Below the pieces are notes generated by a model, which was not told where the DNA came from, did no database searches, and worked only from the letters and a program-made list of their open reading frames with translations. Position numbers and translations under genes: made by a program. Positions 1 through 54,321 of a stretch of DNA of 54,321 nucleotides are shown here, piece by piece (within the stretch, counting starts at the first letter, position 1; each line of letters begins with the position of its first letter). Source of the stretch: Acidobacteriota bacterium (lineage in GTDB: Bacteria > Acidobacteriota > Thermoanaerobaculia > UBA5066). The DNA lies in contig PLZI01000034.1 in NCBI GenBank assembly GCA_003152095.1, forward strand, positions 6,654 through 60,974. The letters are read 5' to 3'.

Positions 1-40
1 GCGGACTCGCTTGCGCCCGCCGCCGAAGTCGATATCGGTC
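1..40. repeat. Direct repeat, copy 1 (partial or diverged)
   Basis: First of three related ~41-bp direct repeats, all in the same orientation; the others are at 380-420 and 1283-1323. This copy has the shared centre of alternating GC and TTGCGC followed by GCCGCCGAA and a TATCG block, but it differs at several positions. It touches the end of the CsbD-like gene, whose stop codon lies at its right edge. The window starts here, so the copy may extend further left. Confidence 0.6.
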
Positions 41-243
41 TACTTGTCGACGGTCTTGCCCTGATCCGTCAAGACGTCTCCGACCTTCCGGCGCGCCTTG
101 CCGAGGTTCTCCTCCACGGCACCCTCGGCGCGGAGCGCGGAGCCTTCACCCTTCAGGTGGCGGCCTCCCGAGATGATTCCGACGGGTTCCGTGACCAGGC
201 CCTTGAACTTCCTTACCTTGCCGCGTGCTGCCTGCTGTTTCAT
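40..243 (-). CDS. CsbD-like general stress protein
   Basis: A 67-residue, very hydrophilic, Lys/Gly/Ala-rich protein. It carries repeated short charged helices with the spacing typical of the CsbD family (patterns such as GKVRKFKG, KGEGSALRAEGA and GKARRKVGD). CsbD proteins accumulate in stress, but their molecular function is not known. The start at 243 is chosen over the upstream in-frame ATG at 285 because a strong GAGGAG ribosome-binding site precedes it and family members begin close to this methionine. The gene diverges from the hydrolase at 434 and lies between direct-repeat copies 1 and 2, so it may have moved as part of a cassette-like segment. The family call rests on composition and motif pattern only. 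Confidence 0.7.
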   Translation of the reverse strand: MKQQAARGKVRKFKGLVTEPVGIISGGRHLKGEGSALRAEGAVEENLGKARRKVGDVLTDQGKTVDK

Positions 244-379
244 GTGTTCTCCTCTACGCGATCTTTGAAGCACGCGCCGTGCCACGGGGGTGGGTCAGGG
301 CTCGAATACGAGTCAGCTCACCTTACCGAAGGCAGCGGCAAAGGTGCATCTGGCATATCAAGTCCAGTATGTCCACGCT

Positions 380-420
380 GCGGACTCGTTTGCGCTCGCC
401 GCCGAACTCGGTATCGTCAG
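380..420. repeat. Direct repeat, copy 2
   Basis: A 41-bp copy that shares an uninterrupted ~31-nt core with copy 3 at 1283-1323 and aligns more loosely with copy 1 at 1-40. It ends 13 nt before the ATG of the hydrolase at 434, inside the divergent CsbD-hydrolase intergenic region (244-433). That intergenic region holds no other recognisable feature. Confidence 0.8.
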
Positions 421-433
421 GCCCTTCGGACTC

Positions 434-1249
434 ATGAGATTCCTCCAAGTCCTTCTCGCATGCACAGCGGTTCTCTACTTTGTTTACCTAACCGGGCTCT
501 ACTTCGCTCAGCGGTCGATGTCCTATCCAGGCGCGAGAATCCGCGTTTCTCCAGAGCCTGTGCCGGCCCGAGGTCTTGAGCGAACCGTTTTGAAGACTCC
601 GCTCGGTAACGTCGAGACGCTCTTTCTTCCCGCCGACCCATCACTGCAAGGGAAGCCCCAGCCGGCTTTGGTGTTCGGTCATGGAAATGGCGAGGTCGTT
701 GACTTCTGGGTCAGTGAACTCGATGGCTTCAGGAACCGCGGCATTGGAGTACTGCTCGTCGAGTACCCGGGATACGGCCGTTCGAGCGGGTCCACGTCGG
801 AGGCGTCCATCCGCGCGGCGATGTCCGCCGCCTACGATCACCTCGCGTCCGACCCGCGTGTGGATCGGTCGCGAATCGTCGGGTTTGGGCAGTCCCTGGG
901 CGGCGGAGCGGTCTGCCTTCTGGCTCGAGATCGCCCTCTTCGCGCACTCATTCTTCAGTCCACCTTTCCGTCCACGGCGATCTTCGCCTCCCGCTTTCTG
1001 GCGCCGTCCTTCTTGCTTCGCGACCGCTTCGACAACGAGGCCGCTCTTCGCCAGTTCCCAGGCCCCGTGCTCGTCATTCACGGCCGCGCGGACACACTGA
1101 TTCCATGGCAGCAGGGCCGGCGATTGGCGTCGGCATCGCCCCACTCCACATTTCGGCTTTATGACTGTGGCCATGGGTGCTGGGACCCCGATCACCTCCC
1201 TTTCTGGCGCGACGTGGACTCGCTTCTCTCGGAAGCGGGCGTTCGTTGA
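434..1249 (+). CDS. Membrane-anchored alpha/beta hydrolase
   Basis: A 271-aa serine hydrolase of the ABHD12/13/17 (BEM46-like) type, probably acting on ester or lipid substrates at the membrane. Residues 5-25 form an N-terminal hydrophobic anchor. The nucleophile elbow GQSLGG places Ser154, HGRAD gives Asp220, and the CGHG motif gives His247, so the catalytic triad is complete. The oxyanion region HGNG is at 83-86. The start at 434 is chosen because it gives the membrane anchor; a longer frame from 290 would read through the direct repeat with non-conserved sequence. No ribosome-binding site is obvious. Base composition is visibly less GC-rich than downstream genes, and the gene is bracketed by repeat copies 2 and 3, which suggests acquisition. 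The physiological substrate cannot be told. Confidence 0.8.
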   Translation: MRFLQVLLACTAVLYFVYLTGLYFAQRSMSYPGARIRVSPEPVPARGLERTVLKTPLGNVETLFLPADPSLQGKPQPALVFGHGNGEVVDFWVSELDGFRNRGIGVLLVEYPGYGRSSGSTSEASIRAAMSAAYDHLASDPRVDRSRIVGFGQSLGGGAVCLLARDRPLRALILQSTFPSTAIFASRFLAPSFLLRDRFDNEAALRQFPGPVLVIHGRADTLIPWQQGRRLASASPHSTFRLYDCGHGCWDPDHLPFWRDVDSLLSEAGVR

Positions 1250-1282
1250 AAGAGCACCCCAAGGGATTAGCACGCCACCGCG

Positions 1283-1323
1283 GCGGGCGCGCTTGCGCTC
1301 GCCGCCGAACTCGGTATCGTCAG
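1283..1323. repeat. Direct repeat, copy 3
   Basis: The 41-bp repeat with the longest identity to copy 2. Its left part forms an imperfect palindrome (CGGCGG pairing with CCGCCG around GCGC-GCGC). It lies between the convergent ends of the hydrolase (stop 1249) and the YgbA-like gene (stop 1337), so it could also serve as a transcription barrier. No consensus integron attC end (RYYYAAC or GTTRRRY) flanks it. Confidence 0.8.
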
Positions 1324-1336
1324 CGGGAACATTAGG

Positions 1337-1714
1337 CTAAGGGCGGCGTCGGACAGCCCGCGGCAGCGTCGAGACGCCGCCCCGGGCCAGGCCGTCGATC
1401 CGATGTCGGAGCGCGAGGATGGGGTGGCGAAGCAGCATGCGAGGGCCGGCGTAACGCATGACCGCCTTCATCTCCTGCCTTCTGTCGAACCGGTAGCAGT
1501 GGATCGGGCACGTCGCGCAGGTCGGCTTGGCCTTGCCGTACGGACAGCGCTGCAGGCGGGCGTCCGCATACCGGCCGAGCTCCGCGCATGGCGCGCACAG
1601 GCCTTCCACCGTGCTGTGCAGGCCCTGGCAGTAGAGGCGCAGCATCGTCCGGACCGTACGGCGCTCCCGTTCCAGCCTGCCTTCCTCTTTCACGACCAGA
1701 GCTTGTGGCGACAT
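1337..1714 (-). CDS. YgbA / 'nitrous oxide-stimulated promoter' family protein
   Basis: A 125-aa, cysteine-rich protein matching the YgbA_NO family (PF11756). It has seven cysteines, including a CxxC at 40-43 and the hallmark block at 57-73 (RCPYG, KPTCATCPIHCY), followed by MRYAGPRML and HPILALRH. E. coli ygbA is induced by nitric oxide through NsrR; its biochemical role is still poorly defined, and the Cys pattern suggests metal or Fe-S binding. The start at 1714 is preferred over 1729 because GGAAGG lies just upstream of it. The gene is divergent from the NtrX-like regulator, and the 135-nt spacer carries a perfect inverted repeat at 1759-1772. Confidence 0.8.
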   Translation of the reverse strand: MSPQALVVKEEGRLERERRTVRTMLRLYCQGLHSTVEGLCAPCAELGRYADARLQRCPYGKAKPTCATCPIHCYRFDRRQEMKAVMRYAGPRMLLRHPILALRHRIDGLARGGVSTLPRAVRRRP

Positions 1715-1758
1715 GCCGCTTCCTTCCATGATTCTGTTGGATCAGCGGGCTCATCTGT

Positions 1759-1772
1759 ATGACGGCGGTCAT
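1759..1772. promoter_or_regulatory. Inverted repeat ATGAC-N4-GTCAT, candidate operator
   Basis: A perfect 5-4-5 palindrome lies between the YgbA-like gene (start 1714, minus) and the NtrX-like gene (start 1850, plus), 44 nt upstream of the former. The 5-N4-5 geometry is that of Crp/Fnr-family operators, which include the nitric-oxide regulators DNR and NnrR. The half-site is not the TTGAT consensus, so the link is speculative. Confidence 0.3.
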
Positions 1773-1836
1773 GTGCGCACCTCCCTCCGGCGCGGCGGGA
1801 CCGAAGGAGAACGCTTCCGGGCCCGCTTCGGGCTGC

Positions 1837-1842
1837 TAGGAT
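1837..1842 (+). promoter_or_regulatory. -10-like element TAGGAT of the NtrX-like gene
   Basis: The hexamer ends 7 nt before the ATG at 1850, so the transcript would start at or next to the start codon (leaderless). It is one member of a set of TANNNT elements at this distance in the window. Confidence 0.4.
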
Positions 1843-1849
1843 CGCCGCG

Positions 1850-3295
1850 ATGGCCCGACGCATCCTCGTCTGCGACGACGAACCGGACATTCGCGACTCG
1901 CTTCGAACGCTCCTCTCGGACGAGGGGTATGACGTGACGGCGGTCTCTTCGGGGGTGAACGCCCTCTCCGAGGCGCCGGACCACGACGCGGTGCTCCTCG
2001 ACATCAAGATGCCCGGCCAGGACGGCCTCGAGACGCTCGCGAAGATGCGCGGGCGCGGCATCGCGACGCCCGTCATCGTCATCTCGGGCCATGGCGACGT
2101 GAAGACAGCCATGGAGGCCGTGCACGCCGGGGCCGACGATTTCCTCGAGAAGCCGCTCTCGTCCGAGCACATCCTGAACGCGCTTCGACGGGTCCTCGAT
2201 TCGAGGCGCCTCGTGCGCGAGAACCTCGAGCTGAAGTCGCGGCTCGGCATCACCCGGCTCGTCGGGAACAGCGAGGCGATCCGCCGGCTCCTTTCCGACG
2301 TCGCGAAGGCCGCGCCGACGCCCGCGACGGTCCTCATCGTGGGGCCGAGCGGAACGGGCAAGGAGCTCGTGGCGCGCGCGATCCACGAGGGCTCTCTCGT
2401 GAAGGCCAGCCCGTTCGTGCAGGTGAACTGCGCCGCGATCCCGGACAGCCTCATCGAGTCCGAGCTCTTCGGCCACGAACGCGGCTCGTTCACCGGCGCC
2501 GACCGCAAACAGACGGGCAAGTTCGTGGAGGCCGACGGCGGCACGATCTTCCTCGACGAGGTTGGGGACATGTCGGCCTCGGCGCAGGCGAAGGTGCTGC
2601 GCGTCCTGCAGGAAGGCGAAGTCGAGCCCGTGGGGAGCCCGCGCGTCGTCAAAGTGAGGGTGCGCGTCGTGGCGGCGACGAACCACGACCTCACGGGCCT
2701 CATCGCGCAGGGGAAGTTCCGCGAAGATCTCTATTACCGCCTCAACGTCCTCGTTCTCAGGACGCCCCCGCTCGCCGACCGGCCCGAGGACGTTCCGGTT
2801 CTCGTCAAGCATTTCGCCGAGCTCTTCGCGCGCACGAACAATTACCGGTTGAAGCGCTTTACGGACGCCGCGCTCGAGGCGCTCGCGGCGCGGTCCTGGC
2901 CGGGAAACGTGCGCGAGCTGAAGAACCATGTCGAGCGGCTCATGATCATGTCCGACGCGGACGTCCTCGACGCGGGGGACGTCGACCCCGGAACGGCCCC
3001 GCGCGAGGGCGACGAGGCGCCCGCCGTGGTCGTGCGCGGGGGGCGCGTCGTGGACGCGGCCGCCGCCGCCGCGAGCGCGGGCGCGTGGGAGAAGCTCCTC
3101 TCGATCCGGACGCTCCAGGAGTATCAGGACGAGACGGAAAAACGTTTCCTCGTCGCCAAGCTCGCCGAGAATGCCGGAAACGTGACGCGCACGGCGGAGG
3201 CCATCGACACCCCGCGCTCGAACCTCTACAAGAAGATCGACCGCTACGGCTTGCGCCGGGACCGCGAAACCGCCGAAGGGCGGGAGGCCTCATGA
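1850..3295 (+). CDS. Sigma-54-dependent response regulator, NtrX-like
   Basis: A 481-aa NtrC-superfamily activator. The receiver domain covers residues 1-118, with acidic residues DDE at 9-11, phospho-acceptor Asp51 and Lys101. The AAA+ domain (about 135-370) has Walker A GPSGTGKE at 165-172 and a GAFTGA loop in the variant form GSFTGA at 212-217; Walker B is at 232-237 (TIFLDE). The C-terminal Fis-type helix-turn-helix is near 443-470. Between AAA+ and HTH is an alanine-rich linker. It should activate RNA polymerase with sigma-54 after phosphorylation. No partner histidine kinase is next to it. The last bases overlap pyrE by ATGA, so the two are co-transcribed. Its regulon cannot be told from this window. 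Confidence 0.9.
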   Translation: MARRILVCDDEPDIRDSLRTLLSDEGYDVTAVSSGVNALSEAPDHDAVLLDIKMPGQDGLETLAKMRGRGIATPVIVISGHGDVKTAMEAVHAGADDFLEKPLSSEHILNALRRVLDSRRLVRENLELKSRLGITRLVGNSEAIRRLLSDVAKAAPTPATVLIVGPSGTGKELVARAIHEGSLVKASPFVQVNCAAIPDSLIESELFGHERGSFTGADRKQTGKFVEADGGTIFLDEVGDMSASAQAKVLRVLQEGEVEPVGSPRVVKVRVRVVAATNHDLTGLIAQGKFREDLYYRLNVLVLRTPPLADRPEDVPVLVKHFAELFARTNNYRLKRFTDAALEALAARSWPGNVRELKNHVERLMIMSDADVLDAGDVDPGTAPREGDEAPAVVVRGGRVVDAAAAAASAGAWEKLLSIRTLQEYQDETEKRFLVAKLAENAGNVTRTAEAIDTPRSNLYKKIDRYGLRRDRETAEGREAS

Positions 3296-3891
3296 CTCCG
3301 GACGAGGTCCGCCGCCAGTTCACGGAGTCCGGAGCGCTCCTGTCCGGCCACTTCAGGCTCTCATCCGGCCTTCACTCGGAGGCCTATCTGCAGTGCGCGC
3401 GCGTGCTCCAGTGGCCCGAGCGCGCGGGCGCGCTGGGCGCGGCCCTCGCGTCTCTCCTCGCCCCGTTTCGCCCGTCCGTCGTCGTCTCGCCCGCGATGGG
3501 CGGCGTCATCATCGGCCACGAAGTAGGTCGTGGCCTCTCCATCCGCGCGATCTTCACGGAGCGCGTGGAGGGAGAATTCACGCTCCGGCGCGGGTTTGCC
3601 CTCGAGCCGGGCGAGCGCGTGGCCGTCGTCGAAGACGTCGTGACGACCGGGAAGTCCACGCGCGAGGTTCTCGCCGTCCTCCGCGTCTCGGGCGCGGTGC
3701 CCGTCGTGTGCGGGTCGATCGTGGACCGGCGGGCGCTCGCGGTCGGGGGCGGTGCCGAGGTGGACGGCGTCCCGTATCGCTCCCTCCTCGCGCTCGACGT
3801 GCCGGCGTTCGAACCGGCGTCCTGCCCGCGTTGCGCGGCGGGGGACCCCGTCGTCGCGCCCGGCTCTCGCCATCTGGCGGCGAAGGCGTGA
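3292..3891 (+). CDS. pyrE: Orotate phosphoribosyltransferase
   Basis: A 199-aa enzyme that makes orotidine 5'-phosphate from orotate and PRPP in pyrimidine biosynthesis. The PRPP-binding loop VAVVEDVVTTGKST lies at about residues 110-123, and the N-terminal SGHFRLSSGLHSE motif is typical of the family. The start at 3292 overlaps the regulator stop as ATGA. The following glycosyltransferase starts with GTG overlapping the pyrE stop, so the run 1850-6202 looks like a single transcription unit, although the functions are unrelated. Confidence 0.93.
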   Translation: MTPDEVRRQFTESGALLSGHFRLSSGLHSEAYLQCARVLQWPERAGALGAALASLLAPFRPSVVVSPAMGGVIIGHEVGRGLSIRAIFTERVEGEFTLRRGFALEPGERVAVVEDVVTTGKSTREVLAVLRVSGAVPVVCGSIVDRRALAVGGGAEVDGVPYRSLLALDVPAFEPASCPRCAAGDPVVAPGSRHLAAKA

Positions 3892-5312
3892 ATCGCCGGC
3901 CGACGGCGCCGCCCCGCGCGGTCTTCGCGGTCGTCGCCGCAACTCTTGCGCTGAAGGTCATCTTCCTCGCCGTCGTCGTGAGAGCGCGACCGCAGGCGCT
4001 CATCTACACCGATACCGGTACGTATGTGCGCCCCGCCCTCGCGCTACTCCGCTTGGGAACGTTCTCGCCAAGCCTGGAGGCCGCGCCCGAGCCGGAGATC
4101 AACCGCACCCCCGGCTACCCGCTTCTCATCGCGGCCGCCTGGGGCACGCTCGGCGAACGGCCGTGGGTGCTGCCCGCGCTCGGTGCGCTGCTCTCGGCCG
4201 GAACGGCGCTCGTCGCGGCCGGTCTCGCGGCGCGACTCTTCGGCGGGCGGGCCGCGATCCTCGCCGCGGTCCTCGTGTCGTGCGAGCCGGGAACGTTCTT
4301 CCGGTCGCTCGACGTCCTGTCGGACACGCCGTTCACGTTCGGACTCACGCTCTTCGCGGCCGCTCTCGCCCGGTACGCGTGCGGCGATGGGACGAGCCCG
4401 GCCCGCGCGGGGCTGTGGCTCGCGCTCGCGACGCTCGTGCGCCCTCTTTCGTATTACCTCATCCCGCTCGCCGCGGTCCTCGTCCTTGTCGTCGCCCGGC
4501 GTGCGGGCCGCTCGCCTCTCGCGGCGTGCGGGGCGGCGACGGCCTTCCTCGCGCCGGCCGTGCTTCTCGTCGGGGGATGGGAGGCCCGGAATCTGGTGCG
4601 CGCGAATGCGTTCACGCTGTCGCCGATCGCAAGCAGCGAGCTCCTCTTTTACCGGGCCGCGCCGGTCCTCGCGCGTGCAGAGGGCGTGCCCGTCCTCGAG
4701 ATGCAGGAGAGGCTTGGAAATCGCGAGCGGTGGTACCGCTCGGGCGGCGGGACGGAGCGCGAGATCTTCGGCGACGCCCGGTATGCGGACCTTTTCCCCG
4801 TGACGTCCCGCCTGTCGCTCGTCGAGTTGAATGTGCGATGGCGCCGGCAGGCGTTCGCGATCCTCGAGTCGCATCCGTTCCTCGCGGCCGCCATGGCGCA
4901 GAAGGGGATGGCGGTCCTCCTCCTCACGCCGCCGAGCCTCATTCTCTCAGCCCACTACGGACTGTTCTCGCCCGACGCGACGCTCCTCGCCCTCTACGAC
5001 GATCAGCGCCTCGGGGCGTTCGCCGCGCGCCTCGCCCGCGTGGCCCCTTGGCTGTTCGCGGTTTCCGCGGGGCTCGTCCTCCTTCTCGTGGCGCTCTGGG
5101 CCGCGGCGGTTCGCGGCCTTTGGGACGCGCGCGGCGAGGTGCCCGCGGCCGTTCACGTCGCGCTCGTCGGGACGTTTCTCTACGTCGTGGCCGTGAGCGC
5201 GGGCTTCGAGTCCTTTGACGACCGCTACCGGCTCCCGCTCGTGCCGATCGCGTGCGTCTATGCCGCGCGGAGCCTCTCCGGAGGCCGCGCGGGGGTTGTT
5301 TCCGGGTCGTGA
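3888..5312 (+). CDS. GT-C type membrane glycosyltransferase (GT39/PMT_2-like)
   Basis: A 474-aa polytopic membrane protein with about 10-11 hydrophobic segments. The first lumenal loop has the acidic motif YTDTGTY followed by NRTPGYPLLIA, both typical of ArnT/PMT-like GT-C enzymes that transfer sugars from polyprenyl phosphate carriers. A large soluble loop is present between about residues 250 and 320. The GTG start at 3888 overlaps the pyrE stop (GTGA); no better start exists before the first membrane segment. The neighbours (methyltransferase, SGNH hydrolase) suggest modification of an envelope glycan or lipid. Donor and acceptor cannot be predicted. Confidence 0.75.
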   Translation: MNRRPTAPPRAVFAVVAATLALKVIFLAVVVRARPQALIYTDTGTYVRPALALLRLGTFSPSLEAAPEPEINRTPGYPLLIAAAWGTLGERPWVLPALGALLSAGTALVAAGLAARLFGGRAAILAAVLVSCEPGTFFRSLDVLSDTPFTFGLTLFAAALARYACGDGTSPARAGLWLALATLVRPLSYYLIPLAAVLVLVVARRAGRSPLAACGAATAFLAPAVLLVGGWEARNLVRANAFTLSPIASSELLFYRAAPVLARAEGVPVLEMQERLGNRERWYRSGGGTEREIFGDARYADLFPVTSRLSLVELNVRWRRQAFAILESHPFLAAAMAQKGMAVLLLTPPSLILSAHYGLFSPDATLLALYDDQRLGAFAARLARVAPWLFAVSAGLVLLLVALWAAAVRGLWDARGEVPAAVHVALVGTFLYVVAVSAGFESFDDRYRLPLVPIACVYAARSLSGGRAGVVSGS

Positions 5313-6202
5313 GCTCCGTGGGGACCGACGCCGACCTCGTCCGGGCGCTGAAGGAGCGCGCCGGCGCGAACGACTCCCTCGTCTACGCGCACCGCGTGTA
5401 CGCCGAGACGGCGGCGCTCGCGCGTCGCCACGGCCTCGCCGCTCCGCGCGCCGCCCTGGAGATCGGGCCGGGCGTGAACCTCGGGTCGCTCTTCTGCTTC
5501 GCGGCGTCGGGCGTCTCCGCGCTCTCCGCGGCCGACGTCGCGCCGCTGCCTGCGGCGCCGCCGCTCTTCTACGAGACGCTCCGCGAGTACCTCCTCGCGA
5601 CCGAAGGCTTTTCCTGGTGGAGGGCCTGGGCGGACCCCGCCTCGGCGGCCGCGTCGTTCCCGTCGCTCGAGGCGTTTCCGTCCGCCGCGGCGCTCCTCGG
5701 GCGGATCGACCACCGGAGCGGCGTCTCGTCCGAGGCGCTGCCGTTCGAAGACGAGAGGTTCGACCTCGTCTACTCGGTCGCCGCTCTCGAGCACGTGCCC
5801 GATCCCGGCGGGACCGCGGCCGAGATGCGGCGCGTCCTGGCGCCCGGCGGCCTCGCGATCCACGAGATCGACCTCAAGCACCACGGAGCGGCCGACCCGC
5901 TGAAGTTCCTCGAGTGGGACGACGGGGAATGGAAGAAACGCGCGACGTTTTACGGGGGAGACCTTTCCCTCTCGGAGATCCTCGGCGGTTCGTTCGGCGG
6001 CGAGATCTTCTGCAACCGGCTCCGCCGGGACGACTGGCTCGCCGTCTTCCGGGGAGCGGGCTTCTCCGTCGAGGCGGCCGAGCCCGTCGTCCTCCTGGAG
6101 GAGGCGCGCGTCCGGCCGGACCGCCTCGCGGAGCCGTTCCGCGGGCGGCCCGTCGAGGAGTTGCGCGTTCTCTCGCTGCGCGTCGTCGCCCGCCGCGTCT
6201 GA
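5309..6202 (+). CDS. SAM-dependent class I methyltransferase
   Basis: A 297-aa protein with the class I methyltransferase fold. Motif I is ALEIGPGVNLGS, and the post-motif region LPFEDERFDLVYSVAALEHV is the typical Methyltransf_11 signature for small-molecule or lipid/glycan methylation. The GTG at 5309 overlaps the glycosyltransferase stop (GTGA), in line with neighbouring junctions; the longer frame from 5252 lies inside the upstream gene. The acceptor is probably a saccharide or polyprenyl-linked intermediate given the context, but this is inference. Confidence 0.8.
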   Translation: MSSVGTDADLVRALKERAGANDSLVYAHRVYAETAALARRHGLAAPRAALEIGPGVNLGSLFCFAASGVSALSAADVAPLPAAPPLFYETLREYLLATEGFSWWRAWADPASAAASFPSLEAFPSAAALLGRIDHRSGVSSEALPFEDERFDLVYSVAALEHVPDPGGTAAEMRRVLAPGGLAIHEIDLKHHGAADPLKFLEWDDGEWKKRATFYGGDLSLSEILGGSFGGEIFCNRLRRDDWLAVFRGAGFSVEAAEPVVLLEEARVRPDRLAEPFRGRPVEELRVLSLRVVARRV

Positions 6203-6208
6203 GCGCCC

Positions 6209-6214
6209 CATAAT
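6209..6214 (+). promoter_or_regulatory. -10-like element CATAAT before the SGNH gene
   Basis: It lies 9 nt before the GTG start at 6224, in the short 21-nt gap after the methyltransferase. No Shine-Dalgarno sequence is present, which fits a leaderless or near-leaderless start. Confidence 0.35.
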
Positions 6215-6223
6215 CGGGCTCCC

Positions 6224-7369
6224 GTGAAGGTCCTGCGCACGCTCGCCGCAAACGTCCTCGTCCCGCTCGCGCTCGCTGCGGGACTGTTCCTCGTCCTCGA
6301 GGGCGGCTGCCGGGTGGCGCTTCGCCTGAAGACGGGGGAGTGGCCTGAGACGCAGGTCTCGGCCTACACGAGGTTCGTCGAGAAGATCGGGAAAGCGTAT
6401 CGGCCGCATCCGCTCCTCATCGTGGCGGGCCGTCCCAACGCCGTCCTCGAGGCGGCGGGCCACGTCGTGCATTTCAACGCGCGCGGCCAGCGCGTCACGA
6501 ACGTGCGCGACGTCCCCGTTCCGAAGCCCGCGGGCACGTATCGCGTCCTCTGCGAGGGCGGGTCGACGACGTTCGACCTCCTCGCGGCGGACGACGCGGG
6601 CACCTGGCCCGCGCGGCTGGGGACCCTGCTGCGCCCGGGCGCGGACGTCGTGAACGGAGGTTTCTCCGGCTGGACGAGCCTCGAGAGCCTCGTGTCGCTC
6701 GAGACGCGGGATCTCGACCTATCGCCCGACCTCGTCGTCGTGTTCTCCGGCGTGAACGACCTGCAGCCCGCCGGGCACGTCCCGTTCGCACCCGACTACA
6801 GCGAGGGGCACGCGGAAATACTCCCGAGGGTCACGGGCGTCGCCGCCGTGCCGATTCGTTTGGTCTCCCGCCTCGTGTTCGTGGAATGGCTGCGCGGCCG
6901 CCTGAAGCCCCGGGCGGAGCCGGCGACCGCCGAGGGGTACGCGCCCTCGTACGCGTGGAACGGCGGTCCGAAGCGCGACGACATTCCGGCCGAGGCCGTC
7001 GCCGTCTACGAGCGCAACCTTCGCTCCACGATCGCCGTCGCGGCCTCGGGCGGCGCCCGGACGCTTCTCGTGGCCCAGACGGCGCGCCTCCGCGCGGGGC
7101 GCGAGGCCTCGGATCGTGCGTGGCTCGAAGGGTGGACGCCCGGCCTCACGCCGACGGGCTATCTCGCGGGTCTCGCGCGCTACAACGCGGTCGCGCGAAG
7201 GCTCGGAGACGAAGGGATCGCTCTTTTCCTGGATCCGTTCGCGGGCGAGGCGTTCACCGACGCGCATTTCCAGGATCCCGTGCACTTTTCGCCCGCAGGC
7301 TCCGAGCTCTTCGCGAAGACGCTGGCCGCGTACGTGGATGCGCCCGGCGGACCGCGCGGCGCACGCTGA
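6224..7369 (+). CDS. SGNH/GDSL-type hydrolase, membrane-anchored
   Basis: A 381-aa protein with an N-terminal hydrophobic anchor (about residues 8-28) and an SGNH hydrolase domain. Block I is GGSTTF, block II has the Gly in NGGFSG, block III is SGVNDL, and block V is DPVHFS with the catalytic Asp-x-x-His. Members of this group often act as O-acetylesterases or acyl-esterases on envelope polysaccharides. It begins with GTG and follows the methyltransferase by 21 nt. Together with the GT-C enzyme and methyltransferase it forms a small envelope-modification group. Confidence 0.75.
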   Translation: MKVLRTLAANVLVPLALAAGLFLVLEGGCRVALRLKTGEWPETQVSAYTRFVEKIGKAYRPHPLLIVAGRPNAVLEAAGHVVHFNARGQRVTNVRDVPVPKPAGTYRVLCEGGSTTFDLLAADDAGTWPARLGTLLRPGADVVNGGFSGWTSLESLVSLETRDLDLSPDLVVVFSGVNDLQPAGHVPFAPDYSEGHAEILPRVTGVAAVPIRLVSRLVFVEWLRGRLKPRAEPATAEGYAPSYAWNGGPKRDDIPAEAVAVYERNLRSTIAVAASGGARTLLVAQTARLRAGREASDRAWLEGWTPGLTPTGYLAGLARYNAVARRLGDEGIALFLDPFAGEAFTDAHFQDPVHFSPAGSELFAKTLAAYVDAPGGPRGAR

Positions 7370-7388
7370 AAGCGATTAACCCTCCCGG

Positions 7389-7394
7389 TAGAAT
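7389..7394 (+). promoter_or_regulatory. -10-like element TAGAAT upstream of dxs
   Basis: It ends 22 nt before the dxs ATG at 7417. Unlike the leaderless set, dxs has a ribosome-binding site (GGAGA) in between, so a short leader would be made. Confidence 0.4.
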
Positions 7395-7416
7395 CGAGCG
7401 CCCTGGAGAACCCCGC

Positions 7417-9342
7417 ATGAGCCCCTCGCCCCGCCCAACGCCCCTCCTCGACAAGATCAACTGGCCGCGCGACCTGCGCATGCTGACGCCGGAGCAGCTG
7501 CCGCAGCTCGCGGCCGAGCTGCGCACGTTCGTGATCGACACGGTTGCCAAGACGGGAGGGCACTTCGCCTCGGGCCTCGGCGCGCTGGAGCTGACGGTGG
7601 CTCTGCACTACGTGTTCGACACCCCGAAGGACCTCCTCGTGTGGGACGTCGGCCACCAGACGTATCCGCACAAGGTGCTCACGGGCCGGCGCGACCGCCT
7701 GAAGACGATCCGGCAGGCCGGCGGGTTGTCGGGCTTCACGAACCGCGCGGAGTCGGAGTACGACGTGTTCGGCGCGGCGCATGCGTCCACGGCGATCTCG
7801 GCGGCGCTCGGAATGGCGATCGCCCGGGACCTCCGCGGGGACAAGAACGACGTCGTCGCGATCGTGGGCGACGGCGGCCTCACGGGCGGCGTCGCGATGG
7901 AGGGCCTGAACCAGGCCGGCTACCTCAAGAGCAGGCTCCTCGTGATCCTGAACGACAACGACATGTCGATCTCGCCGAACGTCGGTGCCATGTCGGGCTA
8001 CCTCTTGCGCATCGCGCGCGGACAGATCTATCACCGCGTGCGCGAAGACGTCGCGCACATTTTGAAGAGGCTGCCGGCGGGTCAGAAGCTCGCGGGCCTC
8101 GCCGAGGCGCTCGAAGACGGCTTCAAGAAGGCCCTCGTGCCTGGAACGCTTTTCGAGGAGCTGGGCTTCAAGTACATGGGCCCGATCGACGGCCACAACC
8201 TTCCGGTCCTCCTCCGCACGCTCAAGGAGACGAAGCAGATGGCGGGGCCGATTCTCCTGCACGTTCGCACCGTGAAGGGCAAGGGCTACCAGCTTGCCGA
8301 GGAGGACCCCGTCTACTGGCACGGTCCGGCGCCCTTTCAGGTGGAGACCGGCGAGATCGCGAAGAAGAACACCCCACCGAGCTACACGACCGTGTTCGCC
8401 GATGCGCTTTCGGAGGTCGCCGCGAAGGACCCGCGCGTCGTCGGCATCACGGCCGCGATGGCGGAGGGCACGGGAATCGACCGCTTCGCGAAGAAGTTCC
8501 CCGGCCGCGCGTTCGACGTGGGCATCTGCGAACAGCACGCGGTGCTCTTCGCTGCCGGCCTCGCGGCCCAGGGCTTCCGGCCCGTGTGCGCGATCTACTC
8601 GACGTTCCTGCAGCGCGCGTACGACCAGATCATGCACGACGTCTGCCTCATGGACCTGCCGGTCGTCTTCGCGCTGGACCGCGCGGGCGTCGTGGGCGCG
8701 GACGGCCCGACGCACCACGGCGTCTTCGACCTGACGTACCTGCGCGTGTTCCCGAACATGCAGGTCTGCGCGCCGAAGGACGAGAACGAATTGCGGCATC
8801 TCGTCGCGACGGCGCTGGCCTCGGACCATCCCACGGCGATCCGCTATCCCCGCGGCGCGGGACACGGCGTCGCGATGGACCCCGAGCTTAAATTGCTGCC
8901 GGTGGGGAAGGGCGAGGTGCTGCGCGTCGGTAAGGACGGCCTCGTGTTCGCCGTCGGCGATCCCGTCGTGCCTGCGTGGAGGGCCGCCGAGCGCCTCGTG
9001 AAGGAGGGTGGACCGTCGCTGACCGTCGTGAATGCCCGCTGGGTGAAGCCCCTCGACAGGGAGCTTCTCGCGCAGTTCGTGAAGCCGGGGACGAAGGTCA
9101 TCACGGCCGAGGAGAGCCAGCTCGCGGGCGGGTTCGGCTCGGCCGTGGTCGAGGCGCTCGAGGAGATCGGGGTCGCCGCCGACGTGAAGCGCCTCGGCAT
9201 TCCCGACCGCTTCGTCGCGCACGCCACGCAGGCCGAGCAGCGCAAGTCCCTTGGCCTCGACGAGGACGGCCTCCTCGCGTCCTTCCGCGAGCATTTCGCG
9301 GCGAAGGGCGACGTCGTCCCGCTCGCGACACGGTCTCGGTAG
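7417..9342 (+). CDS. dxs: 1-deoxy-D-xylulose-5-phosphate synthase
   Basis: A 641-aa thiamine-diphosphate enzyme that condenses pyruvate and glyceraldehyde 3-phosphate in the first step of the MEP isoprenoid pathway. The DVGHQTYPHK motif, the ThDP-binding GDGGLTGG...LNQAG motif and the pyrimidine-domain motif DRAGVVGADGPTHHG are all present. The GKGYQLAEED loop and a C-terminal transketolase domain complete it. The start at 7417 has GGAGA ahead of it and matches family length. ispD and ispF of the same pathway lie at 51981-53131. It converges on the cation efflux gene with a gap of 6 nt. Confidence 0.96.
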   Translation: MSPSPRPTPLLDKINWPRDLRMLTPEQLPQLAAELRTFVIDTVAKTGGHFASGLGALELTVALHYVFDTPKDLLVWDVGHQTYPHKVLTGRRDRLKTIRQAGGLSGFTNRAESEYDVFGAAHASTAISAALGMAIARDLRGDKNDVVAIVGDGGLTGGVAMEGLNQAGYLKSRLLVILNDNDMSISPNVGAMSGYLLRIARGQIYHRVREDVAHILKRLPAGQKLAGLAEALEDGFKKALVPGTLFEELGFKYMGPIDGHNLPVLLRTLKETKQMAGPILLHVRTVKGKGYQLAEEDPVYWHGPAPFQVETGEIAKKNTPPSYTTVFADALSEVAAKDPRVVGITAAMAEGTGIDRFAKKFPGRAFDVGICEQHAVLFAAGLAAQGFRPVCAIYSTFLQRAYDQIMHDVCLMDLPVVFALDRAGVVGADGPTHHGVFDLTYLRVFPNMQVCAPKDENELRHLVATALASDHPTAIRYPRGAGHGVAMDPELKLLPVGKGEVLRVGKDGLVFAVGDPVVPAWRAAERLVKEGGPSLTVVNARWVKPLDRELLAQFVKPGTKVITAEESQLAGGFGSAVVEALEEIGVAADVKRLGIPDRFVAHATQAEQRKSLGLDEDGLLASFREHFAAKGDVVPLATRSR

Positions 9343-9348
9343 ACGGAG

Positions 9349-10254
9349 TCACACCCGCCGGTCGAGGCCCCGGTCGTCCCACGACGTGGGGTCCTCGAGC
9401 GGTTCGAGGTGGGTCAGGACGCTGCTGCCGGGCAACGCCTCGGTCACGGCGCGCTCGATCTCCTCGCAGATGTCGTGGCCGCGCTTGACGGTCCACGCGC
9501 CCGGCACGAGGACGTGCATTTGGACGAAGCAGCGCGGCCCGGCGGCGCGCGTGCGGAGGCCGTGGATGACGACGCCCTGCGCGTGGAAACGTTCGAGGAG
9601 GCCGGCGAGCGCGGCCTGTTCGTCGTCGGCGATCGCGCGGTCGAGGAGGCCGTGCCCCGTCTCCTGCAGGAGCCGCATGCCCGTCCACACGATGTTCGCG
9701 GCCACGAGAAGCGCGACGACGGGATCGAGGACGAGCCAGCCGGTGAGCTTCACGAGGAGGACGCCTACGAGAACGCCCGCCGACGTCCAGACGTCCGTCA
9801 GGAGGTGCTGCGCGTCGGCCCGGAGCGCCATCGAGCGCAGGCGCTTGCCCGCGACGAGGAGAAGCATGGCGACGCCGCCGTTGACCGCGGCCGCGAGGGC
9901 GGTGATCCCGAGCCCGAGCCCGACGTTCTCGATCGGCTGGAGGTTCTTGAGGCGCTCGACGGCCGCGACCGCGATCGCGATGGCGGCCGCGAGAATCATC
10001 AGCCCTTCGAACCCGCTCGAAAGGTATTCGGCCTTCGTCTGGCCGAACGAGTAGATCGCGTCCGCCGGTTGGCTCGCCCGCCACAGGGCCCAGAGCGCCA
10101 CGATCGCCGCGAGGAGGTTCACGCCCGATTCGGCGGCGTCGGACAGGAGGCCGACCGAGCCGGTGATCTTCCATGCGAAGACCTTCAGGCCGATCGTGAC
10201 GACCGCGGCGACGATCGAGATTCCTGCGTAGAACGTCGCCGCACGAGCCGCCAT
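9349..10254 (-). CDS. Cation diffusion facilitator family transporter
   Basis: A 301-aa (from this ATG) CDF/FieF-like divalent metal exporter with six membrane segments and a C-terminal cytoplasmic domain of about 90 residues. The metal site is represented by LLSDAAES in TM2 and HLLTD in TM5 (His-x3-Asp); the TM2 motif has Glu at i+3 instead of Asp at i+4, as in one known CDF subgroup. The C-terminal domain has the HLEP motif. An in-frame TTG at 10290 would add 12 residues; neither start has a ribosome-binding site, so the ATG is taken. It is divergent from the first zinc dehydrogenase. The exported metal (Zn, Fe or Mn) is not predictable here. Confidence 0.85.
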   Translation of the reverse strand: MAARAATFYAGISIVAAVVTIGLKVFAWKITGSVGLLSDAAESGVNLLAAIVALWALWRASQPADAIYSFGQTKAEYLSSGFEGLMILAAAIAIAVAAVERLKNLQPIENVGLGLGITALAAAVNGGVAMLLLVAGKRLRSMALRADAQHLLTDVWTSAGVLVGVLLVKLTGWLVLDPVVALLVAANIVWTGMRLLQETGHGLLDRAIADDEQAALAGLLERFHAQGVVIHGLRTRAAGPRCFVQMHVLVPGAWTVKRGHDICEEIERAVTEALPGSSVLTHLEPLEDPTSWDDRGLDRRV

Positions 10255-10315
10255 CGCCGGGAGGTTGAGAGGCGTTTTCGGCCGCGTCAAGCGGGAGGAT
10301 GCATCAGCGTCCTGT

Positions 10316-10321
10316 TAGGCT
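10316..10321 (+). promoter_or_regulatory. -10-like element TAGGCT of the dehydrogenase gene
   Basis: The hexamer ends 6 nt before the GTG start at 10328. No ribosome-binding site is present, so a leaderless transcript is likely. Confidence 0.35.
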
Positions 10322-10327
10322 CTTCGG

Positions 10328-11380
10328 GTGCGGGCACTCGTCTGCGACGGGCCGGAGCGGGTCGCGCTCCGCGAGGCCGCGACCCCGGAGCCGGGGCCGG
10401 GCGAGGTTCTCGTGCGCGTGAGCGTCGCGCTCACGTGCGCGACCGACTTCAAGCTCGTGAGACGCGGCCACGCGAAGATCCCGTTCCCGCTGACGCTCGG
10501 TCACGAGTTCGCGGGTGCGGTCGAGAAGGCCGGGGCGGGCGCGATGTTCTCGCCGGGCGACCGCGTGACCTCGGCCGTGTCCGCGCCGTGCGGCTCCTGC
10601 GTGGATTGCCGCGCGGAAAGGGAGAACCTCTGCGCGACCGCGTTCGAGAGGCCGCTCTTCGGCGCCTTCGCGGATTTTCTCCTCGTGCCCGAGCGCATCG
10701 TGAAGAACGGATTGAGGAGGATTCCGTCGGGCCTTTCCGACAAGGCGGCCGCGCTGCTGGATCCGCTGGCGAGTGTCGTCCGGGCGCTCGGCCGAGTGAA
10801 GGCGCCAGACGGCGAGGACGTTCTCGTCGTGGGCACGGGCCCGATTGCCGCAATGCTATTTTTTCTTCTGAGGGGGAAAGAGGGGACTGCCGGCCCGACG
10901 CGCCGGATCGTTGTCGCGGGAAGGCGACCGGAGAAACTCGCTTTCTTTGAAAGGAATGGAGCAGAGGTTGCGCGCATCGCGGACTCGTCGCGCCTCCCGG
11001 GTGCCGGATCTCCGCCTCCTCTATTCTCAACAGATCTTTCTTCTTCTTTTCCTCTCATCATCGACACGACCGGCGACCCCGACGTGATCTCGGAGCTTCC
11101 GGCGCTCGCGGCCAACGGGGGCACGGTGCTGCTCTTCGCGGGGATGGCTGAGGGCGCGCGCGTGAGCGCCGACGCCTTCGCGGTGCACTATCGCGAGGTC
11201 TCGATCGTGGGGTCCTTCCATTACACGCCGCGCGACGCGGACGTCGCTCTCGCGCTGCTCGCCAGCGGCGTGATCCCGGTCCCGTCCCTCGTCGACGCGC
11301 GGCGCCCTCTCGCCGAGTGGCGCGATGCGTTCGACCTCGCGCAAAGCGGACGCGCGATGAAGGTGGCTCTCGTTCCGTGA
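10328..11380 (+). CDS. Zinc-type alcohol dehydrogenase-like protein (MDR family)
   Basis: A 350-aa medium-chain dehydrogenase. It has the GroES-like domain with a catalytic zinc region (CATDF and GHEFAG) and the structural zinc lobe with four cysteines (CGSCVDCRAERENLC). The Rossmann nucleotide site is VVGTGPIAAML. The section from about 10850 to 11065 is richer in A/T and pyrimidine runs than its surroundings and encodes small insertions relative to usual family members (around LLRGKEGTAG and SSRLPGAGSPPP). It starts with GTG and overlaps the next dehydrogenase by GTGA. The substrate is probably a polyol, sugar or amino alcohol. Confidence 0.8.
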   Translation: MRALVCDGPERVALREAATPEPGPGEVLVRVSVALTCATDFKLVRRGHAKIPFPLTLGHEFAGAVEKAGAGAMFSPGDRVTSAVSAPCGSCVDCRAERENLCATAFERPLFGAFADFLLVPERIVKNGLRRIPSGLSDKAAALLDPLASVVRALGRVKAPDGEDVLVVGTGPIAAMLFFLLRGKEGTAGPTRRIVVAGRRPEKLAFFERNGAEVARIADSSRLPGAGSPPPLFSTDLSSSFPLIIDTTGDPDVISELPALAANGGTVLLFAGMAEGARVSADAFAVHYREVSIVGSFHYTPRDADVALALLASGVIPVPSLVDARRPLAEWRDAFDLAQSGRAMKVALVP

Positions 11381-12393
11381 AGGCCGTCCTCGTTCGATCG
11401 CTCGACGACGTGGCCGTGGTGGACATGGATCCTCCGGTCGCGGGCCCCGGCGAGATCGTCGTCGCGATGAAGGCCGTGGGCATCTGCGGCAGCGATACGA
11501 CGCCGTGGTACGTCGAGACGAAAGCGCCCGTCGTCCTCGGCCACGAGCCGGCGGGAGTCGTCGCCGAGGTCGGGGCTCTCGTCACGGCGTTCCGGCCCGG
11601 AGACCGCGTCGTCGTGCATCACCACGCCGCTTGCGGCGCCTGCCGCTTCTGCCGCGCGGGGGAAGACGTCATGTGCCCCGAGTGGAAGAAGACGCGCCTC
11701 CATCCCGGCGGGCTCGCCGAGCGCGTGCGCGTCGAAGAGGCCGCGGTGGCCCGGGATACGCTGCGGCTGCCGGACGCCCTTTCCTTCGAGGACGGCGCCC
11801 TCGTCGAACCGCTCGCGTGCGCCGTGAAGGCCGCCCGCCGGGCGCGAGTCGGGGCGGGGGACGCCGTCGCCGTCATCGGTCTCGGAGCGAACGGCATCCT
11901 GCTCGGCCTCGTCGCGAAATCGGCGGGCGCAGGACCGCTCGTCGGCTGCGATCCCGACCCCGCGCGGAGAGCGCACGCGCGTCGACTGGGGTTCGACGCG
12001 GCGGGAGAGCCCGGAAGAGATTTTTCTGAGAAGGTGAAGAGGGCCTCGGCGGTCGGGGCCGACGTGGTCTTCGTGCTGCCGACGGCCGAAGAGGCCGTGC
12101 TTTCCTCTCTCGAGGCGGCGGGCCCCGCCGGCCGCGTTGTCTTCTATTCGCCAGTTGAGCCCTCGAAGGCGTGGCGGCTCTCCCCTCATTCGTTGTATCT
12201 CCGGGATCTCTCGCTACTCTTCAGCTACTCCTGCGGGGCGGCCGACATGCGGGAGGCGCTCGCACTTCTCGAGCGTGGCACGGTCCGCGCCGCGGACCTC
12301 GTGACGCACCGCGTGCCGTTCGCGCGGGCCGGCGAGGCCTTCGCGCTCGCGCGGAAGGGGGGCGACGTGCTGAAGGTCGTCGTGACGTTCTGA
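11377..12393 (+). CDS. Zinc-dependent alcohol/polyol dehydrogenase (MDR family)
   Basis: A 338-aa medium-chain dehydrogenase, paralogous to the preceding gene. Catalytic zinc ligands sit in GICGSD and GHEPAG; the structural zinc lobe is CGACRFCRAGEDVMC, and the NAD(P) site is IGLGANG. It resembles sorbitol/threonine dehydrogenases. GTG at 11377 overlaps the previous stop. Tandem MDR paralogues in one operon often act on successive or oppositely oriented alcohol/ketone steps, but nothing here names the substrate. Its stop TGA overlaps the inferred CTG start of tlyA. Confidence 0.82.
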   Translation: MKAVLVRSLDDVAVVDMDPPVAGPGEIVVAMKAVGICGSDTTPWYVETKAPVVLGHEPAGVVAEVGALVTAFRPGDRVVVHHHAACGACRFCRAGEDVMCPEWKKTRLHPGGLAERVRVEEAAVARDTLRLPDALSFEDGALVEPLACAVKAARRARVGAGDAVAVIGLGANGILLGLVAKSAGAGPLVGCDPDPARRAHARRLGFDAAGEPGRDFSEKVKRASAVGADVVFVLPTAEEAVLSSLEAAGPAGRVVFYSPVEPSKAWRLSPHSLYLRDLSLLFSYSCGAADMREALALLERGTVRAADLVTHRVPFARAGEAFALARKGGDVLKVVVTF

Positions 12394-13139
12394 AGAAGCG
12401 CCTCGACGTCGTCCTCGTGGACCGCGGGCTCGCGGAATCGCGCTCGCGAGCCGAGGCGCTCATCCTCGCGGGCCGTGTCTCTGTCGTCGGCCGCGAGCGG
12501 GTCAAGCCCGGCACGCCCGTTGCGGAAGACGCCGAGATCGCCGTCGGGGAGCCGGAGCATCCCTGGGTCTCGCGTGGGGGCGTGAAGCTGGATTTCGGCC
12601 TGACTCATTTCGCGATCGAGCCGAGAGGGCGAGTCTGCCTGGATCTCGGCGCCTCGACGGGAGGATTCACGGATGTGCTTCTTGCGCGCGGCGCCTCCCG
12701 GGTCTACGCCCTCGACGTCGGGTACGGGCAGCTTCATGCCCGGCTGCGGAACGACCCCCGCGTCGTCGTTCGCGAGAAGGTGAACGCGCGGTTTCTGTCG
12801 CGCGCGGACGTACCCGAGGCGCCCTCGCTGCTCGTGGCGGACGTCTCGTTCATCTCGCTCACCCTCGTCCTGCCGGCGGCCGTGCCGCTTCTCGCGGAAC
12901 GAGCCGACGTCCTCCTTCTCGTCAAGCCTCAGTTCGAAGCGGAGCGTCGAGAGGTCGGCCGGGGCGGCATCGTGCGCGACGAGGGCGTGCGGGCGCGGGC
13001 GGTGGCGCGCGTGACAGCGACCGCCGCGGCGCTCTCTCTCGCGAGCCGCGGGGTCGTCCCGTCGCCGATCACGGGGGCGGAGGGCAACGTGGAGCTCCTC
13101 GCGGCGTTCCGCCGGAATCCCGCTACACTTGCCGGGTGA
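12390..13139 (+). CDS. tlyA: TlyA-family rRNA 2'-O-methyltransferase, inferred CTG start
   Basis: A 249-aa protein with an N-terminal S4 RNA-binding domain (KKRLDVVLVDRGLAESRSRA) and an FtsJ-like methyltransferase domain. The SAM motif is CLDLGASTGGFTD, followed by YALDVGYGQL and VKPQFE. TlyA methylates 16S and/or 23S rRNA ribose. Family members begin with (M/L)KKRLDVLLV, which fixes the start here at a CTG codon that overlaps the upstream stop as CTGA. The only canonical alternatives are an ATG at 12171, deep inside the dehydrogenase, and a GTG at 12417 that would delete the first S4 strand. The downstream nadK pairing is the common tlyA-nadK order. Confidence 0.88.
   Translation: MKKRLDVVLVDRGLAESRSRAEALILAGRVSVVGRERVKPGTPVAEDAEIAVGEPEHPWVSRGGVKLDFGLTHFAIEPRGRVCLDLGASTGGFTDVLLARGASRVYALDVGYGQLHARLRNDPRVVVREKVNARFLSRADVPEAPSLLVADVSFISLTLVLPAAVPLLAERADVLLLVKPQFEAERREVGRGGIVRDEGVRARAVARVTATAAALSLASRGVVPSPITGAEGNVELLAAFRRNPATLAG
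13124..13129 (+). promoter_or_regulatory. -10-like element TACACT before nadK
   Basis: It lies inside the 3' end of tlyA, 6 nt before the GTG start of nadK. It could give an internal leaderless transcript for nadK in addition to read-through from the operon. Confidence 0.3.
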
Positions 13140-14035
13140 AATCCGCGAAGCGGGCGGGCCGTCGCGTGCGGCGCGTGGGTCTCGTGACGCGCTACCGCAG
13201 CGCGGCCGCGATCGCCTTGTCGCGCAAGCTCGAGCAGCAACTCGTGCGGCGGGGAATCGCGGTCGTCCACGACGTCGAGTCGTCGCGTGCCCGCGGCATC
13301 TCCGGCGGGGCGCCCCGCGCGCAGATCGCGCGCCTCGTGGATCTCGTCGTGACGCTCGGGGGAGACGGGACGCTCCTTTCGGTGGCGCGACATCCGGCGC
13401 CCGGAGTCCCCGTCCTCGGGATCGACATCGGCACGCTCGGCTTTCTGACGACCTGCCGGCCCGACGAGTCGGAAGAGGTGCTTGAGGCGGCGCTCGCGGG
13501 AACGGCGTGCGTCGAGAGGCGGCGCCTGCTGTCGGTTCGCGTCACGCACAGCAGTCGCACGCCGCGCCTTTACCGCGTCGTGAACGACGCCGTTCTCGCG
13601 AAGTCGGCGCTCGCGCGCATTGCGACGATCCGCGTCGACGTGGACGGCCGCATGGTGTCGCGATACCGGGGAGACGGGCTCATCGTGTCGACGCCGACCG
13701 GCTCCACGGCCTACAACCTCTCGGCGGGCGGACCCATTCTCGAACCGACGCTGCCCGCACTGGTCCTCACGCCTGTGTGTCCGCACACGCTCACGCTGCG
13801 CCCGCTCGTCCTTCCCGACTCGGTTCGACTCGACCTGTCGGTGGAGAACGACCCCACGGACGTGTTTCTGACGTTGGACGGCCAGGAAGGGTTTCCGGTG
13901 AGCTCGACGACGCGCATCGCCATCGCCCGGTCCTCCGAGACCGTCTCGCTCGTACGGGCCTCCGAGGCCTCGTTCTTCGGGGTTCTCGTCGGGAAGCTTT
14001 CCTTTGGCGGCGAGCGGGAGAGCGCGGCGCGGTAA
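13136..14035 (+). CDS. nadK: NAD kinase
   Basis: A 299-aa enzyme that phosphorylates NAD to NADP. Diagnostic motifs are LGGDGT, NDAVL and the PTGSTAYNLSAGGPI block. The protein sits in the usual place downstream of tlyA, with GTGA overlap. The first ~13 residues are basic and poorly conserved. tamB follows after 7 nt with its own ribosome-binding site. Confidence 0.94.
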   Translation: MKSAKRAGRRVRRVGLVTRYRSAAAIALSRKLEQQLVRRGIAVVHDVESSRARGISGGAPRAQIARLVDLVVTLGGDGTLLSVARHPAPGVPVLGIDIGTLGFLTTCRPDESEEVLEAALAGTACVERRRLLSVRVTHSSRTPRLYRVVNDAVLAKSALARIATIRVDVDGRMVSRYRGDGLIVSTPTGSTAYNLSAGGPILEPTLPALVLTPVCPHTLTLRPLVLPDSVRLDLSVENDPTDVFLTLDGQEGFPVSSTTRIAIARSSETVSLVRASEASFFGVLVGKLSFGGERESAAR

Positions 14036-14042
14036 CGGGGAG

Positions 14043-17000
14043 ATGCACCGCCTCCCGCAGCTCTCCCTCACGCAGGTCCGGCTCGTCCGCCTCTTCACGC
14101 TTCTCCTCGTCTTCTCTCTTCTCGTCCTTTACGCTGTCTTTCGCTCCACGCGTTTCCAGGAGCTTCTGCGCCGGCGCACCGAGAGGTTTCTCACCGCGAA
14201 GACCGGGCGGACCGTCACGATCGGAGGCTTCGACCTCGCGCTCGTCCCGTTCGCCGTTCTCGTGCGCAACGTGACCGTGGCGAACGATCCGCGCGGCCTC
14301 GAGGGCCCGGCATTCTCGGCTTCGGAGATCGAGCTGCGCGGCCTGCCGACGATGACGAGCAGTCGCATCGACCTCCCGAAGCTTCGCGTCGTCTCGCCGC
14401 GCGTCGTCTTCGAGGTGTTCCCGGACGGCACGAACAACCTGAATCCGATCCTCGACGCCTTTTTGGGAGGGAGCGGCGGCGGCGGCCTCGAGGTCAGGCT
14501 GCGGGAGGCCCTCATTCAGCGGGCGACCCTTCGCTTCCGGGAATGGAACGCCGAGATCGACGCCGTGCTCCAGGACGCCGCCATCACGGCCACGTCCGGC
14601 CGCAGCCGGACGGTGACGCACCTCGCGCTCGCGTGCCGCAAGGGACGCTTCAAGCTGGAGGACAACGAGACGCTGGAATTCGCGATCGGCGCGGAGGTGA
14701 CGCTCGCGCCCGGGCGCGTTCACCTGACGGGATTGAGGCTGCGCGGCGATCGCCTGCGGCTCGAAGCGTCGGGTGGCGTCGACGACATGAAGAAGCCCGT
14801 CCTCGCTCTCGTCGCGCGCGCCGAGACGAGCGGCGAGGCGCTCTCGAAGGTTTTCGGGCTGGGCCTTCCGCTCACGGGAGGCGTCCGGATGCGCGGCACG
14901 ATGCGCTTCGGAGATCCGGGCGGCTTCCGCATCTCCGGGGCGTTCGACCTGCCCGAGGCCGCGTTCGGGCCTTTTCCGATGAGCGGGGAGGGCGTGATTC
15001 GCGTGGATCCGAAAGGCCTCCTCGTGAACGTGACGCGGGCGAGTTACGCGGGCGGGACGCTCGAGGCCCTCATCCGGCTCGAGCGGCTCGAGAGCCCGCC
15101 GCTGCCTGTCCGCATCGCGTTGCGCGGACGCGGCATCGACTTCGAGAAGTTTTTCGCCGACCTCGGGCTCAAAGGCACGGGACTCGTCACGCGGGCGGAC
15201 CTCGACACGACCCTCACGTTCGGACGCGGCGGGATCGAGCACGCGGATGGCCTCGGACGGCTCCGCCTGACCGCCGACGGCGGACGGCCCTCGGCGGTGC
15301 ACGGGCGGTTCGCGCTCCCGTTATCCGGGGGCGGACCCCTGAGCGTCCGGGACGGGCAGCTCCTTTTCGCAGGCGTGCCGTTCGCGACGGCCGGAGGCGC
15401 CCGAATCCGCCTCGACGGCGGGCTGCACCTCGGGACGTGGGAGCCCGATCTCGGGTTCGAGATTTCGGCCGACGATCTGTCGGAGGTGGAGCGGATCGCG
15501 GACAACTTCTATCCCGCCATCCAGAAGGAGCCCCTGACGCCGCCACTGAAGCTGGGAGGCGCGGGCCGGATCGTCGCGCGCCTGACGCGCAGCTTCGCCG
15601 ATCCGCGGATCGAAGGACGAATGTCGGCGACCGGATTCGTGCTCCGGGGCGTGTCGTTCGGGACGGCTTCGGCCGAGTTCCTCGTCGATCACAACGTGGC
15701 CACGTTCTCTCCGTTCGCGGCAAAGGACGGAGGCGCCTCTCTCGCTCTCACCGGAAAGATCGGATGGGGCGGGTCCCTGAGGGACGCCTATCGCCTCGAC
15801 GGCTTCGTCGCGGACTTCTCCGCCTGGCCGATCGAACGCGTCCTCGCGTTTCTCGACATCGACCTGCCGATCACCGGCGCCGGCACGGGGCGTCTTCCTC
15901 TTGGCGGCGTGACGCCGGCCCTCGAGGGCCGGATTCCGCTCGTCGTCGCGAACGCAAGCGTCTGGGGCCAGAAGCTCGACCGCCTCGAAGGCGTGCTGGC
16001 GTTCGAGAAGGACCGGATCGCGATCGAGAACGCGACGGCGGCCGTCGGCGCCGGCCAGGCGAAGGGAGGCGGCTTCTTCCGCTATGCGGACCGCGCCTAC
16101 GAGCTCGATCTCGATGTCCGCGCCATTCCCATCGCCCGCGTGGACGCAGCGGAGGGACTCTCTCTCACGGGGTCGCTTTCCGGGCACGTGAAGGGGTCCG
16201 GGACGGTCGACAAGCCGAACCTCGACGTTTTGGCGCGCGTCAAGGATGCAGCCTGGAGCGGAAGCCCGCTCGGGCGCGCGGGCACCGAGCTCGAGCTGCG
16301 CGCCGCGGCCGACCGCGGCGCTTTCACTCTTTTGGCGCGCGCGCCGGACGCGGCCGAGGTCTCGCTCGCGCCCGATGGAGCGGAGGGGCGCTGGCGCGGC
16401 CGTGTCGAGGTGTTCTCTCTGGCGCCGTTCGCGTCGCTGCTCGGCATGCCCGAGGACGCACACCTCGACGGGCGCCTCTCCGCCGAGGCGTCGCTCGCGA
16501 CAGGGAAGGACGTGAGCGCCCTGCGAGGGGAGGGCACGATATCGGCCGCGCGCGTCACGGCATACGGGCGAACGCTCGAGCTCCGCGCGCCCGTGCCGCT
16601 GCGAGTGGGTGACGGGAGAATCTCTCTCGAGCGCCTGACGCTTGCCGAAGCGCCGCGTCCGGACCTGCCCGGGGTGCCGCCGACGGCGATCACGATCTCC
16701 GGCGGCGCCGGGCTCGGTGCGCCCCACGCGCTCGACCTCTCGGTGGCCGGCTCCTTCGACGCCGCTCTCCTCAAGCCGGCGCTCGAGGGGCTGCAGGCGG
16801 CCGGCCACGCCAGCGTGGACCTGAAAGTGGGCGGGACGGCGGCCGCGCCGGCTCTCGCGGGCCGGGTATCGCTCGACGGCGTGGACCTCTCCTCGCCGGG
16901 CGGCCCCGCATTCGAGTCGATCACGGGGACGCTCCTCTTCTCGGAAGGCCGCGTCACGGTGGGAGATTTATCGGTTCGCTACAACGGCGGGACGGTGGAC

Positions 17001-18029
17001 CTGGGCGGGTTCGCCATGCTGTCGGGCCTCAGGCCGACGTCCTTCCGGCTGAGCGCGCACGTCGGGCACGTCCGCGCCTCGCCGTTCGACGGCTTCCGGG
17101 CCACGTTCTCCGGTGATCTCGTCCTCCTCGGCGACACGACCCTCCGCACGGTGCGCGGCGATGTCGTCTTCGACCGGGCCGTCTACAGCCGCGACTTCTC
17201 GCTGGACATCGCGTCGCTTTTGGCGAGGAAACGCGCTGCGGTGACGAGCGGAACCCCGACGGTGTTCGACGCGGTCGCGCTCGACGTCCGGCTGCTTGCG
17301 CCGGCGTCCTCCATCGAGGTGCGCAACAACGTGGCTCGCCTGAATCTCTCGGGCGAGCTTTTCGTCCGCGGAACATGGGGCCATCCGCTCCTGTTCGGCG
17401 AGGTCACGGCCGAAGAGGGCGGCCACCTCACGCTGCAGGGCCAGCGTTACGAGATCCAGTCGGCCAAGGTCCTCTTCTCGAACCCGCTGCGCATCGAACC
17501 CTTCTTCGAGCTCGAGGCGCGGGGAACCGTGAGCCGGTACCTGATCTCGTTCGGCCTCACGGGGACGCCCTCGCGCCTCGTGCCCCGGTTCTCCTCGGAC
17601 CCGCAACTGTCCGAGGCGCAGATCGTCTCGCTGATGACCTCCGGCGACGTCCCGCAGAGCGCCGTCGCGGGAGCGCCCGTCGGAGCGGCGCCGATCTCGT
17701 CCGACGATTCCGTGTCGAAGGCGGCGCGCGAGCTCCTCGCGAGCCTCGCGACCTCGGCGGTCACGAGCCGGACGAAGGAGTTCTTCCGGCTGGACCGGCT
17801 CCAGATCGATCCTACGATCACGGGCACTTCGTTCGACGTGCCGCGCGTCACGGTCGGCAAGAGCCTCGGCAAGGACTTCAACGCGATGGTCTCTTTCGTG
17901 CTGTCGAGCAACCAGCAGCAGATCATCACCCTCGACTACCAGCTCACCCCCGCGGCTCTCATTCAGGCCCGGCTCGACGAGAACGGCATCTATTCGCTCG
18001 AGCTGCGCATCCGGCAGCGGCTGCGATGA
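14043..18029 (+). CDS. tamB: TamB / AsmA-like envelope bridge protein
   Basis: A 1328-aa protein with an N-terminal membrane anchor (about residues 15-38) and a very long beta-rich region, ending in a DUF490/TamB_C domain (last ~300 residues, with FGEVTAEEGG, LSEAQIVSLMTSG and the terminal YSLELRIRQRLR). TamB-like proteins span the periplasm as a hydrophobic groove and are implicated in phospholipid transport and outer-membrane protein assembly. The ATG at 14043 is preceded directly by GGGGAG. It overlaps the downstream Omp85-type gene by ATGA, the classical tamB-tamA neighbourhood, although the order is reversed relative to E. coli. Confidence 0.88.
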   Translation: MHRLPQLSLTQVRLVRLFTLLLVFSLLVLYAVFRSTRFQELLRRRTERFLTAKTGRTVTIGGFDLALVPFAVLVRNVTVANDPRGLEGPAFSASEIELRGLPTMTSSRIDLPKLRVVSPRVVFEVFPDGTNNLNPILDAFLGGSGGGGLEVRLREALIQRATLRFREWNAEIDAVLQDAAITATSGRSRTVTHLALACRKGRFKLEDNETLEFAIGAEVTLAPGRVHLTGLRLRGDRLRLEASGGVDDMKKPVLALVARAETSGEALSKVFGLGLPLTGGVRMRGTMRFGDPGGFRISGAFDLPEAAFGPFPMSGEGVIRVDPKGLLVNVTRASYAGGTLEALIRLERLESPPLPVRIALRGRGIDFEKFFADLGLKGTGLVTRADLDTTLTFGRGGIEHADGLGRLRLTADGGRPSAVHGRFALPLSGGGPLSVRDGQLLFAGVPFATAGGARIRLDGGLHLGTWEPDLGFEISADDLSEVERIADNFYPAIQKEPLTPPLKLGGAGRIVARLTRSFADPRIEGRMSATGFVLRGVSFGTASAEFLVDHNVATFSPFAAKDGGASLALTGKIGWGGSLRDAYRLDGFVADFSAWPIERVLAFLDIDLPITGAGTGRLPLGGVTPALEGRIPLVVANASVWGQKLDRLEGVLAFEKDRIAIENATAAVGAGQAKGGGFFRYADRAYELDLDVRAIPIARVDAAEGLSLTGSLSGHVKGSGTVDKPNLDVLARVKDAAWSGSPLGRAGTELELRAAADRGAFTLLARAPDAAEVSLAPDGAEGRWRGRVEVFSLAPFASLLGMPEDAHLDGRLSAEASLATGKDVSALRGEGTISAARVTAYGRTLELRAPVPLRVGDGRISLERLTLAEAPRPDLPGVPPTAITISGGAGLGAPHALDLSVAGSFDAALLKPALEGLQAAGHASVDLKVGGTAAAPALAGRVSLDGVDLSSPGGPAFESITGTLLFSEGRVTVGDLSVRYNGGTVDLGGFAMLSGLRPTSFRLSAHVGHVRASPFDGFRATFSGDLVLLGDTTLRTVRGDVVFDRAVYSRDFSLDIASLLARKRAAVTSGTPTVFDAVALDVRLLAPASSIEVRNNVARLNLSGELFVRGTWGHPLLFGEVTAEEGGHLTLQGQRYEIQSAKVLFSNPLRIEPFFELEARGTVSRYLISFGLTGTPSRLVPRFSSDPQLSEAQIVSLMTSGDVPQSAVAGAPVGAAPISSDDSVSKAARELLASLATSAVTSRTKEFFRLDRLQIDPTITGTSFDVPRVTVGKSLGKDFNAMVSFVLSSNQQQIITLDYQLTPAALIQARLDENGIYSLELRIRQRLR

Positions 18030-20827
18030 GATCCTCCCGCGCCGTCCTGCTCGCCCTGGGAGCGCTCCTCGTCGCGGCGCGCGGGTCCGCCGAAACGTTC
18101 TACGGAACGGGAATCGCCTCCCTGTCCTTTCGCGGCGACGCACCGGTCGACGAGCGCCGGCTCGCGGCCCTGACCGAGCTCGCGCCCGGCCGCACCCTGA
18201 CGGGCGAGGCCGTGCGAACGAGTCTCCACAACCTCTTCGCGACGCGTCTCTTTTCGGACCTCGCCGTCGAGGCATCGCCATCGCCCGCCGGCTCCATCGT
18301 GGTCGTCGTTTTTTCCGCGGCGCCGCGGATCGAGCGCCTCGCGCTCTCCTCCTCGGTCCCCGCGTCAGGCCGCGTTCTCGACGCCGTCGGCCTCGGGCCG
18401 GGCAATCCGTGGCAGAGCGATCTCAAGCCGCGGTACGAGTCCGAGATCCGGCGCGTCCTGCGCGAGCAGGGCTACTTCGATCCGAAGATCGCGACGGCCG
18501 TCGAGGCCGGCGCCGACGACACCTCCGTGGACGTTCGGTTCGACGTGGAGAAGGGGCCGCGCGCCCTTGCGGGAGCTCCCCGCTTCTCGGCCCCGCCCGC
18601 CCCCCTCGACGAAGCGACTCTGCTCGCGAAAGCGAAATCGAAGGGAGGCAAACCCTATCGAGGCACCGCGGCCCGGGAGGACGCCGAACGCTTCGCGGCC
18701 GCTTACCGGCGGGCCGGATACTCGCGCGCGGAGGTGCGCCTCGACGATGAGTCGTACGACGCCGCCTCGGCGACCGTCACGCCGCACTACGCTCTCTTCG
18801 TGGGGCCGCGAGTCGTCTTGAAGGTCGCGGGCGAAAGCGAGAAAGTCGTGCGCGCGCACCCGGACTCACCCTGGACGCGGGGCGAGCCTTCGGACGAAGA
18901 CTCGCTTCAGCTCCTGAAGGACGGGCTCCGCCGCACGTATCAGGAAAAGGGCTACGCGCGCGCGAAGGTGGACGTCACGTTCGAAACGACGTTGGACGAG
19001 GAGCTCGTGGCGTTCACGATCGAGAAAGGGGAGCGATGGACGATCTCCTCCTTGAAGGTGACCGGCGCCGTCAGCCTGCCCCCGAAGGACGTCTTCGGCG
19101 CGCTCCAGATGCGCCCGCGCGGCCTCCTCGAGGCCGGACGATACGTGGATGGAGACGCGGCGGCGGACCGTGACGCCCTCGAGGCGCTCTATCGCGCCAA
19201 AGGGTTCCGGTACGCGAGGGTCTCGCCTCCGGCCGTGACGGAGGGCGCCTCGCGGGACACCCTCGACGTGACGTTCAAGGTCGAGGAAGGGCTCCGCACG
19301 ATCGTCGCGACGCGGACCGTGGCGGGCGTCAAGACGGTGCCGGAGAAGGTGCTCCTTCCGCGACTCGCCGTCCGGCCCGGCCTCCCGTTCTCCGAATCCT
19401 CGGTCAGCGACGACGCGGCTCTCCTGCAGTCCCTCTACGTGGATCGGGGCTACGTGGACGCGAAGGTGGAATCTTCCGCGCGCTTTCTGGACCCGGTGCC
19501 GCCGGAAGGAGAGCGCGTGGAGGTGACGTACACCGTGACCGAGGGCGCGCGCGTGACCTTCGGCAAGACGATTCTGCGCGGCAACCGGCGCACGCAGCCT
19601 TTCATCGTGGAGGACCGCCTCGCGAACAAGGAAGGCTCGCCCTTCTCGCTCACGAAGCTTCTCGAGACGCAGCAGAACCTCGCGCGCCTCGGCGTCTTCC
19701 AGAAAATCGAGCTCTCGACGTTTCCGACCGACCCGGAGACGATGTCGCGGGCGGTGCTCGTCACCGTCTCCGAAGCGCGCCCGTGGAGCCTCACGTACGC
19801 GGTCGGCGCCGAATACAACCCGCAGGCGACCGGCACCCGGCTCTCGGCGCGCCTTTCGCTCGGCTTGTCGTACAACAACCTCTTCGGGCGCGCCCTCGAG
19901 GTGAGCGGGGAAGGGCGCATCTCGAACACCGACCCGCGGATCATTCTGTCCGCGCGCGACCGGTCGCTGTTCGGCGGCCGCATTCCTGTCTCCGTGGCTG
20001 CGTACCAGACGCGCGACATCTTCCTGTCGAACATCGACGTGAAGCGCACGGGAGGCTTTCTCCAGGCGGAGTTTCGCCCCTCGACCTCGCTGCGGACGGC
20101 CCTGCGCTACCAGTACGAGCTCGTCGATCCGAGCTCCGACCCCGGGCTCGGCGAGGACCAGCGCGCGAACCAGCCGAGCCGCATCAGCTCGGTCGAGGGC
20201 GGGGTAACCTGGGACCGGCGCAACGACCCGCTGAATCCGCGCTCAGGCACGTTTCTCGCCGCGGATCTCAAGTACGCGTTCCCGTTTCTCGCGGCCGATG
20301 CGAATTTCGTGAAGGCGCTGCTCCAGGCGGCGCTCTACCGGCCTTACGGAACGACGCGCCTCGTCTTTTCGGTTCGCGGCGGCATCATCTGGAACCATGA
20401 GGAGTGCTCGCCGGCGCTACAGGAAGTCGGAACGTGCTCTCCGAATCTCATCGTGCCCGTCCCGGAACGGTTGTTCGCGGGCGGTTCGTCCACGCACCGC
20501 GCGTTCGCCCGAGATAACCTCGGGATCCCGGGCGAGACTCTGAACGCGGACGGCGTGGGCGTGGGAGGCACGGTGCAGCTCGTCGCGAATGCCGAGTGGC
20601 GCATTCCGGTCGCCAGCAGTTTCGAAGTCGCGCTCTTCTTCGACATCGGCAACGTTTGGGCCGATCCGAAGAATGTGAGCCTCGGCGAGCTCCGGTCCGG
20701 AGCCGGGTTTGGCCTCCACTATCAGACGCCGGTCGGTCCGATCCGGGTCGAGTACGGCCTGAAGCTCGACCGCAAGCCGGGCGAAGATGCGGGTGCGTTC
20801 GCGCTCTCGGTTGGGTATCCGTTCTGA
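18026..20827 (+). CDS. Omp85-family outer-membrane assembly protein (BamA/TamA-like) with about seven POTRA domains
   Basis: A 933-aa protein with a signal peptide (1-22), a POTRA array and a C-terminal 16-strand barrel (about 586-933). I count seven POTRA-like repeats at roughly 25-99, 100-177, 178-260, 261-336, 337-423, 424-507 and 508-585. Five contain a GY/GF-x-x-A/K-V turn; repeats 1 and 7 have the related RLFSDLAV and GVFQKIEL. The barrel has AGGSSTHRAF in place of the usual V/IRGY/F loop motif, GPIRVEYG, and a final aromatic beta-signal (LSVGYPF). TamA normally has three POTRAs and BamA five. The direct link to tamB favours a TamA-like role. Confidence 0.85.
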   Translation: MRSSRAVLLALGALLVAARGSAETFYGTGIASLSFRGDAPVDERRLAALTELAPGRTLTGEAVRTSLHNLFATRLFSDLAVEASPSPAGSIVVVVFSAAPRIERLALSSSVPASGRVLDAVGLGPGNPWQSDLKPRYESEIRRVLREQGYFDPKIATAVEAGADDTSVDVRFDVEKGPRALAGAPRFSAPPAPLDEATLLAKAKSKGGKPYRGTAAREDAERFAAAYRRAGYSRAEVRLDDESYDAASATVTPHYALFVGPRVVLKVAGESEKVVRAHPDSPWTRGEPSDEDSLQLLKDGLRRTYQEKGYARAKVDVTFETTLDEELVAFTIEKGERWTISSLKVTGAVSLPPKDVFGALQMRPRGLLEAGRYVDGDAAADRDALEALYRAKGFRYARVSPPAVTEGASRDTLDVTFKVEEGLRTIVATRTVAGVKTVPEKVLLPRLAVRPGLPFSESSVSDDAALLQSLYVDRGYVDAKVESSARFLDPVPPEGERVEVTYTVTEGARVTFGKTILRGNRRTQPFIVEDRLANKEGSPFSLTKLLETQQNLARLGVFQKIELSTFPTDPETMSRAVLVTVSEARPWSLTYAVGAEYNPQATGTRLSARLSLGLSYNNLFGRALEVSGEGRISNTDPRIILSARDRSLFGGRIPVSVAAYQTRDIFLSNIDVKRTGGFLQAEFRPSTSLRTALRYQYELVDPSSDPGLGEDQRANQPSRISSVEGGVTWDRRNDPLNPRSGTFLAADLKYAFPFLAADANFVKALLQAALYRPYGTTRLVFSVRGGIIWNHEECSPALQEVGTCSPNLIVPVPERLFAGGSSTHRAFARDNLGIPGETLNADGVGVGGTVQLVANAEWRIPVASSFEVALFFDIGNVWADPKNVSLGELRSGAGFGLHYQTPVGPIRVEYGLKLDRKPGEDAGAFALSVGYPF

Positions 20828-20883
20828 GGCAGGCGAGGCGCGGGCTTCACCGCACGGCGCCGCCCGTCGCTCCGGGGCGGGCT

Positions 20884-20889
20884 TACAAT
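20884..20889 (+). promoter_or_regulatory. -10 element TACAAT of the 458-aa gene
   Basis: A near-consensus hexamer ending 5 nt before the ATG at 20895, with no ribosome-binding site. It is one of the clearest leaderless candidates in the window. Confidence 0.5.
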
Positions 20890-20894
20890 GATCC

Positions 20895-22271
20895 ATGCCC
20901 CGTTTCACGGTCCTGGAGACCTCGGCTCTGTTCTCGAACCGTGTCAAGTACGACTACCTGTTCGAGATGGAGATGTGGCTGAAGGGCCTCGAGAGGTTCT
21001 TCCAGATCGACTGCCTGCCGCTCTCGACCTTCGAGCGGTCGCACGCCTCGCTCAAGAACTACGCCGAGGAGATCGGCGCCGTTCGCGCTGGCGTGGCCCA
21101 CATGACCATGCTCGCGACGCAGCTTCTCGGGGAAGGCAAGGAGGACTTCGCGTCGTTCCTCCTCTATCTCGACAGCCAGGTCGCGCGGCCCGGGACCAGC
21201 GAAATGCCCGCGCGCCGGCACGGAGGCAGCGCCGAGACGGAATTCGCGCTCGTCGTCGAGAAGCTCGACGACTTCGCGAAGATCCTCGACGAGCTCTCGC
21301 GCGCGCCGTTCGTTCCCCTTCAGACGTACTTGTCCCTCGGCCGGATCGTGGTCGGCACGCTCCGACAGGATCCCAACCTCGGCGTTCTCTTCCGTGAGAA
21401 CCTGCGACCCGTTCTCGACAGCGAGTCGAAGCAGTCGCTGGCGCGTGTGCTCGGCAGCCTGCCCGAGCCCGCGCACCGCGGGGCGCTCGCCGCGCTCTTC
21501 GTCGCGCTCTTCAAGGGACTGCGCTACGCCGAGCGGGCGCGCACCGCCGCCGAGGCCGCTCCGACGCGCAAGCGGGCGCTTCTCGTCTTCAGCCTTCTCA
21601 AGGGCGAGAGCGATTCGATCGTCTTGTTCATCTCGAAGCAGCTCGCGCCCCGTTTCCCGGGAGGCTCCGCTCAGACGGAGGGGCTGCGCCGCATCGTGAC
21701 CGCTATCGACGCCGAGGTGCGGAAGGTCATGGACGTCGAGCTCGTGGATGTCGTCCTCATGAAGGACGCGGATCTCGTCCTCACGCGGCTCGAGGGTGCG
21801 GCGGTCCTCATGCGCGACCTCTACCAACAGAGCGTCACCTCACTCGCGGAGACGTTCTCGTCGGGGCTCGACGAGCGCACGCTCTTCCCCGCGTACCGGA
21901 CACGGCTCGATCAGAGCCTCGTCCTGCGCGAGGAGCTGGCACGGCTCGCGAAGGCGACTCACGAATTCGTGAAGGCGCCCGACAAGAAGGCGCTGCGCGC
22001 GCTCGTCGCCGAGCTCGAGTCTTTCCGCCGGAGCGGGATGCGCCATCTCATGTTCAAGGACTGGTCCCTGTTCGAACGCTTCCACGCCGGATTCTCGCGC
22101 GAGCGGCCTCCGCGGACGTTCCTACCGGCCGCGCACCAGTTAGAGGGCTTCCTGAAGACGCTCGTGAAGGAGATCGGGAAAAGATCGGTCCTCGCGAACC
22201 ATCCTTTCAAGGGGTTCCGCGTCGACGGCGGTCCGTCGACCGGCGGGCCGGGCGCCTCCCGGTACAATTGA
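20895..22271 (+). CDS. Conserved-looking protein of unknown function
   Basis: A 458-aa soluble protein that I do not recognise. It has no signal peptide or membrane segment, looks almost entirely alpha-helical, and is rich in Leu, Arg and Glu. The N-terminus ([31 protein letters not shown]) is amphipathic with conserved-looking aromatic residues, and a long helical bundle follows. The last ~20 residues are Gly/Pro-rich and probably disordered. Codon use matches the neighbours, so it is a native gene. It stands alone between the Omp85-type gene and ribBA with its own promoter-like hexamer. No function is assigned. Confidence 0.85.
22263..22268 (+). promoter_or_regulatory. -10-like element TACAAT upstream of ribBA
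   Basis: It overlaps the 3' end of the preceding gene and ends 49 nt before the GTG start of ribBA. This would give a short leader containing AAAGGA as ribosome-binding site. No FMN riboswitch fits in this space. Confidence 0.4.
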
Positions 22272-22317
22272 GGCCGGCGGCGCGCCGCGCCGCTCCCGAT
22301 CCCGAAAGGACCAGAAA

Positions 22318-23520
22318 GTGGGTTTTGTTTCCGTCACCGAGGCAGCGGCCGCCTACAAGGAGGGCCGCTTCGTCATCATCGTCGACGACGAGGATCGCGA
22401 GAACGAGGGCGACCTCTGCATCGCGGCCGAACACGTCACGTCGGCCGGGATCAACTTCATGGCGCGCGAGGGGCGCGGGCTCATCTGCGTCTCGCTGACG
22501 GAAGAGCGCTGCGACGAGCTGGACTTGCACCCGATGGTCGAGCAGAACACGTCCAATTACGGCACCGCGTTCACCGTCTCGGTCGAGGCGCGCGGCAAGA
22601 CCACGACGGGGATCTCGGCGGCAGATCGCGCGGCGACGGTAAAGACGCTCGTCGACCCGAAGGCGAAGCCCCGGGATCTCCTCCGGCCCGGCCACACGTT
22701 CCCGCTCCGAGCCCGGAAGGGCGGCGTCCTGAAGCGGGCGGGGCAGACCGAGGCGTCCGTCGATCTCGCGCGCATCGCGGGTCTCATGCCCGCGGCCGTC
22801 ATCTGCGAGATCATGAACGAGGACGGGACGATGGCGCGCGTGCCGGACCTCCTCGTTTTCTCCGAGAAGCACGGCGTTCCGATCGTCTCCGTGGCCGACA
22901 TCATCCGCCACCGGATGCGCACGGAGCGTCTCGTGCACCGCATCGCTTCCCCGATGCTGCCGACTCGGCACGGCACCTTTCGCATCGTCGCGTACCGGTC
23001 GGAGGTCACGAACGAGGAGCACGTCGCGCTCGTCGCCGGAACCTGGACCGAGGACGAGCCCGTCCTCGTACGCGTACACTCATCCTGCCTCACGGGCGAT
23101 GTCTTCGGCTCCGAGCGGTGTGACTGCGGCGCACAGCTCGAGCGGGCGATGGAGCTGATCGCAGAGGAGGGCAAGGGCGCCCTCCTCTATCTCCTTCAAG
23201 AAGGCCGCGGGATCGGTCTCGTGAACAAGCTGCGCGCGTACGAGCTGCAGGAGCAGGGTCTCGACACGGTAGCTGCGAACGAGAAGCTCGGGTTCGCACC
23301 GGACGTGCGCGACTACGGCATCGGTTGCCAGATCCTGCGGGACCTCGGCATCAGGAAGATCCGCCTCCTCACGAACAACCCGTCGAAGTACGTCGCCATC
23401 GACGGCTATGGCCTCGAGATCGTCGAGCGCGTCGCGCTCGAGATTCCGCCAACGGACGGCACGCGCGATTACCTGGCCACGAAGAAGGCCAAGATGGGAC
23501 ACATCCTCAAGTTGGTGTGA
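22318..23520 (+). CDS. ribBA: Bifunctional DHBP synthase / GTP cyclohydrolase II
   Basis: A 400-aa fusion for riboflavin synthesis. Residues ~1-205 are 3,4-dihydroxy-2-butanone-4-phosphate synthase ([10 protein letters not shown] metal-binding motif, substrate loop around [11 protein letters not shown]). Residues ~206-400 are GTP cyclohydrolase II with the three zinc cysteines in [24 protein letters not shown], and [13 protein letters not shown]. It starts with GTG after AAAGGA. Other rib genes are not in this window, and no FMN riboswitch is seen. Confidence 0.95.
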
Positions 23521-23665
23521 CAGGGCCCTCGACTGCGCAGCCTCTGTACACATCTCTCGTGGTTCGATGGCGTCGGTGTCTCGAAAATGAACTTGATCTT
23601 TTTGCATCATTTCTCCTTTCGCCGCTGGCCGTGAAAATTCATTCATGCGGAAAGAGGGGAAAGGT

Positions 23666-24754
23666 ATGAAGACCGTAAGGATGGCGATTGTCTTCGTCGT
23701 GTCCGTTGCGTTCATCGGTGTCGCCGCCCCTGCTGCTCGGGCTCAGGGAAAGGGTTCATCAGAAGTGGAGGCACGCAAACCGCCATCCGTGGCGCCGCTG
23801 AAAAGCGGCGCGGTTTCGACGCACGTTCCGTTTGGGACAGGGGAGTGCTCCCTGTGCCACGAGAAGAAGGACGGCAAGGGCGTCGGCCCGGCGCTCCGCC
23901 CGATCAACAAGACCTGCTACTTCTGCCACGAGGATGTCCAGAACGTCATGACGTCGGGGAAGTTCAAGCATAAAACGGCCGAAAGCTGCACGAACTGCCA
24001 CAACCCCCACAACTCGGCGTACCCAAAACTGCTCGTGGCGAATCTGCCGTCGCTCTGCACGGACTGCCACGTCGGCATCAGGAGACGAATGGACTCGAAG
24101 GTCAAGCACGGCGCGATGACCACGACCGCCTCCTGCTCGGCCTGTCATAGCCCCCACGCATCGAACGTCGAGAAGATGCTCCTGAGGCTCCCCTACGAGC
24201 AGTGTCTCGACTGCCATTCCAGTGACGACACGAAGGACTCAAAGGGGAAACTTCTCGTCAATTTCAAGAAGCTCCTCGCGGAGAACCCCGTGCAGCATGC
24301 GCCCGTCGCTCAAAAGGACTGCAGCTCCTGTCACGAGACTCACGGCTCGGAAAACACGCGGCTTCTCCTCGCCCCGTATCCCCCTGAGTTCTATGCCCCG
24401 TTCGTGCCCGCCAACTACGCGCTCTGCTTCCTCTGCCACGACGAGAGAATCGTGACGGTGAAGGAGACGACCACCGAAACCCGCTTCCGCGACGGGAGCT
24501 ACAACCTCCACTTCGCGCACGTCAACAAGGCGGACAAGGGACGGATCTGCAGGGTCTGCCATGAAGTGCACGCCTCGAAGCAGGCGTTCCTGATTCGCGA
24601 GGGAGTGCCCTACGGCTCCGGCGGCTGGATTCTGAAAGTGGGGTTCACGCAGAACCCCGATGGCGGGACCTGCGAGAAGACCTGCCACACGGCCAAGAGA
24701 TACGTGAACACGGTGAAGCCGACCGCCCCGGCCGCCAAGGGGGCGGTGAAGTGA
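23666..24754 (+). CDS. Secreted decahaem cytochrome c (doubled CXXCH family)
   Basis: A 362-aa protein with a signal peptide (1-27, ending ARAQG). Nine CXXCH haem sites lie at residues 61, 84, 108, 131, 157, 180, 219, 254 and 295, and a tenth site of CX3CH type is at 336. Several are followed by x-P/T/V-H-A/G-S, the doubled-CXXCH pattern. It should be a periplasmic or surface electron carrier. The start at 23666 is chosen because GAGGGGAAAGG precedes it and it gives a clean signal peptide; the ATG at 23645 is upstream of that site. The 145-nt upstream region (23521-23665) is AT-richer than its surroundings and holds no clear operator. It overlaps the next gene by GTGA. Confidence 0.88.
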   Translation: MKTVRMAIVFVVSVAFIGVAAPAARAQGKGSSEVEARKPPSVAPLKSGAVSTHVPFGTGECSLCHEKKDGKGVGPALRPINKTCYFCHEDVQNVMTSGKFKHKTAESCTNCHNPHNSAYPKLLVANLPSLCTDCHVGIRRRMDSKVKHGAMTTTASCSACHSPHASNVEKMLLRLPYEQCLDCHSSDDTKDSKGKLLVNFKKLLAENPVQHAPVAQKDCSSCHETHGSENTRLLLAPYPPEFYAPFVPANYALCFLCHDERIVTVKETTTETRFRDGSYNLHFAHVNKADKGRICRVCHEVHASKQAFLIREGVPYGSGGWILKVGFTQNPDGGTCEKTCHTAKRYVNTVKPTAPAAKGAVK

Positions 24755-25590
24755 ACCGGTCGAAGCGCCTCTGCGTCGTGAGCTGGCTGGCCTTCGCCAC
24801 CTTAGCCGCGACCGCGGAGGAGACCGGTCAGGCCTCCACGCGGACGCCCATGGGCGCCGTCCTCAGCAACCCGGAGCTGGCGTCGCTCGCCGGCGGCAAG
24901 GCGCGGCCGCAGCAGAATGTCGACATCAACGTCCTCGTCTTTTTCCGCCCCGACACCGACTACTCGAAGGAGACGCTCAAAGGGCTGTCGGCTTGCGAGA
25001 AAAGGACAGCGGGGAAGCCGGTTCGGTGGGCGGCGATCGTCGCCGACCGCTACCCGGCGGATCAGGTCAAGGCCGCGGTGACGGAGGCGGGGATCCTGAT
25101 GCCGGTCCTGATCGATGCGGGCGAGGCCTTGTCGAACGAGGTCGCCGTGGCGCAGTTACCGGCGGTCGCCTTCACCGACAAGGGCAAGAAGCTCGTCGCG
25201 TTCCAGCCGTTCACGAAGCTCAACTTCTGCGAGCTCGTCGAAGGGCGTATCCGACTCCTGCTCAAGGAGATCACCGAGGCGGAGTTCTCCGCACTGGCGG
25301 ATCCGGCGTCGACGAAGATCGGTGGCGAGGCCTCGGTTGCCGGCCGGCACGTGAAGATGGCCGAGATGTTTCTCAAGTCTGGGAATAACGACAAAGCGCT
25401 CGAGTCGGCTCGCCTGGCAGTCCAGCACGGCGCGGCTCTCGCGGCAGCGCATTCGGTCCTGGGCGAGAGCCTTCGGGCGGCCGGGAACTGCAAGGAGGCG
25501 GTGGCCGCCTTCGACAAAGCGCTGGCGCTCGATCCGAAGGATGCCCGCGCCAGCGCCGGCAAGAACGCCTGCGCAGGGAAAGCCCCTTAG
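24751..25590 (+). CDS. Secreted thioredoxin-fold protein with TPR repeats, no CXXC
   Basis: A 279-aa protein with a signal peptide (about 1-22), a thioredoxin-like region (residues ~55-170: VLVFFRPDTDYS at the place of the active site, then a cis-Pro-like LPAVAFTD), and one to two TPR motifs at 200-270. The active-site cysteines are replaced (RPDTDYS), so classical disulfide chemistry is unlikely; a binding or scaffold role is more plausible. The GTG start overlaps the decahaem cytochrome stop, so the two are translationally coupled and probably function together in the periplasm. Confidence 0.75.
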   Translation: MNRSKRLCVVSWLAFATLAATAEETGQASTRTPMGAVLSNPELASLAGGKARPQQNVDINVLVFFRPDTDYSKETLKGLSACEKRTAGKPVRWAAIVADRYPADQVKAAVTEAGILMPVLIDAGEALSNEVAVAQLPAVAFTDKGKKLVAFQPFTKLNFCELVEGRIRLLLKEITEAEFSALADPASTKIGGEASVAGRHVKMAEMFLKSGNNDKALESARLAVQHGAALAAAHSVLGESLRAAGNCKEAVAAFDKALALDPKDARASAGKNACAGKAP

Positions 25591-25619
25591 GGCGGCGCCG
25601 CGGCAGCCGAGAGACGGCC

Positions 25620-26735
25620 TTGCTTCTCCATTGCGACAACTGCGGATCACGCCACCGGGCGGAACTCTCGGAGATGCGGATAGACGGCTCGCAGCTCGTC
25701 GTCACGTGTCGTAAGTGCGGCCTCAGCGTCGTCGCGGTCGGGTGGCACGAGGGTCAGATCGCATCCGAAAAGGCGCCGGTCGGCAGTGATGCTCCGGCAG
25801 CGCCCTCCGACGGCGAGCTGGTGGGCGGCCGGCTCGAACTCGAGGAGGGGGAAGAGCCCCCGCGTCCTCTAAGCTCGCCCTCTCTCAAGGAATACACGTT
25901 CGACCCGGAGATCAAGTTCGACAGCCCGCCGGTCGTCGGGCCTGAGATCCTGCCGAAGATCGAAGCGAAGGCTCAAAGCCAGGGGGTTGCCAAGACCCGG
26001 CCTGCGACCAGCGCGAAAATTCCGCCGAAGACCCGGCCGAAAACTCCGCCAGAGATTCAGAAAGAGATTTTTCCAGGAGTCGCTGCCGCGCCGCGCGGCC
26101 CGCTCAAGAAGATCGTGGTCGTCTCGGGCGTTCTCGCCTCCGCGTTCGTCGCGTTTTATCTCGCCTCGCCCTCGAAGCGAACCGAGGAAAGGAAGGTCGA
26201 GCCGAAGGCTGTCGAGACGATCCCCACCGCCGCCCCGGCCGTCGAACCCTCTCCTGCGCCGGCTGCCGTGGCCCTCCTCCCGGCCACGTCGTCGTCGGCG
26301 CCACCTTTCGAGCCCCGTTCGAAGGTGTCTTCCACCGCTCAGTCCGCCCCGCCAAAACCGACGTCGAAGCCCCTGGCCGCGGCCGCGGTTCCCACGGTCA
26401 TGTCCGAGACGGAGGCGCTCTCGAGCGGCCTCGTCAACGCCGAGGTGTTCCAGGAACGGGCCGGCAAAATAGTGACTCACATTCTGCTTTGCAGGAATCT
26501 CGAACGGGCTCGAGATCCGGGCGCCGCTCTCGGGGCTCTTGCCGTGACTCTGGTCGTGTCCCCGTCCGGCGCCGTCTCGAACATCAAACTCGACCGTGCC
26601 CTCGAGGGCTCGCACCTCGGCCTGTGTCTTCGCGATCAGCTCGGGAAGCTGGAGTTCCCGAGCTGGACCGGGCGCGCCATCGAGATAAGGCGCAATGTCG
26701 CTCCCGGCGCCGCGGAGGCTCCGAAGGCTCCCTGA
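25620..26735 (+). CDS. MJ0042-type zinc finger, membrane-spanning protein with AgmX/PglI-like C-terminus
   Basis: A 371-aa protein. The N-terminus is a zinc ribbon with two CxxC pairs (CDNCG at 5-9 and CRKCG near 30-34), typical of MJ0042 fingers in Acidobacteriota and Myxococcota. A disordered Pro/Lys linker, one membrane segment (about 163-180) and a second Pro/Ala-rich linker follow. The C-terminal domain of ~90 residues has VTLVVSPSGAVSNIKL, a Cys pair and KLEFPSW, as in AgmX/PglI domains. The TTG start at 25620 is inferred because the next ATG would remove the first zinc knuckle. It lies 29 nt after the thioredoxin-TPR gene and is probably part of the same operon. Function is unknown; relatives are linked to motility or envelope energisation. 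Confidence 0.75.
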   Translation: MLLHCDNCGSRHRAELSEMRIDGSQLVVTCRKCGLSVVAVGWHEGQIASEKAPVGSDAPAAPSDGELVGGRLELEEGEEPPRPLSSPSLKEYTFDPEIKFDSPPVVGPEILPKIEAKAQSQGVAKTRPATSAKIPPKTRPKTPPEIQKEIFPGVAAAPRGPLKKIVVVSGVLASAFVAFYLASPSKRTEERKVEPKAVETIPTAAPAVEPSPAPAAVALLPATSSSAPPFEPRSKVSSTAQSAPPKPTSKPLAAAAVPTVMSETEALSSGLVNAEVFQERAGKIVTHILLCRNLERARDPGAALGALAVTLVVSPSGAVSNIKLDRALEGSHLGLCLRDQLGKLEFPSWTGRAIEIRRNVAPGAAEAPKAP

Positions 26736-26755
26736 CCGCCGGTCTGCCCGACCCT

Positions 26756-27490
26756 TCACTTCCGGTATTCCTCCGCGAGCCGCTCGGGAGACACGCCCCG
26801 GCGAAAGCGGAAGAGCGTTCGCCAGTTGACGAGAACGGTCCGCAAGACGCCGCGTTCCAGGTACCGGCGCGGCGATGTCTGAACGGCCGCGGACAGGATC
26901 GCGACCTGTCCTTCGCGCTTCAGCCGTTCCGCGAAATCGACGTCTTCCAGGAGCGGCCATGGCTTGTGTCCGCCGAGCCGCTCGTAGACGTCGCGCCGCA
27001 CGAACGGGGCCTGGTCGCCGTACGGCACGCGCGTGAACGCCGTGCGGGCATTCGCCCAGAAGGCGACCCAGCGCATGGGCGCGCCGCCGGTGGAGAAAGA
27101 GAGGTGGAATGCGCCGCCGACCGCACCTGAAGTGATCGCGCCGCGCACGGATGCGGCCCAATCGCGAGGGAGGAGCGTGTCCGTGTGGAGGAAGAGGAAG
27201 ACCTCTGCTGAGGAGGAGGATTGGGCGGCGCGCGCGAGCCGCGCGCCGCGGGGAGATCCTTCGAAGGTGAAGAGCGTCGCCCCGGCTCGCTCGAACGCGG
27301 CGCGCGTCCCCTCGGCGACGCGCTCACTCGCCGCCACGAGGAGCGAGACGGGTGGCTCGGCGCCCATGATCCTTTCGAAGAAAATCGCCGGCGAGGGAGC
27401 TTCGGCGGCGCCGACCGGGACGATGACCGCGATGGCTTGGGGCAACTCGTCGAATCCTCGGCCGCAGGGTTCCGCGCGTTTCGTTAGCAT
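26756..27490 (-). CDS. Family 2 glycosyltransferase, rSAM/selenodomain-associated transferase 2 type
   Basis: A 244-aa GT-A enzyme. The motifs match the TIGR04283 group: FLHTDTLLP (with the DxD-like HTD), GGAFHLSF, PYGDQAPFVRRDVYERLGG, LLEDVDFAERL and TSPRRYLERGVLRT. Members often sit beside radical-SAM/selenodomain proteins or transferase 1, but neither is found here. The ATG at 27490 lies only 6 nt from the divergent mobA ATG, and the start codon overlaps the TAGCAT element assigned to mobA. It converges with the AgmX-like gene. Substrate unknown. Confidence 0.82.
   Translation of the reverse strand: MLTKRAEPCGRGFDELPQAIAVIVPVGAAEAPSPAIFFERIMGAEPPVSLLVAASERVAEGTRAAFERAGATLFTFEGSPRGARLARAAQSSSSAEVFLFLHTDTLLPRDWAASVRGAITSGAVGGAFHLSFSTGGAPMRWVAFWANARTAFTRVPYGDQAPFVRRDVYERLGGHKPWPLLEDVDFAERLKREGQVAILSAAVQTSPRRYLERGVLRTVLVNWRTLFRFRRGVSPERLAEEYRK
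27485..27490 (+). promoter_or_regulatory. -10-like element TAGCAT of mobA
   Basis: The hexamer ends 6 nt before the mobA ATG at 27497, consistent with a leaderless transcript. It overlaps the start codon of the divergent glycosyltransferase. Confidence 0.35.
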
Positions 27491-27496
27491 GATGTC

Positions 27497-28132
27497 ATGG
27501 CGGCGTATGGGTTCGTCCTCGTGGGCGGTCTTTCCACGCGGATGGGCCGCGACAAGACGCGCCTCCCGTACCAGGGAACGCCGATGGCTCTCCACCAGGC
27601 CGAGAAGCTCGCGGCCGTGTGCGGGCGCGTCGCCCTCGTCGGGAAGGATCCCGAGATTTTCGCGGGATCTCGTTTTCCCTTCGTGACCGACGGAGCGCCG
27701 GAGGCGGCGGCCGCGTTCGGCGTGGCAGCGGCGCTCGCGTTCTCGCCAGAGGAAACGAATCTCATCCTCGCCGCGGACGTGCCGCGCTGTCCCGAGGCCT
27801 TCTTGGCGGCTCTCCTCGAGCTTGCCGATGCGATTCACGCGCCGGCCGTGGTGCCAATCTCGGGCGGGCGGCCGCAACCGTTGTGCGGCGTGTGGCGGCG
27901 GTCCGCGCTCGCCCCGCTCCGCGCGCGGCTCGACGCCGGGGACTATTCTCTCGTCGCCGCGCTTCGCGCGTTTCACGCCGTGCTCATCCCCGAGGAAAGC
28001 ACGGGCGCGATGCCGGGGGGCGCTCCTGCGAACTTCTTCAACGTCAACACCCCGGAGGAATATGAAGCGCTCGAAAAAGAAACCGCGGCGGACGGCCCGA
28101 CCGGCGCGTCCGCTCAGCCACCTCGACGCTGA
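27497..28132 (+). CDS. mobA: Molybdenum cofactor guanylyltransferase
   Basis: A 211-aa nucleotidyltransferase that attaches GMP to Mo-molybdopterin. The N-terminal signature is VLVGGLSTRMGRDKTRLPY, ILAADVPRC carries the metal-binding Asp, and PQPLCGVW is conserved. The C-terminal ~20 residues overlap the start of moaC. It opens a Moco gene run (mobA, moaC, moaA, mog), and the matching mobB is found fused to a NamZ domain at 31057-32847. Confidence 0.9.
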   Translation: MAAYGFVLVGGLSTRMGRDKTRLPYQGTPMALHQAEKLAAVCGRVALVGKDPEIFAGSRFPFVTDGAPEAAAAFGVAAALAFSPEETNLILAADVPRCPEAFLAALLELADAIHAPAVVPISGGRPQPLCGVWRRSALAPLRARLDAGDYSLVAALRAFHAVLIPEESTGAMPGGAPANFFNVNTPEEYEALEKETAADGPTGASAQPPRR

Positions 28133-28589
28133 GGGCCGGGCCCGCATGGTGGACGTTTCTCTCAAGCGGCCGACCGTCCGCATGGCGCGCGCGCGCGCCC
28201 TCGTGTCGCTCGGGAGGGCCGCGTTCCGCGCGCTCGACGTCGCCGCGAACCGCAAAGGCGACGCCCTCGCCGTGGCGCGACTCGCCGGGATTCAGGCCGC
28301 CAAACGCACCGCCGAGTGGATTCCGCTCTGCCATCCGCTCGCGTTCGACTCGGTCGCCGTGACCCTCACACCACGGGCCGCGTCCTCGACGGTCGTGATC
28401 ACGTCCGAGGTCAAGGGGACGGGGAAGACCGGGTACGAGATGGAGGCCCTTGTCGCCGCGTCCGCGGCGGCGCTCGCGCTCTACGACATGTGTAAGGCCG
28501 CCGACAAAGGCATCGAGATTCGCGAGCTCGCGCTCCTCGAGAAGACGGGCGGTAAGAGCGGACGATGGTGCCGGGGTCAGGCCGGCTGA
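28062..28589 (+). CDS. moaC: Cyclic pyranopterin monophosphate synthase
   Basis: A 175-aa enzyme that forms cyclic pyranopterin monophosphate with MoaA in the first Moco step. Motifs include SHLDAEGRARMVDVS, IPLCHPLAFDS and GKTGYEMEALVAAS...YDMCKA. The start at 28062 overlaps mobA by 71 nt; it has GGAGGA just upstream and is the only canonical start ahead of the conserved SHLD motif. This adds an 18-residue basic N-terminal extension. The internal ATG at 28146 would truncate the conserved start. Confidence 0.93.
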   Translation: MKRSKKKPRRTARPARPLSHLDAEGRARMVDVSLKRPTVRMARARALVSLGRAAFRALDVAANRKGDALAVARLAGIQAAKRTAEWIPLCHPLAFDSVAVTLTPRAASSTVVITSEVKGTGKTGYEMEALVAASAAALALYDMCKAADKGIEIRELALLEKTGGKSGRWCRGQAG

Positions 28590-28591
28590 GA

Positions 28592-28597
28592 TAGACT
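28592..28597 (+). promoter_or_regulatory. -10-like element TAGACT before moaA
   Basis: It lies between moaC and moaA, ending 17 nt before the moaA ATG, with the ribosome-binding sequence AGGGGAC in between. A secondary promoter is possible. Confidence 0.3.
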
Positions 28598-28614
28598 CGT
28601 TCTCAGGGGACGGT

Positions 28615-29628
28615 ATGGATCAGGCGCTCATCGACGGGCACGGACGCCGCATCACCTACGTTCGGATCTCCGTCACGGACCGCTGCAACCTTCGCTGCAT
28701 CTACTGCATGCCGGAGGACCAGAAGTTCCGGCCGATGCCGCACCTCCTCACACGGGAGGAGATTCAGCGCGCGGCGCGCCTCCTCGCGGATTTCGGCGTC
28801 GAGAAGATCCGTATCACCGGCGGAGAGCCCACGACGCGCCCCGATCTCGTGGGCATCGTGCGCGACCTCGCCCAGATCGGCTTCCCGGGCGGCATCGCGC
28901 TTTCGACGAACGGCGTCCTCTTCCCGCGGATGGCGCACGACCTCCTCGCGGCGGGCCTCACGAAAGTGAACGTCTCCCTCGACGCGGCCGAGGCCGAGCA
29001 TTTCCGCAAGATGACGCGTCGCGACCACTTTCAGCCGGTGCTCGACTCGATCTCCCTCGCGCTCTCGCTGCCGTTCGACTCCGTCAAGATCAATGCGGTC
29101 GTCATTCGCGGCTTCAACGACGACCAGATCCTCTCGCTCGCGGCGATGACGAAAGAGAAGAAGCTCGGCGTGCGCTTCATCGAGTTCATGCCTTTCGGCG
29201 ACAACGACTGGAAGGAATCGGATTGGGTGGGCTGGGCGGAGGTCTGGGATCGCCTGGTCGACGCCGGCTACGTGCTGACGTCGATCGAGAAGACGCTCGT
29301 GGCCGGGCCCGCCGACGAGTATTCCGTCACGTCACCCGCGGGTGTACACGCCGGCACGCTCGGCTTCATCACGCCCGTCTCGGACCGCTTTTGCGACACG
29401 TGCAACCGCATGCGGCTCACGCAGGACGGCTTCCTCAAGGGCTGCCTCTTTGGCCATGCGGACGTCGACATCCTCAAGCCGATGCGCGCCGGGGCGAGCG
29501 ACGGGGAGCTGCGCGCCCTCGTGTCGCGCGCGGCGGCCATCAAGGAAGAACGCCATCCGATGTTCGTCGGTATGACCAAGTCGATGCTGCCGCTGCACGC
29601 GCGCAACATGAGCGAGATCGGCGGCTGA
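28615..29628 (+). CDS. moaA: GTP 3',8-cyclase (radical SAM)
   Basis: A 337-aa radical SAM enzyme. The N-terminal Fe4S4 motif CNLRCIYC binds SAM. The C-terminal cluster cysteines are in FCDTCNRMRLTQDGFLKGCLF. The protein ends in Gly-Gly (SEIGG), the tail known to be needed for MoaA activity. It converts GTP to 3',8-cyclo-7,8-dihydro-GTP, the substrate of MoaC. The start at 28615 has AGGGGAC ahead of it; the longer frame from 28450 lies in moaC. Confidence 0.95.
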   Translation: MDQALIDGHGRRITYVRISVTDRCNLRCIYCMPEDQKFRPMPHLLTREEIQRAARLLADFGVEKIRITGGEPTTRPDLVGIVRDLAQIGFPGGIALSTNGVLFPRMAHDLLAAGLTKVNVSLDAAEAEHFRKMTRRDHFQPVLDSISLALSLPFDSVKINAVVIRGFNDDQILSLAAMTKEKKLGVRFIEFMPFGDNDWKESDWVGWAEVWDRLVDAGYVLTSIEKTLVAGPADEYSVTSPAGVHAGTLGFITPVSDRFCDTCNRMRLTQDGFLKGCLFGHADVDILKPMRAGASDGELRALVSRAAAIKEERHPMFVGMTKSMLPLHARNMSEIGG

Positions 29629-29635
29629 CGGCGCC

Positions 29636-30148
29636 GTGCGCGTCGCGATCCTGACGATCTCGGACCGGTCTTACGACGGCGAGCGTGCCGACAGGAGCGG
29701 ACCGGCCGTGGCGGAAGGGGTGCTTCGCCTTCTCGCTGGCGCTGTCATCGTCGAGCAGACGATCCTGCCCGACGAGCGCGACGACATCGCATGGAATCTC
29801 AAGCGCCTTGCGGACACCGGCGCGGCGGACCTCGTCCTGACGACGGGCGGGACGGGCCTGTCTCCGCGCGACGTCACGCCGCAGGCGACCCGGGACGTCG
29901 CGGACTACGAGGTGCCCGGCCTCGCGGAGGTCATGCGGGAGGCGACGCGCGCCGCTGTGCCGACGGCGATCCTGTCGCGGCAGGTCGCGGCCGTGTGCGG
30001 GCGGATGTTGATCGTGAACCTCCCGGGCTCGCCCCGCGGCGCGGTGGAGTGTCTCGAGGCGGTGGCATCCGTGCTCGGGCACGCGGTGGCGACGCTCCGC
30101 GGCGAGGCGGGCGATGCGCATCCCCGCCCCGACGCCGGCCGCGCCTGA
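29636..30148 (+). CDS. mog: Molybdopterin adenylyltransferase / MoaB-type protein
   Basis: A 170-aa MogA/MoaB-fold protein. TTGGTGLSPRDVTPQAT and NLPGSPRGAVECL are the molybdopterin-binding signatures. It adenylates molybdopterin before metal insertion. It starts with GTG, 7 nt after moaA. MogA and MoaB cannot be separated by sequence alone; placement after moaA is compatible with both. Confidence 0.9.
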   Translation: MRVAILTISDRSYDGERADRSGPAVAEGVLRLLAGAVIVEQTILPDERDDIAWNLKRLADTGAADLVLTTGGTGLSPRDVTPQATRDVADYEVPGLAEVMREATRAAVPTAILSRQVAAVCGRMLIVNLPGSPRGAVECLEAVASVLGHAVATLRGEAGDAHPRPDAGRA

Positions 30149-30151
30149 CCC

Positions 30152-30157
30152 TACAAT
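30152..30157 (+). promoter_or_regulatory. -10-like element TACAAT before the SpoIID-like gene
   Basis: The hexamer ends 9 nt before the GTG at 30167, and no ribosome-binding site is visible. Likely leaderless or nearly so. Confidence 0.4.
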
Positions 30158-30166
30158 CCGTCCTCA

Positions 30167-31060
30167 GTGACCCGGCGGTTCTTCCTCGCTTCGCTTCTCG
30201 CCCTTTCCGCGCCGTTCCGGGCCGCGGCGGCGCCGTGCACGCGGAGAATCCTGCGCCTGAAGAGCGGCGCGGTCGAAGAGGTTCCGCTCGAGGACTACGT
30301 GGCGGCCGTCTTGCCGCCGGAGATTGGCCGGGCGCCGGCGGCTGCGCTCGAGGCGCAGGCCGTCGCGGCGCGCTCGTATGCGCTCGCGCGCGCCGAGCGC
30401 CATCTCGAGGACGGCGCGGATCTTTGCGATGGTACGCATTGCCAGGTCTTCCGCGGACTCGCCGCCGCCACGGAGGACTCGCGCCGGGCCGCGTCGGCGA
30501 CGGCCGGTCTCGTGCTCGCGCAGGGGGGGCGGGTCATCGCGGCGCCGTTCCATGCCGTGTGCGGCGGCAGGACCGCGCGCCCGGCGGACGTCTGGGATGA
30601 CGAGGAGATCCCCGACCTGGCATCCGTCAGCGACGACGCGTGTCTCTCGGCGCCGGGTGCCACGTGGAGTTTCACCATTCCGCGCGCCGCCGTCACGGCG
30701 CTGGCGGACTCGCTCGGGTTCCCCGGCGCGCGATTTCTCGAGGTTTACGGCCACGACGCGAGCGGGCGCGTGTCCATGGTCCGCTTCGCGGCGCCGGGCG
30801 GGGCGTCGCGCGTGGCGCGCGGCTTTGAGTTTCGCAGAGCGGCCTTGGAGCTGTGGGGGTGGGCCTCGGTGCGGTCCACGGACTTCACGGTCGAGGAGAC
30901 GCCGCCCGCGTACATCCTGTCCGGGCGGGGCACGGGTCATGGCGCCGGGATGTGCCAGGCAGGGGCGATCGCGCGCGCGAAACGGGGCGAGAGCCGCGAC
31001 GCGATCCTCGCGCTCTACTACCGCGGCGCGTCGGTCGTCCGGCTAGACTCGCGGGGATGA
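30167..31060 (+). CDS. SpoIID/LytB domain protein (peptidoglycan-acting)
   Basis: A 297-aa exported protein with a signal peptide (about 1-21) and a SpoIID domain. Visible motifs are PLEDYVAAVLPPEI, ALEAQAVAARSYAL, a TxGLVLAQGGRVIAAPFHAVCGG block and the terminal GRGTGHGAGMCQAGA. SpoIID is a lytic transglycosylase acting on denuded glycan strands in Bacillus; LytB-type members stimulate an amidase. No sporulation genes are present, so here it is likely a cell-wall remodelling enzyme. It overlaps the NamZ-MobB gene by ATGA. Confidence 0.85.
   Translation: MTRRFFLASLLALSAPFRAAAAPCTRRILRLKSGAVEEVPLEDYVAAVLPPEIGRAPAAALEAQAVAARSYALARAERHLEDGADLCDGTHCQVFRGLAAATEDSRRAASATAGLVLAQGGRVIAAPFHAVCGGRTARPADVWDDEEIPDLASVSDDACLSAPGATWSFTIPRAAVTALADSLGFPGARFLEVYGHDASGRVSMVRFAAPGGASRVARGFEFRRAALELWGWASVRSTDFTVEETPPAYILSGRGTGHGAGMCQAGAIARAKRGESRDAILALYYRGASVVRLDSRG
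31044..31049 (+). promoter_or_regulatory. -10-like element TAGACT of the NamZ-MobB gene
   Basis: The hexamer lies in the 3' end of the SpoIID-like gene and ends 7 nt before the ATG at 31057. It may drive a leaderless internal transcript. Confidence 0.35.
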
Positions 31061-32847
31061 AGACCCGTTCGCACGAGGAACAGGCCCGGCTCGAGGCGGG
31101 GCTGGATTCTCTTCTGAGAATGAAAGACGGCGGGCGGCCTCGCGGTCGCCTCGGCCTCCTCTGCAATCCCGCTTCCGTCACGCTCGGCTTCATCCCGGCG
31201 CCGCAGGCGCTCCTCGCCGCGGGCTTCGACGTGCGCGTCCTTTTCGGCCCCGAGCACGGTCTCACGGGCGCGGCGCAGGACATGGAGGCCGTCGGGAGAG
31301 GAGAGCCGTCGCGCCTGCCCGTGATCTCGCTTTACGGGGAGACGTTCGACGATCTGTCGCCGAAGGACGAGCATCTCGAGGGCCTGGACGGCGTCGTGTG
31401 CGACCTGCCGGACGTCGGAAGCCGGTACTACACGTTCGTCTGGACGATCGCGCTCGTCATGAAGGAGTGCGCGAGGCGAAAGATCCCCGTCTGGGTGCTC
31501 GACCGGCCGAACCCGCTCGGCGGCGAGGTCGTCGAGGGAAACCTTCCGGAGCGGAAGCTCCTGTCCTTCGTCGGCCTCTATCCTGTGCCCGTCCGGCATG
31601 GGATGACGCCGGGCGAGATTGCGCGCTGGGTGAACGCGGAGCACGGCATCGACTGCGACCTCACGGTGATCCCGATGCGGAAGGCCGGCCGCGCGCCGAC
31701 GCGGCGCGAGATCGCCGAGACGCCCGCGTGGGTCCTGCCGTCGCCGAACATGCCGACGCGGGAGACGGCGCTCGTCTATCCGGGCGGCTGCCTCGTTGAG
31801 GGGACGAACCTCTCCGAGGGCCGCGGCACGACGCGGCCCTTCGAGCTCCTCGGCGCGCCGTGGCTGGATGCCGACGAGGCCGCGGAGCGCGCGAACGCGC
31901 TCGGCCTGCCGGGCGTCGCCTTCCGGCCGCACGTCTTCAAGCCGACCTTTCATAAGCACACGGCGAAGACCTGCGGCGGCGTGCAGGTCCACGTGACCGA
32001 CGCAGCCGCGTTCCGCCCGTACGAGACGTATCTGCGCCTCCTCAAGGCGCTCTTCGACATGGACCCCGACCGCTTCCGATGGCGAACGGAAACGTACGAA
32101 TACCGCGACGACGTCCCGGCGATCGACCTTTTGACCGGAACGGCGACGTACCGGCGGCTCGTGGGCGAGGGCGCGAGCCTGGACCCTTGGATCTCGAGCT
32201 TCCGGGACGACGAGATGCGATTCGCCGAGCAGCGGCGGCCGCACCTGCTCTATTCCACTCGAAGAGAATCCCCGGTGGTCCTCCTCGTCACGGGCGCGCA
32301 CGAGTCGGGCAAGACGACGGTCGCCGTGAAGCTCATCGAGGCGCTCGTGCAGGAAGGGCTGAAGGTCGGCTCGCTCAAGCACACGGACCACGAGTACGAG
32401 ACGGACATCGAAGGAAAGGACTCGCAGCGCCACAAGGCGGCAGGGGCGGAGCCGGCGGTGCTCGTCGCGGGGAGGCGCAGCGCGGTGCACCGCAGAGGGG
32501 AGATTCTCGCTTCGGACCCCCTCTCGGGCGCGACAGGCCCGCACGGTGAGAGGCCTCTGTCCGTTTTCTTAGAAGGGGAATATGGGTTGAGCACGTGCGA
32601 CGTCGTCGTGGTCGAGGGGTACCGGAGCGCGCCCTACCCGAAGATCGAGGTCTGTCGCGCGGCGACGGGGCGCGCGCCGCTTACGGAGAACGATCCCTCG
32701 GTCATCGCCGTCGTCACCGACCGCGCCACGCAGCACGCCTCCTCCGTTCCCCGATTCTCATTCGAAGAAATTCCCGGCTCCCTTCTCCTCTTTCTAAGAA
32801 AATCTTCTTTCTTCTCTTCTCTCCAGCAGAATCCCGTGAACGCATGA
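31057..32847 (+). CDS. Fusion protein: NamZ-type exo-beta-N-acetylmuramidase (DUF1343) + MobB
   Basis: A 596-aa uninterrupted frame with two full domains. Residues 1-~405 form a DUF1343/NamZ domain: FGPEHGLTG, LPDVGSRYYTF, DRPNPLGG, EGTNLSEGRGTTRPFE and the terminal PHLLY. Residues ~407-596 form MobB: P-loop TGAHESGKTT, SLKHTDHEYETD, GKDSQRHKAAGAE and VVVEGY. NamZ removes MurNAc from peptidoglycan fragments; MobB is a GTPase that helps MobA make the guanine dinucleotide cofactor. There is no signal peptide, so NamZ would act in the cytoplasm. An in-frame GTG at 32275 with GAAGAGA ahead could also give free MobB. The last ~20 residues (after FEEIPGS) are an AT-rich extension. Confidence 0.88.
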   Translation: MKTRSHEEQARLEAGLDSLLRMKDGGRPRGRLGLLCNPASVTLGFIPAPQALLAAGFDVRVLFGPEHGLTGAAQDMEAVGRGEPSRLPVISLYGETFDDLSPKDEHLEGLDGVVCDLPDVGSRYYTFVWTIALVMKECARRKIPVWVLDRPNPLGGEVVEGNLPERKLLSFVGLYPVPVRHGMTPGEIARWVNAEHGIDCDLTVIPMRKAGRAPTRREIAETPAWVLPSPNMPTRETALVYPGGCLVEGTNLSEGRGTTRPFELLGAPWLDADEAAERANALGLPGVAFRPHVFKPTFHKHTAKTCGGVQVHVTDAAAFRPYETYLRLLKALFDMDPDRFRWRTETYEYRDDVPAIDLLTGTATYRRLVGEGASLDPWISSFRDDEMRFAEQRRPHLLYSTRRESPVVLLVTGAHESGKTTVAVKLIEALVQEGLKVGSLKHTDHEYETDIEGKDSQRHKAAGAEPAVLVAGRRSAVHRRGEILASDPLSGATGPHGERPLSVFLEGEYGLSTCDVVVVEGYRSAPYPKIEVCRAATGRAPLTENDPSVIAVVTDRATQHASSVPRFSFEEIPGSLLLFLRKSSFFSSLQQNPVNA

Positions 32848-33797
32848 AGGCGATCCTCGTCCCAAAGCCCGGCGGCCCCGAAGCGCTCGTTTACGGTGAG
32901 GCTCCCGATCCCGTCCCGGGGCCGGACGAAGTCCTCATCCGCGTCCGCGCGACGGCCGTGAACCGGGCCGACTTGCTCCAGTCCGAGGGCAAGTACCCGC
33001 CGCCGGCCGGCGCCTCGGAGATCCTCGGCCTCGAGGCGGCGGGCGAGGTGGAAGGCACGGGCGAGCGCGTCTTCTTCCTGCTCGCGGGAGGCGGCTACGC
33101 CGAGAAAGCGGCGGTGCCGCGCTCCATGCTCATGCCGATTCCGCGCCGGCTCTCCTTCGCGGACGCGGCGGCGATCCCGGAGGCGTGGTTCACCGCGTAC
33201 CTGAATCTCTTCCAGGAGGGCGGGCTGAAAGCGGGAGAGCGGCTTCTCGTTCACGCGGCGGCCTCCGGCGTCGGAACGGCCGCGATCCAGCTCGCCAGAC
33301 GTGCAGGTGCGTCCGTCGTGGCGACCGCGCGCAGCGCCGAGAAGTGCGGCGCGCTCCTCGCGCTCGGCGCGGACCTCGCCGTCGACACGTCCCGCGAGGA
33401 ATTCCTGGGGCGCATCGAGCGGACCTTCGGCAAGGAATCCATCGACCTCGTCCTCGACCCCGTGGGCGGCCCGCTTCTCGCGCCGAATCTCAAGGCGCTC
33501 CGCCGGGGGGGACGGGTCGTTCTCATCGCGAGCATGGCGGGACCATCCGCGGACATCGATCTGCGCGCCATTCTCGCCAAACGCCTGAGGATCATCGGCT
33601 CGACGCTGCGCAGCCGGCCCCTCGAGGAGAAGGTCGCCCTGACTGCCGCATTCGTGCGCGATGTCCTGCCGGGGCTCGCCGACGGCTCGCTCTTGCCGGT
33701 CGTGGACCGCTCCTATCCGTTGCGCGAAGCCGCCCTAGCCCACCGCCGCATGGCCGCGAACGAGAACGTGGGCAAGATCGTCCTCGTCGTGGACTGA
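32844..33797 (+). CDS. NAD(P)H quinone oxidoreductase, PIG3/QOR-like (MDR family)
   Basis: A 317-aa zinc-free medium-chain reductase. It has the family features NRADLLQ, LGLEAAGEV, AWFTAYLNL, the nucleotide-binding HAAASGVGTAAIQLA and DPVGGPLL. It probably reduces quinones or conjugated enones with NADPH. It overlaps the NamZ-MobB stop as ATGA. The sequence AGAATCCCGTG just before this start recurs before the aminotransferase start at 34472. Confidence 0.87.
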   Translation: MKAILVPKPGGPEALVYGEAPDPVPGPDEVLIRVRATAVNRADLLQSEGKYPPPAGASEILGLEAAGEVEGTGERVFFLLAGGGYAEKAAVPRSMLMPIPRRLSFADAAAIPEAWFTAYLNLFQEGGLKAGERLLVHAAASGVGTAAIQLARRAGASVVATARSAEKCGALLALGADLAVDTSREEFLGRIERTFGKESIDLVLDPVGGPLLAPNLKALRRGGRVVLIASMAGPSADIDLRAILAKRLRIIGSTLRSRPLEEKVALTAAFVRDVLPGLADGSLLPVVDRSYPLREAALAHRRMAANENVGKIVLVVD

Positions 33798-33800
33798 GCG

Positions 33801-34460
33801 GTGTCGCCGCTTCCGTCCTCTCCGCGCGCGGTCGTCTTCGACCTCGACGGCACGCTCGTCGACGCCTACGCGGCGATCCACGAGTCGCTCGGCGTCGTTC
33901 TCGCGGCGTTCGGCCGTCCGCCCGTCACGCGCGACGAGACGCGCCGGATGGTGGGCCACGGCCTCGAGATGCTGGTGGCGAAGGCGGTGGGCGATGAGAA
34001 CGTGGCCGAGGGGGTTCGCCTGTTCCGAGAGCGCTACGAAAGAGTCGGGCTCGAGGGGACGCGCCTTCTGCCGGGCGCCGAGAGCGTCACGCGGAGCCTC
34101 TTCGAGCGGGGAATCCGCCTCGCGATCGCCTCTAACAAGCCCGCCCGCTTCACACGGCCGCTCCTCGAGGCGTTCGGGCTTTCGGGCCGTTTCGGTTTCG
34201 TCGCGGGACCCGACGACGGTTTTCCACCGAAGCCCGCGCCGCAAATGATCTTCATGGCCCTTGCGACCCTCGGGGTCTCGGGGCGCGACGCCGTGTTCGT
34301 GGGCGACATGCCGGTGGACATCGCGACGGCGCGGGCGGCGCAACTCCCTATCATCGCACTTCCGACGGGCAGCGCGACACGAAAAGAGCTCGAGGCGTGT
34401 TCTCCCGACGCAATCGTCGAAAATCTCGAAGCGCTGTTACCGCTGCTTCTAGCCTCGTAG
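33801..34460 (+). CDS. HAD-superfamily phosphatase, phosphoglycolate-phosphatase-like
   Basis: A 219-aa HAD hydrolase. Motif I is VFDLDGTLVD (nucleophile and acid Asp), motif II is ASNKP, motif III is the KPAP lysine and motif IV is FVGDMPVD. The Gph-type cap domain lies at about 20-85. Likely substrates are 2-phosphoglycolate or another small sugar phosphate. It starts with GTG 3 nt after the oxidoreductase stop. Confidence 0.85.
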   Translation: MSPLPSSPRAVVFDLDGTLVDAYAAIHESLGVVLAAFGRPPVTRDETRRMVGHGLEMLVAKAVGDENVAEGVRLFRERYERVGLEGTRLLPGAESVTRSLFERGIRLAIASNKPARFTRPLLEAFGLSGRFGFVAGPDDGFPPKPAPQMIFMALATLGVSGRDAVFVGDMPVDIATARAAQLPIIALPTGSATRKELEACSPDAIVENLEALLPLLLAS

Positions 34461-34463
34461 AAT
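34458..34463 (+). promoter_or_regulatory. -10 element TAGAAT of the aminotransferase gene
   Basis: It ends 8 nt before the ATG at 34472 and overlaps the stop of the HAD gene. No ribosome-binding site is seen, so this is a leaderless candidate for the aminotransferase-serA unit. Confidence 0.45.
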
Positions 34464-34471
34464 CCCGTGCC

Positions 34472-35599
34472 ATGACAAACTTCGATTCGACCACCGGCTC
34501 TTCCGGCCAGGTGCGCTTCTTCAACCCCGGCCCCGTGTGGGTGCGTCCGCAGGTGATGCAAGCGCTGACCGGCCCCATGCTCTCCCACCGCTCTCAGGCC
34601 TTCATGGACCTCTACGGGCGCATCCTCGAGAAGCTCCCGAAGGTCTTCCGGACGGCGCGCACGGCCCACACCCTTGCGACCTCCGCCACGGGCGTCTGGG
34701 AGTCGGCGCTCGTCTCCTGCGTCGAGGGCCCGGTCCTCTCGCTCGGCAACGGCGCCTTCTCCGAAAAGTGGGGCGAGATGTCCCAGCGCCTCGGGCTCGA
34801 GACCGATCTCCTGAAGGTCGAGTGGGGCAAGCCGATCTCGCCGGACGACGTGAAGAAGAAACTCGCGGGGAAGAAATACGCCGCCGTGACCGTCGTCCAC
34901 AGCGAGACGTCCACGGGCGTCCTGAACGACCTCGCCGCGATCGCGAAGGTCGTCCGCGAGAACTCCGACGCGCTCGTCTTCGCCGACGCCGTGACCTCGG
35001 TCGCCGGCACGAAGGTCGAGACGGACGCCTGGGGCCTCGACGTCGTCCTCACGGGCTCGCAGAAGGCGTTCGCGCTCCCGCCCGGGCTCGCGCTCTTCGC
35101 CATGTCCGAGCGCACGCTGGCCGCCGCGAAGAAGAAGAAGTTCCGCGGCCTCTACCTCGACCTCGTCGACATCGACGCCTTCGCCCAGAAAAAGCAGACG
35201 CCGACGACGCCGTGCCTCCCGCTCCTCTACGCGCTCGACGTCCAGCTCGACCACATCCTCGCCGAGGGGATCGAGAACCGCTGGGCCCGCCACGAGGCGA
35301 TGCGTCTGGCGATCGCCGAGTGGGCCGCGAAGAACGGCTTCCGGATCTTCGCGGAGAAGGGGGCCGAGTCCCCGACGGTCACCTCGATGATCCCGCCCGC
35401 GGGGGTCAACGCCGAGGAGCTGAACAAGGCTCTCAAGGCGGCGAAGTGGACGACGGGCTCGGGCTACGGGAAGCTGAAGGCCACGAACGTCCGCATCGGC
35501 CACATGGGCGACGTCGACGTCGCGTCCGTGAAGAACTACCTCAAGGCCCACGAGGAGGCCATCACCGGGCTGCGCGCCAAGGCAGCGGTCCTCGCGTGA
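34472..35599 (+). CDS. Class V aminotransferase (alanine-glyoxylate / phosphoserine type)
   Basis: A 375-aa PLP enzyme of the alanine-glyoxylate/serine-pyruvate aminotransferase family. The N-terminal FNPGPVWVRPQVMQAL is typical. The PLP aspartate is in VFADAVTSV and the Schiff-base lysine in TGSQKAF. It is translationally coupled to serA by GTGA. That partnership, with no serC in the window, makes a phosphoserine aminotransferase role in serine synthesis the best guess; glyoxylate-linked activity cannot be excluded. Start at the ATG preceded by TAGAAT. Confidence 0.85.
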   Translation: MTNFDSTTGSSGQVRFFNPGPVWVRPQVMQALTGPMLSHRSQAFMDLYGRILEKLPKVFRTARTAHTLATSATGVWESALVSCVEGPVLSLGNGAFSEKWGEMSQRLGLETDLLKVEWGKPISPDDVKKKLAGKKYAAVTVVHSETSTGVLNDLAAIAKVVRENSDALVFADAVTSVAGTKVETDAWGLDVVLTGSQKAFALPPGLALFAMSERTLAAAKKKKFRGLYLDLVDIDAFAQKKQTPTTPCLPLLYALDVQLDHILAEGIENRWARHEAMRLAIAEWAAKNGFRIFAEKGAESPTVTSMIPPAGVNAEELNKALKAAKWTTGSGYGKLKATNVRIGHMGDVDVASVKNYLKAHEEAITGLRAKAAVLA

Positions 35600-37176
35600 G
35601 CAAAGAGCGCGTCCTCATCGCCGAGCCGCTTTCGGCGACCGGCCTCGCCGTCCTCGCGAAATCGGGTCTCACCGCCGACGTCCGCATCGATCTTTCGCGC
35701 GAGGCCCTTCTCGCCGCGATCGGAGACTACGACGCACTCGTCGTGCGCTCGGCCACGCAGGTGGACCGCGAGCTCCTGACGGCCGGGAAGAAGCTTCGCG
35801 TCGTCGGGAGAGCGGGCGTGGGCCTCGACAACGTCGACGTGAAAGCCGCCACGGAACGCGGCGTCCTCGTCGTCAATGCTCCATCCGGAAACGTCGTCTC
35901 CGCGGCGGAGCATGCGATCGCGCTCCTTCTCGCCTTCTTGCGCAAGATTCCGGAGGCACAGGCTTCGCTGAAGGCCGGGGAGTGGAAGCGCACGAAGTTC
36001 GTCGGCACGGAGCTGCAGGGCAAGACGGTGGGCCTCGTGGGCCTCGGGCAGGTGGGGGCCCGCGTGGCCGCGCGCCTGCGTCCGTGGCACGTCACGCTTC
36101 TCGCATTCGACCCCTACGTGACTCCGGAGCGGGCCGCAGAGCTGGGCGTGGTGCCCGTGTCCTTGGACGAGCTCCTTTCGAAATCCGACATCGTGTCGCT
36201 CCATGCACCTGGCGGCTCGGAGACGAAGCACCTCATCGGAGCGAAGCAGCTCGCCATGATGAAGAAGGGGGCGATCCTCGTGAACTGCGCGCGCGGCCCC
36301 CTCGTGGACGAGGCGGCGCTCGTCGCCGCGCTCGACTCCGGGCATCTGGCGGGCGCGGCGCTCGACGTCTTCTCCGTGGAGCCGCCGAAGGACTTCTCGC
36401 TCATGAAGCACCCGAAAGTGCTCTGCACGCCGCATCTCGGCGCGTCAACGGTCGAGGCGCAGGATCGCGTCGCGGTCGAGACGGTCGAGATGCTCGCCGA
36501 AGCCCTGAAGGGCTCGCCCTTCGTCGCGGCGGTCAACCTGCCGTTCCCATCCGGAGGCGACCCGCACGCGGCGCTCCCCTGGATGCGCCTGGCCGAGCAG
36601 GTCGGCATGTTCGTGGGGCAGGCGGTCGCCGAGGCGCCCAAGCACCTGACCGTGACCCTCACCGGGGTTCCCGAGAGCCTGCGGAAGGCGTGCGTCGTCG
36701 CCGCCGTGAAGGGAGTCGTTTCGACGTTCGCGGAGGGAGTCAACATCGTGAACGCCGTCTCCCTCGCGAAGCTGAACGGGATCTCGGTCTCGGAGGCCGT
36801 ACGCGAGGACGCGGGGGGCTACGCGACGCTCATCACCGTCGCGGCGGGCGACCGCAGCGCGGCGGGGACGCTCTTCGGCGACCGGCTCGGCCGGATCGTG
36901 GCCGTCAACGGCCTCTCCCTGGAGTTCTCGCCGGAGGGGACGCTCCTCGTGATCGCGAACCGCGACGTGCCGGGCGTCGTCGGGCGCATCGGAACGCTTC
37001 TCGGGTCGCGCGGCGTCAACATTTCGGATCTCGCGCTTTCGCGCGGGAAGGATGGCAGAGCGGCGGCTGTCGTGCGCATCGACCGGCTGGATGGTGCGCC
37101 CATCGGTCAGGATCTCGTCAAGGCGGTGTCGACGCTCGAAGGCATCGATTCGGCGCGTCTCGTGACGCTCGGGTGA
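35596..37176 (+). CDS. serA: D-3-phosphoglycerate dehydrogenase
   Basis: A 526-aa long-form SerA. The catalytic and NAD-binding domain has GLVGLGQVGARVA, NCARGPLVDE (catalytic Arg) and TPHLGAST (His). The allosteric substrate-binding domain is at about 320-440, and the C-terminal ACT domain, which senses serine, begins at about 448 (LLVIANRDVPGVVGRIG). It oxidises 3-phosphoglycerate in the first committed serine step. It overlaps the upstream aminotransferase by GTGA, which gives consecutive pathway steps. Confidence 0.95.
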   Translation: MSKERVLIAEPLSATGLAVLAKSGLTADVRIDLSREALLAAIGDYDALVVRSATQVDRELLTAGKKLRVVGRAGVGLDNVDVKAATERGVLVVNAPSGNVVSAAEHAIALLLAFLRKIPEAQASLKAGEWKRTKFVGTELQGKTVGLVGLGQVGARVAARLRPWHVTLLAFDPYVTPERAAELGVVPVSLDELLSKSDIVSLHAPGGSETKHLIGAKQLAMMKKGAILVNCARGPLVDEAALVAALDSGHLAGAALDVFSVEPPKDFSLMKHPKVLCTPHLGASTVEAQDRVAVETVEMLAEALKGSPFVAAVNLPFPSGGDPHAALPWMRLAEQVGMFVGQAVAEAPKHLTVTLTGVPESLRKACVVAAVKGVVSTFAEGVNIVNAVSLAKLNGISVSEAVREDAGGYATLITVAAGDRSAAGTLFGDRLGRIVAVNGLSLEFSPEGTLLVIANRDVPGVVGRIGTLLGSRGVNISDLALSRGKDGRAAAVVRIDRLDGAPIGQDLVKAVSTLEGIDSARLVTLG

Positions 37177-37180
37177 GCGC

Positions 37181-38302
37181 GTGAGCGCGTCGCCCCGCGT
37201 CCGCGCGCGGCGCCGCGTCGGCGTGGTCTTCGGCGGCCCCTCCCGCGAGCACGGCGTCTCGTTCGTCTCGGCCGCTTGCCTCCTCAAGAACCTCCCGATG
37301 GACCAATATGAGGCGATCCCGTTCTTCGTCGGCAAGGACGGCCTCTGGCACGGCCCGTCCGCCTCGAAGGCCGAGCTCGAGCGCCAGCTCTCGCGTCCGC
37401 CGGTGGACCTGCTCCTCGACGGCGTGAAGCCAGGGTCGGGCTACGCCCGCACCGCGGAGATCGTGGACGGGTTCTTCAGCGCCTGGCACATGGCCAGCGC
37501 AGACGTTCTGTTCCCGATCGTCCACGGGACTTATGGCGAGGACGGCGTGCTCCAGGGCCTTCTCGAGTCGCTCGGCATCCCGTACGTGGGCTTCGGAGTC
37601 TCGGCCTCGGCGGTCGGCATGGACAAGATCTTCATGAAGGCCGCGTTCGGGGCAGCTGGCCTGCCGCAGGTCGAGTACGTCGCGTTCTCGCGCGCCGAGT
37701 GGAATTCGCCCGAGAGCCGTGCGTCGATCATGGAACGCGCGGGTCGCCTCGGATTCCCGCTCTTCGTGAAGCCGGCGTGTGCGGGCTCGTCCGTCGGCGT
37801 CTCGAAGGTGAAATCCGAAGCGAGCCTCGCGTCCGCGGTGGAGGATGCGCTTCTCGTGGACGGACGCGTTCTCGCCGAGAAGGGCGTCGACGCCCGCGAG
37901 ATCGAATGCTCCGTCCTCGAGGGCGAGTCGGGCGGTGTGACGGAGGCCTCCCTTCCGGGTGAGATCGTGCCGGGTCGGGAGTTCTACGACTACGAGGACA
38001 AGTACATCGGCACAGGCTCGCGTTCGATCATTCCGTGCGACCTGCCGGACTCCTCCCGCGACGAAATCCGGCGACTCGCCGTCCGCGCGTTCGACGTCCT
38101 CGGCGGCGCCGGTTTCGCGCGCGTGGACTTCTTCCTCGAGCGCGGCACGAATCGTCTCCTCATGAACGAGATCAACTCCCTGCCGGGCTTCACGCCCATC
38201 TCGATGTTCCCGAAGATGTGGGAAGCAACGGGGCTGCCGCTGCCGAAGCTTCTCGACCGGCTCGTGAGGAGCGCGTTCCAGCGTCCGGGGCGGGGGCGCT
38301 GA
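37181..38302 (+). CDS. ddl: D-alanine--D-alanine ligase
   Basis: A 373-aa ATP-grasp ligase of the Ddl/DdlA group. Motifs include VVFGGPSREHGVS, FPIVHGTYGEDG, KPACAGSSVGV, EIECSVLEG, and NEINSLPGFTPIS. The omega-loop FYDYEDKY has the Tyr typical of D-Ala-D-Ala ligases rather than the His of D-lactate ligases, so no intrinsic vancomycin-type precursor is indicated. It begins with GTG 4 nt after serA and converges on rlpA with a 5-nt gap. Confidence 0.94.
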   Translation: MSASPRVRARRRVGVVFGGPSREHGVSFVSAACLLKNLPMDQYEAIPFFVGKDGLWHGPSASKAELERQLSRPPVDLLLDGVKPGSGYARTAEIVDGFFSAWHMASADVLFPIVHGTYGEDGVLQGLLESLGIPYVGFGVSASAVGMDKIFMKAAFGAAGLPQVEYVAFSRAEWNSPESRASIMERAGRLGFPLFVKPACAGSSVGVSKVKSEASLASAVEDALLVDGRVLAEKGVDAREIECSVLEGESGGVTEASLPGEIVPGREFYDYEDKYIGTGSRSIIPCDLPDSSRDEIRRLAVRAFDVLGGAGFARVDFFLERGTNRLLMNEINSLPGFTPISMFPKMWEATGLPLPKLLDRLVRSAFQRPGRGR

Positions 38303-38307
38303 AGGGT

Positions 38308-39009
38308 CTACCGGTAGATCACGAGGATGCCCGCAAGACCCATCTCGCCGAGGGATTCTCGCGCGGTATCGGCCTCTTTGCGTGTTTCGTACGGCCCGAA
38401 CTTCACGCGTTTCAGCCCTTTGAACTCCTCGACGTACGGTGTCGGGTAGCGCGAGGCGAGGCGGTCCCTCAGCCGGACCGCGTTCGCCTTGTCGCCGAAC
38501 GCGCCGGCCTGGACAGCCCACGCGTCGGCGCGCGGCGCGGCTGCCGTGCTCGTGGCATTCGCCGTGTTCGCGGCCGTGATGGCCGGGGGCTCGTCGGTGC
38601 CGGCCCGAATGCGCGTGTTGTCGCCCAGCGTCACGACCCGTAGGGAGACCGGCACGACGCCGTCCGCGACGGAGCCGATCTCGGCCGCCGCGGCCTTCGA
38701 GAGGTCCAAGATCCGGCCCGCGATAAACGGCCCTCGGTCGTTGATCTTCACGCGGACGGTTTTCCCGTTTTTCTCGTTCGTCACGTCCACGACCGTGCCG
38801 AGCGGCAGCGTGCGGTGCGCGGCCGAGATCTTCTCGGGACGGAACATCTCGCCTGAAGCCGTCGGCAGCCCGTCGAACTCCTTGCCGTACCAAGAGGCCA
38901 GGCCTCGCTCGCCTCCTCTCGCGCCAGGGGCGGTCTTCGCGGACGGGCGAGAGGAGCAGCCGACGAGGAAGAGGAAGAGAACGAGGAAATATTCTCTCTT
39001 CGTTCTCAG
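38308..39009 (-). CDS. rlpA: RlpA-like lipoprotein with SPOR domain, inferred CTG start
   Basis: A 233-aa septal-ring lytic transglycosylase-like lipoprotein. From a CTG codon at 39009 the frame gives a basic n-region (RTKRE), a hydrophobic core and a perfect lipobox LVGC at Cys18. The RlpA double-psi beta-barrel follows (SWYGKEFDG, TASGEMF, HRTLPLGT, NDRGPF), and a C-terminal SPOR domain (WAVQAGAFGD...) binds denuded glycan. No ATG, GTG or TTG exists between the upstream in-frame stop (39022-39024) and the conserved core. The only ATG (38847) would remove the lipobox and SWYG. The CTG overlaps the purB stop as CTGA. Confidence 0.88.
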   Translation of the reverse strand: MRTKREYFLVLFLFLVGCSSRPSAKTAPGARGGERGLASWYGKEFDGLPTASGEMFRPEKISAAHRTLPLGTVVDVTNEKNGKTVRVKINDRGPFIAGRILDLSKAAAAEIGSVADGVVPVSLRVVTLGDNTRIRAGTDEPPAITAANTANATSTAAAPRADAWAVQAGAFGDKANAVRLRDRLASRYPTPYVEEFKGLKRVKFGPYETRKEADTARESLGEMGLAGILVIYR

Positions 39010-40460
39010 ACCCGGACCTCTTCACGCGTCTCGCCGCCGGCGGCCTCGGGATCCGTCGCGAGAATGGGTTCGATCTCGGTTTCGAGGAACTCGTCCACCT
39101 GCTCGGGCGCGCGGCCGATGAAGCGCGCGGGCTCGGAGGCCGCGATGACCTCGGCGGGCGTGAGGCCGAACGCCGGGTCGCCCGCGATACGGAACAGGAG
39201 GTCGTTTTCGCCGCCTTCGGCTTTCATGCGGTCGCCCGCCGCCTGCGTGAGGACGCGCAGCTTCTCGTGGAGAACCTGCCGGTCGCCGCCCTTCTTGGCC
39301 GCGGCCATGAGGATGTTTTCCGTGGCCAAAAACGGCAGCTCCGCGTCGAGATGGCGCCTCACGACGGTCGGATGCACGACGAGCCCGTCCGTCACGGCGT
39401 CCCACAGAAGGAGGATCGAGTCGGCGGAAAGGAACGATTCGGCGAGCGCGAGGCGCCGGTTCGCGGAGTCGTCGAGCGTCCTCTCGAACCACTGGGTCGC
39501 GTGCGTCCAGTTGCCGTTGTCCGAGATCGAGAGGAGCCAGCGCGAGAGGGCGTTGATGCGCTCGCACTTCATTGGGTTGCGCTTGTAGGGCATCGCCGAC
39601 GAGCCGACCTGCTTCTTCCCGAACGGCTCCTCGACCTCCTTGAGGTGCTGGAGCAGCCGGATGTCGTTCGCGAACTTCGAAGCCGAGGCCGCGAGGCCCG
39701 CGAGCGCGGACAGGACGAGAGCGTCCTGCTTGCGCGTGTACGTCTGGCCGGAGATGAGGAACCGGTCCACGAACCCCGCCTTCTCGGCGACAAGGCGGTC
39801 GAGTCGCTCGGCCTTGTCGGCGTCGCCTTCGAAGAGCGCCACGAACGACGCCTGTGTGCCCGTCGCTCCCTTGCATCCAAGGAACCGCAGCTCGTCCGCG
39901 CGGCGAACGAGCTCGCGGTGGTCGAGCGCGAGGTCCTGGAGCCAGAGGCACGCCCGTTTGCCCACGGTCGTGGGCTGCGCGGCCTGGAAGTGCGTGAAAC
40001 CGAGGCAGGGCAGGTCGCGGTAGGCGCGCGCGAACCGGGACAGGCGGCCCATGACGCGCACCGTGCGTTTCGCGAGGAGGCGCAGGGCTTCGCGCAGAAG
40101 AAGAAGATCGGCGTTGTCGCCCACGAAGGCGGAGGTGGCGCCGAGGTGCAGGATCCCCCGCGCGGCGGGTGCGACGTCGCCGAGCACGTGCAGGTGCGCC
40201 ATGACGTCGTGCTTCGTCTCGCGCTCGTACCGGTCGGCAGCAGTCAGCTCGGCCTCGGTCGGCACGAGATGGGCGCGGAGCGCCTCGAGCGAGGCCTCTG
40301 GAATCGGGAGGCCGAGCTCCCTTTCGGCTTCGGCCAGCCAGAGCCAGAGCCTGCGCCATGTCGTGAACTTCGACCGCGCCGAGAACATCGCGGACATCTC
40401 GGCCGACGCGTAGCGACTGGTGAGGGGGTTCTCGTAGCGGTCGATGGGAGAGTCACTCAC
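39006..40460 (-). CDS. purB: Adenylosuccinate lyase
   Basis: A 484-aa fumarase/aspartase-superfamily enzyme acting twice in purine synthesis. The signature GSSAMPYKRNPMKCER is present, along with GATSAFVGDN, the TQASF region and FTHFQAAQPTTVGKR. It starts with GTG, 4 nt after the small zinc-ribbon gene, and its stop overlaps the inferred CTG start of rlpA. The length fits the longer eukaryote-like PurB subgroup. Confidence 0.95.
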   Translation of the reverse strand: MSDSPIDRYENPLTSRYASAEMSAMFSARSKFTTWRRLWLWLAEAERELGLPIPEASLEALRAHLVPTEAELTAADRYERETKHDVMAHLHVLGDVAPAARGILHLGATSAFVGDNADLLLLREALRLLAKRTVRVMGRLSRFARAYRDLPCLGFTHFQAAQPTTVGKRACLWLQDLALDHRELVRRADELRFLGCKGATGTQASFVALFEGDADKAERLDRLVAEKAGFVDRFLISGQTYTRKQDALVLSALAGLAASASKFANDIRLLQHLKEVEEPFGKKQVGSSAMPYKRNPMKCERINALSRWLLSISDNGNWTHATQWFERTLDDSANRRLALAESFLSADSILLLWDAVTDGLVVHPTVVRRHLDAELPFLATENILMAAAKKGGDRQVLHEKLRVLTQAAGDRMKAEGGENDLLFRIAGDPAFGLTPAEVIAASEPARFIGRAPEQVDEFLETEIEPILATDPEAAGGETREEVRV

Positions 40461-40464
40461 CCGC

Positions 40465-40629
40465 TCACTCCTCGATCTCGTCGTCCGAAGGCGGCCGGAA
40501 CTGAATCGGGTCGTCGTTTCCGCACACGTCGCAAAACGCGCTCACGATGCCCTTCTTCGCGTCGTATTCGAAGAAGTAGCACGGCGAGTCGCAGTTGAGG
40601 CAGACGATAAAATCGACTTTGTCCAGCAT
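40465..40629 (-). CDS. Small zinc-ribbon-like protein
   Basis: A 54-aa acidic protein with five cysteines: CLNC at 10-13, Cys17, and CDVC at 33-36. This is a minimal zinc ribbon with an acidic tail (PPSDDEIEE). It begins ATG-CTG-GAC and stops 4 nt before the GTG of purB, so it probably leads the purB-rlpA unit. It is too short for common gene finders' default cut-offs. The ordered Cys spacing, codon use like the neighbours and tight spacing support a real gene. Function is not recognised. Confidence 0.7.
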   Translation of the reverse strand: MLDKVDFIVCLNCDSPCYFFEYDAKKGIVSAFCDVCGNDDPIQFRPPSDDEIEE

Positions 40630-40654
40630 CACGCGATCCCGTGGGCGTTCAGGT

Positions 40655-40660
40655 TAGCAT
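40655..40660 (+). promoter_or_regulatory. -10-like element TAGCAT upstream of arcA
   Basis: It lies in the divergent region between the small zinc-ribbon gene and arcA, 28 nt before the ATG at 40689 and 37 nt before the ATG at 40698. Confidence 0.3.
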
Positions 40661-40697
40661 CCCGCTGGCGGTCCGCGCCGCCCCTTTCATGCCGGCC

Positions 40698-41981
40698 ATG
40701 ACGCTTTCCGTGGACTCCGAGATCGGTCGCCTGCGCTCGGTCCTCGTCCACGAGCCTGGGCGCGAGATCGACCGGATGGTGCCGTCGATGATGCTGGACC
40801 TGCTCTTCGACGACATCCTGTTCGGCGCGCGCGCACGCGAAGAGCACCGAAGGTTCCGGCAAGTGCTTCGCTTCGTCGCGGACGAGGTGCTCGACGTTCA
40901 GGATCTCCTCGATGAGGTCCTCCGCGATCCCGAGGCCCGGAGCGAGGTGCTTGCGGACCTCGCCGCGCTGCTCGCATGGCCGCCGTCCGTTCTTCACGCG
41001 CTGACCGAGCTGCCGCCCGGCAAGCTCGCGGCGGGCCTCGTGGAGGGTCTCGAACGCCCCGAGCCCGCGATTTCCGGCTCCCTCGATTCTCTCTACCTGC
41101 TTCCGCCGCTGCCAAACTGGTTCTTCCAGCGCGATCCGGCCACCGTCGTGGGCGATCGCGTCGTGAGGGGCTCGATGGCGACCCGTGCGCGCTGGCGCGA
41201 GCCGTTGCTCTCCGGTGCCGTGTTCGCCCGGCACCGGCGATTCGCCGGGGCCGGGCCGCGCTTCTGGTTCCAGGAGTTCGCCGCGGGCGAGGGGCGCGAC
41301 CTCGCCTGGGCGCGGATGCGGCCGACGCTCGAGGGGGGCGACGTCTTCGTGCTTTCTCCCGAAGTGCTCGTCATCGGCTATTCGGAGCGCACGGAGAAGA
41401 CGACGATCGAGCGCCTTGCCGAGGCGCTCCGGCGGGAGGGGTCGCGCGTGCGCAAGATTCTCGTCGTGGCGATTCCGCCGCAACGCGCGACGATGCACCT
41501 CGACACGGTGTTCACGCGCATCTCGGCGGGCGAGTGCCTCTGTTACGGACCGATGATCCTGTCGGGCGGCGCGGAGGAGGCGGACGTGTACGAAGCCGAT
41601 CTCACGACGCGTGAGATCGCGTGGACCACGAAGGACGACCTGCTCGCGGCGCTTGCGGCGCTCGGCATCGACCTCGCGCCCATCCTCTGCGGCGGCGCGG
41701 ACCCGATCGACCAGCAGCGCGAGCAGTGGACCGACGGCGCGAACGCGTTCGCCCTCGCGCCCGGCGTCATCCTCTGCTACGACCGGAACGAACGTACCGC
41801 CGAGTCGCTCGCGCGCCATGGATACACTGTCGTGGCCGACGACGATCTCCTCCTGGGAAGGGAGACGCTCGACCTGAGAAAGCCCGGCAAGCACGCGATC
41901 CTGCTTTCGGCGCCCGAGTTGTCCCGCGCGCGGGGTGGCCCACGCTGCATGACGATGCCGCTCGTGCGCGATCCGGTGTAA
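40698..41981 (+). CDS. arcA: Arginine deiminase
   Basis: A 427-aa guanidino-modifying enzyme converting arginine to citrulline and ammonia. Visible motifs are VLVHEPGREI, FQRDP, LEGGDVFVLS, the catalytic His in MHLDTVF, and the nucleophile Cys in GGPRCMTMP near the C-terminus. The start at 40698 matches the family N-terminus; an ATG at 40689 or GTG at 40641 is also in frame. The ornithine carbamoyltransferase gene follows after 11 nt, so the pair can carry out the first two steps of the arginine deiminase pathway. No carbamate kinase gene is in the window. Confidence 0.9.
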   Translation: MTLSVDSEIGRLRSVLVHEPGREIDRMVPSMMLDLLFDDILFGARAREEHRRFRQVLRFVADEVLDVQDLLDEVLRDPEARSEVLADLAALLAWPPSVLHALTELPPGKLAAGLVEGLERPEPAISGSLDSLYLLPPLPNWFFQRDPATVVGDRVVRGSMATRARWREPLLSGAVFARHRRFAGAGPRFWFQEFAAGEGRDLAWARMRPTLEGGDVFVLSPEVLVIGYSERTEKTTIERLAEALRREGSRVRKILVVAIPPQRATMHLDTVFTRISAGECLCYGPMILSGGAEEADVYEADLTTREIAWTTKDDLLAALAALGIDLAPILCGGADPIDQQREQWTDGANAFALAPGVILCYDRNERTAESLARHGYTVVADDDLLLGRETLDLRKPGKHAILLSAPELSRARGGPRCMTMPLVRDPV

Positions 41982-41992
41982 AAAGGACGGCG

Positions 41993-42916
41993 ATGTTCCA
42001 GAAAGATCTCATCTCGATTCACGACCTGACCGGCGCCGACGTCGCGACCCTCTTCACCCTCGCTGCCGGCATGAAGGCGCGTCCGCGGGATTTCCGATCA
42101 GCGCTCTCCGGGAAGATCCTCGCCATGATCTTCGAGAAGTCGTCCACGCGGACGCGCGTCTCCTTCGAGGCCGGGATGACCCAGCTCGGCGGCGCGGCGC
42201 AGTTTCTGTCGTCCCGCGACATCCAGATCGGACGCGGCGAGCCGATCGCGGACACGGCGCGCGTCCTCTCGCGATACGTGGACGGCATCATGGCGCGTAC
42301 CTTCGCGCACGACACGGTCCTCGAGCTCGCCCGCCACGCGACGATCCCCGTCATCAACGGCCTGACCGACCTTCTTCACCCGTGCCAGGCCCTGACGGAC
42401 TACTTCACGATGAGCGAGAAGTTCGGGAAGTTGACGGGCTTCAAGCTCGCGTACGTCGGCGACGGGAACAACATGGCGCACTCGCTCATGTACGGGGGGC
42501 CGAAGTGCGGCGTCGATGTCGCCGTCGCGACGCCGAAGGGCTATGAACCGGACGCCACCGTCACCGCGAACGCGCACGCGGACGCGACCGCGGCGGGAAC
42601 GACGCTGCTCGTCACGCATTCGAAGGAAGAGGCCGTCCGAGGGGCCCACGTGATCTACACCGACGTGTGGGCCTCGATGGGGCAGGAGGCCGAGCAGCAG
42701 AAGCGCGTGCGCGATTTCGCGGGCTGGACGGTCACGAGCGAGCTTCTCGCCCTCGCGCACCCCGACGCCGTTTTCATGCACTGCCTCCCCGCGCACCGCG
42801 GCGAAGAGGTGGCGGCCGAGGTGTGCGACGGACCACGCTCCGTCATCTTCGACGAGGCGGAGAACCGCCTCCACGTCCAGAAGGCGATCCTCGCCACGTT
42901 GATGGACCGCCCCTGA
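41993..42916 (+). CDS. argF: Ornithine carbamoyltransferase
   Basis: A 307-aa transcarbamylase. The carbamoyl-phosphate motif SSTRTRVSFE, HPCQALTDY and the ornithine-site MHCLPAHRG are complete. AAAAGGACGG lies ahead of the ATG. Its position behind arginine deiminase suggests a catabolic role (ArcB), but sequence alone does not distinguish it from biosynthetic ArgF. The stop TGA overlaps the inferred CTG start of the next gene. Confidence 0.93.
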   Translation: MFQKDLISIHDLTGADVATLFTLAAGMKARPRDFRSALSGKILAMIFEKSSTRTRVSFEAGMTQLGGAAQFLSSRDIQIGRGEPIADTARVLSRYVDGIMARTFAHDTVLELARHATIPVINGLTDLLHPCQALTDYFTMSEKFGKLTGFKLAYVGDGNNMAHSLMYGGPKCGVDVAVATPKGYEPDATVTANAHADATAAGTTLLVTHSKEEAVRGAHVIYTDVWASMGQEAEQQKRVRDFAGWTVTSELLALAHPDAVFMHCLPAHRGEEVAAEVCDGPRSVIFDEAENRLHVQKAILATLMDRP

Positions 42917-43953
42917 CGCGCCGCCTCGCCCTCGCCGCCGGCTGTTGCGCCCTCGCGCTGGGCGGCGCCTGCCGGAAGAGCGGCCCCGCTGTGCGGTCTT
43001 CGGCCGCCTCTCCGGACGACGCGGGCGTCGTCACGCTGGAGCGCGTTGCCGCGCGCGCCGAGGCGGCGCCAAACTCTCCTTCGATCCTCACGCTGCCTCG
43101 CGGGACCGTCTTGAAGCTGCGCGAGGCCCGCGACGATTCTGTTCACGTCGTGGTCGAGGGGCGGGACGTCTGGATCCCGGCCGACAGCTTCGAGCGGATG
43201 GCCGACCGCGAGGCGCGCGAGAAGCGCGCCGTCGCCGTGGCGGGCTTCTCGCCCCAGCCGGCGCGGGCCGTCGAGTCCTGTCCCGTTCTTCTCGCCCCGG
43301 ATTACGGCGCTGCGCGGTGGGGCTCGCTCGAAGACGGCGACGACGTGGACGTCGTGCTCGCGGATCACGATTTCTTCGGCGTGCGCCTCGCGGGAAAGAT
43401 CCTCGCGTTCGTGCCCGCGCGCTCCGTGCGCCTCCTGCCCTCGTCCGTTGCGGCGATTCCCGCCGGGCCCTCCGGACGCGGGGTGGTGCCGGAGGTGCAG
43501 TCGCTGGGAGTTCCCGACCGGGACTTGCGCCCGGCGGCCGCCGGGCGCACCCCGGCACCCACGGCAGACGCGGGCGCCGCCCCTGCGACCTCTTCTGCCG
43601 CGGCCGTGGCCGCGGCGGCGCCGGCCCTTTCGCAGGCTCCTCTGGTCTCGCTTCCGGACGGGGCCGAGATTCCCGTTCTCCTGTCGCGCGTGGATGCACG
43701 TTACCCGGAGGCGGCGCGCCGGCTGAATCTGAGCGGCGACGTCGTATTGCGCATCGTCATCGAGGCGAACGGCTCCGTGGGCAGGATCGACGTGATGACG
43801 CCCGGCCCCGCAGGTATGACGGAAGCCGCCGTGGATGCCGTGCGGCGCTGGACGTATCGCCCCGCGCGGATCGCCGGGCAGCAAGTGGCCGTATGGAAGG
43901 TCGTCCGCATCCGCTTCGTCCGGACGGTCGAGAGAGAGCCCCCGCCGGACTGA
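42913..43953 (+). CDS. TonB-C domain lipoprotein-like protein, inferred CTG start
   Basis: A 346-aa exported protein. From a CTG at 42913 (CTGA overlap with argF) it has a twin-Arg basic start (TRR), a hydrophobic stretch and a Cys soon after (GGAC at ~21-24), resembling a lipoprotein signal. Two SH3-like beta regions follow (about 60-100 and 130-180), then an Ala/Pro-rich linker, and a TonB C-terminal domain (about 265-340: ARYPEAARR, GDVVLRIVIEANG, WTYRPA). There is no canonical start between argF and the signal; a GTG beyond the signal would lose it. A TonB-C domain without an N-terminal TonB anchor is common in energiser-related or envelope proteins of this group. Role unknown. Confidence 0.75.
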   Translation: MTRRLALAAGCCALALGGACRKSGPAVRSSAASPDDAGVVTLERVAARAEAAPNSPSILTLPRGTVLKLREARDDSVHVVVEGRDVWIPADSFERMADREAREKRAVAVAGFSPQPARAVESCPVLLAPDYGAARWGSLEDGDDVDVVLADHDFFGVRLAGKILAFVPARSVRLLPSSVAAIPAGPSGRGVVPEVQSLGVPDRDLRPAAAGRTPAPTADAGAAPATSSAAAVAAAAPALSQAPLVSLPDGAEIPVLLSRVDARYPEAARRLNLSGDVVLRIVIEANGSVGRIDVMTPGPAGMTEAAVDAVRRWTYRPARIAGQQVAVWKVVRIRFVRTVEREPPPD

Positions 43954-43986
43954 ACCGGCATGCCGCGGAGGCGATCCCCCGCTCCC

Positions 43987-43992
43987 TATAAA
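43987..43992 (+). promoter_or_regulatory. -10 element TATAAA of the cyclase gene
   Basis: It ends 13 nt before the ATG at 44006, and no ribosome-binding site is seen (CTCCCTCCCGCCC in between). This would make a very short leader. Confidence 0.4.
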
Positions 43993-44005
43993 CTCCCTCC
44001 CGCCC

Positions 44006-45634
44006 ATGCTGGAGATCGTTTACGAGATCGAGGGGCAGACCCGGCGCTTCCTCCTGTCCGGCGGGGACGTGTCGATCGGCCGTTCGAGCGAGAACGGGAT
44101 CGTCCTGAACGACTTCTCCGTGTCGCGCCGACACGCGCTCCTCTCCGAGCGCGGGGGTGTCTGGACGGTCGAAGACCTGAAATCGACGAATGGCCTCAAG
44201 GTGAACGGGGAGCTCTCGGCGAAATCGCCGCTGAAGGCGGACGATGTCCTCACGGTCGGCACCTTCACCCTTTACGTCCGCGAGCAGCCCACGGCCAAGA
44301 ACATCGCGGCGAAGACGATCAGCGACTCGAGCTCGACGTTCGTCCGCTCGATCGCCGACTTCAACCGCGACTTCAACCTCGACGTTGCGCGCACCGGGGT
44401 CACGGAAATCGCGGGGACGCTCGCCGGGCGGCGGCACCCGCCGGAGATGGCGCGCGAGAAGATCTTCGAGATCCTCGTCCAGGTCGCCCGCACGCTCATC
44501 GAGGCGCCCGACGTGGACCAGATTCTCTCGAAGGTCGTGGACCTGCTCTTCGACTTCCTGCCCGCCGAGCGCGCCGTCGTCGTGCTCCGCGAGGAAGGAG
44601 GCGGGCTCGTCGCGACTCTCGTACGACACAAAGGGCGGGCCGGCGCGGAGACCGCCGAGACGTTTTCCCGCACGATCGTCGAGAACGTCGTGCGCGAGCG
44701 CGTGGCGGTCCTGACGTCCGACGCCCTCACGGACGACCGTTTCGAGGCCGGCCAGTCGATCCGCATCCAGCAGATCCGGTCGGCCATGTGCGTCCCGCTG
44801 TGGAACCGCGAAAACGTCATTGGCGCCCTCCACGTGGACACGCGCCTCAAGACCGGCACGTTCACGGCGGACGACCTCGATCTCCTGACCGCGCTCGGGA
44901 ACTTCGCGGCCGTCGCGATCGAGCGCGCGCGCCTGCAGGGGCGCATCGTGCGCGAAGAGCGCATTCGCGAGCGCCTCGCGCGCTATCACTCGCCGGGTGT
45001 CGTCGAGGAGATCGTCTCGGAGTCGCCCGCGGGCGTGGAGAAAGTACGCACGCGCGATGTGACGGTGTTCTTCGCGGACATCGTCGGCTTCACGACGGCC
45101 GCCGAGTCGATGGCGCCCGAAGAGCTGTCGCGGTTTCTCGAAACCGTTTTCACGTTCGCGGCGGACGCGATCTTCGAACAGGGCGGCACGCTCGACAAGT
45201 TCATCGGAGACGCCGTGATGGCCTTCTTCGGCGCCCCGATTCCGCAGCCGGACCATCCCCGCCGGGCCGTGGCGGCGGCCGCGAGGCTCATCGAGAGCCT
45301 GACGGCCTGGAACGTGGAGCGCGCCGGGCGCGGCGAGCCGGAGGTCGCGGTGCGCGTGGGCGTCAATACGGGATATGCGGTCGTGGGCGACATCGGGTCC
45401 GACCGGCGCGTGGACTACACCGTCCTCGGGAACACCGTGAACGTGGCCGCCCGGCTCGAGGACTACGTCGCCGGCCCGAACGAGATCGTGGTGGGCGAGG
45501 AGACGGCGCGGCTCGCGAGCGACTCGTTCGTGTTCGAGCCCCTCGGCGAGAAGCGCCTCAAGGGCCTTACGAAAGGCCTGAAAGCCTTCCGCGTGAAGCT
45601 CGACGAGAAAGGCGCGCCGGTTCCCCCGACGTGA
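44006..45634 (+). CDS. FHA-GAF-adenylate/guanylate cyclase signalling protein
   Basis: A 542-aa soluble protein. The N-terminal FHA domain (about 1-95: IGRSSENGIVLND, SRRHALL, STNGLKVNG) binds phosphothreonine. A GAF domain (about 150-320) follows, then a coiled linker, and a class III nucleotide cyclase domain (about 345-535). The metal aspartates are in FFADIVGFT and GDAVMAFFG, the purine-specificity Lys in LDKFIGD, and the transition-state Asn and Arg in VNVAARLE, so the domain looks active and adenylate-specific. It would couple a Ser/Thr kinase signal and a GAF ligand to cAMP. It overlaps rdgB by GTGA. Confidence 0.88.
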   Translation: MLEIVYEIEGQTRRFLLSGGDVSIGRSSENGIVLNDFSVSRRHALLSERGGVWTVEDLKSTNGLKVNGELSAKSPLKADDVLTVGTFTLYVREQPTAKNIAAKTISDSSSTFVRSIADFNRDFNLDVARTGVTEIAGTLAGRRHPPEMAREKIFEILVQVARTLIEAPDVDQILSKVVDLLFDFLPAERAVVVLREEGGGLVATLVRHKGRAGAETAETFSRTIVENVVRERVAVLTSDALTDDRFEAGQSIRIQQIRSAMCVPLWNRENVIGALHVDTRLKTGTFTADDLDLLTALGNFAAVAIERARLQGRIVREERIRERLARYHSPGVVEEIVSESPAGVEKVRTRDVTVFFADIVGFTTAAESMAPEELSRFLETVFTFAADAIFEQGGTLDKFIGDAVMAFFGAPIPQPDHPRRAVAAAARLIESLTAWNVERAGRGEPEVAVRVGVNTGYAVVGDIGSDRRVDYTVLGNTVNVAARLEDYVAGPNEIVVGEETARLASDSFVFEPLGEKRLKGLTKGLKAFRVKLDEKGAPVPPT

Positions 45635-46206
45635 CGGACGCGCTCTCGGGGCTGACGTTCGTGACCTCGAACGCGGGCAAGGCCCGCGAGGCGGCGATCT
45701 TCCTGGGTCGCGAGGTCGCGGTGAAGGACGTCGAGGTCCCCGAAATCCAGTCACTCGACTTCGCCGAGGTCGCGCGCGCCAAGGCGATCGTGGCGGCCGG
45801 GGCCCTCGGTGTCCCTGTCCTCGTCGAGGACTCGGGCCTCGCGGTCGAGGCCTGGGGCGGCTTTCCGGGTCCGCTGACGAAATGGATCGTGATGGGATCT
45901 GCGGGGCAGGACGGCCTCGCGAAGATGCTCGACGGTTTCTCCGACCGTTCCGCCGAAGCCGTGTCCGTCCTCGCGGTCGCGCGGCCGGGGCAAGGCGCGC
46001 ATGACGTCGTCGTGGCGGAAGCGCGCGTCCGGGGTTCGATCGCCCTTCATCCGCGCGGAACGAACGGCTTCGGCTGGGACGTGCTGTTCATCCCAGAGGG
46101 CGCGACGCGCACCTGGGCGGAAATGGGCGAGGAAGAGAAGAACAGAGACTCGCACCGGGCGAGGGCGTTCAAGCGCCTGAGGGCTCTGCTGCAACGAGAA
46201 GAGTAG
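45631..46206 (+). CDS. rdgB: Non-canonical purine NTP pyrophosphatase (RdgB/HAM1)
   Basis: A 191-aa house-cleaning enzyme that hydrolyses ITP, dITP and XTP. Signatures are TSNAGKAREA, VEDSGLAVEA and GTNGFGWDVLFIP. GTG at 45631 overlaps the cyclase stop. It converges with coaE, with 3 nt between the stops. Confidence 0.9.
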   Translation: MTDALSGLTFVTSNAGKAREAAIFLGREVAVKDVEVPEIQSLDFAEVARAKAIVAAGALGVPVLVEDSGLAVEAWGGFPGPLTKWIVMGSAGQDGLAKMLDGFSDRSAEAVSVLAVARPGQGAHDVVVAEARVRGSIALHPRGTNGFGWDVLFIPEGATRTWAEMGEEEKNRDSHRARAFKRLRALLQREE

Positions 46207-46209
46207 TCT

Positions 46210-46824
46210 TCAGTGCCTCCCGGCGCGGGCCCGGAGGTCGCGCGCGAGAGCGTCGATCTTGCCCTCTAGCTCCTCCCGTGTCCCGTCCGTCCGGATCACG
46301 ATGTCAGAGACCTCCTCGCGTGCCGCGTCGGAGAACTGCGCCGCCATGCGCTTCACGAACTCGTTCGGATCCGTCTCGCCGCTCCTTCGCATCGCCCGCT
46401 GGAGTCTCATGTCCGCCGGGGCTGACACGGCGACGAGGACATCGAACCGCTCGCGCCCGCCGGTCTCGACCAAGAGCGTCGCCTCGACGACGCCGAGAGG
46501 CTCGCCTTTCCTCTCGAGCTCCTCGAACCAGCGCGCCTGCGCGTCGCGGACGAGGGGGTGGATGAGGCGGTTGAGCCTCGCGAGAATCTCGGGGTCGTGG
46601 AAGACGCGCATGGAGAGCTTGCGCCGGTCGACGGACCCGTCCTCCGTGAGGAACTCCTTCCCGAATGTCTCCGCGACGGCGCGGGCGCCCGCGGCGCCGG
46701 GCGCATAGAGGTCGTGGACCATGCGGTCCGCGTCGCGCATGGGGATTCCGCGCTTTTCGAGGCCCTCCGCGATGGTGCTCTTGCCCGACGCGAGGCCGCC
46801 GGTGAGCCCGACCTTCAGGATCAT
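46210..46824 (-). CDS. coaE: Dephospho-CoA kinase
   Basis: A 204-aa kinase for the last step of CoA synthesis. The P-loop is GLTGGLASGKST, followed by MRDADRMVHDLY and the LIHP motif (NRLIHPLVRD). Start ATG overlaps the folD stop as ATGA, so it follows folD in one unit. Confidence 0.94.
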   Translation of the reverse strand: MILKVGLTGGLASGKSTIAEGLEKRGIPMRDADRMVHDLYAPGAAGARAVAETFGKEFLTEDGSVDRRKLSMRVFHDPEILARLNRLIHPLVRDAQARWFEELERKGEPLGVVEATLLVETGGRERFDVLVAVSAPADMRLQRAMRRSGETDPNEFVKRMAAQFSDAAREEVSDIVIRTDGTREELEGKIDALARDLRARAGRH

Positions 46825-47738
46825 CCGCGCCTCGCCTCGCAGAGCCGGAGCGTGTTCTGGAGCAGCATGGCGATCGTGAGCGGGCCGACGCCGCCCGGGA
46901 CGGGCGTATAGCGCGACGAGCGCGGGTACGCCGTCGCCGGGTCGCAGTCGCCCACGAGCGTCGAGCCCTTTTTCTCGAAGGTCGCCATGCGCGCCGCGTC
47001 GCCGGGGAAGAACCTCTCCACGTCCGCGCGGGACATCACCCGGTTGATGCCCACGTCCACGAGGACCGAGCCCTCCTTCACGAAGTCGCCCGTGACGAAG
47101 CCGGGCCGTCCGATCGCGGCGACGAGGAGATCCGCCTCGCGGCAAAGGCCGGGCAGGTCGCGTGTCTTCGAGTGCGCGATCGTCACGGTGGCGTCGTTCT
47201 GAAGGAGAAGGAGCGCCATCGGCTTGCCCACGATGTCGCTTCTGCCGACGACGACGGCCCTCGTGCCGCGAAGGGCGACGCCCTCGCGCTTGAGCAGCTC
47301 GAGGATCCCGGCGGGCGTGCAGGGCACGGGCGCTGGCTTGCCCTGCAGGAGCCGCCCGGCATTGACGGGATGGAGTCCGTCCGCGTCCTTCCGGGGGTCG
47401 ATCGCCTCGAGGATTCGGGCCGTGCCGACGTGTTTCGGGAGGGGGAGCTGAACCAGGATCGCGTCCACCGCGTCGTCGTGGTTGAGGAGGTCCACGGTGG
47501 CGAGGATCTCGCTCTCCGACAGGCCGGCGGGAAAGCGAAGGGTGCGCTCGGCGATCCCGGCTTCACGCGCCGCGGCGCCCTTACTCGCGACATAGACCGA
47601 GCTCGCCGGATGCTCGCCCACGAGGATGACCGCGAGGCCAGGCACGATCCCGCGCGCCGCGAGCTCCGCCACGCCATCGGCCACTTCGGCCCGAATCGCG
47701 CGCGCGACGCGCGTCCCGTCCAGAATCGAACCCGTCAT
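46821..47738 (-). CDS. folD: Methylenetetrahydrofolate dehydrogenase / cyclohydrolase
   Basis: A 305-aa bifunctional one-carbon enzyme. The catalytic Lys lies in YVASKGAAAREAG; VQLPLPKHV, PCTPAGILELL, GRSDIVGKPMA and PGGVGPLT are all present. The start at 47738 has AGAAGGA just upstream and is preferred over the ATG at 47807. It is divergent from the rplM promoter. Confidence 0.95.
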   Translation of the reverse strand: MTGSILDGTRVARAIRAEVADGVAELAARGIVPGLAVILVGEHPASSVYVASKGAAAREAGIAERTLRFPAGLSESEILATVDLLNHDDAVDAILVQLPLPKHVGTARILEAIDPRKDADGLHPVNAGRLLQGKPAPVPCTPAGILELLKREGVALRGTRAVVVGRSDIVGKPMALLLLQNDATVTIAHSKTRDLPGLCREADLLVAAIGRPGFVTGDFVKEGSVLVDVGINRVMSRADVERFFPGDAARMATFEKKGSTLVGDCDPATAYPRSSRYTPVPGGVGPLTIAMLLQNTLRLCEARRG

Positions 47739-47774
47739 TCCTTCTATTCTGAGGGATCGGCGCGATACGCTTGC

Positions 47775-47803
47775 TTGACAGGGAGGGGGAGGGGGCGTAT
47801 TTT
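47775..47803 (+). promoter_or_regulatory. Strong sigma-70-type promoter of rplM-rpsI
   Basis: A perfect -35 TTGACA (47775-47780), 17-nt spacer and -10 TATTTT (47798-47803). Transcription would start near 47810 and give a leader of about 160 nt before rplM. This is the best canonical promoter in the window. Confidence 0.8.
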
Positions 47804-47810
47804 TCATGGC

Positions 47811-47969
47811 CCTGCGGGTTGATGGTTCGCCTGAAGCCCGCTTGTCGTGTGCCGCCGGGGCCTTGGTCTTTCGATGCTTCCCGTGTTTCGCATCGTGACA
47901 CCGACCTCGGGATCTTCAAGCCGGGGTCACCGCACCCCTCAACCGCCCCGATCGGAGACCGCCGTTCCC
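47811..47969 (+). promoter_or_regulatory. Structured 5' leader of rplM
   Basis: About 160 nt of non-coding leader. It holds a hairpin GCGGG...CCCGC near 47813-47841, a perfect CGATGC/GCATCG hairpin at 47872-47895, and a GTGAC/GTCAC stem at 47895-47930. Ribosomal-protein operons are often autoregulated by such leaders (L13 leaders are known). Whether this one matches a known class was not testable here. Confidence 0.4.
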
Positions 47970-48404
47970 GTGAGCACTCGCACGCCGCTTCCCAGGATCT
48001 CCGATCAATCCCGGCGCTGGATCGTCGTCGACGCCGACGGCAAGGTGCTCGGCCGTCTCGCAACGCTCGTTGCGCGCCACCTCACGGGAAAGACGAAGGC
48101 CATCTACACGCCCTTCCTCGACACCGGCGACTTCGTCGTCGTGGTGAACGCCGAAAGGGTCGCCCTCACCGGCTCGAAGCTCGGCCACAAGATGTACCGT
48201 CACCATACCGGTTTCCCGGGGGGTCTTCGTTCCATCGAGGCCGGCAAGCTCAAGGCGACCCACCCCGAACGTGTCATCGAAGCGGCCGTGCGCGGCATGC
48301 TGCCGAAAACGAAACTGGGCCGGAAGATGTTCAAGAAGCTCAAGGTCTACGCCGGCCCCGATCATCCGCACATTGCCCAGTCTCCAGCCGCCGTCGCGGT
48401 CTGA
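47970..48404 (+). CDS. rplM: 50S ribosomal protein L13
   Basis: A 144-aa protein with the L13 signatures [28 protein letters not shown] and [21 protein letters not shown] followed by HPH-AQ. The GTG start at 47970 matches the usual L13 length. The frame upstream to 47847 is untranslated leader. It pairs with rpsI in the universal order. Confidence 0.95.
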
Positions 48405-48454
48405 CCGGGATTACGAAAAGCACGCGAAATAGAAATAAGGGAGAAGCGCACCCC

Positions 48455-48847
48455 GTGACGAACCTCCAATTTCAGGCCGTGGGACGCCGAAAAGAGTCGG
48501 TCGCCCGCGTGTACCTCCGCCCCGGCAAGGGGACGGTGCTGGTCAACGACCGCACCTTCGAGGACTTCTTCCCGAACGACGTGCTCAAGATGGCCATCCG
48601 CCAGCCGCTGCAGCTCACCGAGACCGTCGACAAGTTCGACGTCGTCGCCCTTGTCGAGGGCGGTGGGAGCGCGGGCCAGGCGGGCGCGATCCGCCACGGG
48701 ATCGCCCGCGCGCTCTGCCTCTTCAACGGCGAGCTCCGCGGCGCGCTCAAGAAGGCAGGCCTTCTCACGCGCGACTCGCGCATGAAGGAACGCAAGAAGT
48801 ACGGTCAGCGCGGCGCCCGCGCCCGGTTCCAGTTCTCGAAGAGGTAA
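48455..48847 (+). CDS. rpsI: 30S ribosomal protein S9
   Basis: A 130-aa protein with [27 protein letters not shown], and the basic tail [13 protein letters not shown]...FSKR, which reaches the decoding site. The GTG start has GGGAG upstream. rpsB follows after 10 nt. Confidence 0.96.
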
Positions 48848-48857
48848 TGGGGGAGAG

Positions 48858-49661
48858 ATGAGCCAAATCACGATGAAGGAGCTGCTTGAGGCGGGCGTTC
48901 ACTTCGGCCACCAGACGAAACGCTGGAACCCGAAGATGAAGAAGTACATCTTCGGCAAGCGCAACGGCATCTACATCATCGACCTCCAGAAGACCCTCAA
49001 ATGCTTCCGCGAAGCCGCGGCGTTCGTCACCGACGTCGCCTCGCAGGGCAAGAACATCCTCTTCGTCGGCACGAAGCGCCAGGCGCAGGACGCCATCTAC
49101 GAGGAGGCGAACCGCTGCGGCATGTTCTACGTGAACAATCGCTGGCTCGGCGGCACGCTCACGAACTTCGTGACGATCCGAAAGTCGATCAGCCGTCTCA
49201 AAGAGATCGAGGCGATGCTCGTGGAGGGCTCGGACGCGATCCTCACGAAGAAGGAGCGCATCCAGCTCGACCGCGAGAAGGCGAAGCTCAGCAAGAACCT
49301 GATCGGCATCAAGGAGATGGAGGAGCTTCCGGACGTCCTCTTCGTGATCGATCCGAAAAAGGAAGCGATCGCGGTCCAGGAGGCCAAGAAGCTCGGCATC
49401 CCGGTTGTCGCCATCGTCGACACGAACTGCGATCCCGACAGCATCTCCCACGTCATCCCCGGCAACGACGACGCCATTCGCGCGATCAAGCTCTTCACCG
49501 GCAAGATGTCCGACGCCGTCCTCGAGGGGCTGCACGCCCAGGAGGAGCGGTTCGTCGGAAAGGTCGAGCACGCCGACGACGAGCCGATGCCCACGAACTT
49601 CCAGGTGGCCGACGCGGCCGCGGCCAAGCCCGAGGGAGCCGTCGTTCCCGTTCCGGTCTGA
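48858..49661 (+). CDS. rpsB: 30S ribosomal protein S2
   Basis: A 267-aa protein with [36 protein letters not shown] and the C-terminal [13 protein letters not shown] motif. GGGGGAGAG immediately precedes the ATG. It is separated from tsf by a strong hairpin at 49682-49720. Confidence 0.96.
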
Positions 49662-49681
49662 CCCGATTCCTTGAGAGAACG

Positions 49682-49720
49682 GGGCTGGCGGGAGGACACG
49701 CTTCTCCCGCCGGCCCTTTT
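49682..49720 (+). terminator. Intrinsic terminator or attenuator between rpsB and tsf
   Basis: A 13-bp stem (49682-49694 with 49704-49716; one G-T wobble) with a 9-nt loop, followed by TTTT. It lies 20 nt after the rpsB stop and ends 17 nt before tsf, so it likely sets the S2 to EF-Ts ratio by partial termination. Confidence 0.7.
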
Positions 49721-49737
49721 GACGTAAGAGGTATTCC

Positions 49738-50655
49738 ATGGCGATTTCCGCAGTGATGGTCAAAATGCTCCGCGACAAAACCGGTGCCGGAATGCTCGAT
49801 TGCAAGAGCGCGCTCGAGGAGACGGCCGGCAACGTGGAAGAGGCCGAGAAGGTCCTCCGCAAGAAGGGCCTTGCGGCCGCCGCGAAGAAGGCGGGCCGCG
49901 TCGCCGCAGATGGACTCGTCGGCCACAAGGTCGAGGGCGGCACGGCCGTGCTCGTCGAGGTGGCCTGCGAGAGCGACTTCGTCGCGAAGACCGAGAAATT
50001 CCTGAGAATGAAAGACGCGCTGACGTCGTTCATCTTCGACCACGCCGCGCTGGGCGATACGGCCGACGGGAACGTCGAGGCCCTCGCGGCCATGCCGCCC
50101 CCGAAGAGGATGCCGCATCACGGGGCGACGATCGCCGAGTGCTTGCAGGCGTTCACCGGCGACCTCGGCGAAAAAACTGAGGTCCGCCGCTTCGCGCGCC
50201 TCGTCGCGGGTGCGAGCTCCGCGCTCACGATTTACGCGCACCCAGGCGACAAGACCGTCGTCGTCGTGGAGACGAAGGGGATGCCCGAGGACCTCTCGAA
50301 GGACCTGGCGATGCATGTCGCGGCGCTGGCCCCCCAGTTCACGAGTCGGGACGGCGTCTCGGCGAAGGCTCTCGCCGACGAGCGTGAGATCGCGCGCGCC
50401 AAGGCGGTCGCCGCCGGCAAGCCGGAGGCCGTCGCCGAGAAGATGGTCGAAGGCATGATCGGCAAGTGGTTCGGGGAGGTCGTGCTTCTCGACCAGCCTT
50501 TCGCGAAGGACGACAGCAAGAAGGTGTCCCAGGTCATCGCCGAGCGCGCGGGCAAGGACGCTTCGGTCGTTCGTTTCGTGCGTTTCAAGGTGGGCGAGGG
50601 CATCGAGAAGAAGGGCGGGGACTTCGCCGCCGAAGTCGCCGCGCTCGTCAAGTGA
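49738..50655 (+). CDS. tsf: Elongation factor Ts
   Basis: A 305-aa guanine-exchange factor for EF-Tu. The N-terminal UBA-like region ([19 protein letters not shown]) and the [11 protein letters not shown] motif are typical; [22 protein letters not shown] ends the protein. Immediately after the core motif the codons become AT-rich (50000-50017, encoding LRMKDA), unlike the neighbourhood. AAGAGG precedes the ATG. Confidence 0.95.
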
Positions 50656-50659
50656 GAAC

Positions 50660-51382
50660 GTGGAAGCTCGCTACCGCCGGGTCCTGCTGAAGCTCTCCGG
50701 GGAGGCGCTCCTCGGCAGCCAGCCCTTCGGCATCGAGCCGACGGTGGTCAAGCGCATCGCGGACGAGATCGCCGACGTGGCCCGCCTCGGAGTCGAGATG
50801 GCCGTCGTCATCGGCGGCGGCAACATCATCCGGGGCGTGTCCGCGGCGACCCAGGGGATCGACCGCGTCACCGGCGACAACATGGGGATGCTCGCGACGG
50901 TCATCAACGCGCTCGCGTTGCAGGACGCGCTCGAGAAGCGCGAGGTTCACACGCGCGTCATGACGGCGTTCGAGGTCCGCGCGGTCGCCGAGCCCTTCAT
51001 CCGGCGGCGCGCGATCCGGCATCTCGAGAAGAAGCGCTGCGTCATCTTCGCGGGCGGCACGGGCAATCCGTACTTCACGACGGACTCGGCCGCCGCCCTG
51101 CGTGCGAACGAGGTCCGTGCCGAGGCGATCCTCAAGGCGACGCGTGTGGACGGCATCTTCACCGCCGATCCGAAGACGGATCCGAAGGCGGTCCTTCTGC
51201 CGCGCGTGACGTACCAGGACGTGCTCGAAAAGGGGCTCGCCGTGATGGACGCCGCCGCGATCGCCCTCTGCCGTGACAACAAAATGCCCATTCGCGTCTT
51301 CAACCTCCTCGTGCCGGGCAACATCCGTCGTGTCGTGCTCGGCGAGGCGGTCGGAAGCGTCGTCGAAACCGCGAAGGCCTGA
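50660..51382 (+). CDS. pyrH: UMP kinase
   Basis: A 240-aa hexameric amino-acid-kinase family enzyme that phosphorylates [38 protein letters not shown] and [17 protein letters not shown] are diagnostic. It begins with GTG 4 nt after tsf, in the conserved tsf-pyrH-frr order. Confidence 0.95.
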
Positions 51383-51415
51383 ACGGGCCGCCGAGAAAAC
51401 GAGGAGGGCCGATCC

Positions 51416-51976
51416 ATGCCGCTGACCGAGACCAAGAAGGAAACCGAGCGCCGCATGCACGCGTCCCTGGACGCGCTCAAGGCCGAGCTCAAGCACCTGC
51501 GCACGGGCCGCGCATCCGTCGGGATTCTCGAGGGAATCCTCGTCGAGTACTACGGCACGCCGACCCCGCTGAACCAGGTCGCGAACCTCTCCACCCCGGA
51601 CGCGACGCTTCTCCTCGCGTCGCCGTTCGAGCCATCCCTCTGTCCGGTCATCGAAAAGGCCATCCGGACGAGCGACCTCGGCCTGAACCCGTCTTCGGAC
51701 GGAAAGGTCGTGCGGATCCCGGTTCCGCAGCCCACCGAGGAGCGTCGCAAGGAGATCGTCAAGAAGGCGCACGGCTTCGCGGAGCACGCGAAAGTCGAGA
51801 TCCGCCACCACCGCCACGAGGGGAACGACGCCATCAAGAAGGAGGCGAAGGCCTCCGGGATCTCGGCCGACGACGAGAAGCGCGCTCTCGACGAGGTGCA
51901 GAAAATGACGGACAAGAATGTCGCCGAAGTGGACCATGTCCTGAAGACCAAGGAAGCGGAAGTTCTCGCACGGTGA
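51416..51976 (+). CDS. frr: Ribosome recycling factor
   Basis: A 186-aa protein with HLRTGRASVGILEGILVEYYG near the N-terminus and the hinge and C-terminal helices (RIPVPQPTEERRKEIVK and the VEIRHHRHEGND region). A GAGGAGG ribosome-binding site precedes the ATG. Confidence 0.95.
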   Translation: MPLTETKKETERRMHASLDALKAELKHLRTGRASVGILEGILVEYYGTPTPLNQVANLSTPDATLLLASPFEPSLCPVIEKAIRTSDLGLNPSSDGKVVRIPVPQPTEERRKEIVKKAHGFAEHAKVEIRHHRHEGNDAIKKEAKASGISADDEKRALDEVQKMTDKNVAEVDHVLKTKEAEVLAR

Positions 51977-51980
51977 CCAG

Positions 51981-52664
51981 TTGACACGTGCCACGGCGTT
52001 GATCCCCGCCGCGGGATTCGGCGCGCGGTTTCACGACGGCGGGCCGAAGGCGCTCGTCCCGCTCGCGGGGCGTCCCATGCTTCTCCACGCTCTTGAGCGT
52101 CTCGCGGCGTCCGGCCGCGTCGGTGGCGCCGTGATTGCCGTGCCCGAGGGTTACGAAGACGCGTTTCATGTCGCCCTGAAGAGGGCGCCGTTTTCCTACG
52201 CGCTCGTCGAAGGGGGTATGACGCGACGCGAGTCCGTGGCGCGGGCGTTCGCCGCGGCGAATTTCGAGACCGACGACGAGCTCGTTCTCGTCCACGATGC
52301 GGCCCGCCCGCTCGTCGACTCGATCGAAGTGGCTGCCGTCGTCGACGCGGCCGAGAAGACCGGAGCGGCCATCGCGGGCTTCTCGGTCGTCGAGACGATC
52401 AAACGCGTCTCGGGTGGAACGGTGGGAGAAACCGTCCCACGGCGTGACCTCTTTGCGGCCACGACGCCCCAGGTTTTCCGTGTTGGCCTGTTTCGGAAGG
52501 CTCTCGCGAAAGCGGAGGGCGCCGAGGCCACGGACGACGCGGAGCTCGTCGAGCGGGCGGGGGGGGCGGTGACCGTCGTCCTCACCTCGCGCTGGAACAT
52601 CAAGATCACATACCCCGAGGACCTCGCCTGGGCCGAAGCTTTTCTCGGCCGGTCGCCCGCATGA
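51981..52664 (+). CDS. ispD: 2-C-methyl-D-erythritol 4-phosphate cytidylyltransferase
   Basis: A 227-aa MEP-pathway cytidylyltransferase. The CTP-binding ALIPAAGFGARF with KALVPLAGRPML, VLVHDAARPLV and TPQVFR are present. It begins with TTG 4 nt after frr; no better start is available. It overlaps ispF by ATGA. Confidence 0.92.
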   Translation: MTRATALIPAAGFGARFHDGGPKALVPLAGRPMLLHALERLAASGRVGGAVIAVPEGYEDAFHVALKRAPFSYALVEGGMTRRESVARAFAAANFETDDELVLVHDAARPLVDSIEVAAVVDAAEKTGAAIAGFSVVETIKRVSGGTVGETVPRRDLFAATTPQVFRVGLFRKALAKAEGAEATDDAELVERAGGAVTVVLTSRWNIKITYPEDLAWAEAFLGRSPA

Positions 52665-53131
52665 GGATCGGGCACGGTTTCGACGCCCATCCGCTCGCGG
52701 CCGGTCGCCCGTGCGTCCTCGGCGGCGTGACGATTCCGTCCGACGCCGGTCCTCTCGGGCACTCCGACGGCGATGTGGTGCTGCACGCCCTCGCCGACGC
52801 TCTCCTCGGAGCGGCGGCCGCGGGCGACCTCGGCTCGGTGCTCGGCACGGAACGCCCGGAGTGGAAGGGTGCATCCGGCGAGAGCCTCGTGCGGCACGTT
52901 CGCGAGCTGACGGATCACGTAGAGATCGAAAACGTGGACGTGACGATCCTCGCGGCGCGGCCAAAGATCGAGGAGTTTCGCGACGCCATGCGCGCGAACA
53001 TCGCCGCGCTTCTCGGCACCGACCTCGCGCGCGTCTCCGTCAAGGCGTCTTCCGGCAACGGCCTGACCGACTTTGGGCGGGGTGCGGGCGTTGCCGCGAC
53101 GGTCGTCGTTCTCGTTGGCGATCCCGCGTGA
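52661..53131 (+). CDS. ispF: 2-C-methyl-D-erythritol 2,4-cyclodiphosphate synthase
   Basis: A 156-aa zinc enzyme for the fifth MEP step. The metal-binding GHGFDAHPL, GHSDGDVVLHALADALLGAAAAGDLG and the KASSGNGLTDFGRG loop are visible. It overlaps ispD (ATGA) and rlmB (GTGA). Confidence 0.95.
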   Translation: MRIGHGFDAHPLAAGRPCVLGGVTIPSDAGPLGHSDGDVVLHALADALLGAAAAGDLGSVLGTERPEWKGASGESLVRHVRELTDHVEIENVDVTILAARPKIEEFRDAMRANIAALLGTDLARVSVKASSGNGLTDFGRGAGVAATVVVLVGDPA

Positions 53132-53859
53132 TCGTGTCCGGCTTCCACCCGGTGCGCGAGGTGCTCGAGCGGCGGCCGCGCTCGGTCGAGGCTCTGCTCG
53201 TGCAACGCGGCCGCAAGGACGCTCGCGTCGCGGAGATCGAGGAGCTTGCCCGCGAGAAGGGCGTCTCCGTCCGCATTGTCGCGAAGGAGGAGCTCGACCG
53301 GGCCGCGGGCCGCGCGCACAATGGAGTCGCGGCTCGTGTCGCGGAGCGCGCGTACGACGACGTCGAAGACTGCCTCGCGGGACCGAAGGGGAGCCGCTGC
53401 GTCCTGTTCCTCGACGAGATCACGGACTCCGGCAACCTCGGTTCTGTCCTGAGGACGGCCGCCGCGGCGGGGGCGTCTGTCGTTCTCACCGAGCGGCATT
53501 CGGCGGGCCTGAACGAGACCGTTTCGAAGGCCTCGGCCGGGGCGCTGGAGCGGGTGAAGGTCGGCAGGGTGGTCAATGCCGCCCGCTTCATCGAGCAGGC
53601 GAAGGAGGCCGGCTTCTGGGTATTCGGCGCCGCAGTGGAGGGTGAAAACCTTTACAGCGTAGACATTTCCGGCGACGCGGTGCTCTGTCTCGGCTCGGAG
53701 GGGACGGGTCTCAGGCGTCTCACGATGGAATCATGTGATCGATTGATTTCCATTCCGATGCGCCCGGGGGCAGGTTCGCTCAATGTGGCCGTGGCCGCCG
53801 GAGTCCTCGCGTTCGACTGGGTGAGGCGCCGGAGCGCCTCCGGTGGCAATCCGGCATGA
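53128..53859 (+). CDS. rlmB: 23S rRNA (guanosine 2'-O)-methyltransferase, TrmH/SpoU family
   Basis: A 243-aa SPOUT enzyme. The N-terminal substrate-binding domain starts GFHPVREVLERRP. The catalytic motifs are DEITDSGNLGSVLRTA (motif 1), LGSEGTGL (motif 2) and IPMRPGAGSLNVAVAAGVLAF (motif 3). The GTG at 53128 overlaps ispF. RlmB is the likely assignment, with TrmH-like alternatives possible. Confidence 0.9.
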   Translation: MIVSGFHPVREVLERRPRSVEALLVQRGRKDARVAEIEELAREKGVSVRIVAKEELDRAAGRAHNGVAARVAERAYDDVEDCLAGPKGSRCVLFLDEITDSGNLGSVLRTAAAAGASVVLTERHSAGLNETVSKASAGALERVKVGRVVNAARFIEQAKEAGFWVFGAAVEGENLYSVDISGDAVLCLGSEGTGLRRLTMESCDRLISIPMRPGAGSLNVAVAAGVLAFDWVRRRSASGGNPA

Positions 53860-53866
53860 AAATGGC

Positions 53867-53896
53867 TTGACGCACATGGAAGCAGGCTGATATAAG
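53867..53896 (+). promoter_or_regulatory. Promoter of the tRNA cluster
   Basis: -35 TTGACG (53867-53872), 18-nt spacer and -10 TATAAG (53891-53896). Transcription would start near 53903, giving a ~95-nt 5' leader before tRNA-Thr. The rest of 53860-53996 holds no gene. Confidence 0.65.
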
Positions 53897-53996
53897 CTTC
53901 AATTCGCGCCTTTGCCGAGGTGCGCGAAGCCGTGCTGCCGCTTTCCCTTGCAGGGTCCGGGTACACGGTCGAGCTCTCTTCGGCGGAAATGCGAAC

Positions 53997-54072
53997 GCTG
54001 GCGTAGCTCAACAGGTAGAGCAGCCGATTTGTAATCGGCAGGTTGCGGGTTCAAGTCCCATCGCCAGCTCCA
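53997..54072 (+). tRNA. tRNA-Thr (anticodon TGT)
   Basis: A full cloverleaf. The acceptor GCTGGCG pairs with CGCCAGC, the D-arm is GCTC-GAGC, and the anticodon loop TTTGTAA carries anticodon TGT (Thr ACA). The T-arm has GGTTCAAGTCC-type sequence, and CCA is encoded at 54070-54072. Confidence 0.95.
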
Positions 54073-54123
54073 CGGGTAAGCCTCCGGAGGGCCGGAGATC
54101 GGGATTGACGAAGGACGGGAAAC

Positions 54124-54211
54124 GGGCAGATGGCCGAGCGGTTAATGGCAGCAGACTGTAAATCTGCCGCACTCACGTGCTACGGGGGTTCAAATCCCTC
54201 TCTGCCCACCA
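54124..54211 (+). tRNA. tRNA-Tyr (anticodon GTA)
   Basis: A class II tRNA with a long variable arm. The acceptor GGGCAGA pairs with TCTGCCC, the anticodon loop CTGTAAA has anticodon GTA, the T-loop is GGTTCAAATCC, and CCA is encoded at 54209-54211. Confidence 0.95.
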
Positions 54212-54256
54212 TCTTTCGCGGAGCGAAAGACGGTGGACAGCTGCCGGCTGTTTTTT
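54212..54256 (+). terminator. Tandem hairpins, the second followed by a T-run, between tRNA-Tyr and tRNA-Thr
   Basis: A perfect 8-bp hairpin (54212-54219 with 54223-54230) is followed by a short hairpin ACAGC/GCTGT (54237-54251) and TTTTTT. The second has the form of an intrinsic terminator. The first may be an RNA-processing stem after tRNA-Tyr. Confidence 0.5.
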
Positions 54257-54270
54257 GGAAATTCACGCCG

Positions 54271-54321
54271 GCCCACGTAGCTCAGTTGGTAGAGCACGTC
54301 CTTGGTAAGGACGGGGTCAGC
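54271..54321 (+). tRNA. tRNA-Thr (anticodon GGT), truncated by the window end
   Basis: The 5' part of a tRNA is visible: acceptor GCCCACG, TA, D-arm GCTC...GAGC, anticodon stem CGTCC/GGACG with loop TTGGTAA (anticodon GGT, Thr). The T-arm and the 3' acceptor lie beyond the window. Confidence 0.9.

Follow-up and report, generated by a model that had tools for sequence, protein, structure and literature searches.

Coupled gene pairs and CTG start codons

Termination-reinitiation is established for gene pairs that are joined by an NTGA sequence, in which the start codon of the downstream gene overlaps the stop codon of the upstream gene (-4 nt) and translation starts at the terminating ribosome (Huber et al. 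2019, PMC6728339; PMC12548453). The gene pair described here, argF and a gene for a putative TonB-C-domain lipoprotein, shares with these pairs the overlapping bases, the common strand, the operon context and, apparently, the start at the terminating ribosome. Its junction is also conserved as in coupled pairs, being CTGA in all four species of the genus that were compared and ATGA or GTGA in other genera. The difference lies in the start codon, which in all four species is CTG rather than ATG, GTG, or TTG. In the literature that we searched, no description of CTGA as a start overlap, or of conserved CTGA starts, was found.

CTG starts are rare among annotated bacterial genes, with 20 ORFs (0.024%) in 69 model genomes (PMC9845219). 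Reporters that began with CUG yielded no detectable GUS in E. coli or in chloroplasts (PMC9845219), and in mycobacteria, CTG was not among the start codons selected (PMC4633059); both results count against reading CTG as a start. Furthermore, pairing between CUG and the initiator tRNA is poor at the first base, and the complexes formed are less stable (PMC11497404).

A CTGA junction between argF and a putative lipoprotein gene

The stretch of DNA analyzed here (hereinafter, the window) spans 54,321 nt (positions 6654-60974 of contig C163) of a metagenome-assembled genome from the Thermoanaerobaculia (Acidobacteriota), denoted G000, whose assembly comprises 3.64 Mb in 182 contigs. In this window, argF, which encodes ornithine carbamoyltransferase and was identified from the ORF list and by matches to Pfam OTCace and OTCace_N, occupies positions 41993..42916 of the plus strand. 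It starts with ATG at 41993, and the protein ends with ...LATLMDRP, followed by a TGA stop codon at 42914-42916. The lipoprotein gene lies on the same strand (42913..43953; 346 aa counted from the CTG) and is delineated by an open frame, the coding score, orthologs in all relatives, and a TonB C-terminal domain. Its frame reads CTG-ACG-CGC-CGC..., that is, (M)TRRLALAAGCCALALGGAC-RKSG..., and closes with TGA at 43951-43953. As the sequence-only reading had stated, the frame opens at a CTG that overlaps the argF stop, the two codons together forming the CTGA at 42913..42916. In the genus, the gene order is arginine deiminase, argF, and the lipoprotein gene (window positions 40641-42916).

The TonB C-terminal domain (43699..43917; residues 263-335) matches PF03544 (TonB_C) with 58.2 bits, against a curated cut-off of 24.6 (E 1.1e-15), and it is this domain that the protein has in common with the TonB C-terminal domain family. 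Unlike classic TonB, with its membrane anchor and proline-rich spacer, the protein has a short lipoprotein-like N-terminus and a middle part that is assumed to be SH3-like. Read from CTG 42913, the N-terminus is (M)TRRLALAAGCCALALGGACRKSG..., with a pair of arginines, a hydrophobic stretch, and a cysteine; the lipobox of G000 is poor (GGAC), and that of the relatives is LASC or LSAC. The signal region (42913..42972), which is apparent from the translation and from the codon-position bias of substitutions, lies entirely ahead of the next canonical start. Between -102 and +99 relative to the CTG, the only in-frame ATG, GTG, or TTG codons are a GTG at -90, inside argF, and a GTG at +78 (42991..42993), beyond the signal and the cysteines. 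The earlier observation that there is no canonical start between argF and the signal thus agrees with this survey.

Conservation of the junction

The genus sample consists of four species, namely, G000 and three relatives from different studies (G001, G002, and G003; contig records JAMQPJ, JARXKK, and CALAQS). All four carry CTGA at the argF/lipoprotein junction, and the last codon of argF varies among them (CCC, CTC, TCC, and ATC). Because these are separate assemblies, the junction is not an error of one of them.

Initiation at GTG -90 would add a 30-residue extension ahead of the hydrophobic stretch. The codon is present in G000 and G003 but is missing in G002, and it is dictated by the argF sequence (EVCDG). 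Upstream of the stop, substitutions track the argF frame only, with 5/4/14 differences at its three codon positions over 60 nt and 7/8/43 over -90..-1. Given, in addition, that a charged stretch of 30 aa before a signal is unlikely and that none is found in the relatives, we consider this start highly improbable.

A start at GTG +78 would yield a protein without a signal and leave the preceding stretch untranslated, and the coding score of the lipoprotein frame indeed rises clearly only from about +99. Against this, the codon is missing in G001, G002, and G003, the signal and the cysteine are kept in the relatives, and the stretch ahead evolves as coding sequence. From the CTG to +78, the differences from G000 number 6/13/22 at positions 1/2/3 of the lipoprotein frame (chi-square p 0.009), and 14/31/38 when all species pairs are counted; the pairs are not independent, so that these substitution counts are descriptive. 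Position 2 is also rather free, which fits a signal region. Initiation at +78 is therefore very unlikely.

In other genera of the family, arginine deiminase is located directly upstream of the lipoprotein gene, and argF is not adjacent. Among these genera, the lipoprotein gene starts at ATGA (G008), ATG (G004), or GTGA (G006), or else at an ATG or GTG two codons past a CTGA (G005, G007, G011, and G012). G013 has CTGA at the junction and a GTG 39 nt further on, and G017 has CTGA after argF and a GTG later; in these two, either codon may be the start. G038, from another family, has argF followed by ATGA. Thus, the starts in the other relatives lie at the junction or within a few codons of it (within two codons in the aligned orthologs of the lipoprotein gene), which indicates that the homologs begin there. 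Homologs starting only past the signal region, which the sequence-only reading had named as a finding that would speak against a CTG start, were not encountered.

The same comparison bears on the possibility that a -1 frameshift at C-CCC-TGA produces an ArgF-TonB fusion or that a single gene has been split by error. A run of four C directly precedes the TGA in G000, and a CTGA elsewhere in this genome (C37:737) resembles a split cytochrome. However, the sister species lack the run of C (CTC, TCC, and ATC), four separate assemblies agree, and argF and the lipoprotein gene belong to separate families that are not neighbors in the other genera of the family. Such a frameshift or split appears extremely improbable.

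Start codon swaps in orthologous genes

The sequence-only reading counted three CTGA overlaps in the window, and this count is borne out: in addition to the lipoprotein gene, CTGA is found at the start of tlyA (12390..13139, plus strand; CTG at 12390; S4 and FtsJ methyltransferase domains) and at that of an rlpA-like lipoprotein gene (38308..39009, minus strand; CTG at 39009). The start of tlyA is CTG in G000, G001, and G003, TTG in G004, G005, and G015, and GTG in G006 and G008; in G007, G011, and G012, the junction reads TGATG, and all the tlyA starts compared sit at the stop codon of the upstream gene. Counted from the CTG, residue 4 is the first of the S4 domain of TlyA, so that initiation further on, at GTG +27, would remove part of this domain. 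A phylum-wide pattern search for the tlyA start matched G000 alone, the pattern being too strict. For rlpA, CTGA is present in G000, G002, and G003; in the latter two genomes, an in-frame stop precedes the CTG by 2 and 5 codons, respectively, and no start follows until the lipobox, which leaves the CTG as the sole NTG option.

Similar swaps are seen in genes outside the window. All four species of the genus start glgA with CTG (in G000, on contig C61, 6 nt past the upstream stop), and the glgA start is GTG in G004 and G008, TTG in G005 and G018, and ATG in G006, G007, G011, and G012. The start of ftsE is CTG in G000 (contig C68, 4 nt past the upstream stop) and G001, GTG in G002, G003, G006, G007, and G008, and TTG in G004. 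The frame is closed, with CTG as the only start, for glgA in all the genus members seen and for ftsE in G001, as it is for rlpA in G002 and G003. Conserved CTGA junctions were further found for priA (C45:70374; four of the four genus species), an O-antigen-ligase-like gene (C7:6987; three of three), and an envC-like hydrolase-activator gene (C11:1009; the genus as well as G004, G005, G006, and G008, which represent four other genera).

The start swaps between orthologs are, in our assessment, the strongest evidence for CTG starts. Taken together, the sequence comparisons indicate that, in this genus, CTG truly functions as a minor start codon, for the lipoprotein gene and for seven or more further genes; by the same evidence, CTG starts the lipoprotein gene and tlyA and, very probably, rlpA.

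Frequency of CTG starts in the genome

NTGA junctions were counted in 1.69 Mb of G000 (47% of the assembly; 91 contigs), in which 1,299 genes were called with our own fifth-order periodic Markov model. Frame-matched overlaps comprised 100 ATGA, 115 GTGA, and 23 TTGA (238 altogether), along with 67 CTGA, most of the latter lying close to a canonical start (as in CTGATG). CTG is the only start at ~7 of the ~245 NTGA start overlaps (~3%), those of tlyA, the TonB-C lipoprotein gene, rlpA, the envC-like gene, the O-antigen-ligase-like gene, priA, and a crp-like gene; these seven show a coding signal or a conserved N-terminus for which no start but the CTG is available, and as N-termini were inspected in choosing them, the count is approximate. 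The crp-like gene (C35:2295), whose junction is not conserved in G002, was retained only as a weak candidate. C37:737 (L071) was excluded as a CTG start because cytochrome c lies in two frames at its CTGA, probably owing to a frameshift in the genome or in the assembly; this split gene shows that CTGA starts should be counted with care.

With the two additional CTG starts just past a stop (glgA and ftsE), the CTG total reaches ~0.7% of the called genes, compared to 0.024% of annotated ORFs in the model genomes; this comparison is loose because gene callers exclude CTG and, accordingly, the annotated counts are too low. The CTG starts described here also differ from those rare annotated cases in being conserved across species and swapped exactly for canonical starts. 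All nine CTG starts in the sampled part of G000 are located at a stop codon or a few bases from one, and their Shine-Dalgarno matches are longer than those at start-less CTGA stops (Mann-Whitney p 0.0002). A CTG-only junction occurs about once per 240 kb in the sampled 47%, so the three in the 54 kb of the window form a local cluster. The suggestion of the sequence-only reading that CTG is used systematically at coupled junctions in this genome therefore holds in part: CTG does serve as a start, but as a rare fourth choice, and also where genes do not overlap.

CTGA by itself is not rare in this genome, with C preceding 380 of the 905 TGA stops of called genes (42%). The junctions could, in principle, be products of chance in a GC-rich genome, with N-termini that only seem complete, and most of the 67 frame-matched CTGA do have normal starts. 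In a GC-rich control, a Methylobacterium plasmid (71.6% GC; gene caller started from the G000 model), none of the 16 frame-matched CTGA was CTG-only; set against 7 of 67 in G000, these numbers are too few for significance alone. Opposed to chance are the start swaps between orthologs together with the closed frames in tlyA, glgA, ftsE, rlpA, and infC (see below), which make this explanation very improbable. A genome-wide count at chance level had been named by the sequence-only reading as a finding that would speak against it; to judge from these comparisons, the absence of any other usable start combined with conservation across species is above chance.

infC and the initiation machinery

infC is the gene in which a start codon rejected by IF3 is normally wanted. 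In the relatives, it starts with ATT (G004-G008, G010, G012, and G013) or ATC (G009, as well as G000 itself). In the three sister species G001, G002, and G003 (L292, L289, and L287), the alignment reads CTG behind TAAGGAGGAAA, a perfect Shine-Dalgarno sequence. There is no overlap at these starts, so that the use of CTG is not confined to overlapping genes. E. coli infC starts with AUU (Butler et al. 1987, as cited in PMC9845219), and the likeness to that case consists in a non-canonical start of a conserved gene, with ATT or ATC in the relatives; the differences are the CTG in three species of the genus and the fact that the other genes with CTG starts are unrelated to IF3. The infC gene of G000 (C150 near 34984, L249) is broken by a run of N and seems truncated in profile searches; an apparent in-frame stop in this gene was rejected, being that run of N.

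The sequence-only reading proposed to look for peculiar features of the initiation factors or the initiator tRNA, and none came to light in the initiator tRNA of G000 or in IF3 of the sister species. The initiator tRNA (L272) is standard (C1-A72 mismatch, GGG/CCC anticodon stem, and CAT anticodon), and the sister species have an intact IF3, including IF3_C. No 16S rRNA was found in the G000 assembly.

Likely mechanism of CTG initiation

In all likelihood, the lipoprotein gene truly begins at CTG 42913, where the ribosome that has translated argF probably restarts, and CUG is accepted in this genus as a weak fourth NTG start codon. Under this mechanism, the ribosome would remain on the mRNA after terminating argF translation at UGA, move back by one base, and initiate again at the CUG that overlaps the stop; the initiator tRNA would be the ordinary one, forming two of the three anticodon pairs. 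Since CUG pairs poorly, a ribosome that is already on the codon plausibly helps. The product would start with fMet-TRRLALAA... and would be exported as a lipoprotein, in a yield that is probably low and tied to argF translation. In the genus, CUG would then serve only a few genes, most of them with an NTGA overlap or a stop just ahead of the start, and infC in addition.

The main rival to restart is fresh initiation guided by a Shine-Dalgarno sequence at the CTG, the overlap with argF being incidental; the two are indistinguishable from the sequence. The CTG starts of glgA, ftsE, and infC have Shine-Dalgarno sequences without an overlap, and AGGAGGAGG lies seven bases ahead of the CTGA of the O-antigen-ligase-like gene, all of which is consistent with fresh initiation. 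Conversely, the Shine-Dalgarno match ahead of the lipoprotein CTG is only 3 nt long, and the clustering of the CTG starts at or near stops described above argues for restart. We accordingly favor restart of the argF ribosome, and regard fresh initiation at this junction as rather unlikely. As a tentative extension, CUG might be a regular, weak start sensitive to IF3 that is used by post-termination ribosomes and mostly rejected by free 30S subunits; the genes concerned would be kept at low or coupled expression, and the CTG of infC would be autoregulatory.

The swaps of CTG with TTG, GTG, ATG, and ATC at orthologous starts amount to a natural experiment on start codon choice, and the CTGA overlaps allow one to test cleanly whether ribosomes that restart are exempt from the rejection that CUG usually meets. 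By default, gene callers and the NCBI rules admit no CTG starts; as a result, TlyA, PriA, GlgA, FtsE, the EnvC-like protein, and the lipoproteins would be shortened, lose their signals, or be dropped from annotation.

Another unusual start was noticed in recG (C45 of G000 near 53352, L138), which lies right after its upstream gene. There is no ATG, GTG, or TTG near the conserved N-terminus of this gene, and an ATT is in place, which may be a further non-canonical start.
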